From Acidobacteriaceae bacterium (GTDB lineage Bacteria; Acidobacteriota; Terriglobia; Terriglobales; Acidobacteriaceae), in contig PLHW01000028.1 of the NCBI GenBank assembly GCA_003139095.1, positions 62,001 to 126,000 on the forward strand: a stretch of 64,000 nucleotides of DNA, written 5' to 3'. Positions within the stretch are counted from its first letter, which is position 1; every line of letters begins with the position of its first letter. Below are positions 1 through 64,000 of the stretch, in pieces. The notes under the pieces are model-generated. The model was not told the origin of the DNA. It was given only the letters and a program-made list of their open reading frames with translations, and did not search any database. Both the position numbers and the translations under genes were made by a program.

Positions 1-64
1 GGTTGAAGTGCGGCGCGAAAGAGGGCAGATCGTCCACAAGAAGGTGATGCCGGTCACAGTATAG
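1..64 (+). CDS. 3' end of an unidentified gene (partial)
   Basis: A reading frame open from the window edge (first full codon at base 2) runs about 20 codons to a TAG at 62-64. The other two forward frames stop earlier. The tail is basic and alternates with hydrophobic residues, ending VMPVTV, which looks like a natural protein end. It is too short to assign a family. Chance openness over 60 bases is quite possible, so this is a weak call. Confidence 0.3.
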   Translation, partial: VEVRRERGQIVHKKVMPVTV

Positions 65-214
65 CGTGACCTGGCAAATCGGGCCATCACCGATGGACAT
101 CAACCATCGGGCCGTCGGGTGATCGGGCCATCCGGTCGTCTCGTCAGCGGCGGTTCGGCGAAAGTTAAACGACACACTGCGATTTTCGCACGCAACCAAT
201 TTGTGCCCTGCCTG

Positions 215-231
215 CAACTAAACAATTAGTT
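215..231. promoter_or_regulatory. BlaI-type operator upstream of the repressor gene
   Basis: Bases 216-231 read AACTAA-ACAA-TTAGTT, a perfect 6-bp inverted repeat 45 bp before the GTG of the BlaI-like gene. The core ACTA...TAGT resembles the TAC(T)A...T(A)GTA dyads bound by BlaI/MecI/CopY-type winged-helix repressors. A very similar dyad lies before htrA at 2325-2342. Seen: the palindrome and its twin. Inferred: autoregulation by the adjacent repressor. The rest of 65-275 shows no gene; 80-150 contains loosely repetitive CGGGCCATC-like motifs. Confidence 0.65.
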
Positions 232-275
232 ACCTTTCCCCACGTGGGGCGTCTAAGAGGAAAAGGAGTCGCGCG

Positions 276-659
276 GTGCCACCCAGACAGTCGGAAACGT
301 TGACCGAAGCGGAACTGCGAGTGATGAGGATTTTGTGGGAGCGCACCTCCGGCACCGTCCAGCAAGTGCTTGATTCCATTGGCACACGCCCGGCTCTCGC
401 ATACAACTCCGTGCTCACCACCATCCGCATTCTGGAGCGCAAGGGCTATCTTAAACACATTAAAGATGGGCGGGCCCATGTGTACGCCCCCGTCGTCCGG
501 CAGGAGGAGGCGTCGCGCTCGGAGATCCGCCACCTGGTGAGCCGCTTTTTCGGCAACTCGCACGAGGAACTCGTGCTCAACATTCTGGAAGATCGCGGCG
601 TGGAGCGGGAAGAACTGGCGCGTCTGCGCAAGATGCTGGATCGGAGCGAGGCGAAATGA
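276..659 (+). CDS. BlaI/MecI/CopY-family transcriptional repressor
   Basis: 127-residue winged-helix protein starting at GTG 276 behind AGGAAAAGGAG. The N-terminal half carries the family pattern: LTEAELRVMRILW, then a recognition helix region with LAYNSVLTTIRILERKG and the wing KDGRAHVYAPVV. The C-terminal half (about 75-127) is the helical dimerisation domain that a cognate M56 protease usually cleaves. The stop overlaps the next gene's start by 4 bp (ATGA), the classic repressor-sensor coupling. A dyad at 216-231 is the probable autoregulatory operator, and a twin before htrA suggests a small regulon. Family known; target genes inferred. Confidence 0.93.
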   Translation: MPPRQSETLTEAELRVMRILWERTSGTVQQVLDSIGTRPALAYNSVLTTIRILERKGYLKHIKDGRAHVYAPVVRQEEASRSEIRHLVSRFFGNSHEELVLNILEDRGVEREELARLRKMLDRSEAK

Positions 660-2287
660 CGCTGCCCGGAATGCACCTCGTCGGCGTGGGGTTCGGGAGC
701 ACGAATTTTTTCGCCTCTGGGGCGGCGCAGCCGCTGTTTGACCATTTCGCGCAGGCGGCAATTGAGCGCGTCATCAATTCGTTGCCGGAAGGCATTTTGA
801 TTGCGCTGTTTGCGTGGGCCGTGCTGCGCGTTTTGCCCAGGCAGAACTCCCGCACGCGGTTTGCAGTCTGGTTCGCGACGCTGCTCGCGGTGGTGGCCTT
901 GCCGGTGGTGGAAGGGCTCGGGCTTGACCGGCTGAATTGGATCGGCGTCACGGCTCGGAAAATTTTCGGCGAAGGAATTTTTGGCCCTCATATTTTTGAC
1001 GGCGCAGTCGCCTCGAATCACGCCGCATCGACGCTCGCGCTGCCCGCTCATTGGGCTCCGATCATTTTTGTTCTCTGGTTGCTGGCAGCCGGCGTGGCAA
1101 TCGGCCGCCTCGGCGCGGCGGTGTGGCACGTCCGCAACCTGCGGCGCAACTGCACTCCCGTCGATACGGCGACTCTTGATCCCGTGCTGCGCGAAACGAT
1201 GGAAAGCCTGAATGCCGCGCGGTCGGTTGGGGCGAGGCGCGTGACGCTCGCCACATCGGACCGGGTGCGCGTGCCGGCGGCTCTCGGCCTGGGGAAGCCG
1301 ATGATCGTGCTGCCCGCATGGACGCTCGGGGAAATGCCCGCCTCCGACCTCAGCATTATTGTGCAGCATGAATTTGCGCACCTGCGGCGCTGGGACGACT
1401 GGACGAACCTGGTGCAGAAGCTGGCGCGCGCCGCGTTTTTTTTCCATCCCGCCGTGTGGTGGATTGAGGGCCGCCTGTCGGTGGAACGGGAAATGGCTTG
1501 TGACGATGTCGTGCTTGCCCAATGCGGCAATGCGGCTGGGTATGCCAGCTGTCTGGTAACCCTCCTGGAAAGAAGTCTCGCGCAGCGTGGATGGATGATG
1601 GCGCAAGCGATTGTGCACCGCGCCCGCGAGGCTTCGATGCGGCTGACGAGGATTCTCGACAAAAACCGGCCCGTTGAAACCCGGCTTTCCAAGCCGGCTT
1701 TGGGCCTGGTGGGGACGTTTGCGCTGCTTTGCATTGTGATGCTGCCGCAGACGCCGAAGTTTGTGGCGTTCGATCGTCCGGCAGTGGATGAGGGCGGGGC
1801 GATTGCTTTGAGCCAGCGGGCGGGTTTGCGAAATGCGGAGGCACGCGAGTCATTGCGAGGGGCGGCCGTCATTCCGGCGGGACTTAAGTATGAGGCACGC
1901 GCGACCAGTGCGGCGGCGGAAGTTGGAGTGGCGGAGGTTGGAGTGGCGGAGGTTGGAACGGCGGAAGTTGCGGCGACGCGAAAGAGCGCGGTGTTTGCGC
2001 CCGCCCGGAACGTCAGCGGCAGAGGCGAAACCGATGTGAAGGATGCATGGCGTGAGTTTGCAATCGAGGCCGCGAACTCGGATCGGAACTCGGCGCCGGC
2101 TGCGACCGAGATCGAGATTATTCGGCAGGCGCAGTTCGTCACCGCCGAGTTTCCCGTCGCGCAATTGACGGTCGTCAATTCGCCGGATGGGCCAGCGATG
2201 GTGTGGAGGGTGCAGATTATGCGAGTCACCTTCGTCGAGCCGGTTTGGGTAGAGCGGGTGCGCGAGGCGGCGTCGAAGAAAATTTAG
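656..2287 (+). CDS. M56 (BlaR1/MecR1-type) membrane metalloprotease
   Basis: 543 residues. N-terminal membrane segments (about 40-60 and 130-155) precede a zinc-protease site HEFAH (His238, Glu239, His242), with Glu279 of the EMACDD motif as likely third ligand; a further TM lies near 345-365. M56 proteases of this type cleave the cognate BlaI repressor on sensing a signal. The C-terminal portion (365-543) is not a recognisable penicillin-binding sensor, so the stimulus is probably not a beta-lactam. Residues 422-441 are a tandem pentapeptide repeat (EVGVA-like) encoded by 15-bp units. Overlaps the repressor gene by 4 bp and probably shares its transcript. Confidence 0.92.
   Translation: MTLPGMHLVGVGFGSTNFFASGAAQPLFDHFAQAAIERVINSLPEGILIALFAWAVLRVLPRQNSRTRFAVWFATLLAVVALPVVEGLGLDRLNWIGVTARKIFGEGIFGPHIFDGAVASNHAASTLALPAHWAPIIFVLWLLAAGVAIGRLGAAVWHVRNLRRNCTPVDTATLDPVLRETMESLNAARSVGARRVTLATSDRVRVPAALGLGKPMIVLPAWTLGEMPASDLSIIVQHEFAHLRRWDDWTNLVQKLARAAFFFHPAVWWIEGRLSVEREMACDDVVLAQCGNAAGYASCLVTLLERSLAQRGWMMAQAIVHRAREASMRLTRILDKNRPVETRLSKPALGLVGTFALLCIVMLPQTPKFVAFDRPAVDEGGAIALSQRAGLRNAEARESLRGAAVIPAGLKYEARATSAAAEVGVAEVGVAEVGTAEVAATRKSAVFAPARNVSGRGETDVKDAWREFAIEAANSDRNSAPAATEIEIIRQAQFVTAEFPVAQLTVVNSPDGPAMVWRVQIMRVTFVEPVWVERVREAASKKI
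1919..1978 (+). repeat. 15-bp in-frame tandem repeat, four units
   Basis: Units start at 1919, 1934, 1949 and 1964 and translate as EVGVA, EVGVA, EVGTA, EVAAT. It lies in the non-catalytic C-terminal part of the M56 protein. The 15-bp period keeps the frame. Similar pentapeptide arrays occur in coxB and in the DUF155 gene of this window. Confidence 0.85.
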
Positions 2288-2324
2288 CGCCGCGATTGTC
2301 CGCGCAAAATTTTTTGTCCGTTTG

Positions 2325-2342
2325 CAACTAGATATTTAGTTG
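2325..2342. promoter_or_regulatory. Second BlaI-type operator, upstream of htrA
   Basis: CAACTA-GATATT-TAGTTG is a perfect 6-bp inverted repeat around a 6-bp centre, 43 bp before the htrA start. It matches the dyad before the BlaI-like gene (CAACTA-AACAAT-TAGTTA) in half-sites and spacing. Seen directly. That the repressor also controls htrA is an inference. Confidence 0.65.
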
Positions 2343-2385
2343 TACGGGCTTAGTTCATTCAGGAAAAGCAAAAGGAGAAACGAAG

Positions 2386-3996
2386 ATGTGGGTGCGCGAT
2401 TTGAAGATGAAAGATTTGAAGTCCAGACTTAGCAACTCAACCATTATGAATTTCGGTGCGACGAAATTCCTCACTCGCCGGTTCGCGGTCGCGGTGCTGG
2501 CGATTGCGGTGATTGGCGGAATGGCAACATTCAGCTTCACCAAGTCGGCAAAGGCGGCAACGCCCGCGCCCGCGGCGTCGGCGCTCGATGACAACAGCGT
2601 GGGCGCGTTGCTCTCGCTCGATCACGCGATGGAAACGCTCGCGGCGCGCGTGACGCCAGCGGTCGTCAATGTAACGGTGGTGTCGAAGAGCAAGGCCACG
2701 TCGTCCGACGAGGGCGGCATGCCGGACTTGCAGCAGTTCTTCGGGCCAAATAATCCGTTTGGGCAGGACGGGCAGCAATTCGGGCGGCATTTCCGCTTTC
2801 AACAGCAGCCGCAGAACCGCATCGAGCACGGCCTTGGCAGCGGCGTAATCATCTCGCCCGATGGCTACATCGTCACCAACAATCACGTGATCGATGGCGC
2901 CGTCGACATTCGCGTGACGATGAGCAACAAAGAAGTTTATTCGGCCAAACTCGTGGGCGCCGACCCGCTCACCGATCTCGCCGTGATCAAAATTAACGGC
3001 AACGGTTTTCCGAGCGTGCCGTTTGGCAACTCCGCCAATCTGCATCCGGGACAAACGGTGCTCGCCTTCGGCAATCCCTACGGACTTCAGTTCACGGTGA
3101 CGCGCGGCATTATCAGCGCGCTCAATCGGCCGAATCCGGATGCGAGCGACCGGCGCAAGCCCGGCGAATTTATCCAGACCGACGCCGCAATTAATCCCGG
3201 CAACTCGGGCGGAGCGCTGGTCAACGCGCACGGCGAGTTGATCGGCATCAACACCTTTCTCATCTCCGGCTCCGGTTCGTTCGCCGGCATGGGCTTTGCG
3301 ATTCCCACGCAGATCGTGCAGCCCACGGTCGACACGCTCATCAAGTACGGCAAGGTGACGCATGGCTTCATCGGAATTCAGATCGCCGATGTAACGCCGG
3401 ACAACGCGAAATTTTTCCACCTCTCGAAAGCCGAGGGCGCCCTGGTCAGCGACGTGACGCCGGATTCTCCGGGTGCGAAGGCGGGCATGAAGACCGGCGA
3501 CGTGATCACCGAGCTTGACGGCAAAGCGATCACCGACGCGGGCCAACTGCAAATGCTGGTGGGACAGAAGCGGCCCGGCGACACGGTTCACCTCGATGTA
3601 ATGCGGGACGACAAGCCGATCAACGTGGCTGTGACGCTCGGCGACCTCAACAGTCCGAACAACACCGAGGCTGCCAGCACCGAGCACAAAGGGCGTTGGG
3701 GAGTGAGCCTCGGCGACCTCGACCAGAATGCGCGCAATGAACTTCAGCAGGAGGGCGCGAGCCAGGGCGTGAACATTCACGGCGCGATCGTGGAGAACGT
3801 CGTTCCCGGAAGTCCCGCCGACAACGCCGGCATCAGCCGCGGCGACGTGATCATGGAAGTGGATCGCAAGCCGATGAAGTCCGCGTCGGACGTAGCGCAG
3901 GCGTTGGGCAGCGTTGCAAACGGACAGGACGTGTTGGTGCTGGTCTGGTCCAATGGTGGCAGCACCTTCCGCGTCCTGCATCCGACGGAGGGATAG
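2386..3996 (+). CDS. htrA: HtrA/DegP-family periplasmic serine protease with two PDZ domains
   Basis: 536 residues starting at ATG 2386 behind AAAAGGAGAAACG; Met8 or Met21 are alternatives. A membrane anchor or uncleaved signal lies at about 32-50. The trypsin-like domain has the triad His167 (NNHVIDG), Asp197 (LTDLAV) and Ser274 (GNSGGAL). PDZ1 covers about 330-420 and PDZ2 about 440-530. A Gln/Phe-rich insert (QQFGRHFRFQQQ) lies before the protease core, like the LA-loop region of DegP. Degrades or refolds damaged envelope proteins. It lies 98 bp after the M56 gene behind a repeated BlaI-like operator, suggesting control by that sensor pair, and ends before a strong terminator. Confidence 0.95.
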   Translation: MWVRDLKMKDLKSRLSNSTIMNFGATKFLTRRFAVAVLAIAVIGGMATFSFTKSAKAATPAPAASALDDNSVGALLSLDHAMETLAARVTPAVVNVTVVSKSKATSSDEGGMPDLQQFFGPNNPFGQDGQQFGRHFRFQQQPQNRIEHGLGSGVIISPDGYIVTNNHVIDGAVDIRVTMSNKEVYSAKLVGADPLTDLAVIKINGNGFPSVPFGNSANLHPGQTVLAFGNPYGLQFTVTRGIISALNRPNPDASDRRKPGEFIQTDAAINPGNSGGALVNAHGELIGINTFLISGSGSFAGMGFAIPTQIVQPTVDTLIKYGKVTHGFIGIQIADVTPDNAKFFHLSKAEGALVSDVTPDSPGAKAGMKTGDVITELDGKAITDAGQLQMLVGQKRPGDTVHLDVMRDDKPINVAVTLGDLNSPNNTEAASTEHKGRWGVSLGDLDQNARNELQQEGASQGVNIHGAIVENVVPGSPADNAGISRGDVIMEVDRKPMKSASDVAQALGSVANGQDVLVLVWSNGGSTFRVLHPTEG

Positions 3997-4061
3997 CGAC
4001 TGGCGCCGGCTTTCGGGTGCCCGTTGCCGGCCGGTCCGATTCGTCAAACTAAGACGGTTTG

Positions 4062-4117
4062 GGCGCTGCGCTTTGTCTCCTTCAAATGAGGACGATGCGC
4101 AGCGCCTGATTTTTTTT
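4062..4117 (+). terminator. Rho-independent terminator after htrA
   Basis: A perfect 10-bp stem GGCGCTGCGC (4062-4071) pairs with GCGCAGCGCC (4097-4106) across a 25-nt loop with some internal pairing, followed by a T run at 4110-4117. It closes the BlaI/M56/HtrA block. Confidence 0.85.
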
Positions 4118-4284
4118 ATGGGATTCTCGCGATTCATTCGCGACGCCCTGCGGTGTGACGGCAGCATAAAATCCTGCGTCCAGCAGGCTACGCAGGGTTC
4201 AATTTTTCCTCACCGTGACTGCGGTCCTTGCATTTCTGCCCGCTTTGGGGCAACGTTTTGTGTTGCGAAAGGAGCGTCTGCCAC

Positions 4285-4581
4285 ATGATCTATCTTCTCA
4301 TCCATCACGAGGTCGCCGATTATTCCGCCTGGAAGGCCACGTTCGATTCCTCCCTCGACTGGCGCACCAAGCACGGCGAGCGTAGCTGCCGCATCTTCCG
4401 CGGCGTGCAGAACCCGAACGAACTGACGCTCATGTTCGAATGGGAAAACTTCGAAAAAGCTCATGCCTTCATCGCCTCCGACGAGCTGAAGACCCGCATG
4501 GCGAGTGCCGGCGTCAAAAGCACTCCGCGTGTGGAATATCTGACAGAAATGTTCAGCATCCGGCGCAGCGCCGCCGACTGA
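4285..4581 (+). CDS. Small ABM-like (dimeric alpha/beta barrel) protein
   Basis: 98 residues from ATG 4285, chosen because AAAGGAG sits at 4267-4273; an upstream in-frame ATG at 4228 has no such site and adds a non-conserved extension. The sequence (IYLLIHHEVADYSAWK..., ...NELTLMFEWENFEKAHAF) has the pattern of the antibiotic-biosynthesis-monooxygenase-like ferredoxin fold, in which WENFEKAHAF precedes the last strands. Such proteins are dimeric; some are monooxygenases, most are uncharacterised. It is flanked by terminators on both sides and is therefore probably monocistronic. No substrate can be proposed. Confidence 0.75.
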   Translation: MIYLLIHHEVADYSAWKATFDSSLDWRTKHGERSCRIFRGVQNPNELTLMFEWENFEKAHAFIASDELKTRMASAGVKSTPRVEYLTEMFSIRRSAAD

Positions 4582-4588
4582 TCCGAAA

Positions 4589-4630
4589 GCCGCCTGGCCG
4601 CGTGCCTCTGCCGGGCGGCGTTCCTCTTTT
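4589..4630 (+). terminator. Rho-independent terminator after the ABM-like gene
   Basis: GCCGCCTGGC (4589-4598) pairs with GCCGGGCGGC (4610-4619), with one G.T pair, and is followed by TTCCTCTTTT. It lies 8 bp after the stop codon. Confidence 0.75.
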
Positions 4631-4823
4631 GGGCCTCCCAGCCTCCCGGGCTCCGCGCTATTTCTCCGGAGCCGGGAATCCCTTTCCCCTGGTTTGCATC
4701 CAAACAGCCGTGTCCCAAATCGGCGAGGCCGAATCGAATCCGCGACGCATCTTCGCGCCCGGTTCCGTCCATTCGCCCGTCTAACCTGCCCCAGAATTTC
4801 AAACTTGGTTTGAGGAGAATCCC

Positions 4824-5465
4824 ATGGCCAAAAATTCAATTGCCAACCATTCCAGCAAGTCCGCTAAAACCTCCGCGCAGCCGCACTTTCATCAGCGCGG
4901 CAATGAAATCCAGCCTTTTGGCACGGTCACCAGCATGACCCCTCTCCAGCTCGAAGAGGCGGTGCGGCTGGAAATGACCGAACAACTCAACCTGCTGCTC
5001 GCCGATACGATGACCCTCCGCGACCTCTATAAGAAGTCGCACTGGCAGGTCGCCGGCCCCACCTTCTATCAACTTCATCTCCTTTTCGACAAGCACTTCG
5101 AAGAACAAAGCGAACTGGTCGATACCATCGCCGAGCGCATTCAGCTTCTCGGCGGCATCGCCATTGCCATGGCGCACGACGTGGCCGAAGCGACGCGCAT
5201 CGAGCGGCCGCCCAAGGGCCGCGAAGCCGTGCCCGTGCAACTGTCGCGCCTGCTCGACGCGCATCAGGTGATTATTGAGAATGTGCGCGAACTCGCCGAA
5301 CGCGCCGACAAACTCGGGGACGATGGCACCAATGACATGCTGGTCAGCGACCTGCTGCGCACTAACGAATTGCAGGTCTGGTTCGTCAGCGAACACCTCG
5401 TCGATGAGCCGACGGTGCGCGACGCCGAGGGCGAAAATACCCCGGCAGCACGGAAGTCGGCGTAA
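4824..5465 (+). CDS. dps: Dps-family ferritin-like DNA-protection protein
   Basis: 213 residues starting at ATG 4824 behind GAGGAGA. The core four-helix bundle (about 40-195) carries the Dps ferroxidase pattern: LYKKSHWQVAGP followed by LHLLFDKHFEE, giving the conserved His, Asp and Glu ligands. Dps dodecamers oxidise and store iron using peroxide and shield DNA. The roughly 35-residue N-terminal extension is Ser/Lys/His-rich, as in Dps proteins that bind DNA through their tails. A short acidic-then-basic tail (ending AARKSA) follows the last helix. Ends before a strong, probably bidirectional terminator. Confidence 0.93.
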   Translation: MAKNSIANHSSKSAKTSAQPHFHQRGNEIQPFGTVTSMTPLQLEEAVRLEMTEQLNLLLADTMTLRDLYKKSHWQVAGPTFYQLHLLFDKHFEEQSELVDTIAERIQLLGGIAIAMAHDVAEATRIERPPKGREAVPVQLSRLLDAHQVIIENVRELAERADKLGDDGTNDMLVSDLLRTNELQVWFVSEHLVDEPTVRDAEGENTPAARKSA

Positions 5466-5511
5466 GCGACAGTAATCGCGATCTGACGCGACAATTCCGG
5501 GAGAGCACGGT

Positions 5512-5540
5512 AAAAACGCGGACCCAGGGTCCGCGTTTTT
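5512..5540. terminator. Bidirectional terminator between convergent dps and merR genes
   Basis: A 13-bp perfect stem (5512-5524 with 5528-5540) has a CAG loop, a 5-A run on the left flank and a 5-T run on the right, so it can work on both strands. It lies 46 bp after dps, with the MerR gene facing it from the right. Confidence 0.85.
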
Positions 5541-5563
5541 ATTTGGTGGATCGAAACCCCTGA

Positions 5564-5628
5564 ATTGCGTGAGTACGTTGCGCGAGTGGGTTGTGTGAGT
5601 AAGTTGCGTGAATAGGTTGTGTGAGATG
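5564..5628. repeat. 13-bp tandem repeat, five imperfect units
   Basis: Units begin at 5564, 5577, 5590, 5603 and 5616 with consensus GTTGYGTGAGTAG. Each reads as a 7-mer plus a 6-mer (GTTGYGT + GAGTAG). It lies between dps and the MerR gene. Confidence 0.85.
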
Positions 5629-5697
5629 GATTTGCCCACCCCGGCTTTACTCTTGCGCACAAAATAAAGTCACGCCCGAGTCCTACCGGCGAGCGCG

Positions 5698-6099
5698 CTA
5701 ATGCCGCGCCGACAAAATCTGCAGTATCTGCTGTAACTCGTGCCGCCAATACGCGACGTTGGTCGGGGCCGTGGCCGGGAAAGGGAGCGCTGACTGATTC
5801 CGGTCCGGTTTCATTTCCTCGCGCAACTGCGCCCGCGCTCCCGGAATGGTAAATCCGTCCTCATACAGCAGCTTCTTAATGCGTACCACCGATTCCACAT
5901 CGCGCTTGCGGTACATGCGCTGTCCCGTGCTGCTCTTCACCGGTTTGAGCTGGGGAAATTCCGTCTCCCAGAAGCGCAGCACATACGCCGGCAGGCGGCA
6001 CAAACGCGCCACTTCGCCAATGCGAAAGTAGAGCTTGTCCGGAATAATGACTTCGTGCGCGCGGGCCGCTTTCTTCGACCCTTTCTTCCGCATCGCCAT
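5698..6099 (-). CDS. MerR-family transcriptional regulator
   Basis: 133 residues from ATG 6099; an in-frame ATG at 6114 is possible, but its first codons (GGAAGCG) look like the ribosome site of the 6099 start. The winged-helix domain (about 20-90) shows YFRIGEVARLCRLPAYVLRFWE and STGQRMYRKRDVESV, the MerR recognition and wing pattern, followed by a short dimerisation helix (LLYEDGFTIPGARAQL). The Lys/Arg-rich N-terminal tail is unusual. There is no obvious effector domain or metal-binding cysteines, so it is closer to the MlrA/CarA-like stand-alone DNA binders common in Acidobacteriota. Targets unknown; convergent with dps. Confidence 0.88.
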   Translation of the reverse strand: MAMRKKGSKKAARAHEVIIPDKLYFRIGEVARLCRLPAYVLRFWETEFPQLKPVKSSTGQRMYRKRDVESVVRIKKLLYEDGFTIPGARAQLREEMKPDRNQSALPFPATAPTNVAYWRHELQQILQILSARH

Positions 6100-6249
6100 G
6101 GATCCGCTTCCCATATCTAATATATAGGCGTTCTAGCACGAGCGGCGCGCCGCGACAATCCCCAAAAGTACCGACGTTGTTTCCCCCATCACGGTCGCGT
6201 TGCCCCCGGCTGCCGTCGGCGCGCCCAGTGTTGAACTCAGCTCACTTCC

Positions 6250-7821
6250 TCAGTTCACTTCCCCGCTTGCGGCTTCGGACGCGGTCTTTGCCAGCCCCAG
6301 CAGACTGATGGCCATGCCAGCCGCCATGGCCGCGCCGAAAACCGCCAGCGTGGCGCGCGACACGCCGCCCTTGGCAAGAAATACGAACCACCGGTCCCAA
6401 CCCAGCCCCAGCCGCGCCGGCTGCGGGTTTCCAAGATACTTCCAGAACAGTTGCACCGGCCCGCGCAGCGAGTAATCCATGCGGTAGGTCCAATTCGCGG
6501 CATAATACCGGCCGGCCGGCGCCTGATCTTCCATGAAGCTGGTGGCCAGCGATAACGCTTGCACAACAAAACCAATCCCCAGCAACGCCCTGGCCAGCGC
6601 CTTCACTTTCGTCCCGCCGTTTGCCAGAACCGGGCCCAATCCCAAACACAAAAACACCAGCGCCGGAACCAGGTATCTCGGCCCCACGCAATAGCCGCCC
6701 TCCCATTGCGAATATTTGGCAAAGAAAAGCAAACCCACCAACGGAAGCAGAACGGCGAGCGCAGCCAAGGCGCGATTCCTCCGCCAGAGCCCGCCCATGC
6801 CGGCCAGTGCCAGAGTTACAGGCGGCGCAAAAATGAACACCGACTTCCCGGGTGAAAATAAAAATCCGTAGAGCCCCGTAAGCAGCGGCGTGTCGAAGCG
6901 ATTGAGCTGCTTGGCGCCTTCCGCAGCCGCGGGATAGCCGAAGGCCAGGGGGCTTCCAAACAGCACCGCATTGTGGGCGAGCAAAATTACCACGCCCACC
7001 GCGGCCGCCGCGCCGAAAACCACAATTGCCCGCAGCGCCGCTCTTCCATCGCGCGCAAAAATAGCCAGCGCGAATACCGCAACCACCAGAACATTTGTGG
7101 GACGCACCAGTACGGCCAATCCCAGAATGAGTCCGCCGATCGCCGCGGTGCGCAGTGGAATCGGACCCGAAAACTCCGCGTGAGACGAAGCAACAAATTC
7201 CCGGCTCCCGACCTCGTCGCGCGTCTCCACTCCCCTGGCGAACAGCGCCCACGCCACGCCCGTGAAAATCGCAGCCGAGAGCGGCTCGGAAAACAGCCAA
7301 CCCGAGTAGGCAAACATGGGCGTGGCCAGTCCGACCATGAAGGTCGCGAGCAGGGCCGCCCGCGGCGGAATTCCGCTTCCCACCAGCAGCAAAAAGAAAA
7401 AAGTCACGGTGAGCGCGGCAAAGGTTGCGCTGCCGAGGCACGTCGCAAACGCCACGACCAGATCCGTGTCGTCCGCCGGAACGCCCGGCAACCTCGCCAG
7501 CACGTACTGCCCAAACAGATACCACGGCACGCACGCAATCGCTTGCCCCGGAGGATAGGCTGCGCGCGGCCGCCCCCGCACATCGAAGCGCCCATAAAAA
7601 TTATGCAGCGCCACTGCCTGCGGCACCGCTGTCGTTCCGTGCAGCGCCAGGCTCTCGGTTGTGTACAGAGTGTTGTACTCGTCGGGCGTGCGTACGCGGC
7701 CGGTCGATGTCAGCAGGTAGAAAAACTGGAAGGCGGCGAAGATCCAGACGGCCAGATGCCGCGACCGATGCGCGGCCCCGCGGTGTGCGACCGGCGATAC
7801 TTCGGAGCTCAAGACCCGCAA
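6250..7821 (-). CDS. Polytopic membrane protein, glycosyltransferase-39-like
   Basis: 523 residues, start codon TTG at 7821; no better in-frame ATG was seen. An N-terminal TM is followed by an extracytoplasmic loop with RTPDEYNTLYTTESLAL, whose Asp-Glu pair is like the first-loop acidic motif of PMT/ArnT-type lipid-linked-sugar transferases, and then by about ten more hydrophobic helices. Members of this fold transfer sugars from polyprenyl phosphate donors outside the membrane. No C-terminal periplasmic domain is evident. It is divergent from the hydrolase gene, sharing a 136-bp upstream region. Acceptor and donor cannot be inferred; it may equally be an uncharacterised membrane protein. Confidence 0.7.
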   Translation of the reverse strand: MRVLSSEVSPVAHRGAAHRSRHLAVWIFAAFQFFYLLTSTGRVRTPDEYNTLYTTESLALHGTTAVPQAVALHNFYGRFDVRGRPRAAYPPGQAIACVPWYLFGQYVLARLPGVPADDTDLVVAFATCLGSATFAALTVTFFFLLLVGSGIPPRAALLATFMVGLATPMFAYSGWLFSEPLSAAIFTGVAWALFARGVETRDEVGSREFVASSHAEFSGPIPLRTAAIGGLILGLAVLVRPTNVLVVAVFALAIFARDGRAALRAIVVFGAAAAVGVVILLAHNAVLFGSPLAFGYPAAAEGAKQLNRFDTPLLTGLYGFLFSPGKSVFIFAPPVTLALAGMGGLWRRNRALAALAVLLPLVGLLFFAKYSQWEGGYCVGPRYLVPALVFLCLGLGPVLANGGTKVKALARALLGIGFVVQALSLATSFMEDQAPAGRYYAANWTYRMDYSLRGPVQLFWKYLGNPQPARLGLGWDRWFVFLAKGGVSRATLAVFGAAMAAGMAISLLGLAKTASEAASGEVN

Positions 7822-7957
7822 GACAATTTCATACTATCAATTCACCGAACTTCATCCCGGACCACACCACCCGCCAGCATCCGTCCCGTTACTAAGTGCC
7901 GCAGCGCATGTCCCCGACTCAATCCCGCCGAATTTTTGCTATAACCGATACAGACCT

Positions 7958-9082
7958 ATGCGCACGCGCTACGCACAAATGATGTACGAGTGGGAGACCC
8001 GGCTCACCACCATCGACAACAACCGCGTCGTCCGGCCTCTCGACTGGGGCCTGGAGTGGACCGCGAACTGGCCGGTGCGGGACGGCGCGCCCCCGGGCGA
8101 TACGCCGCGCGAAATGGCCGAATACTTTGCCCGTTTCAACGACCACATCATCCAGCACAGCGACGAATTCTTCGCCTACACCACGCCCACCGACTTTCGC
8201 CTGGAGCGCCGCGAGGTGCAGGTCTTCAGCACGCGCGAAGTGCCCGACCCCAAACTGGAGGAAAAAGTTCGCGGCACGCACGCCGACTTTCTCCGCTTTA
8301 CCTCGCCCGTTGCCACGCCCTTCCCGGAAAATAATCTGGTGAATGCGCGCTGGTTTCCGGCGCGCGGGCGGCGCGCAGTGGTCTTGCTGCCCCATTGGAA
8401 CGCGGATGGCCTCGCCTATAACAGCCTGTGCCGTGTCTTGAATTGGCTCGGCATTGCGGTGCTGCGGCTCAGCATGCCTTACCACGATATCCGCCGCCCC
8501 GCCGGAGTTCATCGCGCCGATTACGCGGTCTCGGCGAATCTGGGACGCACCATGGACTCCGTGCGGCAGGGCGTCATCGATGTCCGCTCCTGCCTCGATT
8601 GGCTCGAGTTGCAAGGCTACAACCGACTCGGAATTGTCGGCACCAGCCTTGGTTCCTGCTACGCCTTCATCGCCACCGCCCACGATCCGCGCATTCGCAT
8701 CGCCGCGTTTAATCATGCTTCCACTTATTTCGCCGACGTCGTCTGGCACGGCCAGTCGACCCGCCACATTCGCGAGGCTCTTGAAAACTCCATCGACGCC
8801 GAAGGACTGCGCAAGGCGTGGCGCGCGGTCAGCCCCATGGTGTACTTCGACAAGTTTTCGCGCTGGCCTCGAAAATCGCTCGTCATCTATGCCAGGTACG
8901 ACCTGACATTTCTTCCGGAATTCTCCGAGCGCGTCGTCGAAGAGTTCGCCAGCCATCACCTCGACCATCGCGTGGTCGTGCTTCCCTGCGGCCATTACTC
9001 CATGGGAGAGTTCCCCTACAACTACTGGGACGGTTGGCATCTGGCGAGCTTTCTGCGAACCGCATTTGAAACGGCGAGTTAA
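7958..9082 (+). CDS. Alpha/beta-hydrolase, ABHD18-like
   Basis: 374 residues. The nucleophile elbow GTSLGS places Ser230; Asp315 (YARYDLTF) and His346 (PCGHYSMG) complete a plausible triad in the right order. The long N-terminal region with RPLDWGLEW and a lid-like segment before the elbow resembles ABHD18/DUF2048-type hydrolases more than classical esterases. No signal peptide is seen, so probably cytoplasmic. There is no Shine-Dalgarno, but a TATAAC hexamer ends 12 bp before the ATG, compatible with a leaderless or near-leaderless transcript. Substrate unknown. Confidence 0.82.
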   Translation: MRTRYAQMMYEWETRLTTIDNNRVVRPLDWGLEWTANWPVRDGAPPGDTPREMAEYFARFNDHIIQHSDEFFAYTTPTDFRLERREVQVFSTREVPDPKLEEKVRGTHADFLRFTSPVATPFPENNLVNARWFPARGRRAVVLLPHWNADGLAYNSLCRVLNWLGIAVLRLSMPYHDIRRPAGVHRADYAVSANLGRTMDSVRQGVIDVRSCLDWLELQGYNRLGIVGTSLGSCYAFIATAHDPRIRIAAFNHASTYFADVVWHGQSTRHIREALENSIDAEGLRKAWRAVSPMVYFDKFSRWPRKSLVIYARYDLTFLPEFSERVVEEFASHHLDHRVVVLPCGHYSMGEFPYNYWDGWHLASFLRTAFETAS

Positions 9083-9164
9083 ACGAAGGCGCTTGTCTCA
9101 AGCGAGGCAGCATCGTTGCGGTGGGCATTGCGGCGCGGCATCGTTGCGACGCGCCGCGTCTGCA

Positions 9165-9192
9165 TTTACAATCGGAATCACGGTTGTAAAAT
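9165..9192 (+). promoter_or_regulatory. Candidate promoter upstream of the tRNA gene
   Basis: TTTACA (9165-9170), a 16-bp spacer and TAAAAT (9187-9192) fit a housekeeping promoter. It lies about 140 bp before the tRNA and is the best candidate in the 9083-9329 gap, which otherwise holds no visible gene. Confidence 0.4.
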
Positions 9193-9329
9193 AGTTCCCG
9201 CGGACCTGCCCGTTCCATGCAGTCCGCAACAACCGTTCTGCTTCTCGTGGATGCAGCCTATTCCATGCGGCTCACTGTCACGCCGCTCATGGTTGGGTAG
9301 GCCAACCCATAGAGTCTCGCAAACATGTT

Positions 9330-9406
9330 GGCGGTGTAGCTCAGGTGGTTAGAGCGACGGTCTCATAATCCGTAGGTCGTAGGTTCGAGTCCTACCGCCG
9401 CCACCA
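9330..9406 (+). tRNA. tRNA with CAT anticodon (Met elongator or Ile2)
   Basis: 77 nt folding into a full cloverleaf. Acceptor GGCGGTG pairs with CGCCGCC with one G.T pair; the D-loop is TAGCTCAGGTGGTTAGAGC; the anticodon loop CTCATAA has CAT at 9364-9366; the T-arm is GTAGG-TTCGAGT-CCTAC; discriminator A; CCA is encoded at 9404-9406. Pair 31-39 is T.T. The acceptor starts with a normal G-C pair, so it is not an initiator. CAT could be Met or, if lysidinylated, Ile; sequence alone does not decide here. An integrase relic abuts its 3' side. Confidence 0.95.
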
Positions 9407-9576
9407 ATTCCTTCAATAACTTGCAGGAGATCCGGCGCGATCTCCGTTTCGTCTTGTTGCGGGGGAGGTGTGGATTGTTGCGGGGTTGTTTCCGCCTCTT
9501 CTGCCCGGACCCCGTCAAGCCGGTCAACGAAGCGCAAACGTTGGCCCCAGGAATCAGGTGGCCATAAATGTCCACT
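9407..9576 (-). pseudogene. C-terminal relic of a tyrosine integrase
   Basis: Reading the minus strand from 9576, one frame gives VDIYGHLIPGAN, the end-of-catalytic-domain motif of phage-type integrases (it includes the active-site His and is near the nucleophilic Tyr). A one-base shift then gives RLRFVDRLDG, the normal continuation. Restoring a single C after GCCAAC joins them into YGHLIPGANRLRFVDRLD. Upstream sequence is not integrase-like in any frame, so only the tail survives. Its reading frame runs into the 3' end of the tRNA, the usual attachment site for such elements. Rest of 9577-9871: nothing recognisable. Confidence 0.7.
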
Positions 9577-9871
9577 GGCGGGGACGTCTGGAGCGACGGC
9601 CCGCGCCGCCTGAAAGGCAGCGCGTTTAGGCCGGGGCGGGTAGCACCCTCCTCCCCGAGGTGCAATCGCTACCGGGGAGAGCGGACCGGAAGTCGAAGCT
9701 GGTAGTTGCTGTAGTGATGAAGCGCCGCGCTCTGAGATGGTATTCAGACGCAGCCGTCCAAGAAAACCGAGTTGCCTCCCCTGAAAAATCATGAGAGGCA
9801 ATGGTCTATATGGCGAATGCGACCTGAGGCGACGCTCTGGCTTCTATTTATGCGACTTGCTCCAGTTTAGT

Positions 9872-12800
9872 CTAGTGCAGAATCTTGAACTGTCCCTGAA
9901 ACGCAGGGAACGCATCTCCATAAATGGTCATGGCGTAGGTGCCGGCAGCATACTTGCCGGCGGAAAGAATGTGTTGATACTTACCTGGCGCTATCTGCTT
10001 GAATGCCGTGGTCCTCTCAAAAACGACCTTCTGGGTTGGGTTGCCCTTGGCGTCTGCAACCATAACCACAGAAAGGCCCGCCTTGGCATGGGTGACCGGT
10101 TTTCCATTGGCCACCGAAGTCAGTCGAAATACAATCGGAATTAGCTCGCCGTGCTCATATTTCCTCGGAAGCCTCGGCTTTAAAAGCTCGAAGTGAGCCG
10201 CGCCTTGCGGGCCGTTGGCGCCCAGATCGACGGCTATAAATTCCGAGAAGCCTTGTGTTTTCCCCTTCACGGTGGGATCAGAAAATCCGCTGAAGATGTT
10301 TTGCCACATATTCTGGCCGATCGGGGTGGTGAGATAGCCGGGATTGACGATCGCTTGCGAGGTGGTAAAGCTCGTCTGCACTGCAATTGTCGGTTGCGGC
10401 TCAGACGGACAGGCAATCGGGTTTCCATTGCCGTCCGAGCACGTCACCTGATCGTCTATGCAGTTCCCTGCCCCGCCCCCATAGACGATACAACTGGCAT
10501 TGGCAAACTTAGTGCCTGCGACACGCTGCTGAAACTGGGCCTGCGTAATCTCGACCGCCGTAACGGTCATGTTCACGTTGGAAAACTGTGTGCCCGGCGG
10601 ATACTGCACCGCATAGGTGTTAGATCCGAAATTGAAGTTGTTCTGCTGGGTCGGGCTCAAAGGCTGGGTAATCTGGAGCACCACTTGAGGAGCCGAGGCA
10701 ATCGCGACACCGGTCGGACCATTGCCGACTCCCACGGTTCCCGCAATCGTATTGCTGGCCGTGGCAATCACGGAGACCGTATTTGCATTCAGGTTGGTGA
10801 CGTACGCAGAAGCGCCGTCCATGGTGAGCGCCACCTGGACCGGGTTATTGAAACCCGCCACCGTACCAATCACGGTGTTCGATTTAGTATCGATTACCGA
10901 GACGTTATTGGAACCGCTGTTCGCCACATACACCGTGCTGTTGTCCGGGGTAAAGGCGGCGCCGAAGGGGCTGGTTCCAACCGGAATGGTCGCCGTTACC
11001 TTATTGGTGGCGACCGAGATCACCGAGACGTTGTTGCTTCCCGCGTTCTCGACATATGCCCACATGCTGTTTGGACTCACCGTTACCCAACGAGGCCCGG
11101 TACCTACCGGAATAGTCTGAACCACCGTGGGGTTACTTCCTACGGCAATGACTGAAACCGTGTTGGATGCGGAGTTAGTAACGTAGGCGAACGTCCCGTT
11201 CGACGTGGGCGCCATCGCCACACCCACCGGGCTGTTTTGTACCTGGACCGTGGCGATCACCGTCTGCGTGGCGGTGTTGATCACAGAAACGGTGTTGGAC
11301 GATCCGTTCACTACGTAGGCCTGAGTGCCGTCTGGAGTGAAAATCACGCCGAAAGGCGATGATTGAACTGGAATGGTGTTTACTACGCTGCCGCTTGCAG
11401 CGTTAATCACAGACACACTGTTTCCCTGATTGTTGGTTACGTAGACCTGTGTTTGGTCCGGAGAGATAGCAGTTCCCCAAGGCCCAGATCCCACGAGTAT
11501 GTTGTTGAGTATTTGCCCGGTGGGAATGTTAATCACCGAGACGGTATTACTGCTGTTGTTGGCCACATAGGCAAACGGTCCAGTCTGGGTAATGCCGAGC
11601 GTCTGGGGCGCGGAGGTGGAAGCGGAGAACATGCTGTCGCCACTGTAAACGGCAGTGATCGAGTAGATGCCCACCGCCAGGCTGCTGGGGTTGTAATTAA
11701 ACGTCCCGACACCGCCGCTCAGCGTAGCTGTTCCGATCTGGGTTGAACCGTTGAAGTAGGTGACAGTTCCGGTGGGCGTGCCGCTGCCCGAGAGCGGGGT
11801 AACCGTTGCCGTCATCACGATCGGCCCGACCGAGCCCACGGGGATGCTCGAAGGCGTAAGAGTCAGGCTGGTAGTGGTAGGGTTGGTCCCAGCAGGGGTG
11901 ACTACGATGCTGCAACTGGCATTGGCCGTGTTGCTCTTCGAGTCCACGACCTGAGCCGTGAAGTTGTACGTGCCCGCCGTGGTCGGCGTGCCCGTTATTG
12001 CCCCCGTCGATGAGTTAAGCGAGAGACCGGGAGGCAGAGAACCGCCGATGATCGAGAAGGTGTAGGGGGCGACTCCGCCGCTGGCTAGCAGTGCAGAGCT
12101 GTACGCAACGTTCACTTGCGCCGTCCCGGTTGGACAGGTCAGCGTAAGCGGGGGCGGCGAGACCACGATGCTGCAACTGGCGATGGCTGTGTTGCCCTTC
12201 GAGTCCGTGACCTGGGCCGTGAAGTTGTACGTGCCCGCCGTGGTCGGCGTTCCCGTGATCGCGCCCGTCGACGAGTTCAGCAAGAGTCCCGGAGGCAGTG
12301 CGCCAATAGTAATTGAGAACGTGTAGGGAGAAACCCCACCCGTAGCTGTTAGTGCGGAGCTGTACGAAACGCCCACTTGCCCCGTGCCGGTTGGACAGCT
12401 CAGCGTAAGCGCCGGCAAGACCACGATGCTGCAACTGGCGGTGGCTGTGTTGCCCTTCGAGTCCACGACCTGGGCCGTGAAGTTGTAGGTCCCCGCCGTC
12501 GTCGGCGTGCCTGTGATCGCGCCGGTCGATGAGTTAAGCGAGAGTCCCGGAGGCAGCGAGCCGCTGAGGATCGAGAACGTGTAGGGAGCGACTCCGCCGC
12601 TGGCCGTTAGTGCAGAGCTGTAAGCAACGCCCACTTGCGCCGTGCCGGTTGGGCAGGTCACCGTGACTGTAGTCGGCAGGACCCCGAACGACCCCAGCGT
12701 GGGATTCGTATTATCCGATGGGAGGAAGATGAAGCTACCGCCGCTCCCGCCGTTCGAGGGCGAGATTATGTAGAGGATCCCGTTCTCGACACCGTTCTGG

Positions 12801-15800
12801 CTGACGACCGTTCGCCCACCCGACGAGACCGCATACGTGAACGAGTCGGTCTCACTCTGGGGGCTTTGGCCGCAATTTTTGTCACTGGTCACGGTCCCGT
12901 TGCCCGAGTTGACATTCACCAGATCCACTTCACCACAGTTGTTCGGCGACTCCAGCTCCCAACTTCCGCCGTAGTAATTCCCCGAAATCGAGTTGTTGTT
13001 GAAGTTGCTCCCCGATTGCGACACCATCGAGCCGAACTGCACCTCTTGGCCGCCGTTGCTGGCAGCGAAACCGGCGTTCTTGCCCGTCAGGTAGAAGATG
13101 GGAGAATGATTCCCAGTTCCGCTGAGGGCGACGCGTCCATTGGAACCTACGCTGTACGTGCCCGAGCCGCTACTGGAACTCGTCGTGCCTCCGTCGTTCT
13201 CGTCGCCGCTGTACGAAAACGCCCCAGAACCGTTCCACAGGGCGAAATACAATTGCGCGTCCGGGCAGGCAACCGGGTTGCAGCTCGTGTCCAGCCCTTG
13301 ATATCCCAGCACGCTCACACCATTGAGGTCCGAATCGCTATAGGTTAGGCCCTGTTGCTGCACGACCTGCCCGGTGAACAACGTTTGCAGCCCCTGCGAG
13401 ATTGGATCAATCTGGACGATGAGCAGTTGCGACGAATTGACCACGTAGAAAGCAAAGTTCCCGGTGCCCACGCCGCTGACGTTCAGGCTCATGGTGCCGC
13501 GGCCGCTTGACGTCACGCTGAAGTTGCTGGAGTTGAACGTGCCATTGAAGTAGTTTCCACCGTCATCGCCATCCAACTCGCCATCTGTCAGATTCGCTGT
13601 TCCGTTGGCGGTGACTGCGCCGGCCAGCCCGAAGCGGCTAAAGGCGTTGTCGATGCCAACGAATCCAAGCGAATACTGTCCCGTGAAATCGCTGGTCGAG
13701 AAATCGTTCGTGTTCTGCTTCAGGAAAATGCCGGACGCATCCCACGGAGTAGTCGTGTCGAAGGGTATGACACTTCCGTTGCCATTCGGCTGCAGCACGA
13801 AGGCATATGTTGTGGTGTTGCCGTTACTGCCGTTGATGGTAACCGTGCCCAGATTGTTCGCGGGAACGCAGTAGGTGCCGGTCAAAGTTCCTTGACTCGG
13901 CCCATCGATAGGATCGTTTTGGTCATACTGTCCGCTGGTGATGTTGCCGTTGCCATCGAAGACCAAACTGCCTGCCGTACCGGTGAGAACATAACCGCTA
14001 CCGCTGAAGTTGGACCACCCCTGGTACAGGAAAGCGTAATTGCCCACGAGGTTCCCGTTGTTCGTGCCCGTGCAGGACTGCGGATTGCTGATGGTGATGG
14101 TGCAACTGGCGGTGGCCGTGTTGCCCTGCGAGTCCTTCACCTGGGCCGTGAAGTTGTAGGTTCCCGCCGTGGTTGGCGTGCCGATGACCGTACCGGTCGA
14201 GGTGTTCAGTGTCAGCCCAGGAGGCAGGGAGCCGCTGATGATCGAGAACGTGTAGGGAGCGACTCCGCCTGCCGCCGTAAGAGCAGAGCTGTAACCAATG
14301 CCCACTTGCCCATTGCCAGTTGGACAGCTCAGCGTGAGCGGGGCCGAGACCACGATGCTGCAACTGGAAGTGGCCGTGTTGCTTTGCGAGTCGACGACCT
14401 GGGCCGTGAAGTTGTACGTGCCCGCGGTGGTCGGCGTACCTGTGATCGCGCCGGTCGACGAGTTAAGCGAGAGTCCCGGAGGCAGCGAGCCGCTGAGGAT
14501 CGAGAACGTGTAGGGAGCGACCCCGCCGCTGGCCGTTAGTGCAGAGCTGTAAGCAACGTTCACTTGCGCCGTGCCGGTTGGACAGCTCAGCGTGAGCCCC
14601 TGTTGCGCCAGCGGCAGGCTGAAGATGGTGCCATCCAGACTGGTGCCGCCAAAAACCGTTGTCCCGTATAAATTCCCGTTGGCTGGCAGCAGACCGCTGT
14701 CAGGGTAAGCGCCGTCGGTGAGATCGAAGCTGTATAGCGTGGTGAGCTGGCCTGCCGGCGTGACTTCGAACACCGTGCCGAAGTGATTGGCTCCTCCGGC
14801 GTAGGTTGTCCCATAGAAGTTCCCCCCCACCTGCACCAACCCGGCGAGAGGATATCTTCCATCAACGCAGTTCGCTTGCGTGCAAAAGCTGTAAAGTGTT
14901 GTTAGCTGGCCAGCCGTCGTGATTTCGAAGACCGTACCATAGTAGTTGAGGCCGTTGGCCCCAGCATACGAGGTTGTCCCGTAGAAATTCTGGTTGCTGT
15001 CTTGCACCAGCCCGGCCTGCGGAAACCCGCCGTCAACGCAGTTCGTCAGGGAGCAAAAACTGTAAAGGGTGTTCAACTGGCCCGCGGGCGTCATTTCGAA
15101 GACCGTGCCGTACCCGTTGGCTCCGCCCTGGTTGGTTGTCCCGTAGAAGTTCCCGTCCGCGCCTTGCACCAGCCCGGCCTCGGGATAACCGCCGTCAGGA
15201 TAGTAGCCGAAGCTGTACAGCGTGGTCAGTTGCCCGCCGGGCGTGACTACGAAGACCGTGCCGGCGCCGGAGGCTCCTCCGGCGGACGTTGTCCCATAGA
15301 AATTCCCGTCCGCGCCTTGCACCAGCCCGGCTTGAGGATAGATTCCATCGGTGCAGCCCGGTTGGGAACAGAAACTGTAGAGTGTGGTCAGCCCGCCACC
15401 GGGGGCGACTACAAAGACCGTGCCTTGACCGTTGGCCCCTCCCCAGTAGCTTGTTCCATAGAAGTTTCCGTCGGTGCCTTGCACCAGTCCGGCCTCCGGT
15501 TCGGCTCCGTCCGTGCAGTTCGTTTGGGAGCACAACGTATATAGCGTCGTCAGCGTCCCCCCGGGGGTAATTTCGAAGACCGTGCCTTGCTCGTAGGCTC
15601 CTCCTGACTCGGTCGTCCCGTAATAGTTCCCGTCGTTGCCTTGAATCAGAGACATGAATTCGGGGTCGGCACCGTTGCTGCCGTCGAAATTCAGCAGCGT
15701 GCTCAGGCCCTGCCCAGTCAATGCCCTCGCCCCGGGTCTGGTCACCGCCATTGTGCCGGTGATCGAGTCGATGGGTCCCCATGGCCTGACTCTTGTTCTG

Positions 15801-17779
15801 GAGTCGTCGGGAAAGACTCGCATCTTGCCGCTCAACCCGTCAGTCCTCGCGCCCATCACATCGGGCCGCCGCATAATCACGTTTGCCCCGGCCTTTCGCG
15901 AGTTTGGGTGCGTTTTCGCAAACGGCTGCAGCCCCAGCGGCAGGGTAAAAATCGTGCCATCGAACTGGATGCTGCCAAACTCGGCCGTCCCGTAGAGGTT
16001 CCCGCTAACATCGAGCAGGCCGCCGTCAGGATACGCGCCGTCCGTAAGGCCGAAGCTGTACAGCGTCGTCAGTTGGCCTGCTGCCGTGATTCCGAAGACC
16101 GTTCCGTAACCGTTCGTGCCCCCATCCTGGGTCGTTCCGTAGAAGTTCCCATCGCTGGCCTGAATCAGCCCTGCAAAAGGCGCTAAGCCGTCGGTGCAGC
16201 TCTCTTGGGAGCAAAAATCATAAAACGTGGTGAACTGGCCCGCCGGTGTGATTTCGAAAATCGTGCCGCACCCGCCGCAGAAATCGCTGCTGCCGCCAAA
16301 CGCCGTCGTCCCAAAGAAGTTCCCGTTGCTGGCCTGCACCAATCCCGCATAAGGCTCGATGCCATCTGCGCAGTTCGTTTGGGAGCAAAAGCTGTAGAGC
16401 GAAGTCAAATGGCCCGTTGGCGTGATTGCAAAGACCGTGCCAGCGCCGTTGGCCCCGCCCCCGAGGGTTGTCCCATAGAAGTTCCCGCCGGCTTGCACCA
16501 GACCCGCCCAGGGCTGACTACCGTCCGTGCACCCCGATTGGGGGCAAAAACTATAGAGTGTAGTGAGCGCACCGCCCGGCGTGACTTCAAAGACCGTGCC
16601 CTGGCCGTTAGCCCCACCAAACTGCGTTGTTCCGTAGAAATTTCCCCCGAACTGAATCAGTCCGGCGATCGGATGGGCGCCCTCCGTCGGGCTTCCCGCA
16701 AAACTGTGCACCGTCATCAACTGGCCCGTGGAACTGATCTTGAAGATCGTGCCCTCGCCGTTGACCCCTCCCCAGTAGGCCGTCCCGTAGAAGTTCCCGT
16801 CGCTGCCCTGCACTAGCCCCGAGAAAGGCTCACCGCCGTCCGTGCAGTTCGTTTGCGAACAGAATGAATAGAGCGTCGTTAGCGTGCCACTGGGGGTGAC
16901 TTGAAAGACCGTGCCATTGTCGAAGGCTCCTCCTGCGACAGTCGTTCCGTAGAAGTTCCCGTCGCTGCCTTGAACGAGGGACATATATAAGGGGTCGGCG
17001 CCGTCGCTGCTGCCCACGAAATTGGCCACAGTGAACGGCGTTCCCGCCTGCGCATAAACGGTAACGTCAATTCCGGCGTAACCATCGCCGCTCACGTCGG
17101 AAAAGTTACACTCACATTCACTGTTTTCGGCTAACGAAAACGTGATCTGATATGTGTCCCCCACGCTAGTAATGATCGTCTGGCTGATTTCGTCGTAAGC
17201 CTCTACCGCGCCGTCATACCAGCAGTAGGGATACTCATCGCAACCCGATTGCACTTCTCCGAAAGCATCGGCGCCGTACGGATTGGTAAATGTCCAGCCG
17301 TTGGGCACATAATCGTCCCCGTTTTGGCTGTGAACGCCGCCCGAAAAGTCTCCATTCACCAAAATGTTGCCATTTGGGTGGGTTAGGTCGATCACAGAAG
17401 CGTTGACAAACGAGATATAGGCCGGATCATCACGAAAAGCGAACGTGATAGCAGTACTTCCGAGGGTCGCCGTAAAGCTCACCGAATACTGCTGGAAGGT
17501 GACGCCGTCGCCCCCGCCTGGGATCGGCAAACCGTTCAGGTCCAGAATTGCCCCTGCCGGTGGAGGTTCGTTGTCCTGTTGGCCCACGTTACCTTTGCTC
17601 TTCCTGGATTTCACGGTGGAGGCGTCGCGAGGCCCCAAAGTGCTCCGACTGCCGGAACTATGAATGCGCGGGACGTTCGTGGGCGCAGGATTCTGGGCAA
17701 ATACCCAAGGGGCCGTAAGCGGGTTCCCGAGTACCAACGGCAGTAATAAAGATGTGACAGCGACGCGCACGAGCGACAT
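9872..17779 (-). CDS. Giant secreted GloVer-repeat / Ig-like / beta-propeller protein
   Basis: 2635 residues from ATG 17779, chosen because GGAG sits at 17787-17790 and a normal signal peptide (SLLLPLVLGN, ending VFAQ) follows directly; an in-frame ATG at 17842 would add 21 residues. Order: DUF642-like N-domain (about 60-260); GloVer repeats with GNFYGTT and GTVFEITP motifs (about 265-620 and 696-1060); two putative Ig (He_PIG) domains with PPGLSLNSSTGAITGTP (1063-1230); an unassigned region (1236-1703); three more He_PIG (1706-1963); a Big_3-like Ig (1965-2061); a YVTN/YncE-type propeller with SNTVSVI blades (2070-2363); and a C-terminal domain. Probably cell-surface or secreted; binding target unknown. 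Much of it is near-identical DNA repeats. Confidence 0.9.
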   Translation of the reverse strand: MSLVRVAVTSLLLPLVLGNPLTAPWVFAQNPAPTNVPRIHSSGSRSTLGPRDASTVKSRKSKGNVGQQDNEPPPAGAILDLNGLPIPGGGDGVTFQQYSVSFTATLGSTAITFAFRDDPAYISFVNASVIDLTHPNGNILVNGDFSGGVHSQNGDDYVPNGWTFTNPYGADAFGEVQSGCDEYPYCWYDGAVEAYDEISQTIITSVGDTYQITFSLAENSECECNFSDVSGDGYAGIDVTVYAQAGTPFTVANFVGSSDGADPLYMSLVQGSDGNFYGTTVAGGAFDNGTVFQVTPSGTLTTLYSFCSQTNCTDGGEPFSGLVQGSDGNFYGTAYWGGVNGEGTIFKISSTGQLMTVHSFAGSPTEGAHPIAGLIQFGGNFYGTTQFGGANGQGTVFEVTPGGALTTLYSFCPQSGCTDGSQPWAGLVQAGGNFYGTTLGGGANGAGTVFAITPTGHLTSLYSFCSQTNCADGIEPYAGLVQASNGNFFGTTAFGGSSDFCGGCGTIFEITPAGQFTTFYDFCSQESCTDGLAPFAGLIQASDGNFYGTTQDGGTNGYGTVFGITAAGQLTTLYSFGLTDGAYPDGGLLDVSGNLYGTAEFGSIQFDGTIFTLPLGLQPFAKTHPNSRKAGANVIMRRPDVMGARTDGLSGKMRVFPDDSRTRVRPWGPIDSITGTMAVTRPGARALTGQGLSTLLNFDGSNGADPEFMSLIQGNDGNYYGTTESGGAYEQGTVFEITPGGTLTTLYTLCSQTNCTDGAEPEAGLVQGTDGNFYGTSYWGGANGQGTVFVVAPGGGLTTLYSFCSQPGCTDGIYPQAGLVQGADGNFYGTTSAGGASGAGTVFVVTPGGQLTTLYSFGYYPDGGYPEAGLVQGADGNFYGTTNQGGANGYGTVFEMTPAGQLNTLYSFCSLTNCVDGGFPQAGLVQDSNQNFYGTTSYAGANGLNYYGTVFEITTAGQLTTLYSFCTQANCVDGRYPLAGLVQVGGNFYGTTYAGGANHFGTVFEVTPAGQLTTLYSFDLTDGAYPDSGLLPANGNLYGTTVFGGTSLDGTIFSLPLAQQGLTLSCPTGTAQVNVAYSSALTASGGVAPYTFSILSGSLPPGLSLNSSTGAITGTPTTAGTYNFTAQVVDSQSNTATSSCSIVVSAPLTLSCPTGNGQVGIGYSSALTAAGGVAPYTFSIISGSLPPGLTLNTSTGTVIGTPTTAGTYNFTAQVKDSQGNTATASCTITISNPQSCTGTNNGNLVGNYAFLYQGWSNFSGSGYVLTGTAGSLVFDGNGNITSGQYDQNDPIDGPSQGTLTGTYCVPANNLGTVTINGSNGNTTTYAFVLQPNGNGSVIPFDTTTPWDASGIFLKQNTNDFSTSDFTGQYSLGFVGIDNAFSRFGLAGAVTANGTANLTDGELDGDDGGNYFNGTFNSSNFSVTSSGRGTMSLNVSGVGTGNFAFYVVNSSQLLIVQIDPISQGLQTLFTGQVVQQQGLTYSDSDLNGVSVLGYQGLDTSCNPVACPDAQLYFALWNGSGAFSYSGDENDGGTTSSSSGSGTYSVGSNGRVALSGTGNHSPIFYLTGKNAGFAASNGGQEVQFGSMVSQSGSNFNNNSISGNYYGGSWELESPNNCGEVDLVNVNSGNGTVTSDKNCGQSPQSETDSFTYAVSSGGRTVVSQNGVENGILYIISPSNGGSGGSFIFLPSDNTNPTLGSFGVLPTTVTVTCPTGTAQVGVAYSSALTASGGVAPYTFSILSGSLPPGLSLNSSTGAITGTPTTAGTYNFTAQVVDSKGNTATASCSIVVLPALTLSCPTGTGQVGVSYSSALTATGGVSPYTFSITIGALPPGLLLNSSTGAITGTPTTAGTYNFTAQVTDSKGNTAIASCSIVVSPPPLTLTCPTGTAQVNVAYSSALLASGGVAPYTFSIIGGSLPPGLSLNSSTGAITGTPTTAGTYNFTAQVVDSKSNTANASCSIVVTPAGTNPTTTSLTLTPSSIPVGSVGPIVMTATVTPLSGSGTPTGTVTYFNGSTQIGTATLSGGVGTFNYNPSSLAVGIYSITAVYSGDSMFSASTSAPQTLGITQTGPFAYVANNSSNTVSVINIPTGQILNNILVGSGPWGTAISPDQTQVYVTNNQGNSVSVINAASGSVVNTIPVQSSPFGVIFTPDGTQAYVVNGSSNTVSVINTATQTVIATVQVQNSPVGVAMAPTSNGTFAYVTNSASNTVSVIAVGSNPTVVQTIPVGTGPRWVTVSPNSMWAYVENAGSNNVSVISVATNKVTATIPVGTSPFGAAFTPDNSTVYVANSGSNNVSVIDTKSNTVIGTVAGFNNPVQVALTMDGASAYVTNLNANTVSVIATASNTIAGTVGVGNGPTGVAIASAPQVVLQITQPLSPTQQNNFNFGSNTYAVQYPPGTQFSNVNMTVTAVEITQAQFQQRVAGTKFANASCIVYGGGAGNCIDDQVTCSDGNGNPIACPSEPQPTIAVQTSFTTSQAIVNPGYLTTPIGQNMWQNIFSGFSDPTVKGKTQGFSEFIAVDLGANGPQGAAHFELLKPRLPRKYEHGELIPIVFRLTSVANGKPVTHAKAGLSVVMVADAKGNPTQKVVFERTTAFKQIAPGKYQHILSAGKYAAGTYAMTIYGDAFPAFQGQFKILH

Positions 17780-17931
17780 AGGAGTTCTCCAAAGATAAAG
17801 TAAGCCCAGCGACGCCAGGCTCCTTGCCAGATCCGCGTTCATTCTCTGGTTGAGCTGTTGCTAGCTGGCGTGGTGCACGAACGGGCAAACACAAAGCCGC
17901 AAGCCGGGGAAGCCTGCTTTCAGCGGTGCGA

Positions 17932-17961
17932 AGTATGAGCTAGTGGTGACTGGAATGTCAA
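17932..17961 (-). promoter_or_regulatory. Promoter of the giant GloVer gene
   Basis: On the minus strand TTGACA (17961-17956), an 18-bp spacer and CATACT (17937-17932) form a good housekeeping promoter about 150 bp before the ATG. The gap 17780-18014 otherwise holds no gene. Confidence 0.6.
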
Positions 17962-18014
17962 GAACAAGTGTCACAATCGCCGCAACTTTAACATTCCGTA
18001 CAAACGGGCGATTC

Positions 18015-21000
18015 CTAAAGAGCAGCCGCCTTGCGGGCGATGAGATCGAATCCCTTCTCTTTGGCATCCTTCTGCAATTGCTGCAGGCGAGCACCTGAGG
18101 TTGCCGACTTTCCTGACTCCAATTCAATTTCTTCTAGTGCCAGACGGGATTCGAGTTGGTAGCCTACATAGCCCGACTTGGTTGCCTTGGCCAATGCTTC
18201 TTTGAGGATGGTGTTGGCCGCAGCAGTTTTGCGGGAAGCGGCCTGGGCGCGCGCCATGGTGACATCAAAGGCCAACTTCACGCTCAGATTCTGGCTTCGT
18301 GCAGCCAGTGGAGCCGCTCCTCCCGCTTCCTTTGAAGCATCATCGTTTCTGCCGCCCGCCAGGAGAGCGCGCACAAGCACAACCGTGGCCGTAATCTGGT
18401 CGTCGTTTTTGTGGACCTTCTGAAACTCCTCGCGGGCTTCCCGAGCGGGTCTCTCCGCCGCGCCGGGGTGGCCTTCTTCGATGGCCAATTCCGCAATCGC
18501 CACTCGGGTTTCGGCCGCAGTGTCTTTCTCTCCCAACGCGGTGCGGAGGCTTAGAGCCTCCTCGTAGTCCTTGTGCGCTTCCTCGAAATTGGCCGCTGTT
18601 AGGCTCAGGCTTCCAAGGCCCGCAAGGGCGTATGCCGCCATGCTCTTATCTCCCGCAGCGCGGGATAGTGCAAGCGCGCTTTCATAATTTTTGCGCGCCT
18701 TCGGGAGATCCCCAAGGTGTTGCAGCTCATCGCCAAGGTCGATCAGCTTGTCGTTTGAGGCGCTGCTCTGGCCTCCCGCAAGATCGAGGGCCACGGCTTG
18801 CTCCAGCATCTTCTTTGCCCCGGCCGAGTCGCCGAGCTCATCCAATACCGTGCCGATGCCTGTCAGTGACAACGACACTCCGTTTTGGTCATTGATTTCG
18901 CGGCAAACTGTTAGCGCCTCGTCGTAAGTCTTCTTAGCTCCGTTCAGATCTCCACTGTCCTTCATCACACCCGCGATGTTAATCAGAGTTATGCCATAGT
19001 TTCTTTTGTCGCTTACCTCGAGAAAGATGGGGAGCGCCTTCTCGAACATTTTCCGGGCTTCTTCCCCATTCCCTTGTTCATTGAGGACCACGGCCATGTG
19101 GTTCAGAGCCGAGGCCTCTGCCTTGCGATTTCCCACCTGGCGTGCAATGGCAAGCTCATCGTTGAATTTTGCTAGCGCGCCCGGGTAATCGCCGCGATCA
19201 TCAAGCAGCTGCCCCCTCACTTCGAGCGTACTCGCTAAGCCGTAACGGTCACCTGCGCTTTCGTATCTGCGGCCGGACTCTTCGGCCGCCTTCATAGCCC
19301 CGTCAAGATCGTTGAGATTCTCCAGCGCGAACCCCTCATGGTACAGAGCCCGCGCCAGAAGCAACTTCGCATTCTGCGCCCTCGCTTTTTCAGCGGCTCG
19401 AGCGGCAAAAGCCTCGCCCTGCTTGAAGTCTCCCAGCGACGACCACACCTCAGCGGCTACCAATTCGATCCGGGGATCATTGCCCGCGGGCGGAGCCAGG
19501 CGGCGCAGCGACTCTACCGTCGCCAACGCTTCTTTTCCTTTTCCTCCGCGCGTCTGGGCCCGCGCCAGAAGCAGCCCATATTCGAGATTGTCTGGGAAGA
19601 ACCCAAAAAGAATCCGGTAACTATCGGCCGCATTAGCCCATTCTTTCGAGGTCTCCCGGTACCGCGCTTCAGTGAGCAAGCCTTCCTCTCGCGAGAGCGA
19701 CGCGGAAAGTTCATAGGCGCTTTTCGCCGACAATCGCGCCTTCTCGTCATAACCGAGCAACGTCCAGGCCGCCGCCAGCGCGGAGTGCGCCAGCGCATGG
19801 TTCGGGTCCGCCACCACCGCCTTTTCCAGGAGATCGCGAGCCGCGATAGCGTCATGGACCCGCAGTTTCGCCAGGCCTTCCGCGTAAAGCTTGGAGGCTT
19901 CGGTCGTGGACGGCAAGGCCGCGCGCACGGCCGCTTGATCTTGCGCATTCAATTGTCCGGCGTCGCACTTCTCTCGCAACTGGGCTCCGGCGCGGCTGAC
20001 CAAGTCAAACAGGTTGTCCTCTTCTCCAACCTGCTTTACGGTAAGCAAAGTTTGTCCGGCGCCTACATCCTGCAAATAAAGATCGACGCGCAGTTTGCCA
20101 CCGGGCAGGTCCACATACGACCCCAGCACCACCAGGTCCGCCCCAAGAGCCTTTCCCACCTGCGAAAGTGTCTGGGGCGTCAACTCATCGGAATCCGGGA
20201 GGGCCAGATTGATCTTCATCTGTGCAACTTCTTCTCCCGTGATGGTGCGCAGTTTCTCGCCGGCCCCGAGTTCGGTCGTCAACATCTCGGGCAGAGCCGT
20301 CGAGAGCCATGCCGCCTCCGGCCGGGAAGTGGAGTTCTTGAGATTCAGCACCGCAATGGTTCGGCGTCGGCCCACCGGCTTGGCCGCAATCTCACCGGGC
20401 GCAGGTCTCAGCTGAATGTATAAGTAGGAGAGCGCCCCAACTAACGACAGCAAGATAACGCCGAGGCCGACGGCGCCAACGATAATCGCCCGCTTGGTCT
20501 TGGCCGGAGGCGAAGGCGCAGGCGAAGGCGGAACCGCAACCCTCCCCGTCCTGTCCGAACCCACATGGCTGACCGGCATCGTCAGCCGATCCATGTCCAC
20601 CCGCAACTCCCGCGCCGATTGGTATCGCCGCTCCGGATCCTTGTCCAGGCACTTGAGAATCAGCATCTCCAGCCCTGGCGAGAGCTTCGGGTTGAACACG
20701 CTCGGCGCTTCCGGGTCTTTATTAAGGATGCCATCGATCACCAGCGGAACCTGCGCCGACACGAACGGACGCCGTCCCGCCGACAGCTCATACAGAACCA
20801 CACCCGCCGACCAGATATCGGAACGCTGATCCACCACCTCTCCCCGCAATTGCTCCGGCGACATATAAGGAAGAGTGCCGCTGATCTCCCGGCTTTCGGA
20901 AATACTCGCCGTTACCCCCATGTCGGTCTCCGACCGCATAAACTGCGCCAAGCCGAAATCGAGAATCTTCAAGCGATTGTCTTGAGTCAGTCGCAGATTC

Positions 21001-21422
21001 GCCGGCTTCAAATCGCGATGAATGACCCCGTGATCGTGAGCGCTCGTCAAACCGTCGGCCAGTTGATATCCAATCCGCAAAATGTCTTTTTGCGCCAGCG
21101 GACCCGCCACCAGTTTCGCATCGACCGCTGCGCCGCTTACGTATTCCATCACCAGAAAGTCCACTTCTCCCTGGCTGCCGAACTCGTAGACCGTTCCAAT
21201 GTTGGGATGATTCAGCTTGGCGAGCGTCAGGGCCTCGCGACGGAAGCGCTTGCGGGCGGATTCGTCCGCCAGCATTCCCGGTGGGAGCACCTTGATGGCA
21301 ACCTCGCGTTCGAGTTGCTCGTCGGATGCCCGGAATACCATCCCCATTCCGCCGGCTCCGATCTGCTCAAGAACTCGATAATGCCCCAGAACCCGGCCGA
21401 TGATGGAAGAACCCTGTGCCAT
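18015..21422 (-). CDS. Membrane Ser/Thr protein kinase with TolB-like and TPR regions
   Basis: 1135 residues. Cytoplasmic Hanks-type kinase (about 14-280): glycine loop GAGGMG (22-27), Lys44 (VAIKVL), catalytic HRD (135-137), DFG (155-157) and Glu190 of YMSPE, so all key residues are present. A proline-rich linker leads to one TM (about 311-335). Outside is a TolB-like/FlgO-like N-domain (TIAVLNLKNS..., GADLVVLGSY) and then a long array of TPRs (about 500-1130). This architecture is common in Acidobacteriota. It could sense a periplasmic partner and phosphorylate cytoplasmic targets. It lies upstream of, and co-directional with, the giant secreted protein. Confidence 0.93.
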   Translation of the reverse strand: MAQGSSIIGRVLGHYRVLEQIGAGGMGMVFRASDEQLEREVAIKVLPPGMLADESARKRFRREALTLAKLNHPNIGTVYEFGSQGEVDFLVMEYVSGAAVDAKLVAGPLAQKDILRIGYQLADGLTSAHDHGVIHRDLKPANLRLTQDNRLKILDFGLAQFMRSETDMGVTASISESREISGTLPYMSPEQLRGEVVDQRSDIWSAGVVLYELSAGRRPFVSAQVPLVIDGILNKDPEAPSVFNPKLSPGLEMLILKCLDKDPERRYQSARELRVDMDRLTMPVSHVGSDRTGRVAVPPSPAPSPPAKTKRAIIVGAVGLGVILLSLVGALSYLYIQLRPAPGEIAAKPVGRRRTIAVLNLKNSTSRPEAAWLSTALPEMLTTELGAGEKLRTITGEEVAQMKINLALPDSDELTPQTLSQVGKALGADLVVLGSYVDLPGGKLRVDLYLQDVGAGQTLLTVKQVGEEDNLFDLVSRAGAQLREKCDAGQLNAQDQAAVRAALPSTTEASKLYAEGLAKLRVHDAIAARDLLEKAVVADPNHALAHSALAAAWTLLGYDEKARLSAKSAYELSASLSREEGLLTEARYRETSKEWANAADSYRILFGFFPDNLEYGLLLARAQTRGGKGKEALATVESLRRLAPPAGNDPRIELVAAEVWSSLGDFKQGEAFAARAAEKARAQNAKLLLARALYHEGFALENLNDLDGAMKAAEESGRRYESAGDRYGLASTLEVRGQLLDDRGDYPGALAKFNDELAIARQVGNRKAEASALNHMAVVLNEQGNGEEARKMFEKALPIFLEVSDKRNYGITLINIAGVMKDSGDLNGAKKTYDEALTVCREINDQNGVSLSLTGIGTVLDELGDSAGAKKMLEQAVALDLAGGQSSASNDKLIDLGDELQHLGDLPKARKNYESALALSRAAGDKSMAAYALAGLGSLSLTAANFEEAHKDYEEALSLRTALGEKDTAAETRVAIAELAIEEGHPGAAERPAREAREEFQKVHKNDDQITATVVLVRALLAGGRNDDASKEAGGAAPLAARSQNLSVKLAFDVTMARAQAASRKTAAANTILKEALAKATKSGYVGYQLESRLALEEIELESGKSATSGARLQQLQKDAKEKGFDLIARKAAAL

Positions 21423-21514
21423 GACGCCCGAATCTTAAATGCGCCACCCACTTGGGTCAACGCTTGAATCCTGGTTTTTGGAAGGCAAGCCGCCAAGGTA
21501 AAAGAAGAGAGGGC

Positions 21515-21985
21515 TCAATGCTGGTCAATTGCGGCCTCGAGTGACGTTTCGTCCGAGTTTCCGTCCTTCCCCTGCGGACCGCTGAAGACGACGAAGCGGA
21601 GCACCTGTCCCCGTCGCAGTTGTGCGACGACAGAGAACGGTGTGCGCGCATTGTCGAACGAGCCTATGTGCCTGGTCCAAAGCGGGTGGGCATCGTCATC
21701 GTTCACGAAGATGGCAACATCCACGCCATCGCCCGCGCCCGGAGAATTGTTCGCCCGCTGGAAAGCCCCGCGGATGGCATACTGGCCGTCCGTGCTGACA
21801 TCGTAACCAAGCGCGGCGCCCCACTGCGAGGTCGCGAAATTGCCGGGTTGCAACAAAATCCGGCGTGCGGTCCGGTCGAAAAGAATCCACGGCAGACCGT
21901 TGTCAGCCAGCGCGTATGTCGGCCCCGAACTCCGCGCGTAGTTGACGGTTTTTACCGTTATGCCGCTGCTTCCCAGTTCGCGCAC
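21515..21985 (-). CDS. Hypothetical protein
   Basis: 156 residues from GTG 21985; an in-frame stop lies 10 codons upstream. No family recognised. The sequence is beta-rich with motifs such as WILFDRTARRILLQPG, RGAFQRANNSPGAGDGVDV and RFVVFSGPQGKDG, reminiscent of a carbohydrate-binding-like or jelly-roll sandwich domain. No signal peptide or TM is seen, which is odd for such a domain. An IS end relic lies 80 bp upstream, so this could be the 3' remnant of a longer gene truncated by insertion. Confidence 0.5.
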   Translation of the reverse strand: MRELGSSGITVKTVNYARSSGPTYALADNGLPWILFDRTARRILLQPGNFATSQWGAALGYDVSTDGQYAIRGAFQRANNSPGAGDGVDVAIFVNDDDAHPLWTRHIGSFDNARTPFSVVAQLRRGQVLRFVVFSGPQGKDGNSDETSLEAAIDQH

Positions 21986-22064
21986 CGATTGCCCGCCCAG
22001 TTGCCCGACTTAAAGTCCCGGATGCCCGCCCAGTTTCTCTTCCAGCAAGTTAACGGGAAAAGTG

Positions 22065-22106
22065 TAACCCATGTGTCCGGTACGATCTGTTACCTATGTC
22101 TCCGGT
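22065..22106. mobile_element. Terminal-repeat relic of an IS481/IS21-like element
   Basis: Two copies of a 17-bp motif, TAACCCATGTGTCCGGT (22065-22081) and TTACCTATGTCTCCGGT (22090-22106), lie 25 bp apart in the same orientation. IS21 and some IS481 elements carry such multiple transposase-binding repeats at their ends. No transposase reading frame and no matching opposite end were seen nearby, so this is probably an orphan end. Family assignment is by resemblance only. Confidence 0.5.
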
Positions 22107-22167
22107 CGCTCAGCGCGGCGTTCCCTGCGCCCGCGGAATGCCTCTGCGCCCGGATTCGTAAAGATGT

Positions 22168-24156
22168 CTATTCCCCCGAACCGGCCGGCTTCAACACCGC
22201 CGTGCTGCGCTCATCGGTTGCGATCATCCGGTAAAACTTTTTCAGCTCCGCCATCTTCTCCACTGGCACGCTCAGCTCTTTAATTTCGAGATTGCGTTCG
22301 TAGTGCAGCACGTTTCCCGCCGCCTGCGTTTTGCTGTGATAGCTGGCAAAGCTGTAGTCAACATCCATCGGCGGCGGCAACTCGTCCACCACATAGCCCG
22401 CCGGCAGCACGATGTCAAAGTTGTCTGTGTCCCGCAGAGGCCCGTCAAACTCCACCGGAAATCTCCTCGGCTCCTTCGTCTCCAGCAGTCCCGATGATTT
22501 AACCCCCAGCACCCGCGGCCGCACCAGCAGCAAATTCCCGGCCGGCTTGGCGTAGTTCAGCGACTGGAACGTGTACTCGAATCCAAACGGCCGGTTCGTC
22601 TCCTCCACATTCACCAGGCTCGCCTTCACGATTTGAAAACTGGAAAGCGATCCCGCCAGTAGGTCTTCGATGGGCTTGATGCGGTCGCTGCTCTTGGTCA
22701 CGGCCAGCAGGCGCCGCCGCTCCGCCGAGGCGCTTTGTCCGAGCCGCGTCTCCTGCACATCCCCCTTCAGCGTCCCGCTCAGGTCAAGCGTCAGTTTTCC
22801 CGTCCGCTGAATCCCGTTCATGCTCGACGGCTGCCGCGGCAATTCCACAAGTGCTCCGCCGTCGCCGTTTACCAGCAATCCATAATTGCCTTGCAGGTAT
22901 CCGCCAATCTGCCCGAAGGGAATCGTCGTGTCATAAGTCGGATCGAAGAACAGAATCCTGCCCAGTTTCGGATCTTCCTTGACGGCCACCAGCGACGGAT
23001 CTTTCAAATCCGCCGGCAGCTTGATGGCTACGATCAAATGGTTGAATGCATTGTGCGGCGGCGTTTCGCTGGATACCGATCCGCGCTCGGTGTTGATGAC
23101 CACATGGTACGAGTCAACTCCGATCTCGCGCAGCATCGCGCGCATCAGCGTCGCTTTGTCTTTGCAGTCGCCATAGCGATGCGCAAAAACTTCCGACGCC
23201 GCGTGCGGCTGAAAACCGCCGATGCCAAAATAGATGGCGACGTAACGAATATCGTGCTGCACAAACCAGGCAATCGCCTGCATTTTTTGCAGCTGGGTCG
23301 CCTTGCCCGCCGTCAGCGTGCTCACTTCCTGCTTGATGGCCGGCGACGTGTCCGTGCGGCTGCTCGCCAGACGTCCAAACCAGTTGCCCACGCCATCCCA
23401 GGTGGCGAACATATCGTTCTGCGGCGTTCCCGACGGGAAAAACGTCACGATCATCTGCCCCGCCACGCCCTCCCACGGCGGCATGTCGGGCTCACGCCGG
23501 ATTCCCTTCACATCCGTCACGGCCCAGCTCAATCCACTTCCCGCCGTCTCGTCGGGCTTCACTTCCGGATGCGCAATCCACGCCGGCTTGAAAACCCAGC
23601 CCGCCGGAAGTTGCAGCGAGTAATGGCTCTCGCGCACCGGATCCAACCCCTGGAATCTCCATTCATCCTGCAACCAGAAAGGCTGCTCCTCCGCGTCATA
23701 TTCGTAGCCAATGATGTTGCCCGGATCGGGCGCCGGAATGCGCAGGAGTTTGTATTTGGTGTCGTCGATCAGCGATCCGTACTCGGCCGGAGACGAAACC
23801 TCCAGCGCGTCCTTGTCCTTCACCTCGTAATCCCTGCCTTGCGCGGGAATGCACCACCCGCGCAAGTTCGATATCTTTCGCTCAGGATTGAAATAAACCC
23901 ACACCGTCCCGCGCTCCCGTCCCTCGGGTCGCAGAATCTTGTAGACCACGCGCATGTGGATTTTGACCTTGTCCATCGATTGCACACTGACGTTGCGCTC
24001 CTCCAGCAGCACGACCGCGTCCGTCTTCTCGTCGTGTGCTGGCAGCGGCGCACTCACTAGGGCGTGCATCCATCCCGGAGCGTCGCCCGCCCGCGCCGGC
24101 CTAGCCGCCGCCAGCACACAAAAAATTGCGCACAGAGCCAGTCGGTAATTTCGCAT
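22168..24156 (-). CDS. DUF3857 / transglutaminase-like exported protein (intact site)
   Basis: 662 residues from ATG 24156, giving a normal signal peptide (RLALCAIFCVLAAA, then ARA). The N-terminal half is DUF3857 (VVYKILRPEGRERG...); the middle is a transglutaminase-like fold with RYGDCKDKATLM placing the nucleophile Cys331, a later FNHLIVAIKL His and a FFDPTYD Asp. The C-terminal part (about 440-660) is the beta domain usual in this family. Its start lies one base after the upstream gene's TGA, so the two are translationally coupled. Expected in the periplasm; function of the family is largely unknown. Confidence 0.85.
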   Translation of the reverse strand: MRNYRLALCAIFCVLAAARPARAGDAPGWMHALVSAPLPAHDEKTDAVVLLEERNVSVQSMDKVKIHMRVVYKILRPEGRERGTVWVYFNPERKISNLRGWCIPAQGRDYEVKDKDALEVSSPAEYGSLIDDTKYKLLRIPAPDPGNIIGYEYDAEEQPFWLQDEWRFQGLDPVRESHYSLQLPAGWVFKPAWIAHPEVKPDETAGSGLSWAVTDVKGIRREPDMPPWEGVAGQMIVTFFPSGTPQNDMFATWDGVGNWFGRLASSRTDTSPAIKQEVSTLTAGKATQLQKMQAIAWFVQHDIRYVAIYFGIGGFQPHAASEVFAHRYGDCKDKATLMRAMLREIGVDSYHVVINTERGSVSSETPPHNAFNHLIVAIKLPADLKDPSLVAVKEDPKLGRILFFDPTYDTTIPFGQIGGYLQGNYGLLVNGDGGALVELPRQPSSMNGIQRTGKLTLDLSGTLKGDVQETRLGQSASAERRRLLAVTKSSDRIKPIEDLLAGSLSSFQIVKASLVNVEETNRPFGFEYTFQSLNYAKPAGNLLLVRPRVLGVKSSGLLETKEPRRFPVEFDGPLRDTDNFDIVLPAGYVVDELPPPMDVDYSFASYHSKTQAAGNVLHYERNLEIKELSVPVEKMAELKKFYRMIATDERSTAVLKPAGSGE

Positions 24157-24157
24157 G

Positions 24158-26131
24158 TCAGTTGCTCGCTTTCGTGCCGGAGGGTTGCAAAATGGCCTGC
24201 AATTCATCGGCTGTCCTCACCACCTGGAAAAAATTCCGTAACGTTGGGTAGAACTTCGTATCCAGCAGCATGATGTCGACATTCAGTGAGCGGTTCAGGT
24301 GCAGCGTGCCTTTGTCGTTGTCCGCCTGCAGGTTGTAGGTCACCGCGTGCAAATCGACTTTTTGCGGCGCGGGCACACTCGTAATCTGCCAGCCCAGTGG
24401 AAGTACGATGCTCACGTCGTCGACGCGCTGAAACGGATATTCGAAATAAATCGGGTGCACCCGGTCGGCGTGATCGAACAAATGTTTTTCCGAGCCGCCA
24501 AAAAGTCCGACCGGCATGATCGCGCGATGCCCCGCGCCCGAAACCCATCCCGGCACCTTCACCGAAAATTCCGCCACCAGCGTTGGCGCCGACGTCTTCC
24601 AGTCCGGAACGTTCGTCAGTTCCACTTCAGTGCCCACTGGAATCGATGCTTTGACTTCATCCTCCAGAACTTTCTTGCGCGCGGCATCGTCGGCCAGTCG
24701 CTGGTCCACGCGCCGTTGCAAGCATTCCAATCCGGTATAGGTCACCGTGAGCGTGCCCTCCAAATCGCCCTCTTCCGTGAGTTTGAATTCCCCCTTGCGT
24801 TGTATGCGCGACTCCGCACTCTCCGGCAGCGTGGTCTTGATCCACGAACCGCCATCCTTGTCGAGCTTGATCCCCATCACGCCCGTCTCGGGCCACGGCA
24901 GCATGCCGAAGGGCGCGAAAGCCGCGCCCGGATCGAAGAATACGTCCTTGCCGTCGATCTTGATCACCACAACATTCGCGTCAAGCCGGTGCGCGCTCAT
25001 GATCTTCGGATTGAAAAAATAGTTGTACCGGTCGGAGACCATCACGCCGTGCGCGTCGAAGCCTGCCGCCCGCGCCATCCCCAGGAAAAGCCAGGTCAGT
25101 TCGTATCCATCGCCATATTGCTTCTTCCACACGCTCTCGACGTTCGACAGATTCTTTTCGTTCTCGCGCTTTTTCTCCTGCTCGGTCTTTTGCTCCTCGT
25201 ATGTCGTGTTGCGAAGCTGCTGCACCCGCGCATAAATCTTCTGCAACTTCACCTCCGGCGAATCGCCCGGCGCCACCGTCTGCGCCACGGCCTGCTCCAT
25301 CGCCCCGCGCTTGTTGACGAAGCTTTCCAGTTGGTCATTGTGCTTCTTGCCATATTTCTTCCAGAACCTGTCGGGATCGGTTTCGAAGGCTTCGTCGTTG
25401 TAGATGAAATCCACGCGCGCCTTCATCTCGTTCTCCGGCGGCATGTAATCCTCGCTGGGAAACGCGGCAATGTTCTGCACTTCGAGCCGAACGACCTTGT
25501 CCGCTCCCTCCGTGGGCTGCTTTGTGCCCACCGGCAGGTTGTACCACGTCCACTGGATCCGCCAGGGGTTGTCGTAGCTGCCGTTGTAGGGCTTCAGTGA
25601 AAATTTCGCCGACTTCGTGAACAACTCATGACTGAGCACCCAGTGGGAATCGAACAGCGCGTATTCGTGATAGTCATAGGTAAAGTAATACTCAATGAGG
25701 CTTCCCACCTGGACGTCCGGGAGCGTGAACGTCTTTGCCAGGTACTTGAAATTTCTTCCCTTTACGAGCGATTTCTCAAATACCTTGCCGTCGAAATTCG
25801 CGATCGTCCCATCCGGACGGATGCTGCGCGCATAGACGTTCACGACATCGTTTGCCCCTTTCTGGAAAGGGATCTCAACATCGGCGTACTTGCGGCCTTC
25901 TTCGGTCAGGATTTTGATTCGGAAATAATTGTCTTCGTGCGAAGTGTGGCCATTGTCATCGCGATTCACCTCGCGATACAAAATAATTGCCGGCGCGCCC
26001 GGAGCCAGCGGCTCGCTCGTCATCTTGAGCTCTTCTGGAGAAACCGGCTGAAAGCCGATCGCATTTGCCTGCTGATCCGCCAGCATCCACACCGCCAGCC
26101 CTATCGCCGCCCACGTGCCGATCCGCAACAT
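24158..26131 (-). CDS. DUF3857 / transglutaminase-like exported protein (active site lost)
   Basis: 657 residues with a signal peptide (TWAAIGLAVWML, ending ANA). The DUF3857 part runs from about 35 to 250. In the transglutaminase-like region the motif is QYGDGYELTWLF: Gly342 stands where the partner gene has its nucleophilic Cys. The expected His region reads HRLDANVVVIKI, without the aligned His, while the Asp motif FFDPG remains. It is therefore probably a non-catalytic paralog. A charged helix EEQKTEQEKKRENEKN precedes the motif. First gene of the pair; the stop is one base before the next start. Confidence 0.85.
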   Translation of the reverse strand: MLRIGTWAAIGLAVWMLADQQANAIGFQPVSPEELKMTSEPLAPGAPAIILYREVNRDDNGHTSHEDNYFRIKILTEEGRKYADVEIPFQKGANDVVNVYARSIRPDGTIANFDGKVFEKSLVKGRNFKYLAKTFTLPDVQVGSLIEYYFTYDYHEYALFDSHWVLSHELFTKSAKFSLKPYNGSYDNPWRIQWTWYNLPVGTKQPTEGADKVVRLEVQNIAAFPSEDYMPPENEMKARVDFIYNDEAFETDPDRFWKKYGKKHNDQLESFVNKRGAMEQAVAQTVAPGDSPEVKLQKIYARVQQLRNTTYEEQKTEQEKKRENEKNLSNVESVWKKQYGDGYELTWLFLGMARAAGFDAHGVMVSDRYNYFFNPKIMSAHRLDANVVVIKIDGKDVFFDPGAAFAPFGMLPWPETGVMGIKLDKDGGSWIKTTLPESAESRIQRKGEFKLTEEGDLEGTLTVTYTGLECLQRRVDQRLADDAARKKVLEDEVKASIPVGTEVELTNVPDWKTSAPTLVAEFSVKVPGWVSGAGHRAIMPVGLFGGSEKHLFDHADRVHPIYFEYPFQRVDDVSIVLPLGWQITSVPAPQKVDLHAVTYNLQADNDKGTLHLNRSLNVDIMLLDTKFYPTLRNFFQVVRTADELQAILQPSGTKASN

Positions 26132-26520
26132 AGCCCAATCTCCTGGTTTTACCGCTAAGTTTACTGCTGAGTTCTACCGTTAAGTTTTGCCGCTCGCTTT
26201 CACTGCTCAACCGAATGAACGAAATGCAGAAGATTGCCGGCAGGGAAAAATCCAAAGGGGGACGAGGGAATTTCCTCAGCGCGCAACTCCGCCTCTCCCG
26301 AATCCCGCGCCCCTCAACGCAGAACCCGGAATCGCATCGCAAAAAGTATAGCCGGGGGCCTCAGTCAGTCAAGGTAATCCGTCACAAAAGCTTGCCAGAT
26401 CAAGCGCTCCGCGTCCGCGCAGAAAACGCCGCAAATGCCGGAAATCAAATGCACCCGGATTTTCCCAGCCTTCGACTGTGTCCTTCGCGCCGAATCCGCT
26501 TCGACCCGAAGGCTCCTCTC
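26132..26520. other. Spacer between divergent DUF3857 and EamA genes
   Basis: No coding region is supported here. Bases 26145-26200 contain loose 12-13-bp repeats of the GTTTTACCGCTAA type, read as 7+6. The interval must contain the minus-strand promoter of the DUF3857 pair, but no clear box pair stands out. Confidence 0.5.
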
Positions 26521-26590
26521 GTTTCCACTTCTGCAATCTGACTTCTAGCTTCTTACTTCTCACTTCCAACTTCTGACTTCCCACTTCTCG
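26521..26590. repeat. Heptamer array, CTTCTGA-like, ten units
   Basis: Ten contiguous 7-bp units (for example 26542 CTTCTAG, 26549 CTTCTTA, 26556 CTTCTCA, 26570 CTTCTGA, 26584 CTTCTCG). It ends 20 bp before the EamA start codon. Confidence 0.85.
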
Positions 26591-26610
26591 CCCGTGCTAC
26601 TCTCTTTCCC

Positions 26611-27540
26611 GTGCCCGTTCCCGCCGCTCTTCCCGCCGTCTTCAGTCTGACCGCGGTCGGCGTCTGGGGAGCCAGCGATTTCCTCGGCGGCCTCGGCGTC
26701 CGCCGCGCCAACACCTTCCTCTTCACCTCGGTCGTCCACGTCAGCGGAATGCTCCTCACCGCCGCCGTCGCCCTCGCCATTCATTCCCCGTTGCCGGGCG
26801 CCGGCAGTCTGCGCTGGGCGCTCGCCGCCGGCAGCTTCGGAGGCGTCGCCCTCGCCCTGTTCTATCGCGCGCTCGCCACCGGACAAATGGGACTCGTCGC
26901 CCCCGTCGCCGCCGTTCTCGGCGCAGCCCTCCCCACCCTCGTCACCGCCTTTGCCGAAGGTTTCCCCGGAACCCGCCACCTGCTCGGCTTCCTTCTCGCC
27001 GGTATCGGCGTCTGGCTAATCTCGCGCTCTGAACCCGCCATCTTCGATGACACCCCGAGCGCAGAGACCAGCCCCGCCAGCAACAGCATCTCCCCCGCGA
27101 ATGGGATCCCCGCCGCAAAAAATAATTCCGCCCGCCCCAAAGGTCTCGGGCTCGCCGTCCTCGCCGGGTGCGGATTCGCCGGCTTCTATCTCTGCATTCA
27201 CCGCGCCGGCGCCGGCTCCGCCCTCTGGCTCGCCGTCTACTCCCGCCTCGCCTCCCTCGCCACCATGCTGTTCATTCTCTCCGTCACCCGCCAATTTCGC
27301 GCCCTGCCGCGCGCCGTCTTCGGCATCGCCATCGCCGCCGGAATCCTCGACATCTCCGGCAGCATCGTCTTCGTCCGCGCCGCGCAACTCGGCCGCCTCG
27401 ACTCCGCCGTCGTTCTCAGCTCCCTCTATCCCGCCGTCACCGTCATCCTTGCCCGCATCTTCCTCCACGAACATTTCAGCCGCGCCCGCACCATCGGCAT
27501 GCTCGCCGCCCTCGCCGCCGTCCCCATGATCGCCGCCTGA
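26611..27540 (+). CDS. EamA/DMT-superfamily transporter
   Basis: 309 residues from GTG 26611. About ten hydrophobic helices arranged as two EamA halves; the first begins VGVWGASDFLGG, a typical DMT opening, and the second after about 170 (GLAVLAGCGFAGFYLC). The middle loop (about 140-170) is polar. These are inner-membrane metabolite or drug exporters; substrate cannot be inferred. The upstream heptamer array lies where a promoter would be expected. Confidence 0.87.
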   Translation: MPVPAALPAVFSLTAVGVWGASDFLGGLGVRRANTFLFTSVVHVSGMLLTAAVALAIHSPLPGAGSLRWALAAGSFGGVALALFYRALATGQMGLVAPVAAVLGAALPTLVTAFAEGFPGTRHLLGFLLAGIGVWLISRSEPAIFDDTPSAETSPASNSISPANGIPAAKNNSARPKGLGLAVLAGCGFAGFYLCIHRAGAGSALWLAVYSRLASLATMLFILSVTRQFRALPRAVFGIAIAAGILDISGSIVFVRAAQLGRLDSAVVLSSLYPAVTVILARIFLHEHFSRARTIGMLAALAAVPMIAA

Positions 27541-27545
27541 CAAGC

Positions 27546-27575
27546 CTCATTCCATATTCCAGAATTTGGAATGAG
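27546..27575. terminator. Hairpin after the EamA gene
   Basis: CTCATTCCA (27546-27554) pairs perfectly with TGGAATGAG (27567-27575) around a 12-nt loop, starting 6 bp after the stop. There is no T run, so termination is uncertain; it may be a 3'-end stabiliser. Confidence 0.45.
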
Positions 27576-27681
27576 TAATAATGAAGGAGAGTCGCGGAGG
27601 TATCGATTGCCCAACCCGGCCGATCAACAACGTCTCAGCATCGCGGTCGACCCCATCCAGATCGCAGGGAGCATATAGAAG

Positions 27682-28482
27682 GTGGCCATCGTCGAAGTCC
27701 GCAATCTCACAAAAACGTTCGACTTCTCCGAATCCCCCTTCGGCTCCCGCCCTGCCGACCGTCACGCCGAGGTCCGCGCCGTCGACGACGTCTCCCTCGA
27801 TATTCACGCGGGCGAAACCCTCGGCCTCGTCGGCGAATCCGGCTCCGGCAAAAGCACTCTCGGCCGCCTCATCCTCCGCCTCATCGAGCCCACCGCCGGC
27901 CGTGTTCATTTCGATGGCGCCGATGTCCTTACCGCAACCGGCTCCGAACTCCGCGCCCTCCGCCGCCACATGCAGATCATCTTTCAGGATCCCTTCGGCT
28001 CCCTCGACCCACGCTTCCGCGTCGAAGACGTCCTCGCCGAGCCGCTCATCATCCATGAAAAACTCAGCCCCACCACGCGCCGCCAGCGCGTCGCCGAACT
28101 CCTCGGCGCCGTCGGCATGGACGCTTCCGCCCTCCGCCGCTACCCGCACGAGTTCTCCGGAGGCCAGCGCCAGCGCATCGGCATCGCCCGCGCCCTCGCC
28201 CTCCGCCCAAAATTTATCGTCGCCGACGAGCCCGTCTCCGCCCTCGACGTCAGCGTCGGAGCTCAAATCGTCAATCTCCTCCAGTCCCTCCAGCGCGAGT
28301 TCCGCCTCACTTACCTCTTCATCTCGCACTCCATGCCCGTCGTCCGCTATCTCTCCACGCGCATCGCCGTAATGTACCGCGGCAAAATTGTCGAGCTCGC
28401 GCCCACCGCCGAGATCACCGCGCATCCGCGATCCGACTACACCAAAAGCCTCCTCGCCGCCACCCCCGAAATCGCCGTTTGA
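27682..28482 (+). CDS. Orphan ABC transporter ATPase, oligopeptide (OppF/DppF) type
   Basis: 266 residues from GTG 27682. Walker A GESGSGKS (51-58), Q-loop [10 protein letters not shown] (101-110), signature SGGQRQR (159-165), Walker B FIVADEP (178-184) and H-loop His216. [11 protein letters not shown] and the overall order match the second ATPase of peptide/nickel importers. The C-terminal oligopeptide-binding extension is short, and no permease or binding protein lies nearby. After the switch His the usual Asp is Ser (ISHSMP). It may serve a transporter encoded elsewhere. Confidence 0.88.
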
Positions 28483-28604
28483 CGCGTCGAGCGCGGCCCA
28501 AACGCGCACGCGTGGGAAGCGATAGAATTCCCGTTGTTCGTCGCCGCGAACCCAAGTAAAATGCGCGTGTCCCCCGAGCCGAGACGAAACATAAAGGAGC
28601 AACC

Positions 28605-29366
28605 ATGGCCGCCGCCGCAATCGTTCCCCCGCAAGACCCACAACAGCCCACGCCACTCTCCGAGCCCCAGCGCCTCCTCGACACCTTCATCGCCCCCAGC
28701 AAAACCTTCACCGATCTCCGCCGCAGCGCCATGTGGTGGGCTCCATTCCTTCTCATCGCGATCGGCTCCTTTTGGTTTATCTACGTCGTCGATCAGAAGG
28801 TCGGCTTTGAGAAGGTCGTCGACTATGCGATTCAGTCTCAACCCAAGCAGGCCGAGCGCCTCGAGGGCTTGCCCGCCGACCAGCGGGAAAAGGCCATCCG
28901 GCAGCAGGTCTCCATCACCCGCTACATCTCCTACTCCGTCCCCGCCATTGCGCTCATCATCTATGCCGTCTTCGCCGGCGTGCTCTTCGCCTCCTTCAAA
29001 TTCGGCGCCAACGCTGACATCAAATTCAAAACCCTCTTCGCTCTCATCGTCTACACGCGCCTGCCTGAACTCCTTCGCGCCGTGCTCGCCAGCGCCGCCA
29101 TCCTCGCCGGCGTCAGCGCCGACTCTTTCAACATCGAAAATCCCATCGCCACGAATCCCGGGTATTTCATCGATCTCAGCGGCTCCCACGTTCTACGCGC
29201 CCTGCTCACACCCCTCGATGTCATCACCATCTGGACTCTCGTCCTTGTCGCCATCGGGGTCACCTGCATCAGCAACGTCAAGCGCGGCACCGCCTTCGCC
29301 GTCGTCTTCGGCTGGTTCGTTCTCGTCACGCTGATCCGGGTTGGCTTCGCCGCCGCAACATCCTAG
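28605..29366 (+). CDS. Yip1-family-like membrane protein
   Basis: 253 residues from ATG 28605 behind AAAGGAG. A Pro/Gln-rich N-tail is followed by RLLDTFIAPSKTFTDLRR, a pattern typical of bacterial YIP1-domain proteins, then about five membrane helices (near 47-62, 108-130, 144-165, 205-225, 230-250). A soluble loop with charged residues lies between the first two helices. Bacterial members have no established role. Monocistronic as far as can be seen. Confidence 0.72.
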   Translation: MAAAAIVPPQDPQQPTPLSEPQRLLDTFIAPSKTFTDLRRSAMWWAPFLLIAIGSFWFIYVVDQKVGFEKVVDYAIQSQPKQAERLEGLPADQREKAIRQQVSITRYISYSVPAIALIIYAVFAGVLFASFKFGANADIKFKTLFALIVYTRLPELLRAVLASAAILAGVSADSFNIENPIATNPGYFIDLSGSHVLRALLTPLDVITIWTLVLVAIGVTCISNVKRGTAFAVVFGWFVLVTLIRVGFAAATS

Positions 29367-29435
29367 CTGTGACAAAAGTCATAGCCGACCCCACAGCCTC
29401 GCACTACGCTAACGAGTTCCCATCAAGGAGGACTC

Positions 29436-30689
29436 GTGCGCCTTTCCCTGCGGATTCCCATTCTCCTCGTTCTGCTGACCTCGATTCTCTACGCCCAGTC
29501 CAACAACCCGGCCGCCACCTGCATCGACTGCCATAGCAAACAGACTCCCAACATCGTCTCCGACTGGAAGCTGAGCAAGCACAGCGGAATGGAAGTCACG
29601 TGCGTCACCTGCCACGGCGACCAGCATCAATCTGCAACCGACGTCGCGAAAGTCAAAATTCCCACACCCGAAACCTGCGCCCAGTGCCATCAAACGCAGG
29701 TCGAGCAGTATAGGCACGGCAAGCATTCGAAGGCCTGGGCCGCGATGATGGCCATGCCCACGATTCACTGGCAGCCCATGGCGATGATTGAAGGCCAGAA
29801 GGGCTGCGGCGCCTGCCACAAGATCGGCGAAAAGCCGGTCGAAGAAATTGCCAAGCTGCGCAGTCAGGGCAACGAGTTTGGCTCGGCCTCCTGCGACTCC
29901 TGCCACACGCGCCACACCTTCTCCGTCGAAGAGGCGAAGTCTCCGCAGGCCTGTGAGACCTGCCACATGGGATTCGACCATCCGCAGTGGGAGATGTATT
30001 CGTCGTCGAAGCACGGCGTGCGCGAAGACCTGAAGCAGCGCGGCATCCTGAAGACGGGCGCCGCCGCTCCCACCTGCCAGACCTGCCACATGCAAAACGG
30101 CGATCACGGCGTTCGCACGGCCTGGGGATTCCTCGCCGTCCGCCTGCCTCTGCCCGAGGACAAACAGTGGGCCGCCGATCGCGCGACCATTCTCCAGGCG
30201 CTTGGCGTGCTCGATCCCGACGGCAAGCCCACCGCTCTCGTCGCCACCGTGCAGGCCGCCGACCTTGCCCGCCTCACGCAGGAAGACTGGCAGAAAGAGC
30301 GCGACAAGATGCTCAAAACCTGCAACCAGTGCCACTCCGGCAACTTCGCCCGCCAACAGCTCGAAGCCGGCGATGACATGATCAAGAACGCCGACCACCT
30401 GATGGCTCAGGCCATCGTCATCGTCGCTGGCTTATATAAGGATGGCGTTCTCCCGCAGCCAAAGAATTACAACTACGCGTTTCCCAACTTGCTGACCTTC
30501 CACGACGCGCCCACGGTGATCGAGCAGAAACTTTTCGTGATGTATCTGGAGCATCGCATGCGCACATTCCAGGGCACATTCCACGCCAGCCCCGATTACG
30601 CGCTCTGGTATGGCTGGAGCGAGATGCAGCGCGACCTGACCGAAATTCGCGAACTCGCCGACCAGATGCGCCGCGAAAAGAAAAAATAA
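29436..30689 (+). CDS. Octaheme cytochrome c, hydroxylamine-oxidoreductase-like
   Basis: 417 residues from GTG 29436 behind AAGGAGG. A signal peptide ends around Ala20 (ILYA). Eight CxxCH motifs are visible in order: CIDCH (29-33), CVTCH, CAQCH, CGACH, CDSCH, CETCH, CQTCH and CNQCH. The C-terminal helices include ASPDYALWYGWSEM, which resembles the HAO/octaheme family's end. Such periplasmic enzymes act on hydroxylamine, nitrite or related nitrogen or sulfur species. No partner quinol dehydrogenase lies adjacent, so its electron donor is unclear. Reaction direction is inferred only at family level. Confidence 0.85.
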   Translation: MRLSLRIPILLVLLTSILYAQSNNPAATCIDCHSKQTPNIVSDWKLSKHSGMEVTCVTCHGDQHQSATDVAKVKIPTPETCAQCHQTQVEQYRHGKHSKAWAAMMAMPTIHWQPMAMIEGQKGCGACHKIGEKPVEEIAKLRSQGNEFGSASCDSCHTRHTFSVEEAKSPQACETCHMGFDHPQWEMYSSSKHGVREDLKQRGILKTGAAAPTCQTCHMQNGDHGVRTAWGFLAVRLPLPEDKQWAADRATILQALGVLDPDGKPTALVATVQAADLARLTQEDWQKERDKMLKTCNQCHSGNFARQQLEAGDDMIKNADHLMAQAIVIVAGLYKDGVLPQPKNYNYAFPNLLTFHDAPTVIEQKLFVMYLEHRMRTFQGTFHASPDYALWYGWSEMQRDLTEIRELADQMRREKKK

Positions 30690-30754
30690 AACGGGAGGTT
30701 AGAGCCGCCGGTCCCGCGAGTTCGCGGTAAGCGTCCGGCATCTAAGCTTTTCCT

Positions 30755-30810
30755 GAGAGCTGAGAGCTGAGAGCTGAGAGCTGAGAGCTGAGAGCTGAGA
30801 GCTGAGAGCT
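30755..30810. repeat. Perfect heptamer array GAGAGCT x 8
   Basis: Eight uninterrupted identical copies of GAGAGCT. It ends 31 bp before the next ATG; a TACAAT hexamer at 30825-30830 lies between, so the array occupies the expected -35 zone. Confidence 0.97.
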
Positions 30811-30841
30811 GCCATCTGACACGCTACAATAACTTCGCCCC

Positions 30842-32011
30842 ATGCACACAGCAGACGTCGTCATCATCGGTGGCGGAATCGTCGGCTCCAGCATCGCCTA
30901 CCACCTCGTCGCCGCCGGCTGCACCAGCGTCCTCGTCCTCGAGCGCGAAGCCGCTCAAGGCCTCGGTTCCACCGGCAAAAGCATGGGCGGAGTCCGCGCC
31001 CAGTTCTCCACTCCCGTCAACATTCAGATGTCGCTCTACTCCATCCCTTTCTATTCCACGTTCGAGGAACGCCTCGGCCATCCCTGCGACTATCGTCCGC
31101 AGGGCTACCTGTTTTGCGCGACCACGGAAAATCAAGTCGCCTACCTTCGCGCCAACTGCGAAAAACAAATCGCCATGGGACTCAAAACGGTGCGCCTCGT
31201 GACTGGCGACGAGATTCGCGCCCAGTTTCCGCAACTTCGCGGCGATGACATCCTCGGCGGCAGCTTTTGCTCCACCGACGGTTTTGTCGATCCCTACAGC
31301 GCCATGGTCGGCTTCATGTCGTGGGCCTGCGATCACGGCGCGACCCTTTGGAAACACGCCGCTGTCGAATCGATCACCCGAAGCACCGTAAGTTCCGATC
31401 ACGCCACCTTCGAGGTCGCAACCACGCGCGGCCCAGTCTCCACTCCCACAGTCGTGAACTGCGCCGGCGCATGGTCGCCCGCAATCGCCAGCATGCTCGG
31501 CATCCATCTCCCCGTCGAGCCGCTCCGCCGCATGCTCGTCCCCACCGAACCCTTCGACCAGTTTCCTCACACCGCGCCCATGATCGTCGACATGTCGAAC
31601 GGCTTTCACTTCCGCCCCGAGGCTCTCGGCTTCCTGCTCGCCTGGAACGATCCCGAAGAAACGCCCGGTTACAAGATGGACTTTGAGCCGGAATTCATCG
31701 AGAAAATTCTGACGCGCGCCGCCGCCCGCGTGCCCGTATTTGAAAACCTCGCCGTCAATCCCAAGCGCGCCTGGGCCGGACTTTATGAAATGACGCCCGA
31801 CCATCATCCCATTCTCGGCGAGTCGCCCGCAGTCCCCGGCTTCTTTTTCGCCAACGGATTCAGCGGCCACGGCGTAATGCACGCCCCCGCCACCGGAAAA
31901 ATTTTGAGCGACCTGATCCTGACGGGCACAACCGATCTGATCGACGCATCCCTGCTGGATTTTGCACGCTTTGCGGAAGGAAGAACTATCCATGAATCGG
32001 CGGTGTTGTAA
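30842..32011 (+). CDS. FAD-dependent oxidoreductase, DadA/sarcosine-oxidase-like
   Basis: 389 residues. N-terminal dinucleotide-binding motif GGGIVGSSIAYHL (10-22) with ELER-like LEREA after the second strand; a C-terminal FAD contact ANGFSGHGVMHAPATGK is typical of the DAO (D-amino-acid oxidase/glycine oxidase) family. Acts on an amine or amino acid, giving an imine that hydrolyses; electron acceptor unknown. No signal peptide. No Shine-Dalgarno is seen, while TACAAT ends 11 bp before the ATG, suggesting a leaderless message. Followed by AhpD-like and aldehyde dehydrogenase genes that may belong to the same catabolic group. Confidence 0.88.
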   Translation: MHTADVVIIGGGIVGSSIAYHLVAAGCTSVLVLEREAAQGLGSTGKSMGGVRAQFSTPVNIQMSLYSIPFYSTFEERLGHPCDYRPQGYLFCATTENQVAYLRANCEKQIAMGLKTVRLVTGDEIRAQFPQLRGDDILGGSFCSTDGFVDPYSAMVGFMSWACDHGATLWKHAAVESITRSTVSSDHATFEVATTRGPVSTPTVVNCAGAWSPAIASMLGIHLPVEPLRRMLVPTEPFDQFPHTAPMIVDMSNGFHFRPEALGFLLAWNDPEETPGYKMDFEPEFIEKILTRAAARVPVFENLAVNPKRAWAGLYEMTPDHHPILGESPAVPGFFFANGFSGHGVMHAPATGKILSDLILTGTTDLIDASLLDFARFAEGRTIHESAVL

Positions 32012-32091
32012 AACAGTCCTCAGTTCTCAGTTACCATTTCAGGGTACGACTTTCAGGGTTTTCCGGAGAGCTGACACTGAGAGCTTTTGCT

Positions 32092-32126
32092 AACGACCAA
32101 CGACTAACGACCAACTGACAACTGGA
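32092..32126. repeat. Heptamer array AACGACC-like, five units
   Basis: Units AACGACC, AACGACT, AACGACC, AACTGAC, AACTGGA at 7-bp spacing, ending 7 bp before the next ATG. Earlier in the same spacer (32070-32085) are eroded GAGAGCT-like units. Confidence 0.8.
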
Positions 32127-32133
32127 GCCCCCC

Positions 32134-32538
32134 ATGTCCCTCTTCGGCCTAATCGAATACTCCGACGCCACTCCCGAAGTCCGCGCCGTCTACGACGACA
32201 TCATGGCCACCCGCAAAACCGACTGGGTCAACAATTTCTGGAAGGCCCTCGCCCATGATCCCGCCACCCTCAAGCGCACGTGGGAAAGCATCAAGCAAAT
32301 CATGGTCCCCGGCGCGCTCGATCCCCTCACGAAGGAACTCATTTATATTGCGGTCTCCGTCACCAATCAGTGTGGCTACTGCATCGCCTCGCACACCGCC
32401 TCCGCAAAGGCCAAAGGCATGTCCGACGCCCAGTTCAAGGAACTGATGGCCGTAATCGCCATGGCCAACGAAACCAATCGCCTCGTTGCCGGCTACCAGG
32501 TCGAAATCGACGACCGCTACAAACCGCCCCTCCCATAG
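32134..32538 (+). CDS. Carboxymuconolactone decarboxylase / AhpD-like protein
   Basis: 134 residues, all-helical AhpD fold. The signature CGYCIASH places Cys80, Cys83 and His87 (CxxCxxxH), the redox pair of AhpD-type peroxidase partners. The start ATG is 7 bp after a heptamer array; the nearby GGAG (32123-32126) also serves as ribosome site. It could act as an alkylhydroperoxidase reductase or an uncharacterised thiol enzyme; classical decarboxylases lack this Cys pair. It lies between the FAD oxidoreductase and aldehyde dehydrogenase, where peroxide from the oxidase could be its substrate (inference). Confidence 0.88.
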   Translation: MSLFGLIEYSDATPEVRAVYDDIMATRKTDWVNNFWKALAHDPATLKRTWESIKQIMVPGALDPLTKELIYIAVSVTNQCGYCIASHTASAKAKGMSDAQFKELMAVIAMANETNRLVAGYQVEIDDRYKPPLP

Positions 32539-32552
32539 AGGGTGCCCGCAGC

Positions 32553-32591
32553 GGGTGCCCCATACAATCGCGTACTCTGCGATTGTGTGGG
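32553..32591. repeat. Palindromic repeat element, copy 1
   Basis: GGGTGCCCCA leads into a 13-bp stem (32559-32571 with 32579-32591, one G.T pair) with a 7-nt loop. A second element with the same GGGTGCCCCA lead and a TGCGATT right arm lies at 54654-54700. It may serve as a terminator after the AhpD-like gene but has no T run. Confidence 0.65.
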
Positions 32592-32701
32592 TCTCAACCC
32601 CTCGTGTATCTGCGCTGATGAATCGTCGCCAGCCCGCAAGGCCCGCGCAGACTTTCCCGCCCGCGAGAATCTTAGAAACATTCCCGCAACCTTGCGAAGT
32701 C

Positions 32702-32707
32702 TATAAT
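32702..32707 (+). promoter_or_regulatory. -10 box of the aldehyde dehydrogenase gene
   Basis: A consensus TATAAT 26 bp before the ATG, with a Shine-Dalgarno GGAGG (32723-32727) in between. No good -35 hexamer at the usual distance. Confidence 0.45.
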
Positions 32708-32733
32708 CATCCGAGCAAATGTGGAGGTGAGGC

Positions 32734-34179
32734 ATGGCGCAGATGACGATCATTCCGGTTGCGACCCATGGCTTTTACGTGGATGGGAAGTGGCTGGATG
32801 AAGGTGACATCGTCGAAATCCGCGCTCCCTTCGACGGCGCCGTCATCGCCAGCGTCTACCAGGGACGCCGCGAGCACGCCGAAGCCGCCATTGCCGCGTC
32901 CGTCAAGGCTTTTGGCACCACCCGCCGCCTGCCCGCCTTCGAGCGCCAGCGCGTTCTCCGCCGCATCGCCGACGGCATTCACGATCGCAAAGAAGAATTC
33001 GCCCGCACCCTCGCGCAGGAGGCGGGCAAGCCCATCAAAAGCTCTCGCCTTGAAGTCGAGCGCGCCGTCTTCACTTTCAACGTTGCCGCCGAAGAAACCG
33101 TGCGCGGCTACGGCGAATATCTCCCCCTTGACTGGCAGCAATCCACTGCCGGCCGCTGGGGCATCGTCAAGCGTTTTCCTCTCGGCCCCATCGTCGGCAT
33201 CACGCCTTTTAATTTTCCGCTCAATCTCGTCGCTCACAAAGTCGCGCCCGCCATCGCCGCCGGCTGCTCCATGGTGCTCAAGCCCGCGCCCCAAACACCG
33301 CTCTCCGCACTGCTTCTCGCCGAAGTCATTCAACAGGCCGGCTGGCCCGACGGCGGCTTCAACGTCCTTCCGCTGTCCAATGAAGACGCCGGTGTCCTCA
33401 TCTCCGACGACCGCATCAAGCTCGTCAGTTTCACCGGCAGCGCCGCCGTCGGCTGGGCCATCAAAGCCGGCGCCGGAAAAAAGAAAGTTCTCCTCGAACT
33501 CGGCGGCAACTCCGCCGTCATCGTGCACAGCGACGCCGATCTCGCCTACGCCGCCGGCCGCTGCGTCACCGGCGGCTTCGGATATGCCGGCCAGGCCTGC
33601 AATTCCGTGCAGCGCATTTTCGTCGAACAATCGGTCTGCGGAAAATTCATCGAGCTCCTGCTCGAGGAAGTCAGCCGCCTTCGCGTCGGCGATCCGCTCG
33701 ACGAGTCCAGCGATCTTGGCCCGCTCATCCGCGAGAGCGACGCCATTCGCGTCTGCGACTGGGTGCAAGAGGCCGTGCGCAGCGGCGCCCGCCTGCTCTG
33801 CGGCGGTCGGCGCAAAGGTTCGCTCGTCGAGCCAGCCATCCTCACCGGCACCAAGCCCACTATGAAGGTAAATTGCCAGGAGATTTTCGGCCCCGTCGTC
33901 ACCGTCGAGCCTTATCCCGATTTCCCCAGCGCCCTCAAACTCGTTAACAGCTCTCCTTACGGATTGCAGACTGGCCTGTTCACTCGCGATGCCAAACTGA
34001 TTTTTGACGCCTACAACGAACTCGAGGTCGGGGCCGTCATCGCCGGCGACGTTCCCACTTTCCGCATCGATCACATGCCCTACGGCGGCGTCAAAGATTC
34101 CGGCGTCGGCCGCGAAGGACTCCGCGACGCCATTCAGGAAATGACCGAACCGAAACTCCTGGTCATGAATCTGCGGTGA
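32734..34179 (+). CDS. NAD(P)-dependent aldehyde dehydrogenase
   Basis: 481 residues from ATG 32734 behind GGAGGTGAGG. Full-length ALDH fold: substrate-side motif ITPFNFPLNLVAHK, cofactor turn SFTGSAAVGWAIK, general base Glu255 (LLELGGNS) and nucleophile Cys289 (GQACNSVQR). C-terminal oligomerisation segment GGVKDSGVGREG is typical of lactaldehyde/GapN-like and succinate-semialdehyde-like subgroups. Oxidises an aldehyde to the acid in the cytoplasm. Which aldehyde is unknown; an imine-derived aldehyde from the upstream FAD oxidoreductase is one possibility. Confidence 0.92.
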   Translation: MAQMTIIPVATHGFYVDGKWLDEGDIVEIRAPFDGAVIASVYQGRREHAEAAIAASVKAFGTTRRLPAFERQRVLRRIADGIHDRKEEFARTLAQEAGKPIKSSRLEVERAVFTFNVAAEETVRGYGEYLPLDWQQSTAGRWGIVKRFPLGPIVGITPFNFPLNLVAHKVAPAIAAGCSMVLKPAPQTPLSALLLAEVIQQAGWPDGGFNVLPLSNEDAGVLISDDRIKLVSFTGSAAVGWAIKAGAGKKKVLLELGGNSAVIVHSDADLAYAAGRCVTGGFGYAGQACNSVQRIFVEQSVCGKFIELLLEEVSRLRVGDPLDESSDLGPLIRESDAIRVCDWVQEAVRSGARLLCGGRRKGSLVEPAILTGTKPTMKVNCQEIFGPVVTVEPYPDFPSALKLVNSSPYGLQTGLFTRDAKLIFDAYNELEVGAVIAGDVPTFRIDHMPYGGVKDSGVGREGLRDAIQEMTEPKLLVMNLR

Positions 34180-34254
34180 AGAGTTGAATTTCTCAACACA
34201 TTTCCCGCATCGGGTCGTGCTCCAACCTGCGCAGAAATAATTTCTTTTTCAAGC

Positions 34255-34337
34255 TTTCCGCAAATGCGAGCAAGCTGCTATACTCACGTGTTTCAGTGCT
34301 GTGGGTCACACAAGTCAGTGACGTGGTTCACATCAGT
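34255..34337 (+). promoter_or_regulatory. Putative ACIII operon promoter with a 22-bp-spaced direct repeat
   Basis: TTTCCG (34255-34260) and TATACT (34279-34284) form a weak -35/good -10 pair with an 18-bp spacer. Just downstream, GTGGGTCACACAAGT (34301-34315) and GTGGTTCACATCAGT (34323-34337) are direct repeats 22 bp apart, about two helical turns, suggesting a regulator binding cooperatively on one face. Seen: the repeats. Inferred: repression or redox control. Confidence 0.45.
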
Positions 34338-34393
34338 TGGCAAGCGGGGGAGCTCGGGGAACTTGCTCCCGCATATTTTAAAGACCTCATTCG

Positions 34394-35089
34394 ATGCAGA
34401 TTTTTCCACGCAGCAGTAATGCTATTTCGAAGGCCTCGATCGTCGGGGTCATCGTTATTGTCGCTACTCTTTTTTGGTTCCTGATGCAGCTCCAGGGCTC
34501 GCCTTACGTCACCTGGCAGGGCGTGCGCAAGGCCCAGCCCATCCCCTTCAGCCATCAGCACCATGTCACCGGCCTCGGCATCGACTGCCGCTACTGCCAC
34601 ACTTCGGTTGAAACTTCCAGCTTCGCCGGCATCCCGCCCACCAAGACTTGTATGAACTGCCACTCGCAGATCTGGACCAACGCCCAAATGCTCGAGCCCG
34701 TTCGCGCCAGCTACCGCAGCGGCGAATCCATCCAGTGGACGCGCGTCAACCAGCTTCCCGATTTCGTCTATTTCAATCACAGCATCCACATCGTCAAGGG
34801 CATCGGCTGCAATGACTGTCATGGCCCCGTCGATCAGATGCCGCTCATGTATCAGGCCGGCTCGCTCCAGATGCAATGGTGCCTGGACTGCCACCGCGAC
34901 CCCGAAAAGCATATCCGGCCGCGCGATCAGGTTTTCAACATGCGCTACGAGCAGCCGTCATCGTCCGCGCCCGTGCAGATCGACGGCGTCAGCTATAGCG
35001 ATCAGGAGTCGCTCGGCGCAGCGCTCACGAAAAAATATCAGTTGCGCACCGTGCAGGACATCACCAGCTGTAACACGTGCCATCGCTAG
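34394..35089 (+). CDS. actA: ACIII subunit ActA, pentaheme cytochrome c
   Basis: 231 residues. One N-terminal membrane helix (about 14-32), then a periplasmic domain with five CxxCH motifs: CRYCH, CMNCH, CNDCH, CLDCH and CNTCH (the last at the C-terminus). This heme count and the single anchor match ActA of alternative complex III, a quinol:electron-acceptor oxidoreductase that replaces cytochrome bc1. First gene of the act-cox block. It lies 162 bp before actB; the gap carries no gene. Confidence 0.93.
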   Translation: MQIFPRSSNAISKASIVGVIVIVATLFWFLMQLQGSPYVTWQGVRKAQPIPFSHQHHVTGLGIDCRYCHTSVETSSFAGIPPTKTCMNCHSQIWTNAQMLEPVRASYRSGESIQWTRVNQLPDFVYFNHSIHIVKGIGCNDCHGPVDQMPLMYQAGSLQMQWCLDCHRDPEKHIRPRDQVFNMRYEQPSSSAPVQIDGVSYSDQESLGAALTKKYQLRTVQDITSCNTCHR

Positions 35090-35250
35090 TTAGTAAGTTT
35101 GGCGTCAGTCGTAGTTAGGTGGATCGTAAGTCGCTTTAATCGTTAGTTGGGTCATTCATCGCAAGACAGGTTTCGCAAAAGAACAAGCTGCCGATCGCGC
35201 TCCGCAATCCGCGCGCCGGCAGCCCGGAGTAAAGGCCGCCGGCCACGAAC

Positions 35251-38200
35251 ATGGAAGACGTAAAACAAAAACCGAAACCCGAAGACGTTTGTCCCGGCAA
35301 AAAGCTGGACCGCGCCGCCGTCGAGGAGCAGTTAAGCCGCACCAGCGGCCCGGAATATTGGCGCAGCCTCGAAGAACTCGCCGGCTCCTCCGAATTCCGC
35401 GAGATGATGCACCGCGAATTCCCCAAGGGCGCGTCCGAGTGGCTCGACTCCGTCTCCCGCCGCGGCTTCCTCCAGCTCATGGGCGCTTCGCTCGCCATGG
35501 CCGGAATGACGGGCTGCACGCGGCTTCCGCTCGAAGAGATCGTCCCCTACGTTCGCCAGCCCGAGCAGGTCATTCCCGGCCGGCCGATGTTCTACGCCAC
35601 CGCCTTCACGCTCGGCGGATACGCGCAGCCTCTTCTTGTCGAAAGTCACCTCGGCCGTCCCACAAAAATTGAAGGTAATCCGCTGCATCCCGCCAGCCTC
35701 GGCGCCACCGACCTTTTCGCGCAGGCCTCCATCCTTGCCATGTACGATCCCGACCGCGCCCAGAGCGTCACACACCTCGGTGACATGGCGTCGTGGTCCG
35801 AGTTTGCCAAACAACTCCGCGGTCCACTCGTCGTGCAAAAAGCCTTGCAGGGCGCGGGCATTCGCATCCTCACGCAAACCGTCTCTTCGCCGACTTTCAA
35901 AGACCAGATGCAGTCCTTCCTCGCCATGTATCCCCAGGCGAAGTGGCATGTCTACGAGCCGGTGAATCGCGACAACGTTCTCGAAGGCGCAAAGCTTGCC
36001 TTTGGTCAGCCCGTCGAGACGCGCTACGATTTTTCCCAGGCCGCAGTCATCCTCTCGCTCGACGCCGATTTCATGGCCGCCGGATCGCCCGGCAACGTGC
36101 GCTACATCCGCGATTTCGCCGCCAAGCGCAATCCCGACGCCGACATGAGTCGTCTCTACGTGATCGAGAGCACGCCCTCACCCACGGGAGCCAAGGCGGA
36201 TCATCGCTTGCCCGTTCGCGCCAGTGAAGTGGAAGGCTTCTCCCGCTCGCTCGCCTCCGCGCTCGGCGGGAGCGCCGCCGCGTCCGCCAATCCCGGCACT
36301 GCAAAATTTCTCGCCGCCGTCGCCGCCGACTTGGCGAAGCACAAAGGCGCAAGCCTCGTCATCGCCGGCGATCATCAGCCGCCCGCCGTTCATGCGATCG
36401 CGCACGCCATGAATGCCGCGCTCGGCAACGTCGGCAAAACGGTTTTCTACACCGACCCCGTCGACGCCAATCCAGTCAACCAGACCGAATCCCTGCGCGA
36501 ACTCGTCTCCGACATGCGCGCCGGAAAAGTCGATCTGCTCGTCATCGTCGGCGGCAACCCTGTCTACGACGCGCCCGCCGATCTCGGCTTTGAAGACGCA
36601 CTCAACAATCCCAAAGTAGCCGTCCGCGTCTATCACGGCCTCTATCAGAATGAGACGGCGCACCTCTGTCACTGGAATTTGAACTCAACCCACTACCTCG
36701 AAGAGTGGAGTGACGCCCGCGCGTATGACGGCACCGTCAGCCTGGTGCAGCCCCTCATCGCTCCTCTTTATGGCGGCCACAGCGCGCACGAACTCATCTC
36801 CGCGCTCATGGGCTCTGACGCCACCGGCTACGACATCGTCCGGTCCTACTGGCAAAAGCAGCACACCGGCGCAGACTTCGAAGCCTTCTGGCGCAAAACC
36901 CTCAACGATGGATTTGTCGCCGGCACCGCATACGCGCCCAAACAGCTCTCGGCGAAGGCGGTCGCAATCCCCGCCGCCGCCGCGCCTGATTCGGCTGCGC
37001 TCGAAGTCAATCTCCGCCGCGATCCCTCTATCTACGACGGCCAATTTTCCAACAACGGCTGGCTCCAGGAATTGCCCAAGCCCATGTCGAAGCTCACTTG
37101 GGATAATGCCATCCAGATCGGCCCGAAGATGGCCGACCGCGAAGGCCTCCAGAGCATGGACGTGGTCACGCTCGAACTTGATGGCCGCAAAGTCACCGGC
37201 CCCGTTTGGATTCAGGCCGGCCATCCCGATCATTCCGTCACCGTCCATCTCGGCTATGGCCGCACTCGCGCCGGACGCGCCGGCACTGGCGCGGGATTCG
37301 ACGCCTACCCGCTCCGCACTACCGGCGCCCTCTGGATCGCGCTCGGCGGCAAGCTCACCAAGACCGGCGACCACTATGTCCTCGCTTCCACGCAGGGCTT
37401 CCAGACGATGGACATCGGCGATGGCGAAACTCGCCCCGCCGTGCGCCAGGCCACGCTCGCCGAATATCGCAAAGAGCCCAGGTTCGCCAAAGAAGACGAG
37501 CCGCCTGCCGAGCTCACTCTCTATCCCGGCTTCGACTACAAAAAATCGCCCGATGCCTGGGGCATGACCATCGACCTCAACAAGTGCGTCGGCTGCAACA
37601 GTTGCATCGTCGCCTGCCAGTCGGAAAACAATATCCCCGTCGTCGGCAAAGATCAGACGCAGCGTGGCCGCCACATGCACTGGCTTCGCGTCGACGCCTA
37701 CTACCAGGGCGATCGCGACGATCCCAGCGCCTACTTCCAGCCCGTCCCGTGCCAGCAGTGCGAGAACGCTCCCTGCGAACTCGTCTGCCCCGTCGGCGCT
37801 ACCGTGCACAGCAGCGAAGGCCTCAACGACATGGTCTACAACCGCTGCATCGGCACCCGCTATTGCTCCAACAACTGTCCTTACAAAGTTCGCCGCTTCA
37901 ACTTCCTGCTCTTTCAGGATTGGGAGACGCCGCAATACAAAATCATGCGCAACCCGGACGTCACCGTGCGCAGCCGCGGCGTCATGGAAAAGTGTACGTA
38001 CTGCGTGCAGCGCATCTCCGAGCATCGCATCGACGCCGAAACCGCCGCGGTCCGCGAGAATCGCCCTTTCCACGTCGCAGACGGCTCCATCCAGACCGCC
38101 TGCCAGCAGTCCTGTCCGGCCAACGCCATCGAATTCGGCAACATCAACGACGCCGGCAGCAAGGTTGCCAAGCTCAAATCCCTCGACCGCAACTATGGGT

Positions 38201-38280
38201 TGCTCGCCGACCTCAACACCAGGCCCCGCACCACCTACCTGGCCGAGATCCGCAACCCCAACCCTGAACTGGAAACATAA
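35251..38280 (+). CDS. actB: ACIII subunit ActB, molybdopterin-oxidoreductase-like Fe-S protein
   Basis: 1009 residues. A twin-arginine motif SRRGFLQLMG (69-78) precedes a hydrophobic stretch ending in Cys89, compatible with Tat export. Residues about 100-750 resemble the catalytic chain of complex-iron-sulfur molybdoenzymes, as in all ActB proteins, where no molybdenum cofactor is bound. The C-terminal ferredoxin part has Cys779, 782, 785, 789 (CVGCNSCIVAC) and further clusters CQQCENAPCELVC, CIGTRYCSNNC and CTYC/CQQSC. It conducts electrons between quinol site and heme subunits. Fused B1-B2 form as usual in ACIII. Confidence 0.94.
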   Translation: MEDVKQKPKPEDVCPGKKLDRAAVEEQLSRTSGPEYWRSLEELAGSSEFREMMHREFPKGASEWLDSVSRRGFLQLMGASLAMAGMTGCTRLPLEEIVPYVRQPEQVIPGRPMFYATAFTLGGYAQPLLVESHLGRPTKIEGNPLHPASLGATDLFAQASILAMYDPDRAQSVTHLGDMASWSEFAKQLRGPLVVQKALQGAGIRILTQTVSSPTFKDQMQSFLAMYPQAKWHVYEPVNRDNVLEGAKLAFGQPVETRYDFSQAAVILSLDADFMAAGSPGNVRYIRDFAAKRNPDADMSRLYVIESTPSPTGAKADHRLPVRASEVEGFSRSLASALGGSAAASANPGTAKFLAAVAADLAKHKGASLVIAGDHQPPAVHAIAHAMNAALGNVGKTVFYTDPVDANPVNQTESLRELVSDMRAGKVDLLVIVGGNPVYDAPADLGFEDALNNPKVAVRVYHGLYQNETAHLCHWNLNSTHYLEEWSDARAYDGTVSLVQPLIAPLYGGHSAHELISALMGSDATGYDIVRSYWQKQHTGADFEAFWRKTLNDGFVAGTAYAPKQLSAKAVAIPAAAAPDSAALEVNLRRDPSIYDGQFSNNGWLQELPKPMSKLTWDNAIQIGPKMADREGLQSMDVVTLELDGRKVTGPVWIQAGHPDHSVTVHLGYGRTRAGRAGTGAGFDAYPLRTTGALWIALGGKLTKTGDHYVLASTQGFQTMDIGDGETRPAVRQATLAEYRKEPRFAKEDEPPAELTLYPGFDYKKSPDAWGMTIDLNKCVGCNSCIVACQSENNIPVVGKDQTQRGRHMHWLRVDAYYQGDRDDPSAYFQPVPCQQCENAPCELVCPVGATVHSSEGLNDMVYNRCIGTRYCSNNCPYKVRRFNFLLFQDWETPQYKIMRNPDVTVRSRGVMEKCTYCVQRISEHRIDAETAAVRENRPFHVADGSIQTACQQSCPANAIEFGNINDAGSKVAKLKSLDRNYGLLADLNTRPRTTYLAEIRNPNPELET

Positions 38281-38298
38281 CCGGAGCGCGCTTACGAC

Positions 38299-39678
38299 AT
38301 GGCAGATCATCTGAAACAATCGGCAGTGGTCGAGCGGGCTCCCGTCATCGAGCCCGGCCACTCCTTCGCCACCGTCACGGACAAGATCAGCTCCATCGTG
38401 CTTACGCGTCCAACCACCAACGGTTGGATCTTTGGCTTTGCCGTCAGCTTTCTCGCCACCATGATGATGCTCTTCGCCCTTGGCGTTCTCTTTCTCAAGG
38501 GCGTCGGCATTTGGGGCATCAACATCCCCATCGGTTGGGGCTTTGCCATCGTCAACTTCGTCTGGTGGATCGGTATCGGCCACGCCGGCACGCTCATCTC
38601 CGCCATCCTTTTATTACTGCGTCAGTCCTGGCGTAACTCCATCAACCGTTTCGCCGAGGCCATGACACTCTTCGCCGTCGCCTGCGCCGGCGTCTTCCCC
38701 GGCGTCCACACCGGCCGCCCCTGGCTCGATTACTGGATGTTCCCTTACCCCAACACGATGAATTACTGGCCGCAGTTCCGCAGTCCTCTCATCTGGGACG
38801 TCTTCGCGGTCTCGACCTACTTCACCGTCTCACTTCTGTTCTGGTTCATCGGACTCATCCCCGACTTCGGCACTCTCCGCGATCGCGCCCACAACAAATA
38901 CGCGCAAATGATCTACGGCCTCCTCTCCATGGGATGGCGCGGCTCCGCCCGCCACTGGGCTCGTTATGAGATGGCCTATCTTCTTCTCGCCGGACTCGCC
39001 ACGCCCCTCGTGCTCTCCGTGCACACCGTCGTCAGCTTCGATTTCGCCGTCGGCATCGTCCCCGGCTGGCACACCACTATCTTCCCGCCTTACTTCGTCG
39101 CCGGTGCCATTTACTCCGGCTTTGCCATGGTGTTGATGCTCGCCATCCCCATCCGCAAAATCTATAACCTCGAAGACTTCATCACCGACCGCCATCTTCA
39201 GAACTCCGCCAAGGTCATGCTCGCCACCGGTTGGATCGTCGCTTACGGCTACGCGATCGAAGCTTTCACCGGCTGGTACGGCGGCAATCGCTACGACGCC
39301 GGCCTCCTCTATAACCGCCTCCACGGGCCCTACGCCTTCTGGTATTACATGCTGCTGCTCTGCAACATCGGCATTCCGCAGCTGCTCTGGTTCCGCAAGA
39401 TGCGCACGCATCCGGTTTTCCTCTTCCTTATTTCTTTTGTCATTCTCGTCGGCATGTGGCTCGAGCGTTTCGTCATCATCGTCATCAGCCTGACCCGCGA
39501 CTTCGTCCCCTCGTCCTTCGGCATGTATTACCCCACTAAGTGGGATTGGATGACTTACATTGGCACCATCGGCATGTTCCTGACGGCCATGTTCCTCTTT
39601 GTCCGCATTCTGCCCATGATCTCGATCTTTGAAATTCGCCAGTTGCTTCCCGAGGCGAAGGTGGAGGGTAAACACTAA
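38299..39678 (+). CDS. actC: ACIII subunit ActC, NrfD-like quinol-binding membrane protein
   Basis: 459 residues with about ten membrane helices, NrfD/PsrC-like. Motifs include the first-helix region FLATMMMLFALG, IGIGHAGTLISAILLL and the histidine-bearing VHTVVSFDF. ActC carries the likely quinol-oxidising site of ACIII. It starts 18 bp after actB, and its TAA overlaps the actD ATG by one base (TAATG). Confidence 0.93.
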   Translation: MADHLKQSAVVERAPVIEPGHSFATVTDKISSIVLTRPTTNGWIFGFAVSFLATMMMLFALGVLFLKGVGIWGINIPIGWGFAIVNFVWWIGIGHAGTLISAILLLLRQSWRNSINRFAEAMTLFAVACAGVFPGVHTGRPWLDYWMFPYPNTMNYWPQFRSPLIWDVFAVSTYFTVSLLFWFIGLIPDFGTLRDRAHNKYAQMIYGLLSMGWRGSARHWARYEMAYLLLAGLATPLVLSVHTVVSFDFAVGIVPGWHTTIFPPYFVAGAIYSGFAMVLMLAIPIRKIYNLEDFITDRHLQNSAKVMLATGWIVAYGYAIEAFTGWYGGNRYDAGLLYNRLHGPYAFWYYMLLLCNIGIPQLLWFRKMRTHPVFLFLISFVILVGMWLERFVIIVISLTRDFVPSSFGMYYPTKWDWMTYIGTIGMFLTAMFLFVRILPMISIFEIRQLLPEAKVEGKH

Positions 39679-40214
39679 TGCCCACTCCCACCATTTACGG
39701 CACCATGGCTGAGTTCAAATCTGCCCAGCAACTCCTGGTCGCGGCCCAGGCCACGCATGACGCCGGCTACCAGAAGATCGACGCCTACAGCCCCTTCCCC
39801 ATCGAGGAGATGGCGGAGGCCATCGGCTTCCACAAAAATCGCGTCGCTCTCATCACGCTCCTCGGCGCCATCACCGGCGGCTGCCTCGGCTACCTCATGC
39901 AGTACTACATCGCAGTGATCAGCTATCCCACCAACGTCGGCGGCCGCCCTTATCACTCCTGGCCTTCGTTCATCATCGTCACCTTTGAGATGACGATTCT
40001 GTTCGGCGCAATCTCCGCCGTCGTCGGCATGATCGCCCTCAATGGCCTGCCCATGCCCTATCACCCCGTCTTCAATGTGCCGGAATTTGTCCGCGCCAGC
40101 AAAGACCGTTTCTTTCTCATCGTCTTTGCCACCGATCCCAAGTACGATCCGCAGGCGACGCGCCAGTTCCTGGAAGCTCTGCAGCCCGAATCCATCGCGG
40201 AGGTCCCCAGCTAA
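39678..40214 (+). CDS. actD: ACIII subunit ActD (DUF3341)
   Basis: 178 residues with two central membrane helices (about 54-78 and 95-118) bracketed by soluble ends, matching DUF3341. The N-terminal part AYSPFPIEEMAEAIG is a family hallmark. Structural subunit of the membrane arm. One-base overlap with actC; actE starts immediately after its stop. Confidence 0.92.
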   Translation: MPTPTIYGTMAEFKSAQQLLVAAQATHDAGYQKIDAYSPFPIEEMAEAIGFHKNRVALITLLGAITGGCLGYLMQYYIAVISYPTNVGGRPYHSWPSFIIVTFEMTILFGAISAVVGMIALNGLPMPYHPVFNVPEFVRASKDRFFLIVFATDPKYDPQATRQFLEALQPESIAEVPS

Positions 40215-40874
40215 ATGCTGCCCCTCCGAAAAATTTCCCCGTTGATTCTGCTGGCGGTCATGTCCACCGTCGGCTGCCGCATCGACATGCACGTGCAGCC
40301 CCGCTACAACCCGCTCGCCAAAAGCGACTTCTTCGCTGACCAGCGCGCCGCCCGCCCGCTCATCGCAGGCACCGTCGCCCGCGGCGATGAGCGCGCCGAC
40401 ACCTATTTCTATACCGGAAAAAACGGCAGCGTCCTCGGCGAGCAGATGCCCTTCCCGGTCACCAAAGAAGTCATGCGGCGCGGCCGCGAGCGCTACAACA
40501 TCTATTGTTCGCCGTGCCACTCCCGTCTCGGCGATGGCAACGGCTTCATCCCGTCGCGCGGCTTCCCGCAAAAGCCGCCCTCCTATCACATTGAAAGGCT
40601 CGTCAAAGCTCCCATCGGTCATTTCTTCGACGTCATGACCCATGGCTACGGCATCATGCTGGATTATTCCGCGCAAATCTCGCCCCACGATCGCTGGTGC
40701 ATCGCCGCCTACATCCGCGCCCTGCAACTCAGCCAGAACGCCACCCTCGCCGACGTTCCCCAGGGCCAGGACGTTCCCTCGAAAGCGCCCGAATTTTTGG
40801 AGCCCGGCACCGGCGCCACTCTCCCTCAGCTCGCGCCCGCCCCCAACACCTCGGAGAAGGGGGAATCGAAATGA
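40215..40874 (+). CDS. actE: ACIII subunit ActE, monoheme cytochrome c lipoprotein
   Basis: 219 residues. The signal with lipobox STVGC suggests a lipid-anchored Cys near 19. One heme motif CSPCH (98-102) followed by SRLGDGNGF, and a probable axial Met further on in the HGYGIMLDY region. Passes electrons from ActA/ActB to the terminal oxidase or another acceptor. The C-terminal tail is Pro/Ala-rich. Its stop overlaps the actF start by 4 bp (ATGA). Confidence 0.92.
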   Translation: MLPLRKISPLILLAVMSTVGCRIDMHVQPRYNPLAKSDFFADQRAARPLIAGTVARGDERADTYFYTGKNGSVLGEQMPFPVTKEVMRRGRERYNIYCSPCHSRLGDGNGFIPSRGFPQKPPSYHIERLVKAPIGHFFDVMTHGYGIMLDYSAQISPHDRWCIAAYIRALQLSQNATLADVPQGQDVPSKAPEFLEPGTGATLPQLAPAPNTSEKGESK

Positions 40875-42100
40875 CCACCACGCCCCGTCTCCCACACGCG
40901 CCTGAAATTGATCTCACCGCGCCGCCGATCATTAGGACCATCGGCCAGCGCGCCCTCATCGTCGGCGTCATCGGCACCGTCGTCGCTCTCTACATCGCCT
41001 TTACCAATCCCACCGTCTTCTTCCGCGGTTACCTCGTCTCCTACATGGATTGGCTCGGCATCTGTCTCGGCTCCCTGGCCATCGTCATGGTCCGCCACAT
41101 GACCGGCGGAAAATGGGGCACCGTCATCCGCCGCATCCTCGGCGCTTCCATGCGCACGCTACCGCTCATGGCGCTGCTCTTCATCCCGCTTGTCTTCGCC
41201 GCCAAACGCCTCTATCCCTGGGCCATGCCCATCGATTCCATCGCCGATCCCATCATCCGCGAGCATCTGCAAAAGCACACGTTCATTCTGCGCGACTACC
41301 TTAACCTCAACGCCTTCGTCGTTCGCGCCATCATTTATTTTGGCATCTGGTTCATCTTGCAGACCGCGCTCAGCCGGCTCTCCGCACGCCACAACAGCCC
41401 GCCCGTCTCTGACACTAGCGCCAGTTCCAAGCGCATCAGCGCTCCGGGACTCATCCTCTACGCGCTCACCGTTTCCTTCGCCGTCATCGACTGGGTCATG
41501 TCCCTCGACCCAAGTTGGGTCTCCACCATCTACGGCCTCATCTTCGTCGCCGGGCAACTCATCACCGCCCTCGCCTTCGCCATCGTCATTGAGCGCGTCC
41601 TCTTTAACTATCGCCCCATGAACGTCCTCCTCCGCCCGAGCTTCGTCCACGACCACGGCAACCTCATGCTCGCCTTCATCATGGTTTGGGCCTATTTCTC
41701 GTTCTCGCAGTTCCTCATCATGTGGGCCGGCAATCTCCCCGACGAAATCACCTGGTACTTCCGCCGCCTCCATCACGGCTGGGAATATGTGGGGCTGTTC
41801 CTCGTGCTCTTCCATTTCTTCATCCCGTTTTTCCTGCTCCTGTTCCGGCCCAACAAGCGTGACGTTCGCCGCCTCGTCTGGATCGCCGCCTGGATGCTCG
41901 TCGCCCACTACGTCGAAATCTTCTGGCACATCGAACCCAGTTTCTCCCAGTCGTTCACCGTCACCCTCGCCGACCTCGTCATCCCCTTTGCCATGGGCGG
42001 CCTCTGGGTCGCCTATTTCTGCCGCAATCTCAGCTCGCAGCCGCTCATTCCCGCTTACGACGCGACTGCGCAGGACATCTTGGAGCCCGCCCATGAGTAA
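40871..42100 (+). CDS. actF: ACIII subunit ActF, second NrfD-like membrane protein
   Basis: 409 residues from ATG 40871, chosen because it couples to actE (ATGA) and opens directly into the protein; a 58-residue upstream extension of the frame is a shadow. About ten membrane helices; motifs VMSLDPSWVSTIYGL and NLMLAFIMVWAYFSFSQ are typical ActF. Paralog of ActC in the membrane arm, suggested to take part in proton movement. Its last codons overlap the next gene by 8 bp. Confidence 0.93.
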   Translation: MTTTPRLPHAPEIDLTAPPIIRTIGQRALIVGVIGTVVALYIAFTNPTVFFRGYLVSYMDWLGICLGSLAIVMVRHMTGGKWGTVIRRILGASMRTLPLMALLFIPLVFAAKRLYPWAMPIDSIADPIIREHLQKHTFILRDYLNLNAFVVRAIIYFGIWFILQTALSRLSARHNSPPVSDTSASSKRISAPGLILYALTVSFAVIDWVMSLDPSWVSTIYGLIFVAGQLITALAFAIVIERVLFNYRPMNVLLRPSFVHDHGNLMLAFIMVWAYFSFSQFLIMWAGNLPDEITWYFRRLHHGWEYVGLFLVLFHFFIPFFLLLFRPNKRDVRRLVWIAAWMLVAHYVEIFWHIEPSFSQSFTVTLADLVIPFAMGGLWVAYFCRNLSSQPLIPAYDATAQDILEPAHE

Positions 42101-42623
42101 ACAGCAGGCCCCCAATCTCGATAGCCACGGCGCCTTCGAGCGTCAGGACCTCAGCCCCGCTGGCCTCATTTATTTCATGATCGGCCTCGCCGTCTTTGTC
42201 GTCGCCATCTATTTCGTCGTGTTCGGCATGTACCGGTTCCTCGACAACTACGACAAAGCCGGCCAGCTTCCCATGAGCCCGATGCTCGCTCCGAGGGCCG
42301 ATACGCGCGCCGTCACCCCGCCCGAAATTCAGGCTTTCCCCGAGCCGCGCCTCGAAGAGAGCGAGCGCAACCAGCTTCGCCAGTACATCGAAGACCAGGA
42401 TCGCAAGCTCGCCATGTACAACTGGGTCGATAAAGACAAAGGCGTAGTCCAGATTCCCATCGACCGCGCCATGGAGTTAATCGTCGCGCGCGGCCTCCCA
42501 GTCCGCCAGGAAACGGCGCAAACAAAATCGCAAACCCCCATGCAGAATTCGAATCCGGCATCAACCGATCCGCAGCAGAAGGATCAACAGCAAAAGAAGA
42601 AAGCAGGCAGCAGTGCGCAGTAA
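42093..42623 (+). CDS. Unnamed single-TM protein inside the ACIII-caa3 operon
   Basis: 176 residues from ATG 42093 (overlaps actF by 8 bp; the frame extends upstream only as shadow). One membrane helix at about 25-50 (YFMIGLAVFVVAIYF), then a periplasmic or cytoplasmic domain containing PPEIQAFPEPRLEESE, LRQYIEDQDRKL and IPIDRAMELIVARGLP, which resembles the segment in proteins that accompany ACIII in other phyla. A Gln/Lys/Ser-rich tail follows. Not one of the six classical Act subunits. Its position between actF and sco suggests a structural link between the two complexes or an assembly factor; this is inference. Confidence 0.82.
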   Translation: MSKQQAPNLDSHGAFERQDLSPAGLIYFMIGLAVFVVAIYFVVFGMYRFLDNYDKAGQLPMSPMLAPRADTRAVTPPEIQAFPEPRLEESERNQLRQYIEDQDRKLAMYNWVDKDKGVVQIPIDRAMELIVARGLPVRQETAQTKSQTPMQNSNPASTDPQQKDQQQKKKAGSSAQ

Positions 42624-43554
42624 CCATTCCTCAAATTCGATCGGGTCGGCCGGGTTTCCCCCGTATTCCTCCCTGCACCACGTGGTCAAAGCTTTCAGCC
42701 GGCATCTGATGAGAGCCTCGCTGATCGTCCTGCTCTCAGCCAGCACGCTCTTCGCCCAGGCCATGTCCCGCGGCATCCTCTCGCCTCCGGCCACCCTCCG
42801 TCCCCCCGGACTCAAGAACGTCGGCATCCAGCAAAATCTCAACCAGCCCATCCCCGCCGACCTTGCCTTCACCGACGATCAGGGCCGCAGCGTACGCCTC
42901 GGCGACTACTTTGGCAAAAAGCCCATCATCTTCAACCTCGTCTACTTCACCTGCCCCATGCTCTGCGGAGAAGAACTCAACGGCCTCGAAAGCGCCCTCC
43001 GCGTCCTTAAGTTCGACGTGGGTAATCAGTTCGACGTCATCACCGTCAGCTTCGATCCCAAAGACACTCCCGAAGCCGCCGCCAAAAAGAAAGCCGAAAT
43101 CCTTCATCGCTACAATCGTCCCGGCGCCGCCGCAGGCTGGCACTTCTTAGTCGGCCAGCAACCGCAAATCACCGCCCTCGCCAACGCCGCCGGGTTCCAG
43201 TACGAGTACGACTCCAACACCCAGCAGTTCGCCCACTCCACCGCCATCATGGTCCTCACGCCGCAAGGCAAGATCGCGCAGTATTACTATGGCATCGACT
43301 ATCCGCCCAGCGATCTCCGTCTCGCCCTCGTCGCCGCCTCCAGCGAAAAAATCGGCACGCCCGTCGACGAACTCCTGCTCTACTGCTATCACTACGATCC
43401 CGCCAAGGGTAAGTACAGCGCCACCATCGTGCGCGTCCTTCGCCTCGCCGGCATCGCTACCATTTTGTGTTTGGGCATGTTGTTTCTTGTCCTCTTTCGC
43501 CGCGGCCCTGACCGTCCCAGCCGCGGCCCTCAAGGAGCCATCAGGGTCAGCTAA
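42613..43554 (+). CDS. sco: SCO1/SenC-family copper chaperone
   Basis: 313 residues from GTG 42613, which overlaps the previous gene; ATG 42709 (Met33) would start directly at the signal helix ASLIVLLSASTLFA and is a serious alternative. The thioredoxin-like domain has the copper site Cys114 and Cys118 (CPMLC) and a later His in FAHSTAIMVL. A C-terminal helix (GIATILCLGMLFLVL) anchors it to the membrane. SCO delivers copper to the CuA site of the subunit II encoded next; the stop and the coxB ATG overlap by one base. Confidence 0.9.
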   Translation: MRSNHSSNSIGSAGFPPYSSLHHVVKAFSRHLMRASLIVLLSASTLFAQAMSRGILSPPATLRPPGLKNVGIQQNLNQPIPADLAFTDDQGRSVRLGDYFGKKPIIFNLVYFTCPMLCGEELNGLESALRVLKFDVGNQFDVITVSFDPKDTPEAAAKKKAEILHRYNRPGAAAGWHFLVGQQPQITALANAAGFQYEYDSNTQQFAHSTAIMVLTPQGKIAQYYYGIDYPPSDLRLALVAASSEKIGTPVDELLLYCYHYDPAKGKYSATIVRVLRLAGIATILCLGMLFLVLFRRGPDRPSRGPQGAIRVS

Positions 43555-44597
43555 TGTTTTCACACATACCACTTTGGCCGGACGCAGCCTCCACCAACGC
43601 GGGACACGTGGACGCTCTCTATATTTATCTTGTCCTGATCTGCGCCTCCATGACGGTGCTCATCTTCGCCACCCTCGCCGTCTTTGCTATCAAATATCGC
43701 AGGAGCCACAATCGCACCGCCCATCCCATCGACGGCTCCAATCTCCTCGAAGTCGCCTGGACCGTCATCCCCTTCGGCATCTTCCTCACCTTCTTCGTCT
43801 GGGGCGCGGTCATCTTCTTTGACGAGCGAACACCCCCGCAGGACTCCACCGAGGTCTATACCGTCGCCAAGCAGTGGATGTGGAAGTTTGAGCACGCCGA
43901 AGGGCAGCGCGAAATTAACGAGCTCCACGTTCCCATCGGCCGCGACGTCAAAATGATCATGACCTCGCAGGATGTCATCCACAGCTTTTACGTCCCCGCC
44001 TTCCGCATCAAGCAGGACGTGCTGCCCGGCCGCTACACTACCGCCTGGTTCCATGCCACCAAGGCCGGCACCTATCATCTGTTTTGTGCCGAGTATTGCG
44101 GCACCGAGCACTCCGGCATGATTGGCTGGGTCATCGTCATGGAGCCGCGCGACTATCAGGCCTGGCTCGCCTCCGGCGGCGGCAATCAGCCCATGGCCGT
44201 CACCGGACAGACTCTCTTCGCCGAATACGGCTGCTCCACCTGCCATCGCTCTGACACCGAGGGCCGTGGCCCCAATCTCGCCGGACTCTACGGCAAGCCC
44301 GTCGTCCTCGAAGATGGCCGCACCCTCATCGCCGACGAAAATTACATTCGCGAGTCCATCGTCGATCCGGGCGCAAAAATCGTCCAGGGGTTCAAGCCCA
44401 TCATGCCCACGTATCAGGGCCAGATCAGCGACGAGCAGCTCAACGCTCTAGTCCAGTACGTGAAGTCCGTGGGTCAAACATCAACGGGTCAGGCATCAAC
44501 CGGCCAGGCAGCAACGACTCAAGCGGCAGCGAGTCAACCGACGAACGATCAAAACACCCAGGCCCAGCCCGCCATGATGACCGGCGCGGCAAAGTAG
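43554..44597 (+). CDS. coxB: Cytochrome c oxidase subunit II with fused cytochrome c (caa3)
   Basis: 347 residues. Two N-terminal helices (about 20-45 and 65-90), a cupredoxin domain with CuA ligands Cys178, Cys182, His186 and Met189 (CAEYCGTEHSGM) and the upstream His of VIHSFYVP, then a C-terminal cytochrome c with CSTCH (227-231) and probable axial Met in KPIMPTYQG. The fusion marks a caa3-type enzyme that accepts electrons from the act cytochromes. Residues 309-333 are pentapeptide repeats ending in Q (TSTGQ-like), encoded by 15-bp units. Confidence 0.94.
   Translation: MFSHIPLWPDAASTNAGHVDALYIYLVLICASMTVLIFATLAVFAIKYRRSHNRTAHPIDGSNLLEVAWTVIPFGIFLTFFVWGAVIFFDERTPPQDSTEVYTVAKQWMWKFEHAEGQREINELHVPIGRDVKMIMTSQDVIHSFYVPAFRIKQDVLPGRYTTAWFHATKAGTYHLFCAEYCGTEHSGMIGWVIVMEPRDYQAWLASGGGNQPMAVTGQTLFAEYGCSTCHRSDTEGRGPNLAGLYGKPVVLEDGRTLIADENYIRESIVDPGAKIVQGFKPIMPTYQGQISDEQLNALVQYVKSVGQTSTGQASTGQAATTQAAASQPTNDQNTQAQPAMMTGAAK
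44478..44552 (+). repeat. 15-bp in-frame tandem repeat in coxB tail, five units
   Basis: Units at 44478, 44493, 44508, 44523 and 44538 encode TSTGQ, ASTGQ, AATTQ, AAASQ, PTNDQ: progressively eroded toward the 3' end. It is downstream of the heme domain. Confidence 0.8.
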
Positions 44598-44613
44598 TAT
44601 CAGATCGTGTGGT

Positions 44614-44632
44614 GACGGGGCTCTGCCCCGTC
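44614..44632 (+). terminator. Hairpin between coxB and coxA
   Basis: GACGGGGC (44614-44621) and GCCCCGTC (44625-44632) make a perfect 8-bp stem with a TCT loop, without a T run. Located 16 bp after coxB. Probably an mRNA processing or attenuation hairpin rather than a full terminator. Confidence 0.5.
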
Positions 44633-44697
44633 CGCAGTAAGTAGAAATTGCAATGCAAGGGCCGATGCCCAAGTATCTCTGAGCGATAGGTGACAAC

Positions 44698-46336
<1,639 letters not shown>

Positions 46337-46347
<11 letters not shown>

Positions 46348-47044
46348 TGAAGCCGCCGCCATCGTTCCCCACGAAGAGCCGAATCCCGCGCTCCTCCATC
46401 ACTTCGTCACCGAGGAGCAGCAGAAAAATGCCGCCAGTCTCGGCATGTGGCTCTTCCTCGCGCAGGAAGTCATGTTCTTCGGCGGCATGTTCTGCGCCTA
46501 TCTCGTCTACCGCTACAAGTATTTCGGTGACTTCGGCTCCGCCAGCCAGACCCTCAACATCTGGTACGGCGCCATCAATACCGCCGTCCTGCTCTGCTCC
46601 AGTCTCACCGTGGTTCTAGCCGTCCGCGCCGCTCAACTCAACAAGCGCAAAGCCCTCACCATGTGGCTCGTCTTCACCATTCTTCTCGGCCTCGTCTTTC
46701 TCGGCGTCAAGGGCATCGAGTACAAAGAAAAATTCGAGAACCACCACGTCCCCGGTCCGTCCTTCGCCTATCACGGAACCGTCCCCAGTCATCCCGACCA
46801 GCAGGTCAATCCGCGTCACGCAGAAATCTATTTCTCGCTCTATTTCGCCATGACCGGCATGCACGCTCTGCACATGATCATCGGCGTCGGCCTCTTCGGC
46901 ACGCTCGCCGTCTGGGCCTGGCGCGGAAAATACTCCGCCAACTATTACACGCCCATTGAAAATGCCGGCCTCTACTGGCACTTCGTAGATATTGTCTGGA
47001 TTTATTTATTCCCGTTGCTCTACCTGATCGACCGCCACAGGTGA
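46337..47044 (+). CDS. coxC: Cytochrome c oxidase subunit III
   Basis: 235 residues from TTG 46337, with AGGAGG at 46325-46330 exactly placed; it overlaps the end of coxA by 11 bp. Five-helix form typical of caa3 oxidases, with [16 protein letters not shown] and [26 protein letters not shown] is the family's closing motif. No catalytic metal; stabilises subunit I. Followed by coxD after 4 bp. Confidence 0.94.
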
Positions 47045-47048
47045 CCCA

Positions 47049-47375
47049 ATGACTGAACACTCCAACGCTTCCCAAAACACCGCCACGCCCCACGAGCACA
47101 TCTCGTCCATCGGTTCGTCCGTCGCCATCTGGATCGTCCTCTTAATCTGCACCGCCCTCACCGCCGGAGTCGCCTTCATCGACCTCGGCCCCCTCAACAC
47201 CATCGTCGCTCTCACCATCGCCACCTTCAAAGCCATCCTCGTAGTGCTCTTCTTCATGCACGTAAAATACACCCACGAAAAATTAACCGGCCTGGTAATT
47301 GTCAGCGCAATTTTCTTCCTGTTCCTGCTCCTGACCCTAAGCATGGCCGACTACACCACCCGCCTCTGGCACTAA
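47049..47375 (+). CDS. coxD: Cytochrome c oxidase subunit IV (CtaF/COX4-like)
   Basis: 108 residues with three membrane helices (about 26-46, 52-73, 80-100). ATFKAILVVLFFMHVKY is the hallmark of bacterial subunit IV. Structural role in the oxidase. Last gene of the apparent act-cox transcript; no classical terminator follows, but a heptamer array lies about 95 bp downstream. Confidence 0.92.
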   Translation: MTEHSNASQNTATPHEHISSIGSSVAIWIVLLICTALTAGVAFIDLGPLNTIVALTIATFKAILVVLFFMHVKYTHEKLTGLVIVSAIFFLFLLLTLSMADYTTRLWH

Positions 47376-47470
47376 GCCCGGCGCATTACCGCACCCGCCT
47401 CTGGATTAAAAGGAATTGTCGAAGAAGAAAGAGAGACGAAGACATCCACCCAAGCGAAACAAGCATCCCT

Positions 47471-47540
47471 GAGACCTGAGACCTGAGACCTGAGACCTGA
47501 GACCTGAGACCTGAGACCTGAGACCTGAGACCTGAGACCT
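47471..47540. repeat. Perfect heptamer array GAGACCT x 10
   Basis: Ten uninterrupted copies of GAGACCT between the convergent coxD and CBS genes, ending 7 bp from the CBS stop. Differs from the 30755 array by G to C at one unit position. Confidence 0.97.
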
Positions 47541-47546
47541 GAACCC

Positions 47547-47999
47547 CTACCCCGGATACCGCCCCGTAATGTACCCCTCCAACTCCTGAATGGCCTGCGC
47601 CTGTCCTGAGATCGTCCACCGCACCAGATCCCCAATCGACACCACGCCCACCGGCACCTCGTTCTCCATCACCGGCAAATGCCGGAACCGCCGGTTCGTC
47701 ATAATCGCCATGCACTCATCCACCGTGTTCTTCGGCGTCACATACACCACCGGCGTGCTCATAATGTCGCTCACCAGCGTCTCCTTCGACGCGTGCCCCT
47801 TCAGTACCACCTTCCGCGCATAATCCCGCTCCGACAAAATTCCCACCAGCCTGTTCCCCGCCATTACCAGAACCGCGCCAATCCCCTCCAGCGCCATCTT
47901 CTCAATCGCCTCGTACACCGACTGCTCCGGCGACACCGAAAATATCTTCCGGTTCTGCTTCCCCCGCAACAGCGTCTCAATCGTTTCCGTATTCGTCAT
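47547..47999 (-). CDS. CBS-domain-pair protein
   Basis: 150 residues from ATG 47999; GTG 48014 is in frame, but its codons (GGGGCGGGAG) look like the ribosome site for 47999. Two CBS motifs: [19 protein letters not shown]...[18 protein letters not shown] and [20 protein letters not shown]...[11 protein letters not shown]. This stand-alone type binds adenosyl nucleotides and regulates partners; function unspecified. Convergent with the oxidase operon. Confidence 0.9.
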
Positions 48000-48156
48000 A
48001 GTCTCCCGCCCCACACAGCAAAAAGCATACTACTCCCAACTCACTCCCCCAACCAAAGTCTTTTTATCCCATTCCAAATTCCCAAAAAGAGCCATCCCGG
48101 ACTCAACCAAAAAGCCGCGGTCGAGTACGAACCCCAACCGCTCCCAAGCCCAAACG

Positions 48157-48278
48157 TCTGCAATCTGACCTCCCGAAACTTCTGCCCTCAGACTTCAGCC
48201 TTCTGACTTCTCACTTCTGACTTCTCATCTCCGCCCTCCCAAAACTTCTGCCTTCTAACTTCCGCCTTCTGACTTAAG
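48157..48278. repeat. Heptamer array, ACTTCTG-like, abutting a start codon
   Basis: About 17 seven-bp units in one phase from 48157 to 48240, then after a 3-bp slip from 48244 to 48278 (ACTTCTG, CCTTCTA, ACTTCCG, CCTTCTG, ACTTAAG). The last unit touches the ATG at 48279. The rest of 48015-48156 shows no gene. Confidence 0.85.
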
Positions 48279-51200
48279 ATGTTCTGTACCCCTATGCCCT
48301 CATCCACAGATTCCGCTCATTTGGGTTCCGCTCAACTGGACGCGCAGGCGCTCGAAGCCTCCCTCCGCCGTCACCTTCGCGGCGAAGTCCGCTTCGACAA
48401 CGGCTCCCGCGCTCTCTATGCGACCGACGGCTCCAACTACCGCCAGGTCCCCATCGGTGTCGTCATCCCGCGCGACAAAGAAGACGTCCTCGCCACCGTC
48501 GCCCTCTGCCGCGACCATCGCGCCCCGCTCCTCGCCCGCGGCGGCGGCACCTCCCTCGCCGGTCAATGCTGCAACGCCGCCGTCATTCTCGACTTCTCCA
48601 AATACATGGACCGCATCCTCGAGGTCGATCCCGAGCGCCGCATCGCCCGCGTACAGCCCGGCGTCATCCTCGACTCCCTCCGCGCCGAGGCCGAGAAGCA
48701 TCACCTCACCTTCGCCCCCGATCCCGCTACCCACGAGCGCTGCACCCTCGGCGGCATGATCGGCAACAACTCCTGCGGCGTCCACTCCATCATGGCCGGC
48801 AAAACCGACGACAACATCGAGGCCCTCGAAGTCCTCACTTACGACGGCGACCTTCTCCACGTCGGCGCCACCGACGCCGACGAATTCGCCCGCATCCAAA
48901 ACGCCGGCGGCCGTAGCGCCCATCTCTACTCCGGCCTCAAGCAACTCGCCGATCGCTACGGCGATCAGGTCCGCCGCCAATTCCCCAACATCCCCCGCCG
49001 CGTCTCCGGATACAACCTCAACCACCTGCTCCCCGAAAACGGTTTCCACGTCGCCCGCGCACTCGTCGGCTCCGAAGGCACCTGCGCCACCATCCTCGAG
49101 GCCACCTGCCGCCTCGTTCAAAGCCCGCCCCACCGCGTCCTTCTCGTCATCGGCTGGCCCGACGTTTTCATCTGCGCCGACCGCGTCCCGCAAATCATGG
49201 AGTTCGGTCCCATCGGCCTCGAAGGCTTCGACGACATCATCGTCAACGCCAGCCGCCGCAAAGGTCTCAACCTCGACGCGCTCGCGCTTCTCCCCGAAGG
49301 TTGCGGATGGCTCATGGTGGAATTCGGCGCCGACTCCGCCGCCGAAGCTGAAGCCAAAGCCCACCGTCTCATGGCCACCCTCGACCGCGACGTTGCCCCG
49401 CCTGACATGCGCCTCATCACCGATCCGCGCCAGGCTCGCCGCGTCTGGGACGTTCGCGAATCCGGCCTCGGCGTCACCGCCCACGTTTCCGGCGAGCCCA
49501 TCCGATGGGAAGGTTTCGAAGATTCCGCCGTCGCTCCCGAAAAACTCGGCGCCTACCTCCGCGATCTTCGCCGCCTCATGCAGGCCTTCCATTACGAAGG
49601 CGCCTTCTACGGCCACTTCGGCCACGCCTGCGTCCACACCCGCATGGATTACGATCTCCAGTCCACCGAAGGCGTACGCAAATTTCGCCAGTTCATGGAA
49701 GAGGCCGCCGACCTCGTCGTCCGCTACGGCGGCTCGCTCTCCGGCGAACACGGCGACGGCCAGTCTCGCGGCGAACTCCTCCCCAAAATGTTTGGCCCCG
49801 ATCTCATGCAGGCCTTCCGCGACTTCAAGTCGCTCTGGGATCCCGCCTGGATGATGAATCCCGGCAAGCTCATCGACCCCTACCGCCTCGACGAAAATCT
49901 CCGCCTCGGTCCCGACTATTCTCCCTGGCAGCCCAAAACGCACTTCCAGTTTCCCGACGACTACGGCAGCCTCGCGTCCGCCACCCTGCGCTGCGTCGGA
50001 GTCGGCAAGTGCCGCCGCGATTCGGGCGGCGTCATGTGTCCCAGCTATCGCGTGACCCGCGCCGAAGAGCACTCCACCCGCGGCCGCGCTCACCTTCTTT
50101 GGGAAATGACCAACGGCTACGTGGAATCCGCCGCCAAACGCCCCGTCCCGGGCGCCTCCGCCGCCGATCAAGATGCGGTCAGCGCCGAGCAAGGCAGCGC
50201 CCCCTCGCGAGACGGCTTCCGCGGCGCGCCCATTCAGGATGGCTGGCGCAATGAAGCCATCAAAGACGCTCTCGATCTCTGCCTCGCCTGCAAAGGCTGC
50301 AAAAGCGATTGCCCCGTCGGCGTCGACGTCGCCACCTACAAATCCGAATTCCTCTCCCACTACTACGAATTCAATCGCCGCCCGCTCAACGCCTTCGCCC
50401 TGGCCAATTTCGATCTCTGGCTGAGAGCGGGGTCGCACGTCCCCGGCCTGGTGAATCTAGCCACCCAACTCCCCGGCCTCCGCGACCTCGCAAAAAAAGC
50501 CGGCGGAGTCCACGCCAACCGCCGCCTCCCCGCCTTAGCCCCCCAGACCTTTCAGGAGTGGTGGCAGAAAAGCCGTGTAGGAAATCATCGTGTGGGCACA
50601 GGTCGCGTGAGAGCCGAGCGCGGCTCGGCAGCCTCTCAACCCAACCAGAGCTCCGTTCTCCTCTGGGCTGATACTTTCAACAATCACTTCCTCCCCTCCA
50701 CCTCCATCGCCGCCGCCGAAGTCCTCGCCGCCGCCGGATTCCACGTCCTCGTCCCCAGCACTCACCTTTGCTGCGGCCGTCCTCTCTACGACGTCGGCGA
50801 ACTCGACCGCGCCAAATCCCTCCTCCTCCGCATCCTCGACGAGCTGTCCCTCGAAATCGAAAACCGCACGCCCATCGTCGTCCTCGAGCCCAGTTGCGCC
50901 TCCGTCTTCCGCGACGAACTCCTCAACCTCTTCCCCCGCGACCAGCGCGCCCGCCAGCTCTCCCAGCAGGTCTTCCTCCTCAGCGAATTCCTGGAGCAGT
51001 TCGCCCCCAGTTTCCCCATCCCCAAACTAGCCCGCAAAGCGCTCGTCCACGGCCACTGCCACCACAAATCTTTAATGAAGATGACCGCCGAAGAATCCGT
51101 TCTCCGCCGCATGGGCGTCGACTTCACCGCCCCCGCCCCCGGATGCTGCGGCATGGCCGGCGCGTTTGGTTTTGAAAAAGAAAAGTACGCCGTGTCGAAA

Positions 51201-51536
51201 TCCATCGGCGAGTTAGAACTCCTCCCCGCCGTCCGCCAGGCCCCCACCGACTGGCTGATCGTCGCCGACGGCTTCAGTTGCCGCGAACAAATCGCCCAGG
51301 AAACCGACCGCCACGCCTTCCATCTAGCCGAGGTCCTGCAAATGGCCCTCCGCGAATCCATCGAAACCCCAGAAGGCTTCCCCCTGTTCGACCCGGCCCC
51401 AAGACATTTCCCAGAAGACGCCTGGGTGATGCCGCACCAAGCCGCCATCAACAAATCCATGAAGCGCACCGGCCTGGCGATGGCAGGCATGGCCGCCAGC
51501 GCCGCGTTACTCTGGGCCATCGCGAGAAGAAGGTAA
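48279..51536 (+). CDS. FAD- and Fe-S-binding oxidoreductase, GlcD-GlpC-type fusion
   Basis: 1085 residues from ATG 48279; ATG 48294 is equally possible. An N-terminal FAD_binding_4 domain with PLLARGGGTSLAGQC and ERCTLGGMIGNNSCG, then the FAD-oxidase C domain with GSLSGEHGDGQSRG, then a ferredoxin-like cluster region CLACKGCKSDCP, then CCG-type heterodisulfide-reductase motifs (CCGRPLY, HGHCHHKS, GCCGMAGAFG). The architecture fits membrane-associated D-lactate or D-2-hydroxyacid dehydrogenases. A weakly hydrophobic C-terminal stretch (AMAGMAASAALLWAI) may anchor it. Electrons probably go to quinone. Confidence 0.9.
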   Translation: MFCTPMPSSTDSAHLGSAQLDAQALEASLRRHLRGEVRFDNGSRALYATDGSNYRQVPIGVVIPRDKEDVLATVALCRDHRAPLLARGGGTSLAGQCCNAAVILDFSKYMDRILEVDPERRIARVQPGVILDSLRAEAEKHHLTFAPDPATHERCTLGGMIGNNSCGVHSIMAGKTDDNIEALEVLTYDGDLLHVGATDADEFARIQNAGGRSAHLYSGLKQLADRYGDQVRRQFPNIPRRVSGYNLNHLLPENGFHVARALVGSEGTCATILEATCRLVQSPPHRVLLVIGWPDVFICADRVPQIMEFGPIGLEGFDDIIVNASRRKGLNLDALALLPEGCGWLMVEFGADSAAEAEAKAHRLMATLDRDVAPPDMRLITDPRQARRVWDVRESGLGVTAHVSGEPIRWEGFEDSAVAPEKLGAYLRDLRRLMQAFHYEGAFYGHFGHACVHTRMDYDLQSTEGVRKFRQFMEEAADLVVRYGGSLSGEHGDGQSRGELLPKMFGPDLMQAFRDFKSLWDPAWMMNPGKLIDPYRLDENLRLGPDYSPWQPKTHFQFPDDYGSLASATLRCVGVGKCRRDSGGVMCPSYRVTRAEEHSTRGRAHLLWEMTNGYVESAAKRPVPGASAADQDAVSAEQGSAPSRDGFRGAPIQDGWRNEAIKDALDLCLACKGCKSDCPVGVDVATYKSEFLSHYYEFNRRPLNAFALANFDLWLRAGSHVPGLVNLATQLPGLRDLAKKAGGVHANRRLPALAPQTFQEWWQKSRVGNHRVGTGRVRAERGSAASQPNQSSVLLWADTFNNHFLPSTSIAAAEVLAAAGFHVLVPSTHLCCGRPLYDVGELDRAKSLLLRILDELSLEIENRTPIVVLEPSCASVFRDELLNLFPRDQRARQLSQQVFLLSEFLEQFAPSFPIPKLARKALVHGHCHHKSLMKMTAEESVLRRMGVDFTAPAPGCCGMAGAFGFEKEKYAVSKSIGELELLPAVRQAPTDWLIVADGFSCREQIAQETDRHAFHLAEVLQMALRESIETPEGFPLFDPAPRHFPEDAWVMPHQAAINKSMKRTGLAMAGMAASAALLWAIARRR

Positions 51537-51616
51537 GAGCCCCGTGCCAAGAAATCGAACAAAGGCACAGCATGCTACTTTGATATAACCACCTGGTCAG
51601 GAGGGAGGAAAATTGC

Positions 51617-52201
51617 ATGTTTAGCTTGTACCGACTCCAGGGTGATGGACAATACCACTACGAGCTTGGGCTATACGGTGCGACAAGTCTATGGGGGAAA
51701 AACGGCGCTGTAGCCAGTTGCGCGGTGCCGAAGCTGGCGAAGGCAGGCGGACATGGGGCCTGGCGAGTGAGCGAAGGTGAACTGATCGCCGCTATTGGCA
51801 AAGCGCTCAACAAGTCGCTCGACGGCTCATACGCGCTCGTGGATGACCTAGCGCCGAAAGGTCCGGAGATATTAATGGCGCGCATTCTAGCAATTCGCGG
51901 ATTTCTCGATGAATCCGAGGACCAAAGTGACGCGGACGACTGTTTCAATCCGATCTTAATCGTTATGCAAGAGATCTTGTCCAAGGGAAAACGAGAGATT
52001 TGCGCACGCGAAGAGCGCGAACGATTGAAAAGAACCTTCCCTAAGAATCCTGAGAAAGAGGCTACGATTCGCACTATCAATTACTTATGGCATAGCTGGC
52101 AGCCACCACGTTCATTCAGCGGAGCCCTACTCTGGCCTAAGCACTGGGAAGCCGTAACTTCGGAGCTGGAGGTGCCCCATTCAAGCCCTCTTTTGGCTTG
52201 A
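51617..52201 (+). CDS. Hypothetical protein, composition unlike neighbours
   Basis: 194 residues from ATG 51617 behind an unusually strong GGAGGGAGGAAAATTGC. No family recognised. The N-terminal third is neutral with small beta-like stretches (YHYELGLYGATSLWG); the middle has acidic EDQSDADD; the C-terminal part is basic (EERERLKRTFPKNPEKEATIR) and ends with aromatic WHSWQPPRSFSG. Codon use is visibly less GC-biased at third positions than in flanking genes, hinting at recent acquisition. It sits next to the zeta-toxin-like pair. Confidence 0.6.
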   Translation: MFSLYRLQGDGQYHYELGLYGATSLWGKNGAVASCAVPKLAKAGGHGAWRVSEGELIAAIGKALNKSLDGSYALVDDLAPKGPEILMARILAIRGFLDESEDQSDADDCFNPILIVMQEILSKGKREICAREERERLKRTFPKNPEKEATIRTINYLWHSWQPPRSFSGALLWPKHWEAVTSELEVPHSSPLLA

Positions 52202-52269
52202 GTGGGGCCGTTCCAGGCCGCCGCCAAGTCTCTCGCCGTTTTCGAGATCTGGGTCTTTTCGGAGCAGCA

Positions 52270-52467
52270 CTACTTGTCGCGCGAGCTCCCGGAAGGCTTG
52301 CGCACCTCGTCCGGCGATAACTCCACCACCCGCCCGTCGCGCCAAACATACACCGGCAGCCCCAGCCGAGCGTGTTCGTCAATCGCCTTCGCCACGGCAA
52401 TCTTGAAAGCAATTTCCGCCCGCTTCTCAATCGGCAACCGTAAGACGGCTTTGGAAGGCTTGCTCAT
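52270..52467 (-). CDS. Small protein paired with the zeta-like kinase
   Basis: 65 residues from ATG 52467, overlapping the upstream gene's TGA (ATGA). A basic helical start (PIEKRAEIAFKIAVAKAIDEHARLG) leads to a short beta motif LPVYVWRDGRVVELSPDEV. No signal or TM. The coupling suggests it is expressed with, and may bind, the zeta-like protein, as an antitoxin-like or accessory partner; this is inference. Confidence 0.65.
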   Translation of the reverse strand: MSKPSKAVLRLPIEKRAEIAFKIAVAKAIDEHARLGLPVYVWRDGRVVELSPDEVRKPSGSSRDK

Positions 52468-53036
52468 ATGCGACCGTAAAGCTTGACCAACGCGCTATAA
52501 AGGTTCCTGTCCATTATACGAACCCGTTTGTTCTTCTCCAATGCGATCACTGTGGGAGCATCGCCCGAATTGTCGAATAGAGTCCATCGATCCGCCAGGC
52601 CGCGATAGAGGCTCAGAAAGTTCCCCATCGACCGCTCAAATCGCCGCCGAACCACCGCTTCCGGCACATCGTGCCCACCTCTCGCAACCCGCTCCCGAAC
52701 TCGCGACAAAGCCAGATCGACGCTGCTGACCCACAAGAAGAAGACATGGATCTTATATCCCCGCGCCTTCAATTGTCGTAGCAAAGCAATGTAGCCCCGC
52801 CCAGACAGCGTCGTCTCGAATGCAAACGACACTCGCCTCTTCGCAAACGACCGAATCTCGCCGAGCATCATTCTCCCCGCTCGCACCGCCGCCGTCTCCG
52901 GAGAAAAAGGCGCCATCCCTTGCGCGATCAAATCGGCATTCACAAAATTCTTGCAGTCCGCAAAGTTCGGCAGAAACTCCCGCGCAAACGTAGTCTTCCC
53001 CACTCCGTTCGGCCCAGCGATGACGTAAAGTTCCAT
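52464..53036 (-). CDS. Zeta-toxin-like P-loop kinase
   Basis: 190 residues. Walker A GPNGVGKT (8-15) near the N-terminus, then FVNADLIAQGMAPF with the substrate-binding Asp/Ala context and FAFETTLSGRGY, matching zeta-toxin/chloramphenicol phosphotransferase-like kinases. Zeta toxins phosphorylate UDP-N-acetylglucosamine, but many genomic members have no proven toxicity. The usual order is antitoxin first; here the only partner is the 65-residue gene downstream. Minus strand, against the flanking plus-strand genes. Confidence 0.78.
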   Translation of the reverse strand: MELYVIAGPNGVGKTTFAREFLPNFADCKNFVNADLIAQGMAPFSPETAAVRAGRMMLGEIRSFAKRRVSFAFETTLSGRGYIALLRQLKARGYKIHVFFLWVSSVDLALSRVRERVARGGHDVPEAVVRRRFERSMGNFLSLYRGLADRWTLFDNSGDAPTVIALEKNKRVRIMDRNLYSALVKLYGRI

Positions 53037-53240
53037 CCGCCACTATCCTATTCCAAGCCGGACCTGTCGTCCCACCTCAGGCCCCTGGATAAACGCGCCA
53101 TTTCCCCCCAATTATCCTCCCCTGCCCATCCTCCCCCTTTTCTGGGACAATAGACTCAGGCAGAGGCTCATTCGAGCGCCTTCGATCCCCGCCGCGCCTC
53201 CGATTCGCCCCTGCCTGCGGCACACGAGCTGCCCTCAAAT

Positions 53241-54518
53241 ATGGAAACCACCAACCCGACTCTCCCCGCCGCGACGCCCGCCGCCCCGCCCGCCACTCTC
53301 CAGGGCTCCGTCCTCGTCCTCATCCAGTTCGACGTCTCCGAAGAAATCCGCCTCGACCTTCTCCGCACCATCTTCGGCGCACGCCGCCAGGAGGCCAGCT
53401 TCAAGCATCCCGCCCCCGGCTACGTCCGCTACCAGCGCCCCCCGGTCGTCGAGCGCGTCGAGCCCCTCGTCCTCGAAAGCGGCGAGCGCCTCGACGCCCA
53501 AATCAAGTACTACGACTACGGCGTCCTATCCGTCGTCTTCGAACTCCCCTTCTCCGGCGACTGGGACACCCTCGTCCGCCTCGCCAGCCGCTGGGTTTGG
53601 GACACCGACTTCACCGCCTTCGCCCGCAAAATCGTCGAGCAAAAACTCGACCGCGCCTATCCCGCCCTCGTCAAGCCCTACGAAGCCCAGCCCACCGACT
53701 CCAAATCCACCGACTCCACATTCGCCGAGTCCCGATTCACCGAGACCAGATTCAACGAGACCAGATTCAACGATACAAAGTCGCGCGATCCCAAGTCCAC
53801 CCACGAAGACGAACCCAGCCCCTACGGCGAGTGGCTCACCGAAGACTACTTTGTCTTCCACGTCCGCGACGTCGCCGGCAATCCCTCCGCCAACGATCTC
53901 CTCGCCGCCGAAGGCGGCCGCATCGCACAAATTGTTCGCGGCGAAAACTCTCCGCTCTCCGACGGCGAGCGCCAGGAAATTCTCCAGTCCCGCATCTCCT
54001 ATTACCCCAACGACCTCGCCGTCATCGGCTGGAACGGCGCCTTCCTCTACGACAACGCCGCCGGCGCCGAAACCGCCATCCAGCTCCTCGAATACGCCAA
54101 CTCCCAGCTCCTCGAATTCCGCCACTACGACGAGCTGCTCACCCACGAACTGCAAAGCGTCTACCAGTTCATGGACCACGGCAAAAGCGGCATCTGGGCC
54201 CGCTGGCGCACCGCCCGCCGCGCCACCCGCCTCCACACCATGCTCTTAGACGTCGACGAACTCACCGAGCGCGCCGACAACGCCATCAAATTTCTAAGCG
54301 ACATGTTCTCCGCTCGCCTCTACAAAGTAGCCGCCTCCAAAATCGGCGTCACCGATTACAAAGACTTAGTCAACCAGAAAGTCCACACCGCCGAAGAACT
54401 CTACCGCTTCATGGTCGACCAATTCCACCAATCCCGCGCCTTCGTCCTAGAGTTAATGGTAGTTATCATCTTAATAATCGACCTAATCTGGCTCTTCAAA
54501 GGCAGCACCCCAATCTAA
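53241..54518 (+). CDS. DUF155/RMD1-family membrane protein
   Basis: 425 residues. The N-terminal half has the RMD1/YagE-like fold region (LVLIQFDVSEEIRLDLLR, YYDYGVLSVVFELP). The C-terminal half shows the family's strongest block: LDVDELTERADNAIKFLSD and VHTAEELYRFMVDQ, followed by a terminal membrane helix (LELMVVIILIIDLIWLF). Eukaryotic relatives act in mitochondrial translation or sporulation; bacterial role unknown. Residues 152-186 are seven pentapeptide repeats (TDSKS, TETRF, NETRF and so on), an insertion of 15-bp units absent from typical family members. Confidence 0.85.
   Translation: METTNPTLPAATPAAPPATLQGSVLVLIQFDVSEEIRLDLLRTIFGARRQEASFKHPAPGYVRYQRPPVVERVEPLVLESGERLDAQIKYYDYGVLSVVFELPFSGDWDTLVRLASRWVWDTDFTAFARKIVEQKLDRAYPALVKPYEAQPTDSKSTDSTFAESRFTETRFNETRFNDTKSRDPKSTHEDEPSPYGEWLTEDYFVFHVRDVAGNPSANDLLAAEGGRIAQIVRGENSPLSDGERQEILQSRISYYPNDLAVIGWNGAFLYDNAAGAETAIQLLEYANSQLLEFRHYDELLTHELQSVYQFMDHGKSGIWARWRTARRATRLHTMLLDVDELTERADNAIKFLSDMFSARLYKVAASKIGVTDYKDLVNQKVHTAEELYRFMVDQFHQSRAFVLELMVVIILIIDLIWLFKGSTPI
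53694..53798 (+). repeat. 15-bp in-frame tandem repeat in the DUF155 gene, seven units
   Basis: Units at 53694, 53709, 53724, 53739, 53754, 53769 and 53784 encode TDSKS, TDSTF, AESRF, TETRF, NETRF, NDTKS and RDPKS. The fourth and fifth units are nearly identical in DNA (GAGACCAGATTCAAC). Confidence 0.9.
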
Positions 54519-54547
54519 CCATCAGATCTTACCGTGATGTAGATGTT

Positions 54548-54624
54548 GGTGTAAGTGTTTGGTGTAAGTGTTTGGTGTAAGTGTTTGGTGTTGGTGTTGA
54601 TGTTGGTGTTGATGTTGGTGCTGA
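54548..54624. repeat. 13-bp then 12-bp tandem repeats downstream of the DUF155 gene
   Basis: Three perfect 13-bp copies of GGTGTAAGTGTTT (54548, 54561, 54574), one divergent, then two 12-bp copies TGTTGGTGTTGA and TGTTGGTGCTGA. The 13-mers again read as 7+6. Confidence 0.85.
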
Positions 54625-54653
54625 TCTTGCCCGGCCGTCCGGCAACGATGCGG

Positions 54654-54700
54654 AGGGTGCCCCACCCTTAAAATTGCGCACTGTGCGATTTTAGGGTGGG
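54654..54700. repeat. Palindromic repeat element, copy 2
   Basis: GGGTGCCCCA leads into CCCACCCT...CGCA / TGCGATTTTAGGGTGGG, an imperfect stem of about 17 bp closing on CTG. Same lead and right-arm core as the copy at 32553-32591. Confidence 0.65.
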
Positions 54701-55177
54701 GATTTTGACCTCCCCAACTTCAGCAGTGTCTCCGCCCGCAAAGCACGGCACAGCCACGACCTCAGCCGTCCCAGTCCCTCACCAACTGCCGGATCACCAA
54801 ATCTCTACCCGTCAAACGGCGGCGTAGCAAATTACAACAACTCAAGCCGCCCTCACAGGATCCCACCCGGTCCTTCAACGCCACAGCCACAATCCCTAAT
54901 AAAATCAATGCCTTACATCGCAAATCAAAAATCCCAAACTACAAGTCCCCAGAATTGCGCCAACATCGCATCCCCTAAGCGCTTCCCGGTCTACAACTTA
55001 CGGCCCGAATCAACGAAACACACACCGCATTTCAGCCCTTCCCTATATCACAATTAACCACCCTCCGGTGCTATTTAAGTAGTTAAAAATGAGGCACAAT
55101 TTTTGTTTATGACTCAGTAACTATTTTCGGCATATTCCGGCCCCCCTACTCTTCACGTTCCGTTCACGTTGGTGGTA
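54701..55177. other. AT-richer spacer before the second GloVer gene
   Basis: No coding region is supported. Composition shifts toward A/T from about 54840, and the segment near 55060-55130 has AT-rich runs (TTAAGTAGTTAAAAATG, TTTTTGTTTATGACTCAGTAAC). It may contain upstream regulatory sites of the promoter at 55178. Confidence 0.5.
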
Positions 55178-55206
55178 TTGACACACCGTCGGGGCTACCT
55201 TAAGAT
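55178..55206 (+). promoter_or_regulatory. Promoter of the second GloVer gene
   Basis: Perfect TTGACA (55178-55183), a 17-bp spacer and TAAGAT (55201-55206). GTCGGGGC (55188-55195), inside the spacer, is matched by its reverse complement GCCCCGAC at 55231-55238, a dyad straddling the expected start site. The spacer arm would hinder polymerase if bound, so an operator is plausible. Confidence 0.7.
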
Positions 55207-55319
55207 TCAATTTCCTCCCGGGGAAACGTCGCCCCGACAGCAGTAAATCTGACGCTTGGGCCGCACTCGGCCCACTTAAAACTTAACCAACTTTGAACTC
55301 TCCGGACTGGGGGATGGTA

Positions 55320-57884
55320 ATGATCACTCGTGTGGGCAGCTCTAGAAGAGTAAGCATTCGTGTCGGCCTATCGTGCACTTTAGCCATTATTTTACTTTCA
55401 CTTACAGGCTTTCGAGCCCAGGCCCAAGCGCCCGCAATCCGGGAGACCAAATCGCCCAGGCTGCACTCGAAGACGAAAGCTCACAAGGCAAGAATCGAGT
55501 CTGGCACCACCTTCACCACCCTCTATAACTTCTGCTCCCAACCGAGCTGCACCGACGGTTCCACCTCCTACACCAGCCTGATCCGCGACGCCGTCGGCAA
55601 CCTCTACGGCACCACCTCCTTCGGCGGAGCCAACTCCGGCGCCAACGGCGGCACCGGCGCCGGAGCGGTGTTCGAGGTGAACAACGCCGGTCAGGAAACC
55701 GTCCTCTACAGTTTTTGCACAGCCGCAAACTGCACGGACGGAGCGCTGCCGACTGCTCCTCTGGTCGAAGATGCGGCGGGGAATCTGTATGGGACGACGT
55801 CTTCCGGTGGTATCTACAACAGCGGAACCGTGTTTAAGCTTGAGCCTCCGTCGCAACAAGGCGGGGCGTGGACCGAAGTCGTGCTTTACAACTTTTGCGC
55901 GCTGAAAGGCTGCGCGGACGGGGAAAATCCGGTGGCCGGCCTGATTCAGGATGCCGCCGGCAACCTATACGGCACAACCTATGGTGGTGGCCCGCACGGC
56001 TGGGGCGCGGTGTTTGAGGTGAATGCGGCGGGCGTCGAGTCAGTGTTGTACAGCTTCAGACAGCCGAGCACGGGGGATGGGAATACTCCCGAGGGCAGCC
56101 TGTTTCAAGACGCTGCCGGGAACCTGTACGGCACCACCTTTCAGGGCGGCGCCAACCAATCGGGCACAGTATTCAAGCTGACGAAAGCCGGCGTTGAGAC
56201 GGTGCTTTATAGCTTCTGCTCAACGGGGGGCACGAGCTGCACCGATGGGGCAAATCCTCTCGCGGGTCTGATTCAGGACGCGGCGGGCAACTTCTACAGC
56301 ACCACAAACATTGGCGGCGCATTCGGCTATGGCACGGCGTTCGAGTTGAGTCCGGCGGGCGCGGAAACGGTGCTTTACAGCTTCTGCTCAACCGGCGGCG
56401 CGAATTGCACGGACGGCGCATACCCCCTCGCGGGCCTGCTGCTGGACTCCGTCGGCAGTCTTTATGGCACAACCGACGGCGGTGGTGCGGGCAATGCAGG
56501 ATGCGACATCAATGGCCTGCTCACTTGCGGCACGGTGTTCGAGCTGTCACCTCCGGGGCAGCAGGGTGGCGCCTGGAGTGAGTCAGTGCTCTACAGCTTC
56601 TGTTCGCAGGGCGGCACGGACTGCACCGATGGCGCGTATCCCGAGGGTGGTTTGATTCAGGACGCGTCGGGCAACTTGTATAGCACGACCTCCTCGGGTG
56701 GAGCGAATGTCGCGCTCGGCGGCGGCACCGTGTTCATGATTGCCGTGACTGGGCAACTGACGCCGACCGTCACGCTCACGTCCACGCCGAACCCGTCCTT
56801 CGTCGATCAGTCAGTGACTTTATCGGTGGTGGTGACGGGGAGTGGGCCGGTTCCAACGGGAACCGTTAAGTTCCAGGAAGGATCGACGAACCTGGGAACG
56901 GTGACGCTGGCGAACGGGAAAGGCAGCATCACGACGGCATTCCCAGCCGCGGGAAGCTTCTCCATCGTAGCCAATTACTCGGGGGATTCGAAATACAAAT
57001 CAGGGAGTTCCAACTCGATCACGCAGGTCGTGAATCAATACACGACGAGCACAGGGCTGGCGTCGAGTCCGAATCCGTCGAACTTCGGACAGACCGTGAC
57101 GTTTACGGCGACGGTAAGTTCGGCGGGACCGACTCCGACGGGAACAGTAACGTTCCTGAACGGCGGGGTTTCGTTTGGCAGCGCGGCGCTGAGCGGCGGC
57201 GTGGCCGTTCTGAACACAACGGCTCTGCCGGTCGGCAGCCTGTCGATCACGGCAAGCTACTCCGGCGATGCGGCGAACGCAGGCAGCACGTCGTCGATTC
57301 TGACGCAGGTGGTGAAGCAAGACACGACGAGCACGTCGCTCACCTCCAGTCCGAATCCGTCGATTTACGGGCAGGCGGTAACGTTCACGGCGACGGTAAG
57401 CACCTCAGGGCCGACGCCCACCGGAACCGTGACGTTCTTGAGCGGGAAGAAGTCGATCGGGACGGCGACGCTGAGCGGCGGTGTGGCTCAATTTATCACC
57501 TCCACTCTCACCGTCGGCACCTACTCGATCACCGCAGTCTATGGTGGAGACGCTGGGCACGCGGGGAGCAAGTCGTCGGCGCTCAAGCAGGTAGTGAATA
57601 AAGCGACTTCGTCGACGGCGCTAACTTCTGCGCCGAATCCTTCCAAGGTGAAGCAGAAGGTAAAATTCACGGCCACGGTGACATCGCCAACCACGACGTC
57701 GACGGGAAAAGTCACGTTCATGGATGGGAACACGGCATTAGGCACGGGGAATTTGAAGAACGGCGTGGCCAGCTTTACCACGTCGTCTCTAAGCTCCGGC
57801 TCGCACAACATCACGGCAGTTTACCCGGGCACGACGAACATCAATGGAAGCACGTCTCCGGTGCTGGTGCAGGTGGTGAACTGA
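55320..57884 (+). CDS. Secreted GloVer-repeat protein with four Ig-like domains
   Basis: 854 residues from ATG 55320 behind GGGGG; TTG 55293 or ATG 55314 are in frame. Signal peptide LSCTLAIILLSLTGF ending AQA. About eight GloVer repeats (DAAGNLYGTT, GTVFKLT, ETVLYSFCS) fill residues 70-475; four Big_3-like Ig domains, each opening T-x-L-x-S-x-PNPS and containing PTGTV-FL, fill 475-854. Probably surface or secreted. Related in architecture to the giant protein at 9872-17779 but with a different Ig class. It ends 6 bp before a stop in the frame of the sedolisin relic. Confidence 0.9.
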   Translation: MITRVGSSRRVSIRVGLSCTLAIILLSLTGFRAQAQAPAIRETKSPRLHSKTKAHKARIESGTTFTTLYNFCSQPSCTDGSTSYTSLIRDAVGNLYGTTSFGGANSGANGGTGAGAVFEVNNAGQETVLYSFCTAANCTDGALPTAPLVEDAAGNLYGTTSSGGIYNSGTVFKLEPPSQQGGAWTEVVLYNFCALKGCADGENPVAGLIQDAAGNLYGTTYGGGPHGWGAVFEVNAAGVESVLYSFRQPSTGDGNTPEGSLFQDAAGNLYGTTFQGGANQSGTVFKLTKAGVETVLYSFCSTGGTSCTDGANPLAGLIQDAAGNFYSTTNIGGAFGYGTAFELSPAGAETVLYSFCSTGGANCTDGAYPLAGLLLDSVGSLYGTTDGGGAGNAGCDINGLLTCGTVFELSPPGQQGGAWSESVLYSFCSQGGTDCTDGAYPEGGLIQDASGNLYSTTSSGGANVALGGGTVFMIAVTGQLTPTVTLTSTPNPSFVDQSVTLSVVVTGSGPVPTGTVKFQEGSTNLGTVTLANGKGSITTAFPAAGSFSIVANYSGDSKYKSGSSNSITQVVNQYTTSTGLASSPNPSNFGQTVTFTATVSSAGPTPTGTVTFLNGGVSFGSAALSGGVAVLNTTALPVGSLSITASYSGDAANAGSTSSILTQVVKQDTTSTSLTSSPNPSIYGQAVTFTATVSTSGPTPTGTVTFLSGKKSIGTATLSGGVAQFITSTLTVGTYSITAVYGGDAGHAGSKSSALKQVVNKATSSTALTSAPNPSKVKQKVKFTATVTSPTTTSTGKVTFMDGNTALGTGNLKNGVASFTTSSLSSGSHNITAVYPGTTNINGSTSPVLVQVVN

Positions 57885-57892
57885 AGAAATAG

Positions 57893-58963
57893 GAAGAACG
57901 CCACGGCGGCTGGGGCGCGATCGGTCTGGTCGATGACTATGACGATCCCTATGCGGCGTCCAACTTGTCATACTTCAGCAGCTACTTTGGCTTGCCCGCT
58001 GCCAACTTCATCAAGGTCTATGCCAACAACAGTTGGGGCAATTTGAACGGACTGACGGCCAGTTGCGCCGGCACGCCGCCTCCGGCCAATTATTACGGCT
58101 GGGATCTGGAAGAATCTCTGGACATCGAGTGGGCTCACGCCATGGCGCCGTCCGCGACCATCGTTCTGGTCGAGGCCTGCACGCAAAATCTGCCCGACCT
58201 GCTTTTTGCCGAAGAGGTCGCGGGTATCTACGTGAATGCCTACGGCGGCGGCGATATCTCCAATAGTTGGGGATACCCCGAGAGCTACGTTGGAAAATCG
58301 GGAGACGGCGGTGGCACTTTGACCGAACAACAGGACGACAATTACCTGTTCCGCTACTACTGGAAAGACATCACTTACTTTGCGTCGGCGGGCGACTCGG
58401 GATCGGAAGTTCTGTATCCCAGCGCTTCGCCCTGGGTGGTCTCCGCAGGCGGTACCACCATCAACCGCGACGTGAACGGCAATTTCCTGAGTGAGAGCTG
58501 CTGGGCTGACTCGGGCGGCGGTTCGAGCGCGGTGGAAGGCTGGACCAATCCGCCCAGCATCTCCGCCGGCATGGGACCGTGGGCCAACTATCAGTATGAA
58601 CTGTTCGGGCAGTCGGCACGATCCACTCCTGACATTTCATTCGAAGCCGATCCGAACAGCGGCGTGTGGGTCTACGATACGGACGAGGGCGGCGCCTGGT
58701 ACGTGGTTGGCGGCACCAGCGTCTCTTCGCCGGCACTGGCGGGCATCGTCAATGCATCGAACAACCGGCTCGGTCAGGCGCCTCCGGGAGGCGGCTACTA
58801 CGAGACGCACGAGAACGAGTTGCTCTATTCGCAGCTTTTCGCGAACACTGCTTACGGCGTCAATTTCTACGACGTCACGACAGGATCGAACGGCCACGCG
58901 GCTGGTGCAGGCTATGACCAGTGCACGGGCATCGGAAGCCCGCGCGGCCACCTCGGCAAGTAA
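57893..58963 (+). pseudogene. Sedolisin (S53) peptidase lacking its N-terminus
   Basis: The frame opens after TAG 57890 and encodes GAIGLVDDYDDPYAASNL, the start of a sedolisin catalytic domain, with no signal peptide, no prodomain and no ATG/GTG before it (TTG 57965 lies inside the domain). The rest of the domain looks intact: EESLD (Glu-Asp pair), ASAGDSGS (oxyanion Asp), GGTSVSSP (Ser). The C-terminus ends normally (TGIGSP). S53 enzymes need a propeptide and export, so it is probably non-functional. It directly follows the GloVer gene, suggesting a deletion joined the two. Confidence 0.75.
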
Positions 58964-58994
58964 GCGTTGAGTGCCTGAGAATTGCAGTTCTTCT

Positions 58995-59026
58995 GGAGGC
59001 CCTAACCAACAGGGCCTCCATTTTTT
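58995..59026 (+). terminator. Rho-independent terminator after the sedolisin relic
   Basis: GGAGGCCCT (58995-59003) and AGGGCCTCC (59011-59019), a 9-bp perfect stem with a 7-nt loop, followed by ATTTTTT. Confidence 0.9.
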
Positions 59027-59047
59027 GCCGCCGCGCCCGGCTGCGGA

Positions 59048-59530
59048 TTAGTGAGTAGTGATCTTATCGCTCTCAGCGACGCGTTCGACAATGGAGGCGA
59101 AATTGGTCTGGTCCCCGGCCCGAGTCGAATTGGGCGCGGGCGACTCGGGGCCCGCCGCGCTCAGCACTACCCCGCTCAGCACCACAACGATGCGATCGCC
59201 GGCCGCGAGTGGCCGATTGTCTGCCTGCTTTCCATCGGGCAACAGGATGCGTGCATGAGAAATATCGACCTTGAAGGTCGGCCCCGAGACCACGAACTGA
59301 GCATGCGGTCCCGGACCGCCAGGGTAGCCGTCGGGCGTTTTGACGGAAACCAGATCGCCTTGGATCGCCGTGATGCGTCCCTGTATTACGAAGAGATCGG
59401 AAGAGGGAGGTACTTGCCGAGTCTGGGCTTGGATTCGCGGAGCCATCAGGCTGCCAAGCACCGTCAGAACTATCGTGGCTGCCAGCAGGGCTGCTTTCTT
59501 ACGCCTGCGTACTATTGTGTCGAGTGGCAT
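59048..59530 (-). CDS. Small exported protein, DUF5666-like
   Basis: 160 residues from ATG 59530, chosen because GAAGG lies upstream and a signal peptide follows (KKAALLAATIVLTVLGSLM, ending QAQ); the frame is open to 59629. The mature part is a small OB-like beta domain: FVIQGRITAIQGDLVSVKTPDGYP, ...ILLPDGKQADNRPLAAGDRIVV, in which the G-I-V-x-G-D pattern resembles DUF5666. Role unknown. The promoter is not obvious. Confidence 0.65.
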   Translation of the reverse strand: MPLDTIVRRRKKAALLAATIVLTVLGSLMAPRIQAQTRQVPPSSDLFVIQGRITAIQGDLVSVKTPDGYPGGPGPHAQFVVSGPTFKVDISHARILLPDGKQADNRPLAAGDRIVVVLSGVVLSAAGPESPAPNSTRAGDQTNFASIVERVAESDKITTH

Positions 59531-59641
59531 GGATACTGCCTTCTTCTCACTTACGTCTTCTTTGCGCCTTCGGGCGGCTTGGTTGCGGCGATCAGCCTCT
59601 CCTGGGAATGACGATCGACTTTGCATCATATATTTAGATGC

Positions 59642-59673
59642 GAAAATGCCCGGGTTTCTTGCGAAACCCGGGC
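59642..59673 (-). terminator. Rho-independent terminator of the cold-shock gene
   Basis: On the minus strand GCCCGGGTTT and AAACCCGGGC (59648-59673) form a 10-bp perfect stem with a 6-nt loop followed by ATTTTCG. It lies 59 bp after the cold-shock gene's stop. Confidence 0.85.
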
Positions 59674-59731
59674 ACTTTCTACTTTGAGATCGTTTTCCAG
59701 AGGTCTTTTTCCAGACGATCTTCGGCGTTAC

Positions 59732-59935
59732 CTAGACTGCGGTAACGTTCTCCGCTTGCCAGCCCTTGGGGCCTTTGGTCACGTCGAACTGGACGGTCTG
59801 GCCTTCTTGCAGGCTCTTGAAGCCACCCGACTGGATGGCGGAGAAATGCACGAAAACGTCTTCGCCATTTTGACGGCTGATGAAGCCGTAGCCCTTGGCG
59901 TCGTTAAACCACTTCACTGTTCCTTGTTCTGCCAT
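59732..59935 (-). CDS. cspA: CspA-family cold-shock protein
   Basis: 67 residues, a single cold-shock OB domain. RNP-1 is KGYGFISR and RNP-2 is VFVHFSAI; the first strand is [11 protein letters not shown]. Binds single-stranded nucleic acid and melts mRNA structure. The leader is long: the nearest promoter-like box on the minus strand (TACACT at about 60068) is 130 bp upstream, as is common for cold-shock genes. Ribosome site AGGAAC is 11 bp before the ATG. Confidence 0.96.
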
Positions 59936-60124
59936 TTGGTAATGTTCCTATTCTTTGTTGCTGATTGAAATGTGCTGAGAAGATTCGTTGCTTGTGGAAG
60001 TGGTGTGACGCTGGTTGGCGGTACCGACCTTCTACTCACTGCCGATCAAACTTAGCACTTACAGTGTAGCACAGTTCGGGAGTCGCTGTCCGCATTAGTT
60101 TTGTTGGCGTTAGTATAGGTCCTT

Positions 60125-60412
60125 ATGGTCGCTTCGCTCACGCTGGAGTTGCGGATTGAAGCCGCGCACTCGCTCAAGGACAAGCGGCAGGTGGTGCGCA
60201 GCCTGAAAGACCGGCTCCGCACCTCGTTCAATGTGTCCGTGGCTGAGCTCGATCCCTCGAACCTCTGGAACCAGGCGACCATCGGCGTCGTCGCCATCTC
60301 GCACTCGCGCGACTATCTGGAAGGCCTGATGAAAAACGTGGAGCGCACCGCCACGCGCATCGCCAATAATCACGGCGCGGACATTGCGGACTCGTTTGTG
60401 GAGTTCTTGTAA
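60125..60412 (+). CDS. DUF503 (YlxP-like) protein
   Basis: 95 residues. LRIEAAHSLKDKRQVVRSLKDRLRTSFNVSVAE and NQATIGVVAISHS are the DUF503 signatures. Small ferredoxin-like fold, often near rbfA/truB in other genomes and suspected to have a role in ribosome assembly. Here it is alone, divergent from cspA and convergent with dnaN. TAGTAT ends 8 bp before the ATG, with no Shine-Dalgarno. Confidence 0.9.
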   Translation: MVASLTLELRIEAAHSLKDKRQVVRSLKDRLRTSFNVSVAELDPSNLWNQATIGVVAISHSRDYLEGLMKNVERTATRIANNHGADIADSFVEFL

Positions 60413-60451
60413 ACACCATCAGCCCGAAAAATCCGTCCTCCTCCGCGATCC

Positions 60452-61603
60452 TCAAATCCGCATCGGCATTACGATGTAGCGGTACTTGTAATCCTCGCCT
60501 TCGGCGGGCCGCAGTTGGCCGGCGGACTGCGAATCCTTCAATTCGAGTTTTACCTCGCCCGCGCCCACGGCCTTGATGAAATCGAGCAGGTATTGAGCGT
60601 TGAAGCCAATGGCCATCGCGTCGCCGCTGTAATCGATCTCGATGGAGTCCTCGGACTCGCCGGTTTCGGTGGACGAGGCGGAGAGTTTCAGTTCGTTTTT
60701 GTCGAGCCGGAGGCGGACGGCCCGGGAACGCTCGTCGGCAAATTGCGCCACGCGTGAGATCGCGCCGCCAAGTTCATCGCCGTGAAGGACGATGGACTTG
60801 GTGATGTCCTTGGGCAGCACGGCCTCGTAGTTGGGGAACTGGCCGGTCAGTTGGCGCGACGTGAGCAGGCGCGGGCCGACGCGGAAGAACAGCGTCGATT
60901 CGTCTTTCGCGAAGTCGATGGTCTCGATGTCGGAGTCGAGCAGCGACTTGAGTTCGTCCATCGCTTTTTTCGGGATCAGCGTTTTCATCTCGCCCGAGAC
61001 GCCTTCAAATTTTTCTCCCGAGCGCTCGATGTGCGCCAGGCGATGGCCATCGGTGGCGACCATGGTGATGGACTCGGGCTTAAGCACCATCAGCGCGCCG
61101 TTGAGCGTGTACCGCGACTCTTCATTGGCGATGGCGAAGCCGGTCTTCGCGATCATGGAGCGCAGCACGGCGGCTGGAATCTTGATCACTCCCGCCGACG
61201 GAAAGACGGGCAGTCCGGGGAAATTCGAGCGCGCCAGGCCCACCATCTTGGTATTCGACCGGCCGCACCGAATGCTGACCCAATGATTCTCCAGCAGGCG
61301 GATGGTGATGTCGGCGTCGGGCAGCAGCTTCACATAGTCGTAGAGCTTGCGCGCGGGAATGGTGCAGGCCCCCTCTTTTTTCACCTTGGCGTTGCAGGAC
61401 GTGCGCAGGCTGAGGTCGAGATCCGTCGCGGTCAGCGACAGTTTGTCGCCCGCGGCTTCAAACAAATAATTCGAGAGAATGGGGATGGTCGTCTTGCGCT
61501 CGACCACGCCCTGGGTGGCCGTGAGTTCGCGGAGGAGTTCTACCTTGCTGACCGTGATTTCCATCGTCGTGGTCGCAGTGGCGGGGGCGGCTTCTACCGG
61601 CAT
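60452..61603 (-). CDS. dnaN: DNA polymerase III beta sliding clamp
   Basis: 383 residues from ATG 61603 (GGGAG 8 bp upstream); the core MEITVSKVELLRELTATQGVVERK starts 13 residues in, so ATG 61564 is possible. The open frame extending to 61747 is a shadow. Three clamp domains of about 120 residues each, with ATDLDLSLR, MVATDGHRLA and the closing YRYIVMPMRI. Clamps the polymerase onto DNA. Follows dnaA, the classic origin-region order. Confidence 0.96.
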   Translation of the reverse strand: MPVEAAPATATTTMEITVSKVELLRELTATQGVVERKTTIPILSNYLFEAAGDKLSLTATDLDLSLRTSCNAKVKKEGACTIPARKLYDYVKLLPDADITIRLLENHWVSIRCGRSNTKMVGLARSNFPGLPVFPSAGVIKIPAAVLRSMIAKTGFAIANEESRYTLNGALMVLKPESITMVATDGHRLAHIERSGEKFEGVSGEMKTLIPKKAMDELKSLLDSDIETIDFAKDESTLFFRVGPRLLTSRQLTGQFPNYEAVLPKDITKSIVLHGDELGGAISRVAQFADERSRAVRLRLDKNELKLSASSTETGESEDSIEIDYSGDAMAIGFNAQYLLDFIKAVGAGEVKLELKDSQSAGQLRPAEGEDYKYRYIVMPMRI

Positions 61604-61673
61604 ATTCGGGTCTCCCGACAGTATTTCTGTTCTTCCTCTTATATCAAATAAAAACGCCAGAAAACCAGCGGGT

Positions 61674-61767
61674 CGGTCGTCGGTCGTCCGTCCCTGGTCG
61701 TGAGGTGCGCAATGCCGGGGCTCCGTGGGCATGTCCCGAACGACCAACGACGAACGGCCAAGGCCAG
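61674..61767. repeat. Opposed heptamer arrays in the dnaA-dnaN spacer
   Basis: CGGTCGT-type units at 61674-61701 and AACGACC-type units at 61740-61767 are reverse complements of each other, so the dnaA-dnaN transcript could fold them into a large hairpin. The second array matches the AACGACC array at 32092. Confidence 0.75.
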
Positions 61768-61769
61768 GT

Positions 61770-63161
61770 CTACGCGCCCAACTGCTCGGTCAACTTGTTG
61801 AGCAGGCGGTTCAGATCCTTGTCGTCTTTGCGAACTCCTTCGATTTTTTCGACCGAATGGAGCACGGTGGTGTGGTGCTTGCCGCCAAACTGGCGCCCGA
61901 TCTCAGGCAGCGAGGCCTCCGTCAGGTGCTTGGACAAATACATCGCGATCTGCCGCGGATAGACGATGGAGCGCGAATTATTTTTCGCCTTGATCTCGAC
62001 CAGGCGCAGGCCGAACTGCTCGGCGACCGCCTTCTGAATGGATTCGATCGTCACCTTGCGCGCCTGCGAATCGATGAAGTTTTTCAGCACCTGCTGGCAG
62101 TAGGGAAGCGTGATCTCGGCGCCGATCAGCGATGAGTGCGCAACCAGTCGAATGAGCGCGCCCTCAAGTTCGCGCACATTGGAGCGAATATTCGAGGCGA
62201 TGTAGAGCGCCACGTCGGTGGGCAGGGTGACGCGCTCCTGCTCCGCTTTCTTTTGCAGGATAGCGACTTTCGTTTCCAAGTCCGGCGGCTGGATGTCTCC
62301 GATCAGGCCCCACTCGAAGCGGCTGCGCAGGCGATCTTCAAATTCCGCCAGCTCTTTCGGCGGACGGTCGCTGGCAATCACGATCTGCTTCATCGACTCG
62401 TGCAGCGCGTTGAAGGTGTGGAAGAACTCTTCCTGCGTGCGCTCCTTCTGCGCCAGGAACTGAATGTCGTCGACGAGCAACACGTCCACGGTGCGGAACT
62501 TGTCGCGGAAGCTGATCATCTTGTCATAGCGCAGCGAGTTGATCATCTCGTTGGTGAACTTCTCGCTGGAGACATAGCAGATGGCGGCCTGCGGTGTGCG
62601 CCGCTTGATCTCGTGGCCGATCGCCTGCATCAGATGCGTCTTCCCCATGCCGACGCCGCCGTAAAGAAAGAGCGGGTTGTAAGCCTTTGAAGGCCGCTCG
62701 GCAACCGCCTGACACGCGGCGTGCGCGAACTGGTTGCCGCTGCCAATGACGAAGGCGTCGAAGGTATAGCGCGGGTTGAGCTGCGCCGCGCTGTCCCAAT
62801 CGAATCGTCCCTGCGCCGGCCCGGACGCAGACTGCGGAGAACTCGACGAACCGAACGCGGAGAGCCCGCCGTTGTGGCGGATCGGCGTGTTCGAGGGATC
62901 GTCCTCGGCGGTGACAAAGCGCACATCCTCGTAGCCCAGCCCGAGGTCGTCCACCGCCTCCTGAATCAGGTCGGCATACTTGTCGCCTTCGCGGCGGTAC
63001 TCATCGCTCGGCACGCGCACGAAAAGCACTCCGTTGCTGATGTGGCTGTAACGCGTTGGCTTGAGCCACGTGTTGTACGAGTGGCGGTTGATTTTCTTTT
63101 CCAGCGCATCGAGGATGCGCACCCACGGATTCGGAATGATGGCGGAATTTGTGACGGACAT
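61770..63161 (-). CDS. dnaA: Chromosomal replication initiator DnaA
   Basis: 463 residues from ATG 63161. Domain I (1-80) with HSYNTWLKPTRY; a short linker (90-130); AAA+ domain with Walker A GGVGMGKT (168-175), Walker B LLVDDIQFL and sensor region; domain IV at the C-terminus with the DnaA-box-binding motif GRQFGGKHHTTVLHSVEKI. Initiates replication at oriC. No Shine-Dalgarno is evident; a CCCGGC/GCCGGG hairpin lies 18-36 bp upstream (63179-63197). Confidence 0.97.
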   Translation of the reverse strand: MSVTNSAIIPNPWVRILDALEKKINRHSYNTWLKPTRYSHISNGVLFVRVPSDEYRREGDKYADLIQEAVDDLGLGYEDVRFVTAEDDPSNTPIRHNGGLSAFGSSSSPQSASGPAQGRFDWDSAAQLNPRYTFDAFVIGSGNQFAHAACQAVAERPSKAYNPLFLYGGVGMGKTHLMQAIGHEIKRRTPQAAICYVSSEKFTNEMINSLRYDKMISFRDKFRTVDVLLVDDIQFLAQKERTQEEFFHTFNALHESMKQIVIASDRPPKELAEFEDRLRSRFEWGLIGDIQPPDLETKVAILQKKAEQERVTLPTDVALYIASNIRSNVRELEGALIRLVAHSSLIGAEITLPYCQQVLKNFIDSQARKVTIESIQKAVAEQFGLRLVEIKAKNNSRSIVYPRQIAMYLSKHLTEASLPEIGRQFGGKHHTTVLHSVEKIEGVRKDDKDLNRLLNKLTEQLGA

Positions 63162-63488
63162 TTTATGAATACCAAAAGCCCGGCGAACTGGGCCGGGATC
63201 GATTCCAACTGAAAATATGAATATTCTGCTACTGCGAAGCAGCCTTCGTTTGCGTGCAATGGTTGATGGTGAAAATCATTACGGGACGATGGGCATACTA
63301 GCATAAAAAAATTGGCCGCGTCGGTGTCGTGCAACAAAAAACTTTTCGCGTTACTCGAGATTGCTTCGCGATTTTTTGCCGCTGTCAAGTGTCGAGAAAC
63401 TAACTGCCGCGCGAAGGGTGCAATCGAGTTTTGCATTGCGAGCCGCGCGTTTCGGTCCGCATGCTGCGATGTCGGTGCAACTCGCGGT
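63162..63488. other. Spacer upstream of dnaA, no recognisable origin boxes
   Basis: 327 bp without a gene. No TTATNCACA-type DnaA box was seen on either strand. Contains a hairpin at 63179-63197 and AT-rich stretches (63203-63230, 63298-63313). Confidence 0.6.
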
Positions 63489-64000
63489 TCAGGAAAGTGG
63501 GCGACGATCGGGTCTGGGCGGTCGCTTGTAGGTACCCGGGTACACGACCACCGATCGGCGCCCGCCTTCGCCGTCGCTTTCGGTGCGCAGATCTTTTTCT
63601 TCCCGCAGTGCCAGGTGAACGATGCGGCGCTCGCGCGATGACATGGGCCCGAAGCGATATGGCTCGCCCGTGCGCCGCACCCGGTCGGCCGCAGTGCGCG
63701 CCGCAAGTTGCAACTCGTCGATGCGCAGCGCGCGGAAATTCTTGCAGTCGAACCAGATCTTCTCATGCTCGTTGCCTTGAAGATGCAATATCTCGGAGGC
63801 GAGCAATTCGAACGCGCGCAGGAGCTCGCCGCCCCGTTCCAGCAGAAGGGCCGAATCGGGTCCGGCGAATTCAACCAGAATTTCCGGATGCTCCCAGTCG
63901 CGATGCTGCGCAATCGGCGGATCGACGCTGATGCGGTATTTCAATTTGAATGCGCCGTTGGTGATTACGGCCTGAAGAAATTCTCCGATTTGTTTCGCGG
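63489..64000 (-). CDS. jag: Jag-like KH/R3H RNA-binding protein (partial)
   Basis: The frame is open through the window edge, so the 5' end is missing; about 170 residues are visible, ending at 63489. The TTG at 63944 is within the frame and need not be the start. The last part has the R3H pattern ARTAADRVRRTGEPYRFGPMSSRERRIVHLAL, preceded by a KH-like region (LLASEILHLQGNEHEKIWFDC). Jag proteins bind RNA and in several phyla lie in the rnpA-yidC-jag group near dnaA, as here. Confidence 0.85.
   Translation of the reverse strand, partial: AKQIGEFLQAVITNGAFKLKYRISVDPPIAQHRDWEHPEILVEFAGPDSALLLERGGELLRAFELLASEILHLQGNEHEKIWFDCKNFRALRIDELQLAARTAADRVRRTGEPYRFGPMSSRERRIVHLALREEKDLRTESDGEGGRRSVVVYPGTYKRPPRPDRRPLS

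Follow-up and report, generated by a model that had tools for sequence, protein, structure and literature searches.

Gene Organization of the Locus

The window, i.e., the whole 64,000-nt stretch of Acidobacteriaceae DNA under analysis, contains an operon in which the genes for the ACIII subunits ActA-F are followed by one small ORF (42093-42623, +) and then by the genes for SCO1/SenC, CoxB, CoxA, CoxC and CoxD (Table 1), in agreement with the initial annotation, which had placed the ORF between ACIII and caa3 genes. The ORF is real, with an ATG start and 176 codons, and the 8-bp overlap with actF described in the initial annotation is exact. The overlap with sco ascribed to its other end holds only if sco starts at the GTG at position 42613, and it is not established: two alternative in-frame starts would separate the genes by 58 bp (start at 42682) or 85 bp (start at 42709); in our reading, these two starts appear to directly precede a stretch resembling a signal peptide. 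The most upstream possible sco start varies from -340 to +159 bp relative to the actG stop in 39 related loci, which shows that such an overlap is not constant. Past coxD, an ORF on the opposite strand (47386-47715, -) reads as repeats of one short unit (GLRSQVS), pointing to a small tandem repeat in the DNA.

Table 1. Features of the act-cox operon and of the actG gene (positions refer to the window).
Feature	Position	Strand	Basis
actA, multiheme cytochrome c	34394-35089	+	Pfam Cytochrome_C7; gene order
actB, Fe-S and molybdopterin-like subunit	35251-38280	+	Pfam and NCBIfam
actC, NrfD-like membrane subunit	38299-39678	+	Pfam NrfD
actD	39678-40214	+	Pfam ActD (4.2e-64); PDB ActD chains
actE, monoheme cytochrome c	40215-40874	+	Pfam; PDB ACIII chains
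actF, membrane subunit	40871-42100	+	place and relatives; no Pfam model above cut-off; start inferred
GGAG, likely ribosome-binding site of actG	42082-42085	+	sequence reading; ATG 7 bases further
actG, 176-aa one-TM ACIII subunit	42093-42623	+	match to PDB chain 8k9e_G; profile match; same slot in relatives
actF end/actG start overlap, 8 bp	42093-42100	+	sequence; actF stop TAA at 42098-42100
ActG membrane helix, codons 22-57	42156-42263	+	AlphaFold helix and hydropathy
Conserved ActG arm, codons 89-133: helix, strand, helix with QIPIDRAMELI motif	42357-42491	+	AlphaFold model and 130 distinct ActG segments
ActG tail, codons 140-176, Q/N/P-rich, low-confidence	42510-42620	+	per-block pLDDT from about 60 down to 44-52
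sco (SCO1/SenC)	42613-43554	+	Pfam SCO1-SenC (1.2e-10); start uncertain (42613, 42682 or 42709)
coxB, oxidase subunit II with cytochrome c domain	43554-44597	+	Pfam COX2 and Cytochrom_C
coxA, oxidase subunit I	44698-46347	+	ORF; named by place and sequence
coxC, oxidase subunit III	46337-47044	+	ORF; named by place and sequence
coxD, caa3 oxidase subunit IV	47049-47375	+	TIGR02229 caa3_sub_IV

A single hydrophobic segment was found in the encoded protein, with 19-residue hydropathy windows above 1.6 starting at residues 19 to 33 and a maximum of 2.79 at residue 25, while the highest value for windows starting beyond residue 60 was 0.91. The AlphaFold model (16-row alignment; mean pLDDT 67.6, pTM 0.33) has one long confident helix (residues 22-57), so that hydropathy and model together bear out the one-TM topology claimed in the initial annotation; at lower confidence it contains a helix (residues 89-107), a strand (residues 111-113) and a second helix (residues 123-133), followed by the tail. 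The protein holds neither Cys nor a heme or other cofactor motif. A fold search of the model against the PDB library gave nothing significant, the lone match having an E value of 9.5.

Identification of the Protein as ActG

In Pfam and NCBIfam scans no model reached its cut-off, which is why the protein looked new. On the contrary, phmmer against PDB sequences matched it to chain G of entry 8k9e, named "ActG" (E 2.6e-6, 30.8 bits), in an alignment limited to residues 92-139 of the window protein and residues 67-112 of the chain. With a 16-sequence profile, the ActG chain was the sole significant match in the PDB (E 1e-5; next 0.16). The sequence of this chain is identical in 8k9e, 8k9f, 8x2j and 9ilt and, since these four entries also contain proteins related to the window ActD and ActE, chain G belongs to an ACIII; we take 8k9e to be the ACIII of C. 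aurantiacus. The PDB protein resembles that of the window in the sequence of its arm, in the one hydrophobic helix preceding it and in being encoded by the last gene after actF, but its 112 aa stop directly behind the motif, whereas in the window protein the linker is longer and a tail of 37 more residues follows.

The slot between actF and sco-cox was also inspected in locus L243, whose ActE is identical to chain 6f0k_E over 209 residues and which was taken as R. marinus, 6f0k being the R. marinus ACIII structure (PMC8076601, available text). The slot gene encodes a one-TM protein related to that of the window (profile E 1.3e-13; pairwise E 8e-8 over the arm), but of 130 aa. According to the available text of PMC5928083, the R. 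marinus ACIII contains an ActG predicted to have a single TM helix; peptide mass fingerprinting identified it in the purified complex, although it lacks resolved density in the structure, and ActD and ActG seem to be exclusive to ACIII. For R. marinus, this answers in print the second outcome that the initial annotation had set against its idea, namely absence of the protein from the purified complex. On the contrary, according to the accessible part of PMC9316378, ActG is specific to C. aurantiacus and R. marinus lacks it. The two sources are thus in conflict, and a homologous gene is found here in the R. marinus slot.

On the strength of these sequence matches, we regard the identity of the window protein as settled: it is ActG, a small ACIII subunit that had been described before. 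The gene is more than a chance ORF, since both the gene and its order are conserved across several phyla. The reading of an unrelated, new protein unique to this operon would agree with the silence of the Pfam and NCBIfam models; it is refuted by the 8k9e match together with the synteny and by a family conserved in several phyla, and its probability is practically nil. The initial annotation was right in keeping the protein apart from ActA-F, but "uncharacterised" is not supported, as ActG has been named in C. aurantiacus (PMC3150298), in R. marinus (PMC5928083) and in the four PDB entries. With this identification the respiratory operon loses an apparent unknown, and ActG becomes a broad ACIII family in spite of the restriction to C. 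aurantiacus given in PMC9316378.

Distribution and Gene Neighbourhood of ActG

The ActG profile (E ≤ 0.001) matched at least 133 of the 297 genomes of the window's phylum, presumably the Acidobacteriota judging by the operon type in PMC8407424; this count, for which up to 12 candidates per genome were scored, is a lower bound because at least one ActG was missed (genome G038, seen in locus L150). ActD (PF11821) was found in 212. All the 133 ActG-positive genomes listed have ActD as well; 79 have ActD only and 85 have neither. ActG would therefore not be essential to ACIII, since 79 of the 212 ActD-positive genomes gave no ActG match, in part because of missed matches. The available texts mention no actG homolog in Melioribacter (PMC3534657) and an ACIII devoid of both ActF and ActG in Nitrospirales (PMC12342949). 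In other groups the profile matched, some of the matches being weak, at least 53 of 60 genomes in the class of the Bacteroidetes locus L016 (E ≤ 0.01), at least 87 of 387 in the phylum of the betaproteobacterial locus L006 (E ≤ 0.001) and at least 28 of 199 in the phylum of the Phycisphaerales locus L002. In the 130 distinct ActG segments collected, which were found by a profile containing the IPIxxAM motif, P and A of this motif are 100% conserved.

A total of 116 ActG loci were read with their flanks, comprising 16 initial loci, 40 from the window's phylum (hand-picked from the 133 genomes, mostly one per family) and 60 hand-chosen from other groups (40 from the phylum of L006, 11 from that of L002 and 9 from the class of L016). 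In 115 of them act genes are present on the same strand within the stretch, the exception being L242, so that the occurrence of homologs widely outside act operons, envisaged in the initial annotation as evidence against its idea, was not observed. The actF gene lies within 1.3 kb upstream of actG in 111 loci (16/16, 37/40 and 58/60 in the three sets; the misses are L128-L130, L207 and L242), and a gene for oxidase subunit I, either caa3- or cbb3-like, lies within 2.6 kb downstream in 113, in 26 of which the sole subunit I match within 3.5 kb was obtained with the cbb3-like query. The three remaining loci are L013 and L188, whose contigs end 242 and 385 bp past ActG, and the orphan L242.

The ActG-like protein of L242 (9297-10169, +) is much extended at its N-terminus, and its gene lies in a stretch with neither act nor oxidase genes; the genome has a second ActG match. 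Long N-terminal extensions are frequent among the ActGs of the class of L016.

Two apparent exceptions to the oxidase linkage were dropped. A group of 23 loci from the phylum of L006 had seemed to carry ActG without an oxidase, but tblastn with the genes of L208 retrieved a cbb3-like subunit I in 23 of 23; likewise, the oxidase that had seemed to be lacking in L015 is present. Pfam models for COX1, FixO and cytochrome c were matched by ORFs of L208 and L218; of the ORFs scanned in L193, one encodes a cytochrome c and two encode unrelated proteins.

Where the act genes are split or displaced, as in four of the loci, ActG keeps its place beside the oxidase. Three of them (L128-L130) have the order actB-actE-actG-sco-coxBACD-actC, followed in two of the three by actD-actF, so that actG is directly upstream of sco even though the membrane genes lie past the oxidase. 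This arrangement is much like that of the second C. aurantiacus operon, in which, according to the available text, actG is immediately upstream of the SCO1/SenC and COX genes (PMC3150298). In the fourth locus (L207), actG is 7 kb from actF and adjoins a cbb3-like oxidase.

Act Loci without ActG

Forty ActD loci were then compared, 26 from genomes without an ActG match and 14 further ones from ActG-positive genomes. ActG is nevertheless present in L150, which belongs to the 26, and is followed there by sco, coxB and the end of the stretch. Nine stand-alone actA-F clusters with at least 3.8 kb of downstream sequence contain neither ActG nor a caa3- or cbb3-like oxidase; four of these (L157, L162, L163 and L171) had been selected for lacking ActG, and the other five (L180, L181, L183, L184 and L185) are second clusters, the ActG cluster of each of these genomes being accompanied by an oxidase. 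Three loci that end too soon (L148, L160 and L182) and the remaining partial or cut loci of the set are outside this count.

Nine further loci (L153-L156, L158, L159, L161, L170 and L179) are act-cox operons of a second type, with an oxidase and no detectable ActG, in which the order is Sco-CoxA-CoxC-CoxB and the ActG slot is occupied by a one-TM cytochrome c of 235-324 aa, here termed A2 (e.g., L153, 11973-12872, +). CxxCH is present in nine of nine, and a cytochrome c domain was recognized by Pfam in the three proteins on which it was run. Like ActG, A2 is encoded between actF and sco, has one N-terminal helix and, in most cases, an IPVxxAM-like end, but it differs in holding a cytochrome c domain. 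A homology between the two was not supported: the hhalign alignment did not extend beyond the motif (4.2% probability, E 0.0097), and the best motif site coincided with the IPVxxA(M/V) place in seven of the nine proteins, where it scored between -9.0 and 3.6, and fell elsewhere in two; the lowest score for ActG was 13.8 and the highest among 335 background ORFs was 0.3. In L149, a divergent one-TM ORF sits in the ActG slot, its relation to ActG being not significant (E 0.28), and in L164 a divergent act set lacking ActG occurs together with a cbb3-like oxidase.

Five other loci (L151, L174, L175, L177 and L178) have actC, actD and actF, without a match for actA, actB or actE, next to coxA-coxC-coxB, and their CoxB is devoid of CxxCH.

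ActG Proteins Fused to Cytochrome c

Two of the 146 ActG ORFs (some of which were fetched twice, yielding 145 segments, 130 of them distinct) contain CxxCH. The ActG open frames of two further genomes, G956 and G559, span 362 and 368 aa and might hold a domain like that of L221. In both, L221 (9589-10746, +) and L226 (ORF from about 9541, +), a cytochrome c domain is located C-terminal of the IPIxxAM arm, i.e., at the position of the tail in the window ActG. Each fused domain is closest to the domain of the CoxB encoded in its own operon (57% in L221 and 69% in L226), and the two share only 33% with each other, which suggests two separate duplications of the CoxB domain. The CoxB heme motif is kept in both operons, as CMMACH in L221 and CLACH in L226. 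From the CxxCH pattern, a loss of the CoxB heme in L221, as in a domain swap with ActG, had been considered; as CMMACH lies within the cytochrome c domain of CoxB, this was ruled out in favour of a duplication. Attachment of heme c occurs in the periplasm, and the C-terminus of ActG should therefore be periplasmic, judging from these two C-terminal fusions. In the available parts of the open-licence literature on ActG such fusions are unmentioned, which we do not take to mean that they are unpublished.

Proposed Role of ActG

That ActG is a subunit of ACIII is well supported, and we are highly confident that it is a cofactor-free one, whose periplasmic arm would dock at the electron exit, stabilise the complex and keep it in register with its acceptor. 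The single N-terminal helix would anchor the protein in the membrane, the arm (about residues 89-133, with its IPIxxAM end) would be placed in the periplasm and bind ACIII near the electron exit, and the tail would be free. In oxidase-linked operons the stabilised ACIII would be kept in register with the oxidase; in the window, the electron acceptor would be the caa3 oxidase that the operon itself encodes. We consider this stabilising and register-keeping role likely.

How far the role extends to the oxidase is more delicate, and two readings have to be weighed against each other. ActG might be mainly a physical bridge between ACIII and the terminal oxidase, with an additional cytochrome c relaying electrons from ActE to CoxB in some lineages, a possibility to which we assign somewhat more than one chance in three; or it might only stabilise ACIII without any link to the oxidase, the gene order reflecting co-expression of the respiratory chain, to which we give even chances. 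A bridge is favoured by the subunit I gene close downstream in 113 of the 116 loci, by the lack of ActG in the nine oxidase-free clusters (partly selected for this lack, five being second clusters) and by the two fusions with a CoxB-like cytochrome c, while co-regulation alone can account for the gene order. The persistence of ActG beside the oxidase in the four rearranged or split loci, and its absence from the stand-alone clusters examined, argue for the bridge and against a function in stability only. In the opposite direction, the 2024 abstract by Xin et al. on the C. aurantiacus structure reportedly attributes part of the stability of the complex to ActG and a further subunit. Against a bridge, ActG went undetected in the nine operons of the second type, which do include an oxidase. 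In C. aurantiacus, unlike in the window, the actABCDEFG operon (actG being Caur_0627) is not followed by oxidase genes in the available description (PMC3150298), which also favours a purely stabilising function. Moreover, the F. johnsoniae ACIII, for which the accessible text lists six subunits, ActA-F, without ActG (PMC8552683), still forms a supercomplex with aa3 (PMC5928083). The C. aurantiacus and F. johnsoniae cases would thus speak against ActG as a required bridge, and they weaken a coupling role.

From the position of actG directly 5' of sco in most of the caa3-type loci read, one might suspect that ActG works together with Sco as an assembly factor, either of the oxidase or in the delivery of heme or copper. 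This appears very unlikely, since ActG is also present in loci of cbb3-like oxidases without a sco match, is found in the solved and purified ACIII (PDB entries; PMC5928083, available text) and, in the window, lacks both Cys and a heme motif.

Returning to the stabilising, register-keeping subunit, gene order and the two fusions prompt us to propose, tentatively and at little more than one chance in three, that ActG couples ACIII to the terminal oxidase: it is linked with caa3 or cbb3 genes, is missing from stand-alone ACIII clusters and may twice, independently, have been turned into an electron carrier by gain of a CoxB cytochrome c domain. In the second operon type, the slot is taken by a one-TM cytochrome c having an ActG-motif-like end. 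The oxidase linkage and the fusions give ActG a concrete role that can be tested, and render more testable the bridging idea put forward in the initial annotation. A comparable case, by description in the available text of PMC5928083, is R. marinus ActH, like ActG a small accessory ACIII subunit, which differs in having no homologs reported in other prokaryotes and in being a periplasmic three-helix bundle.
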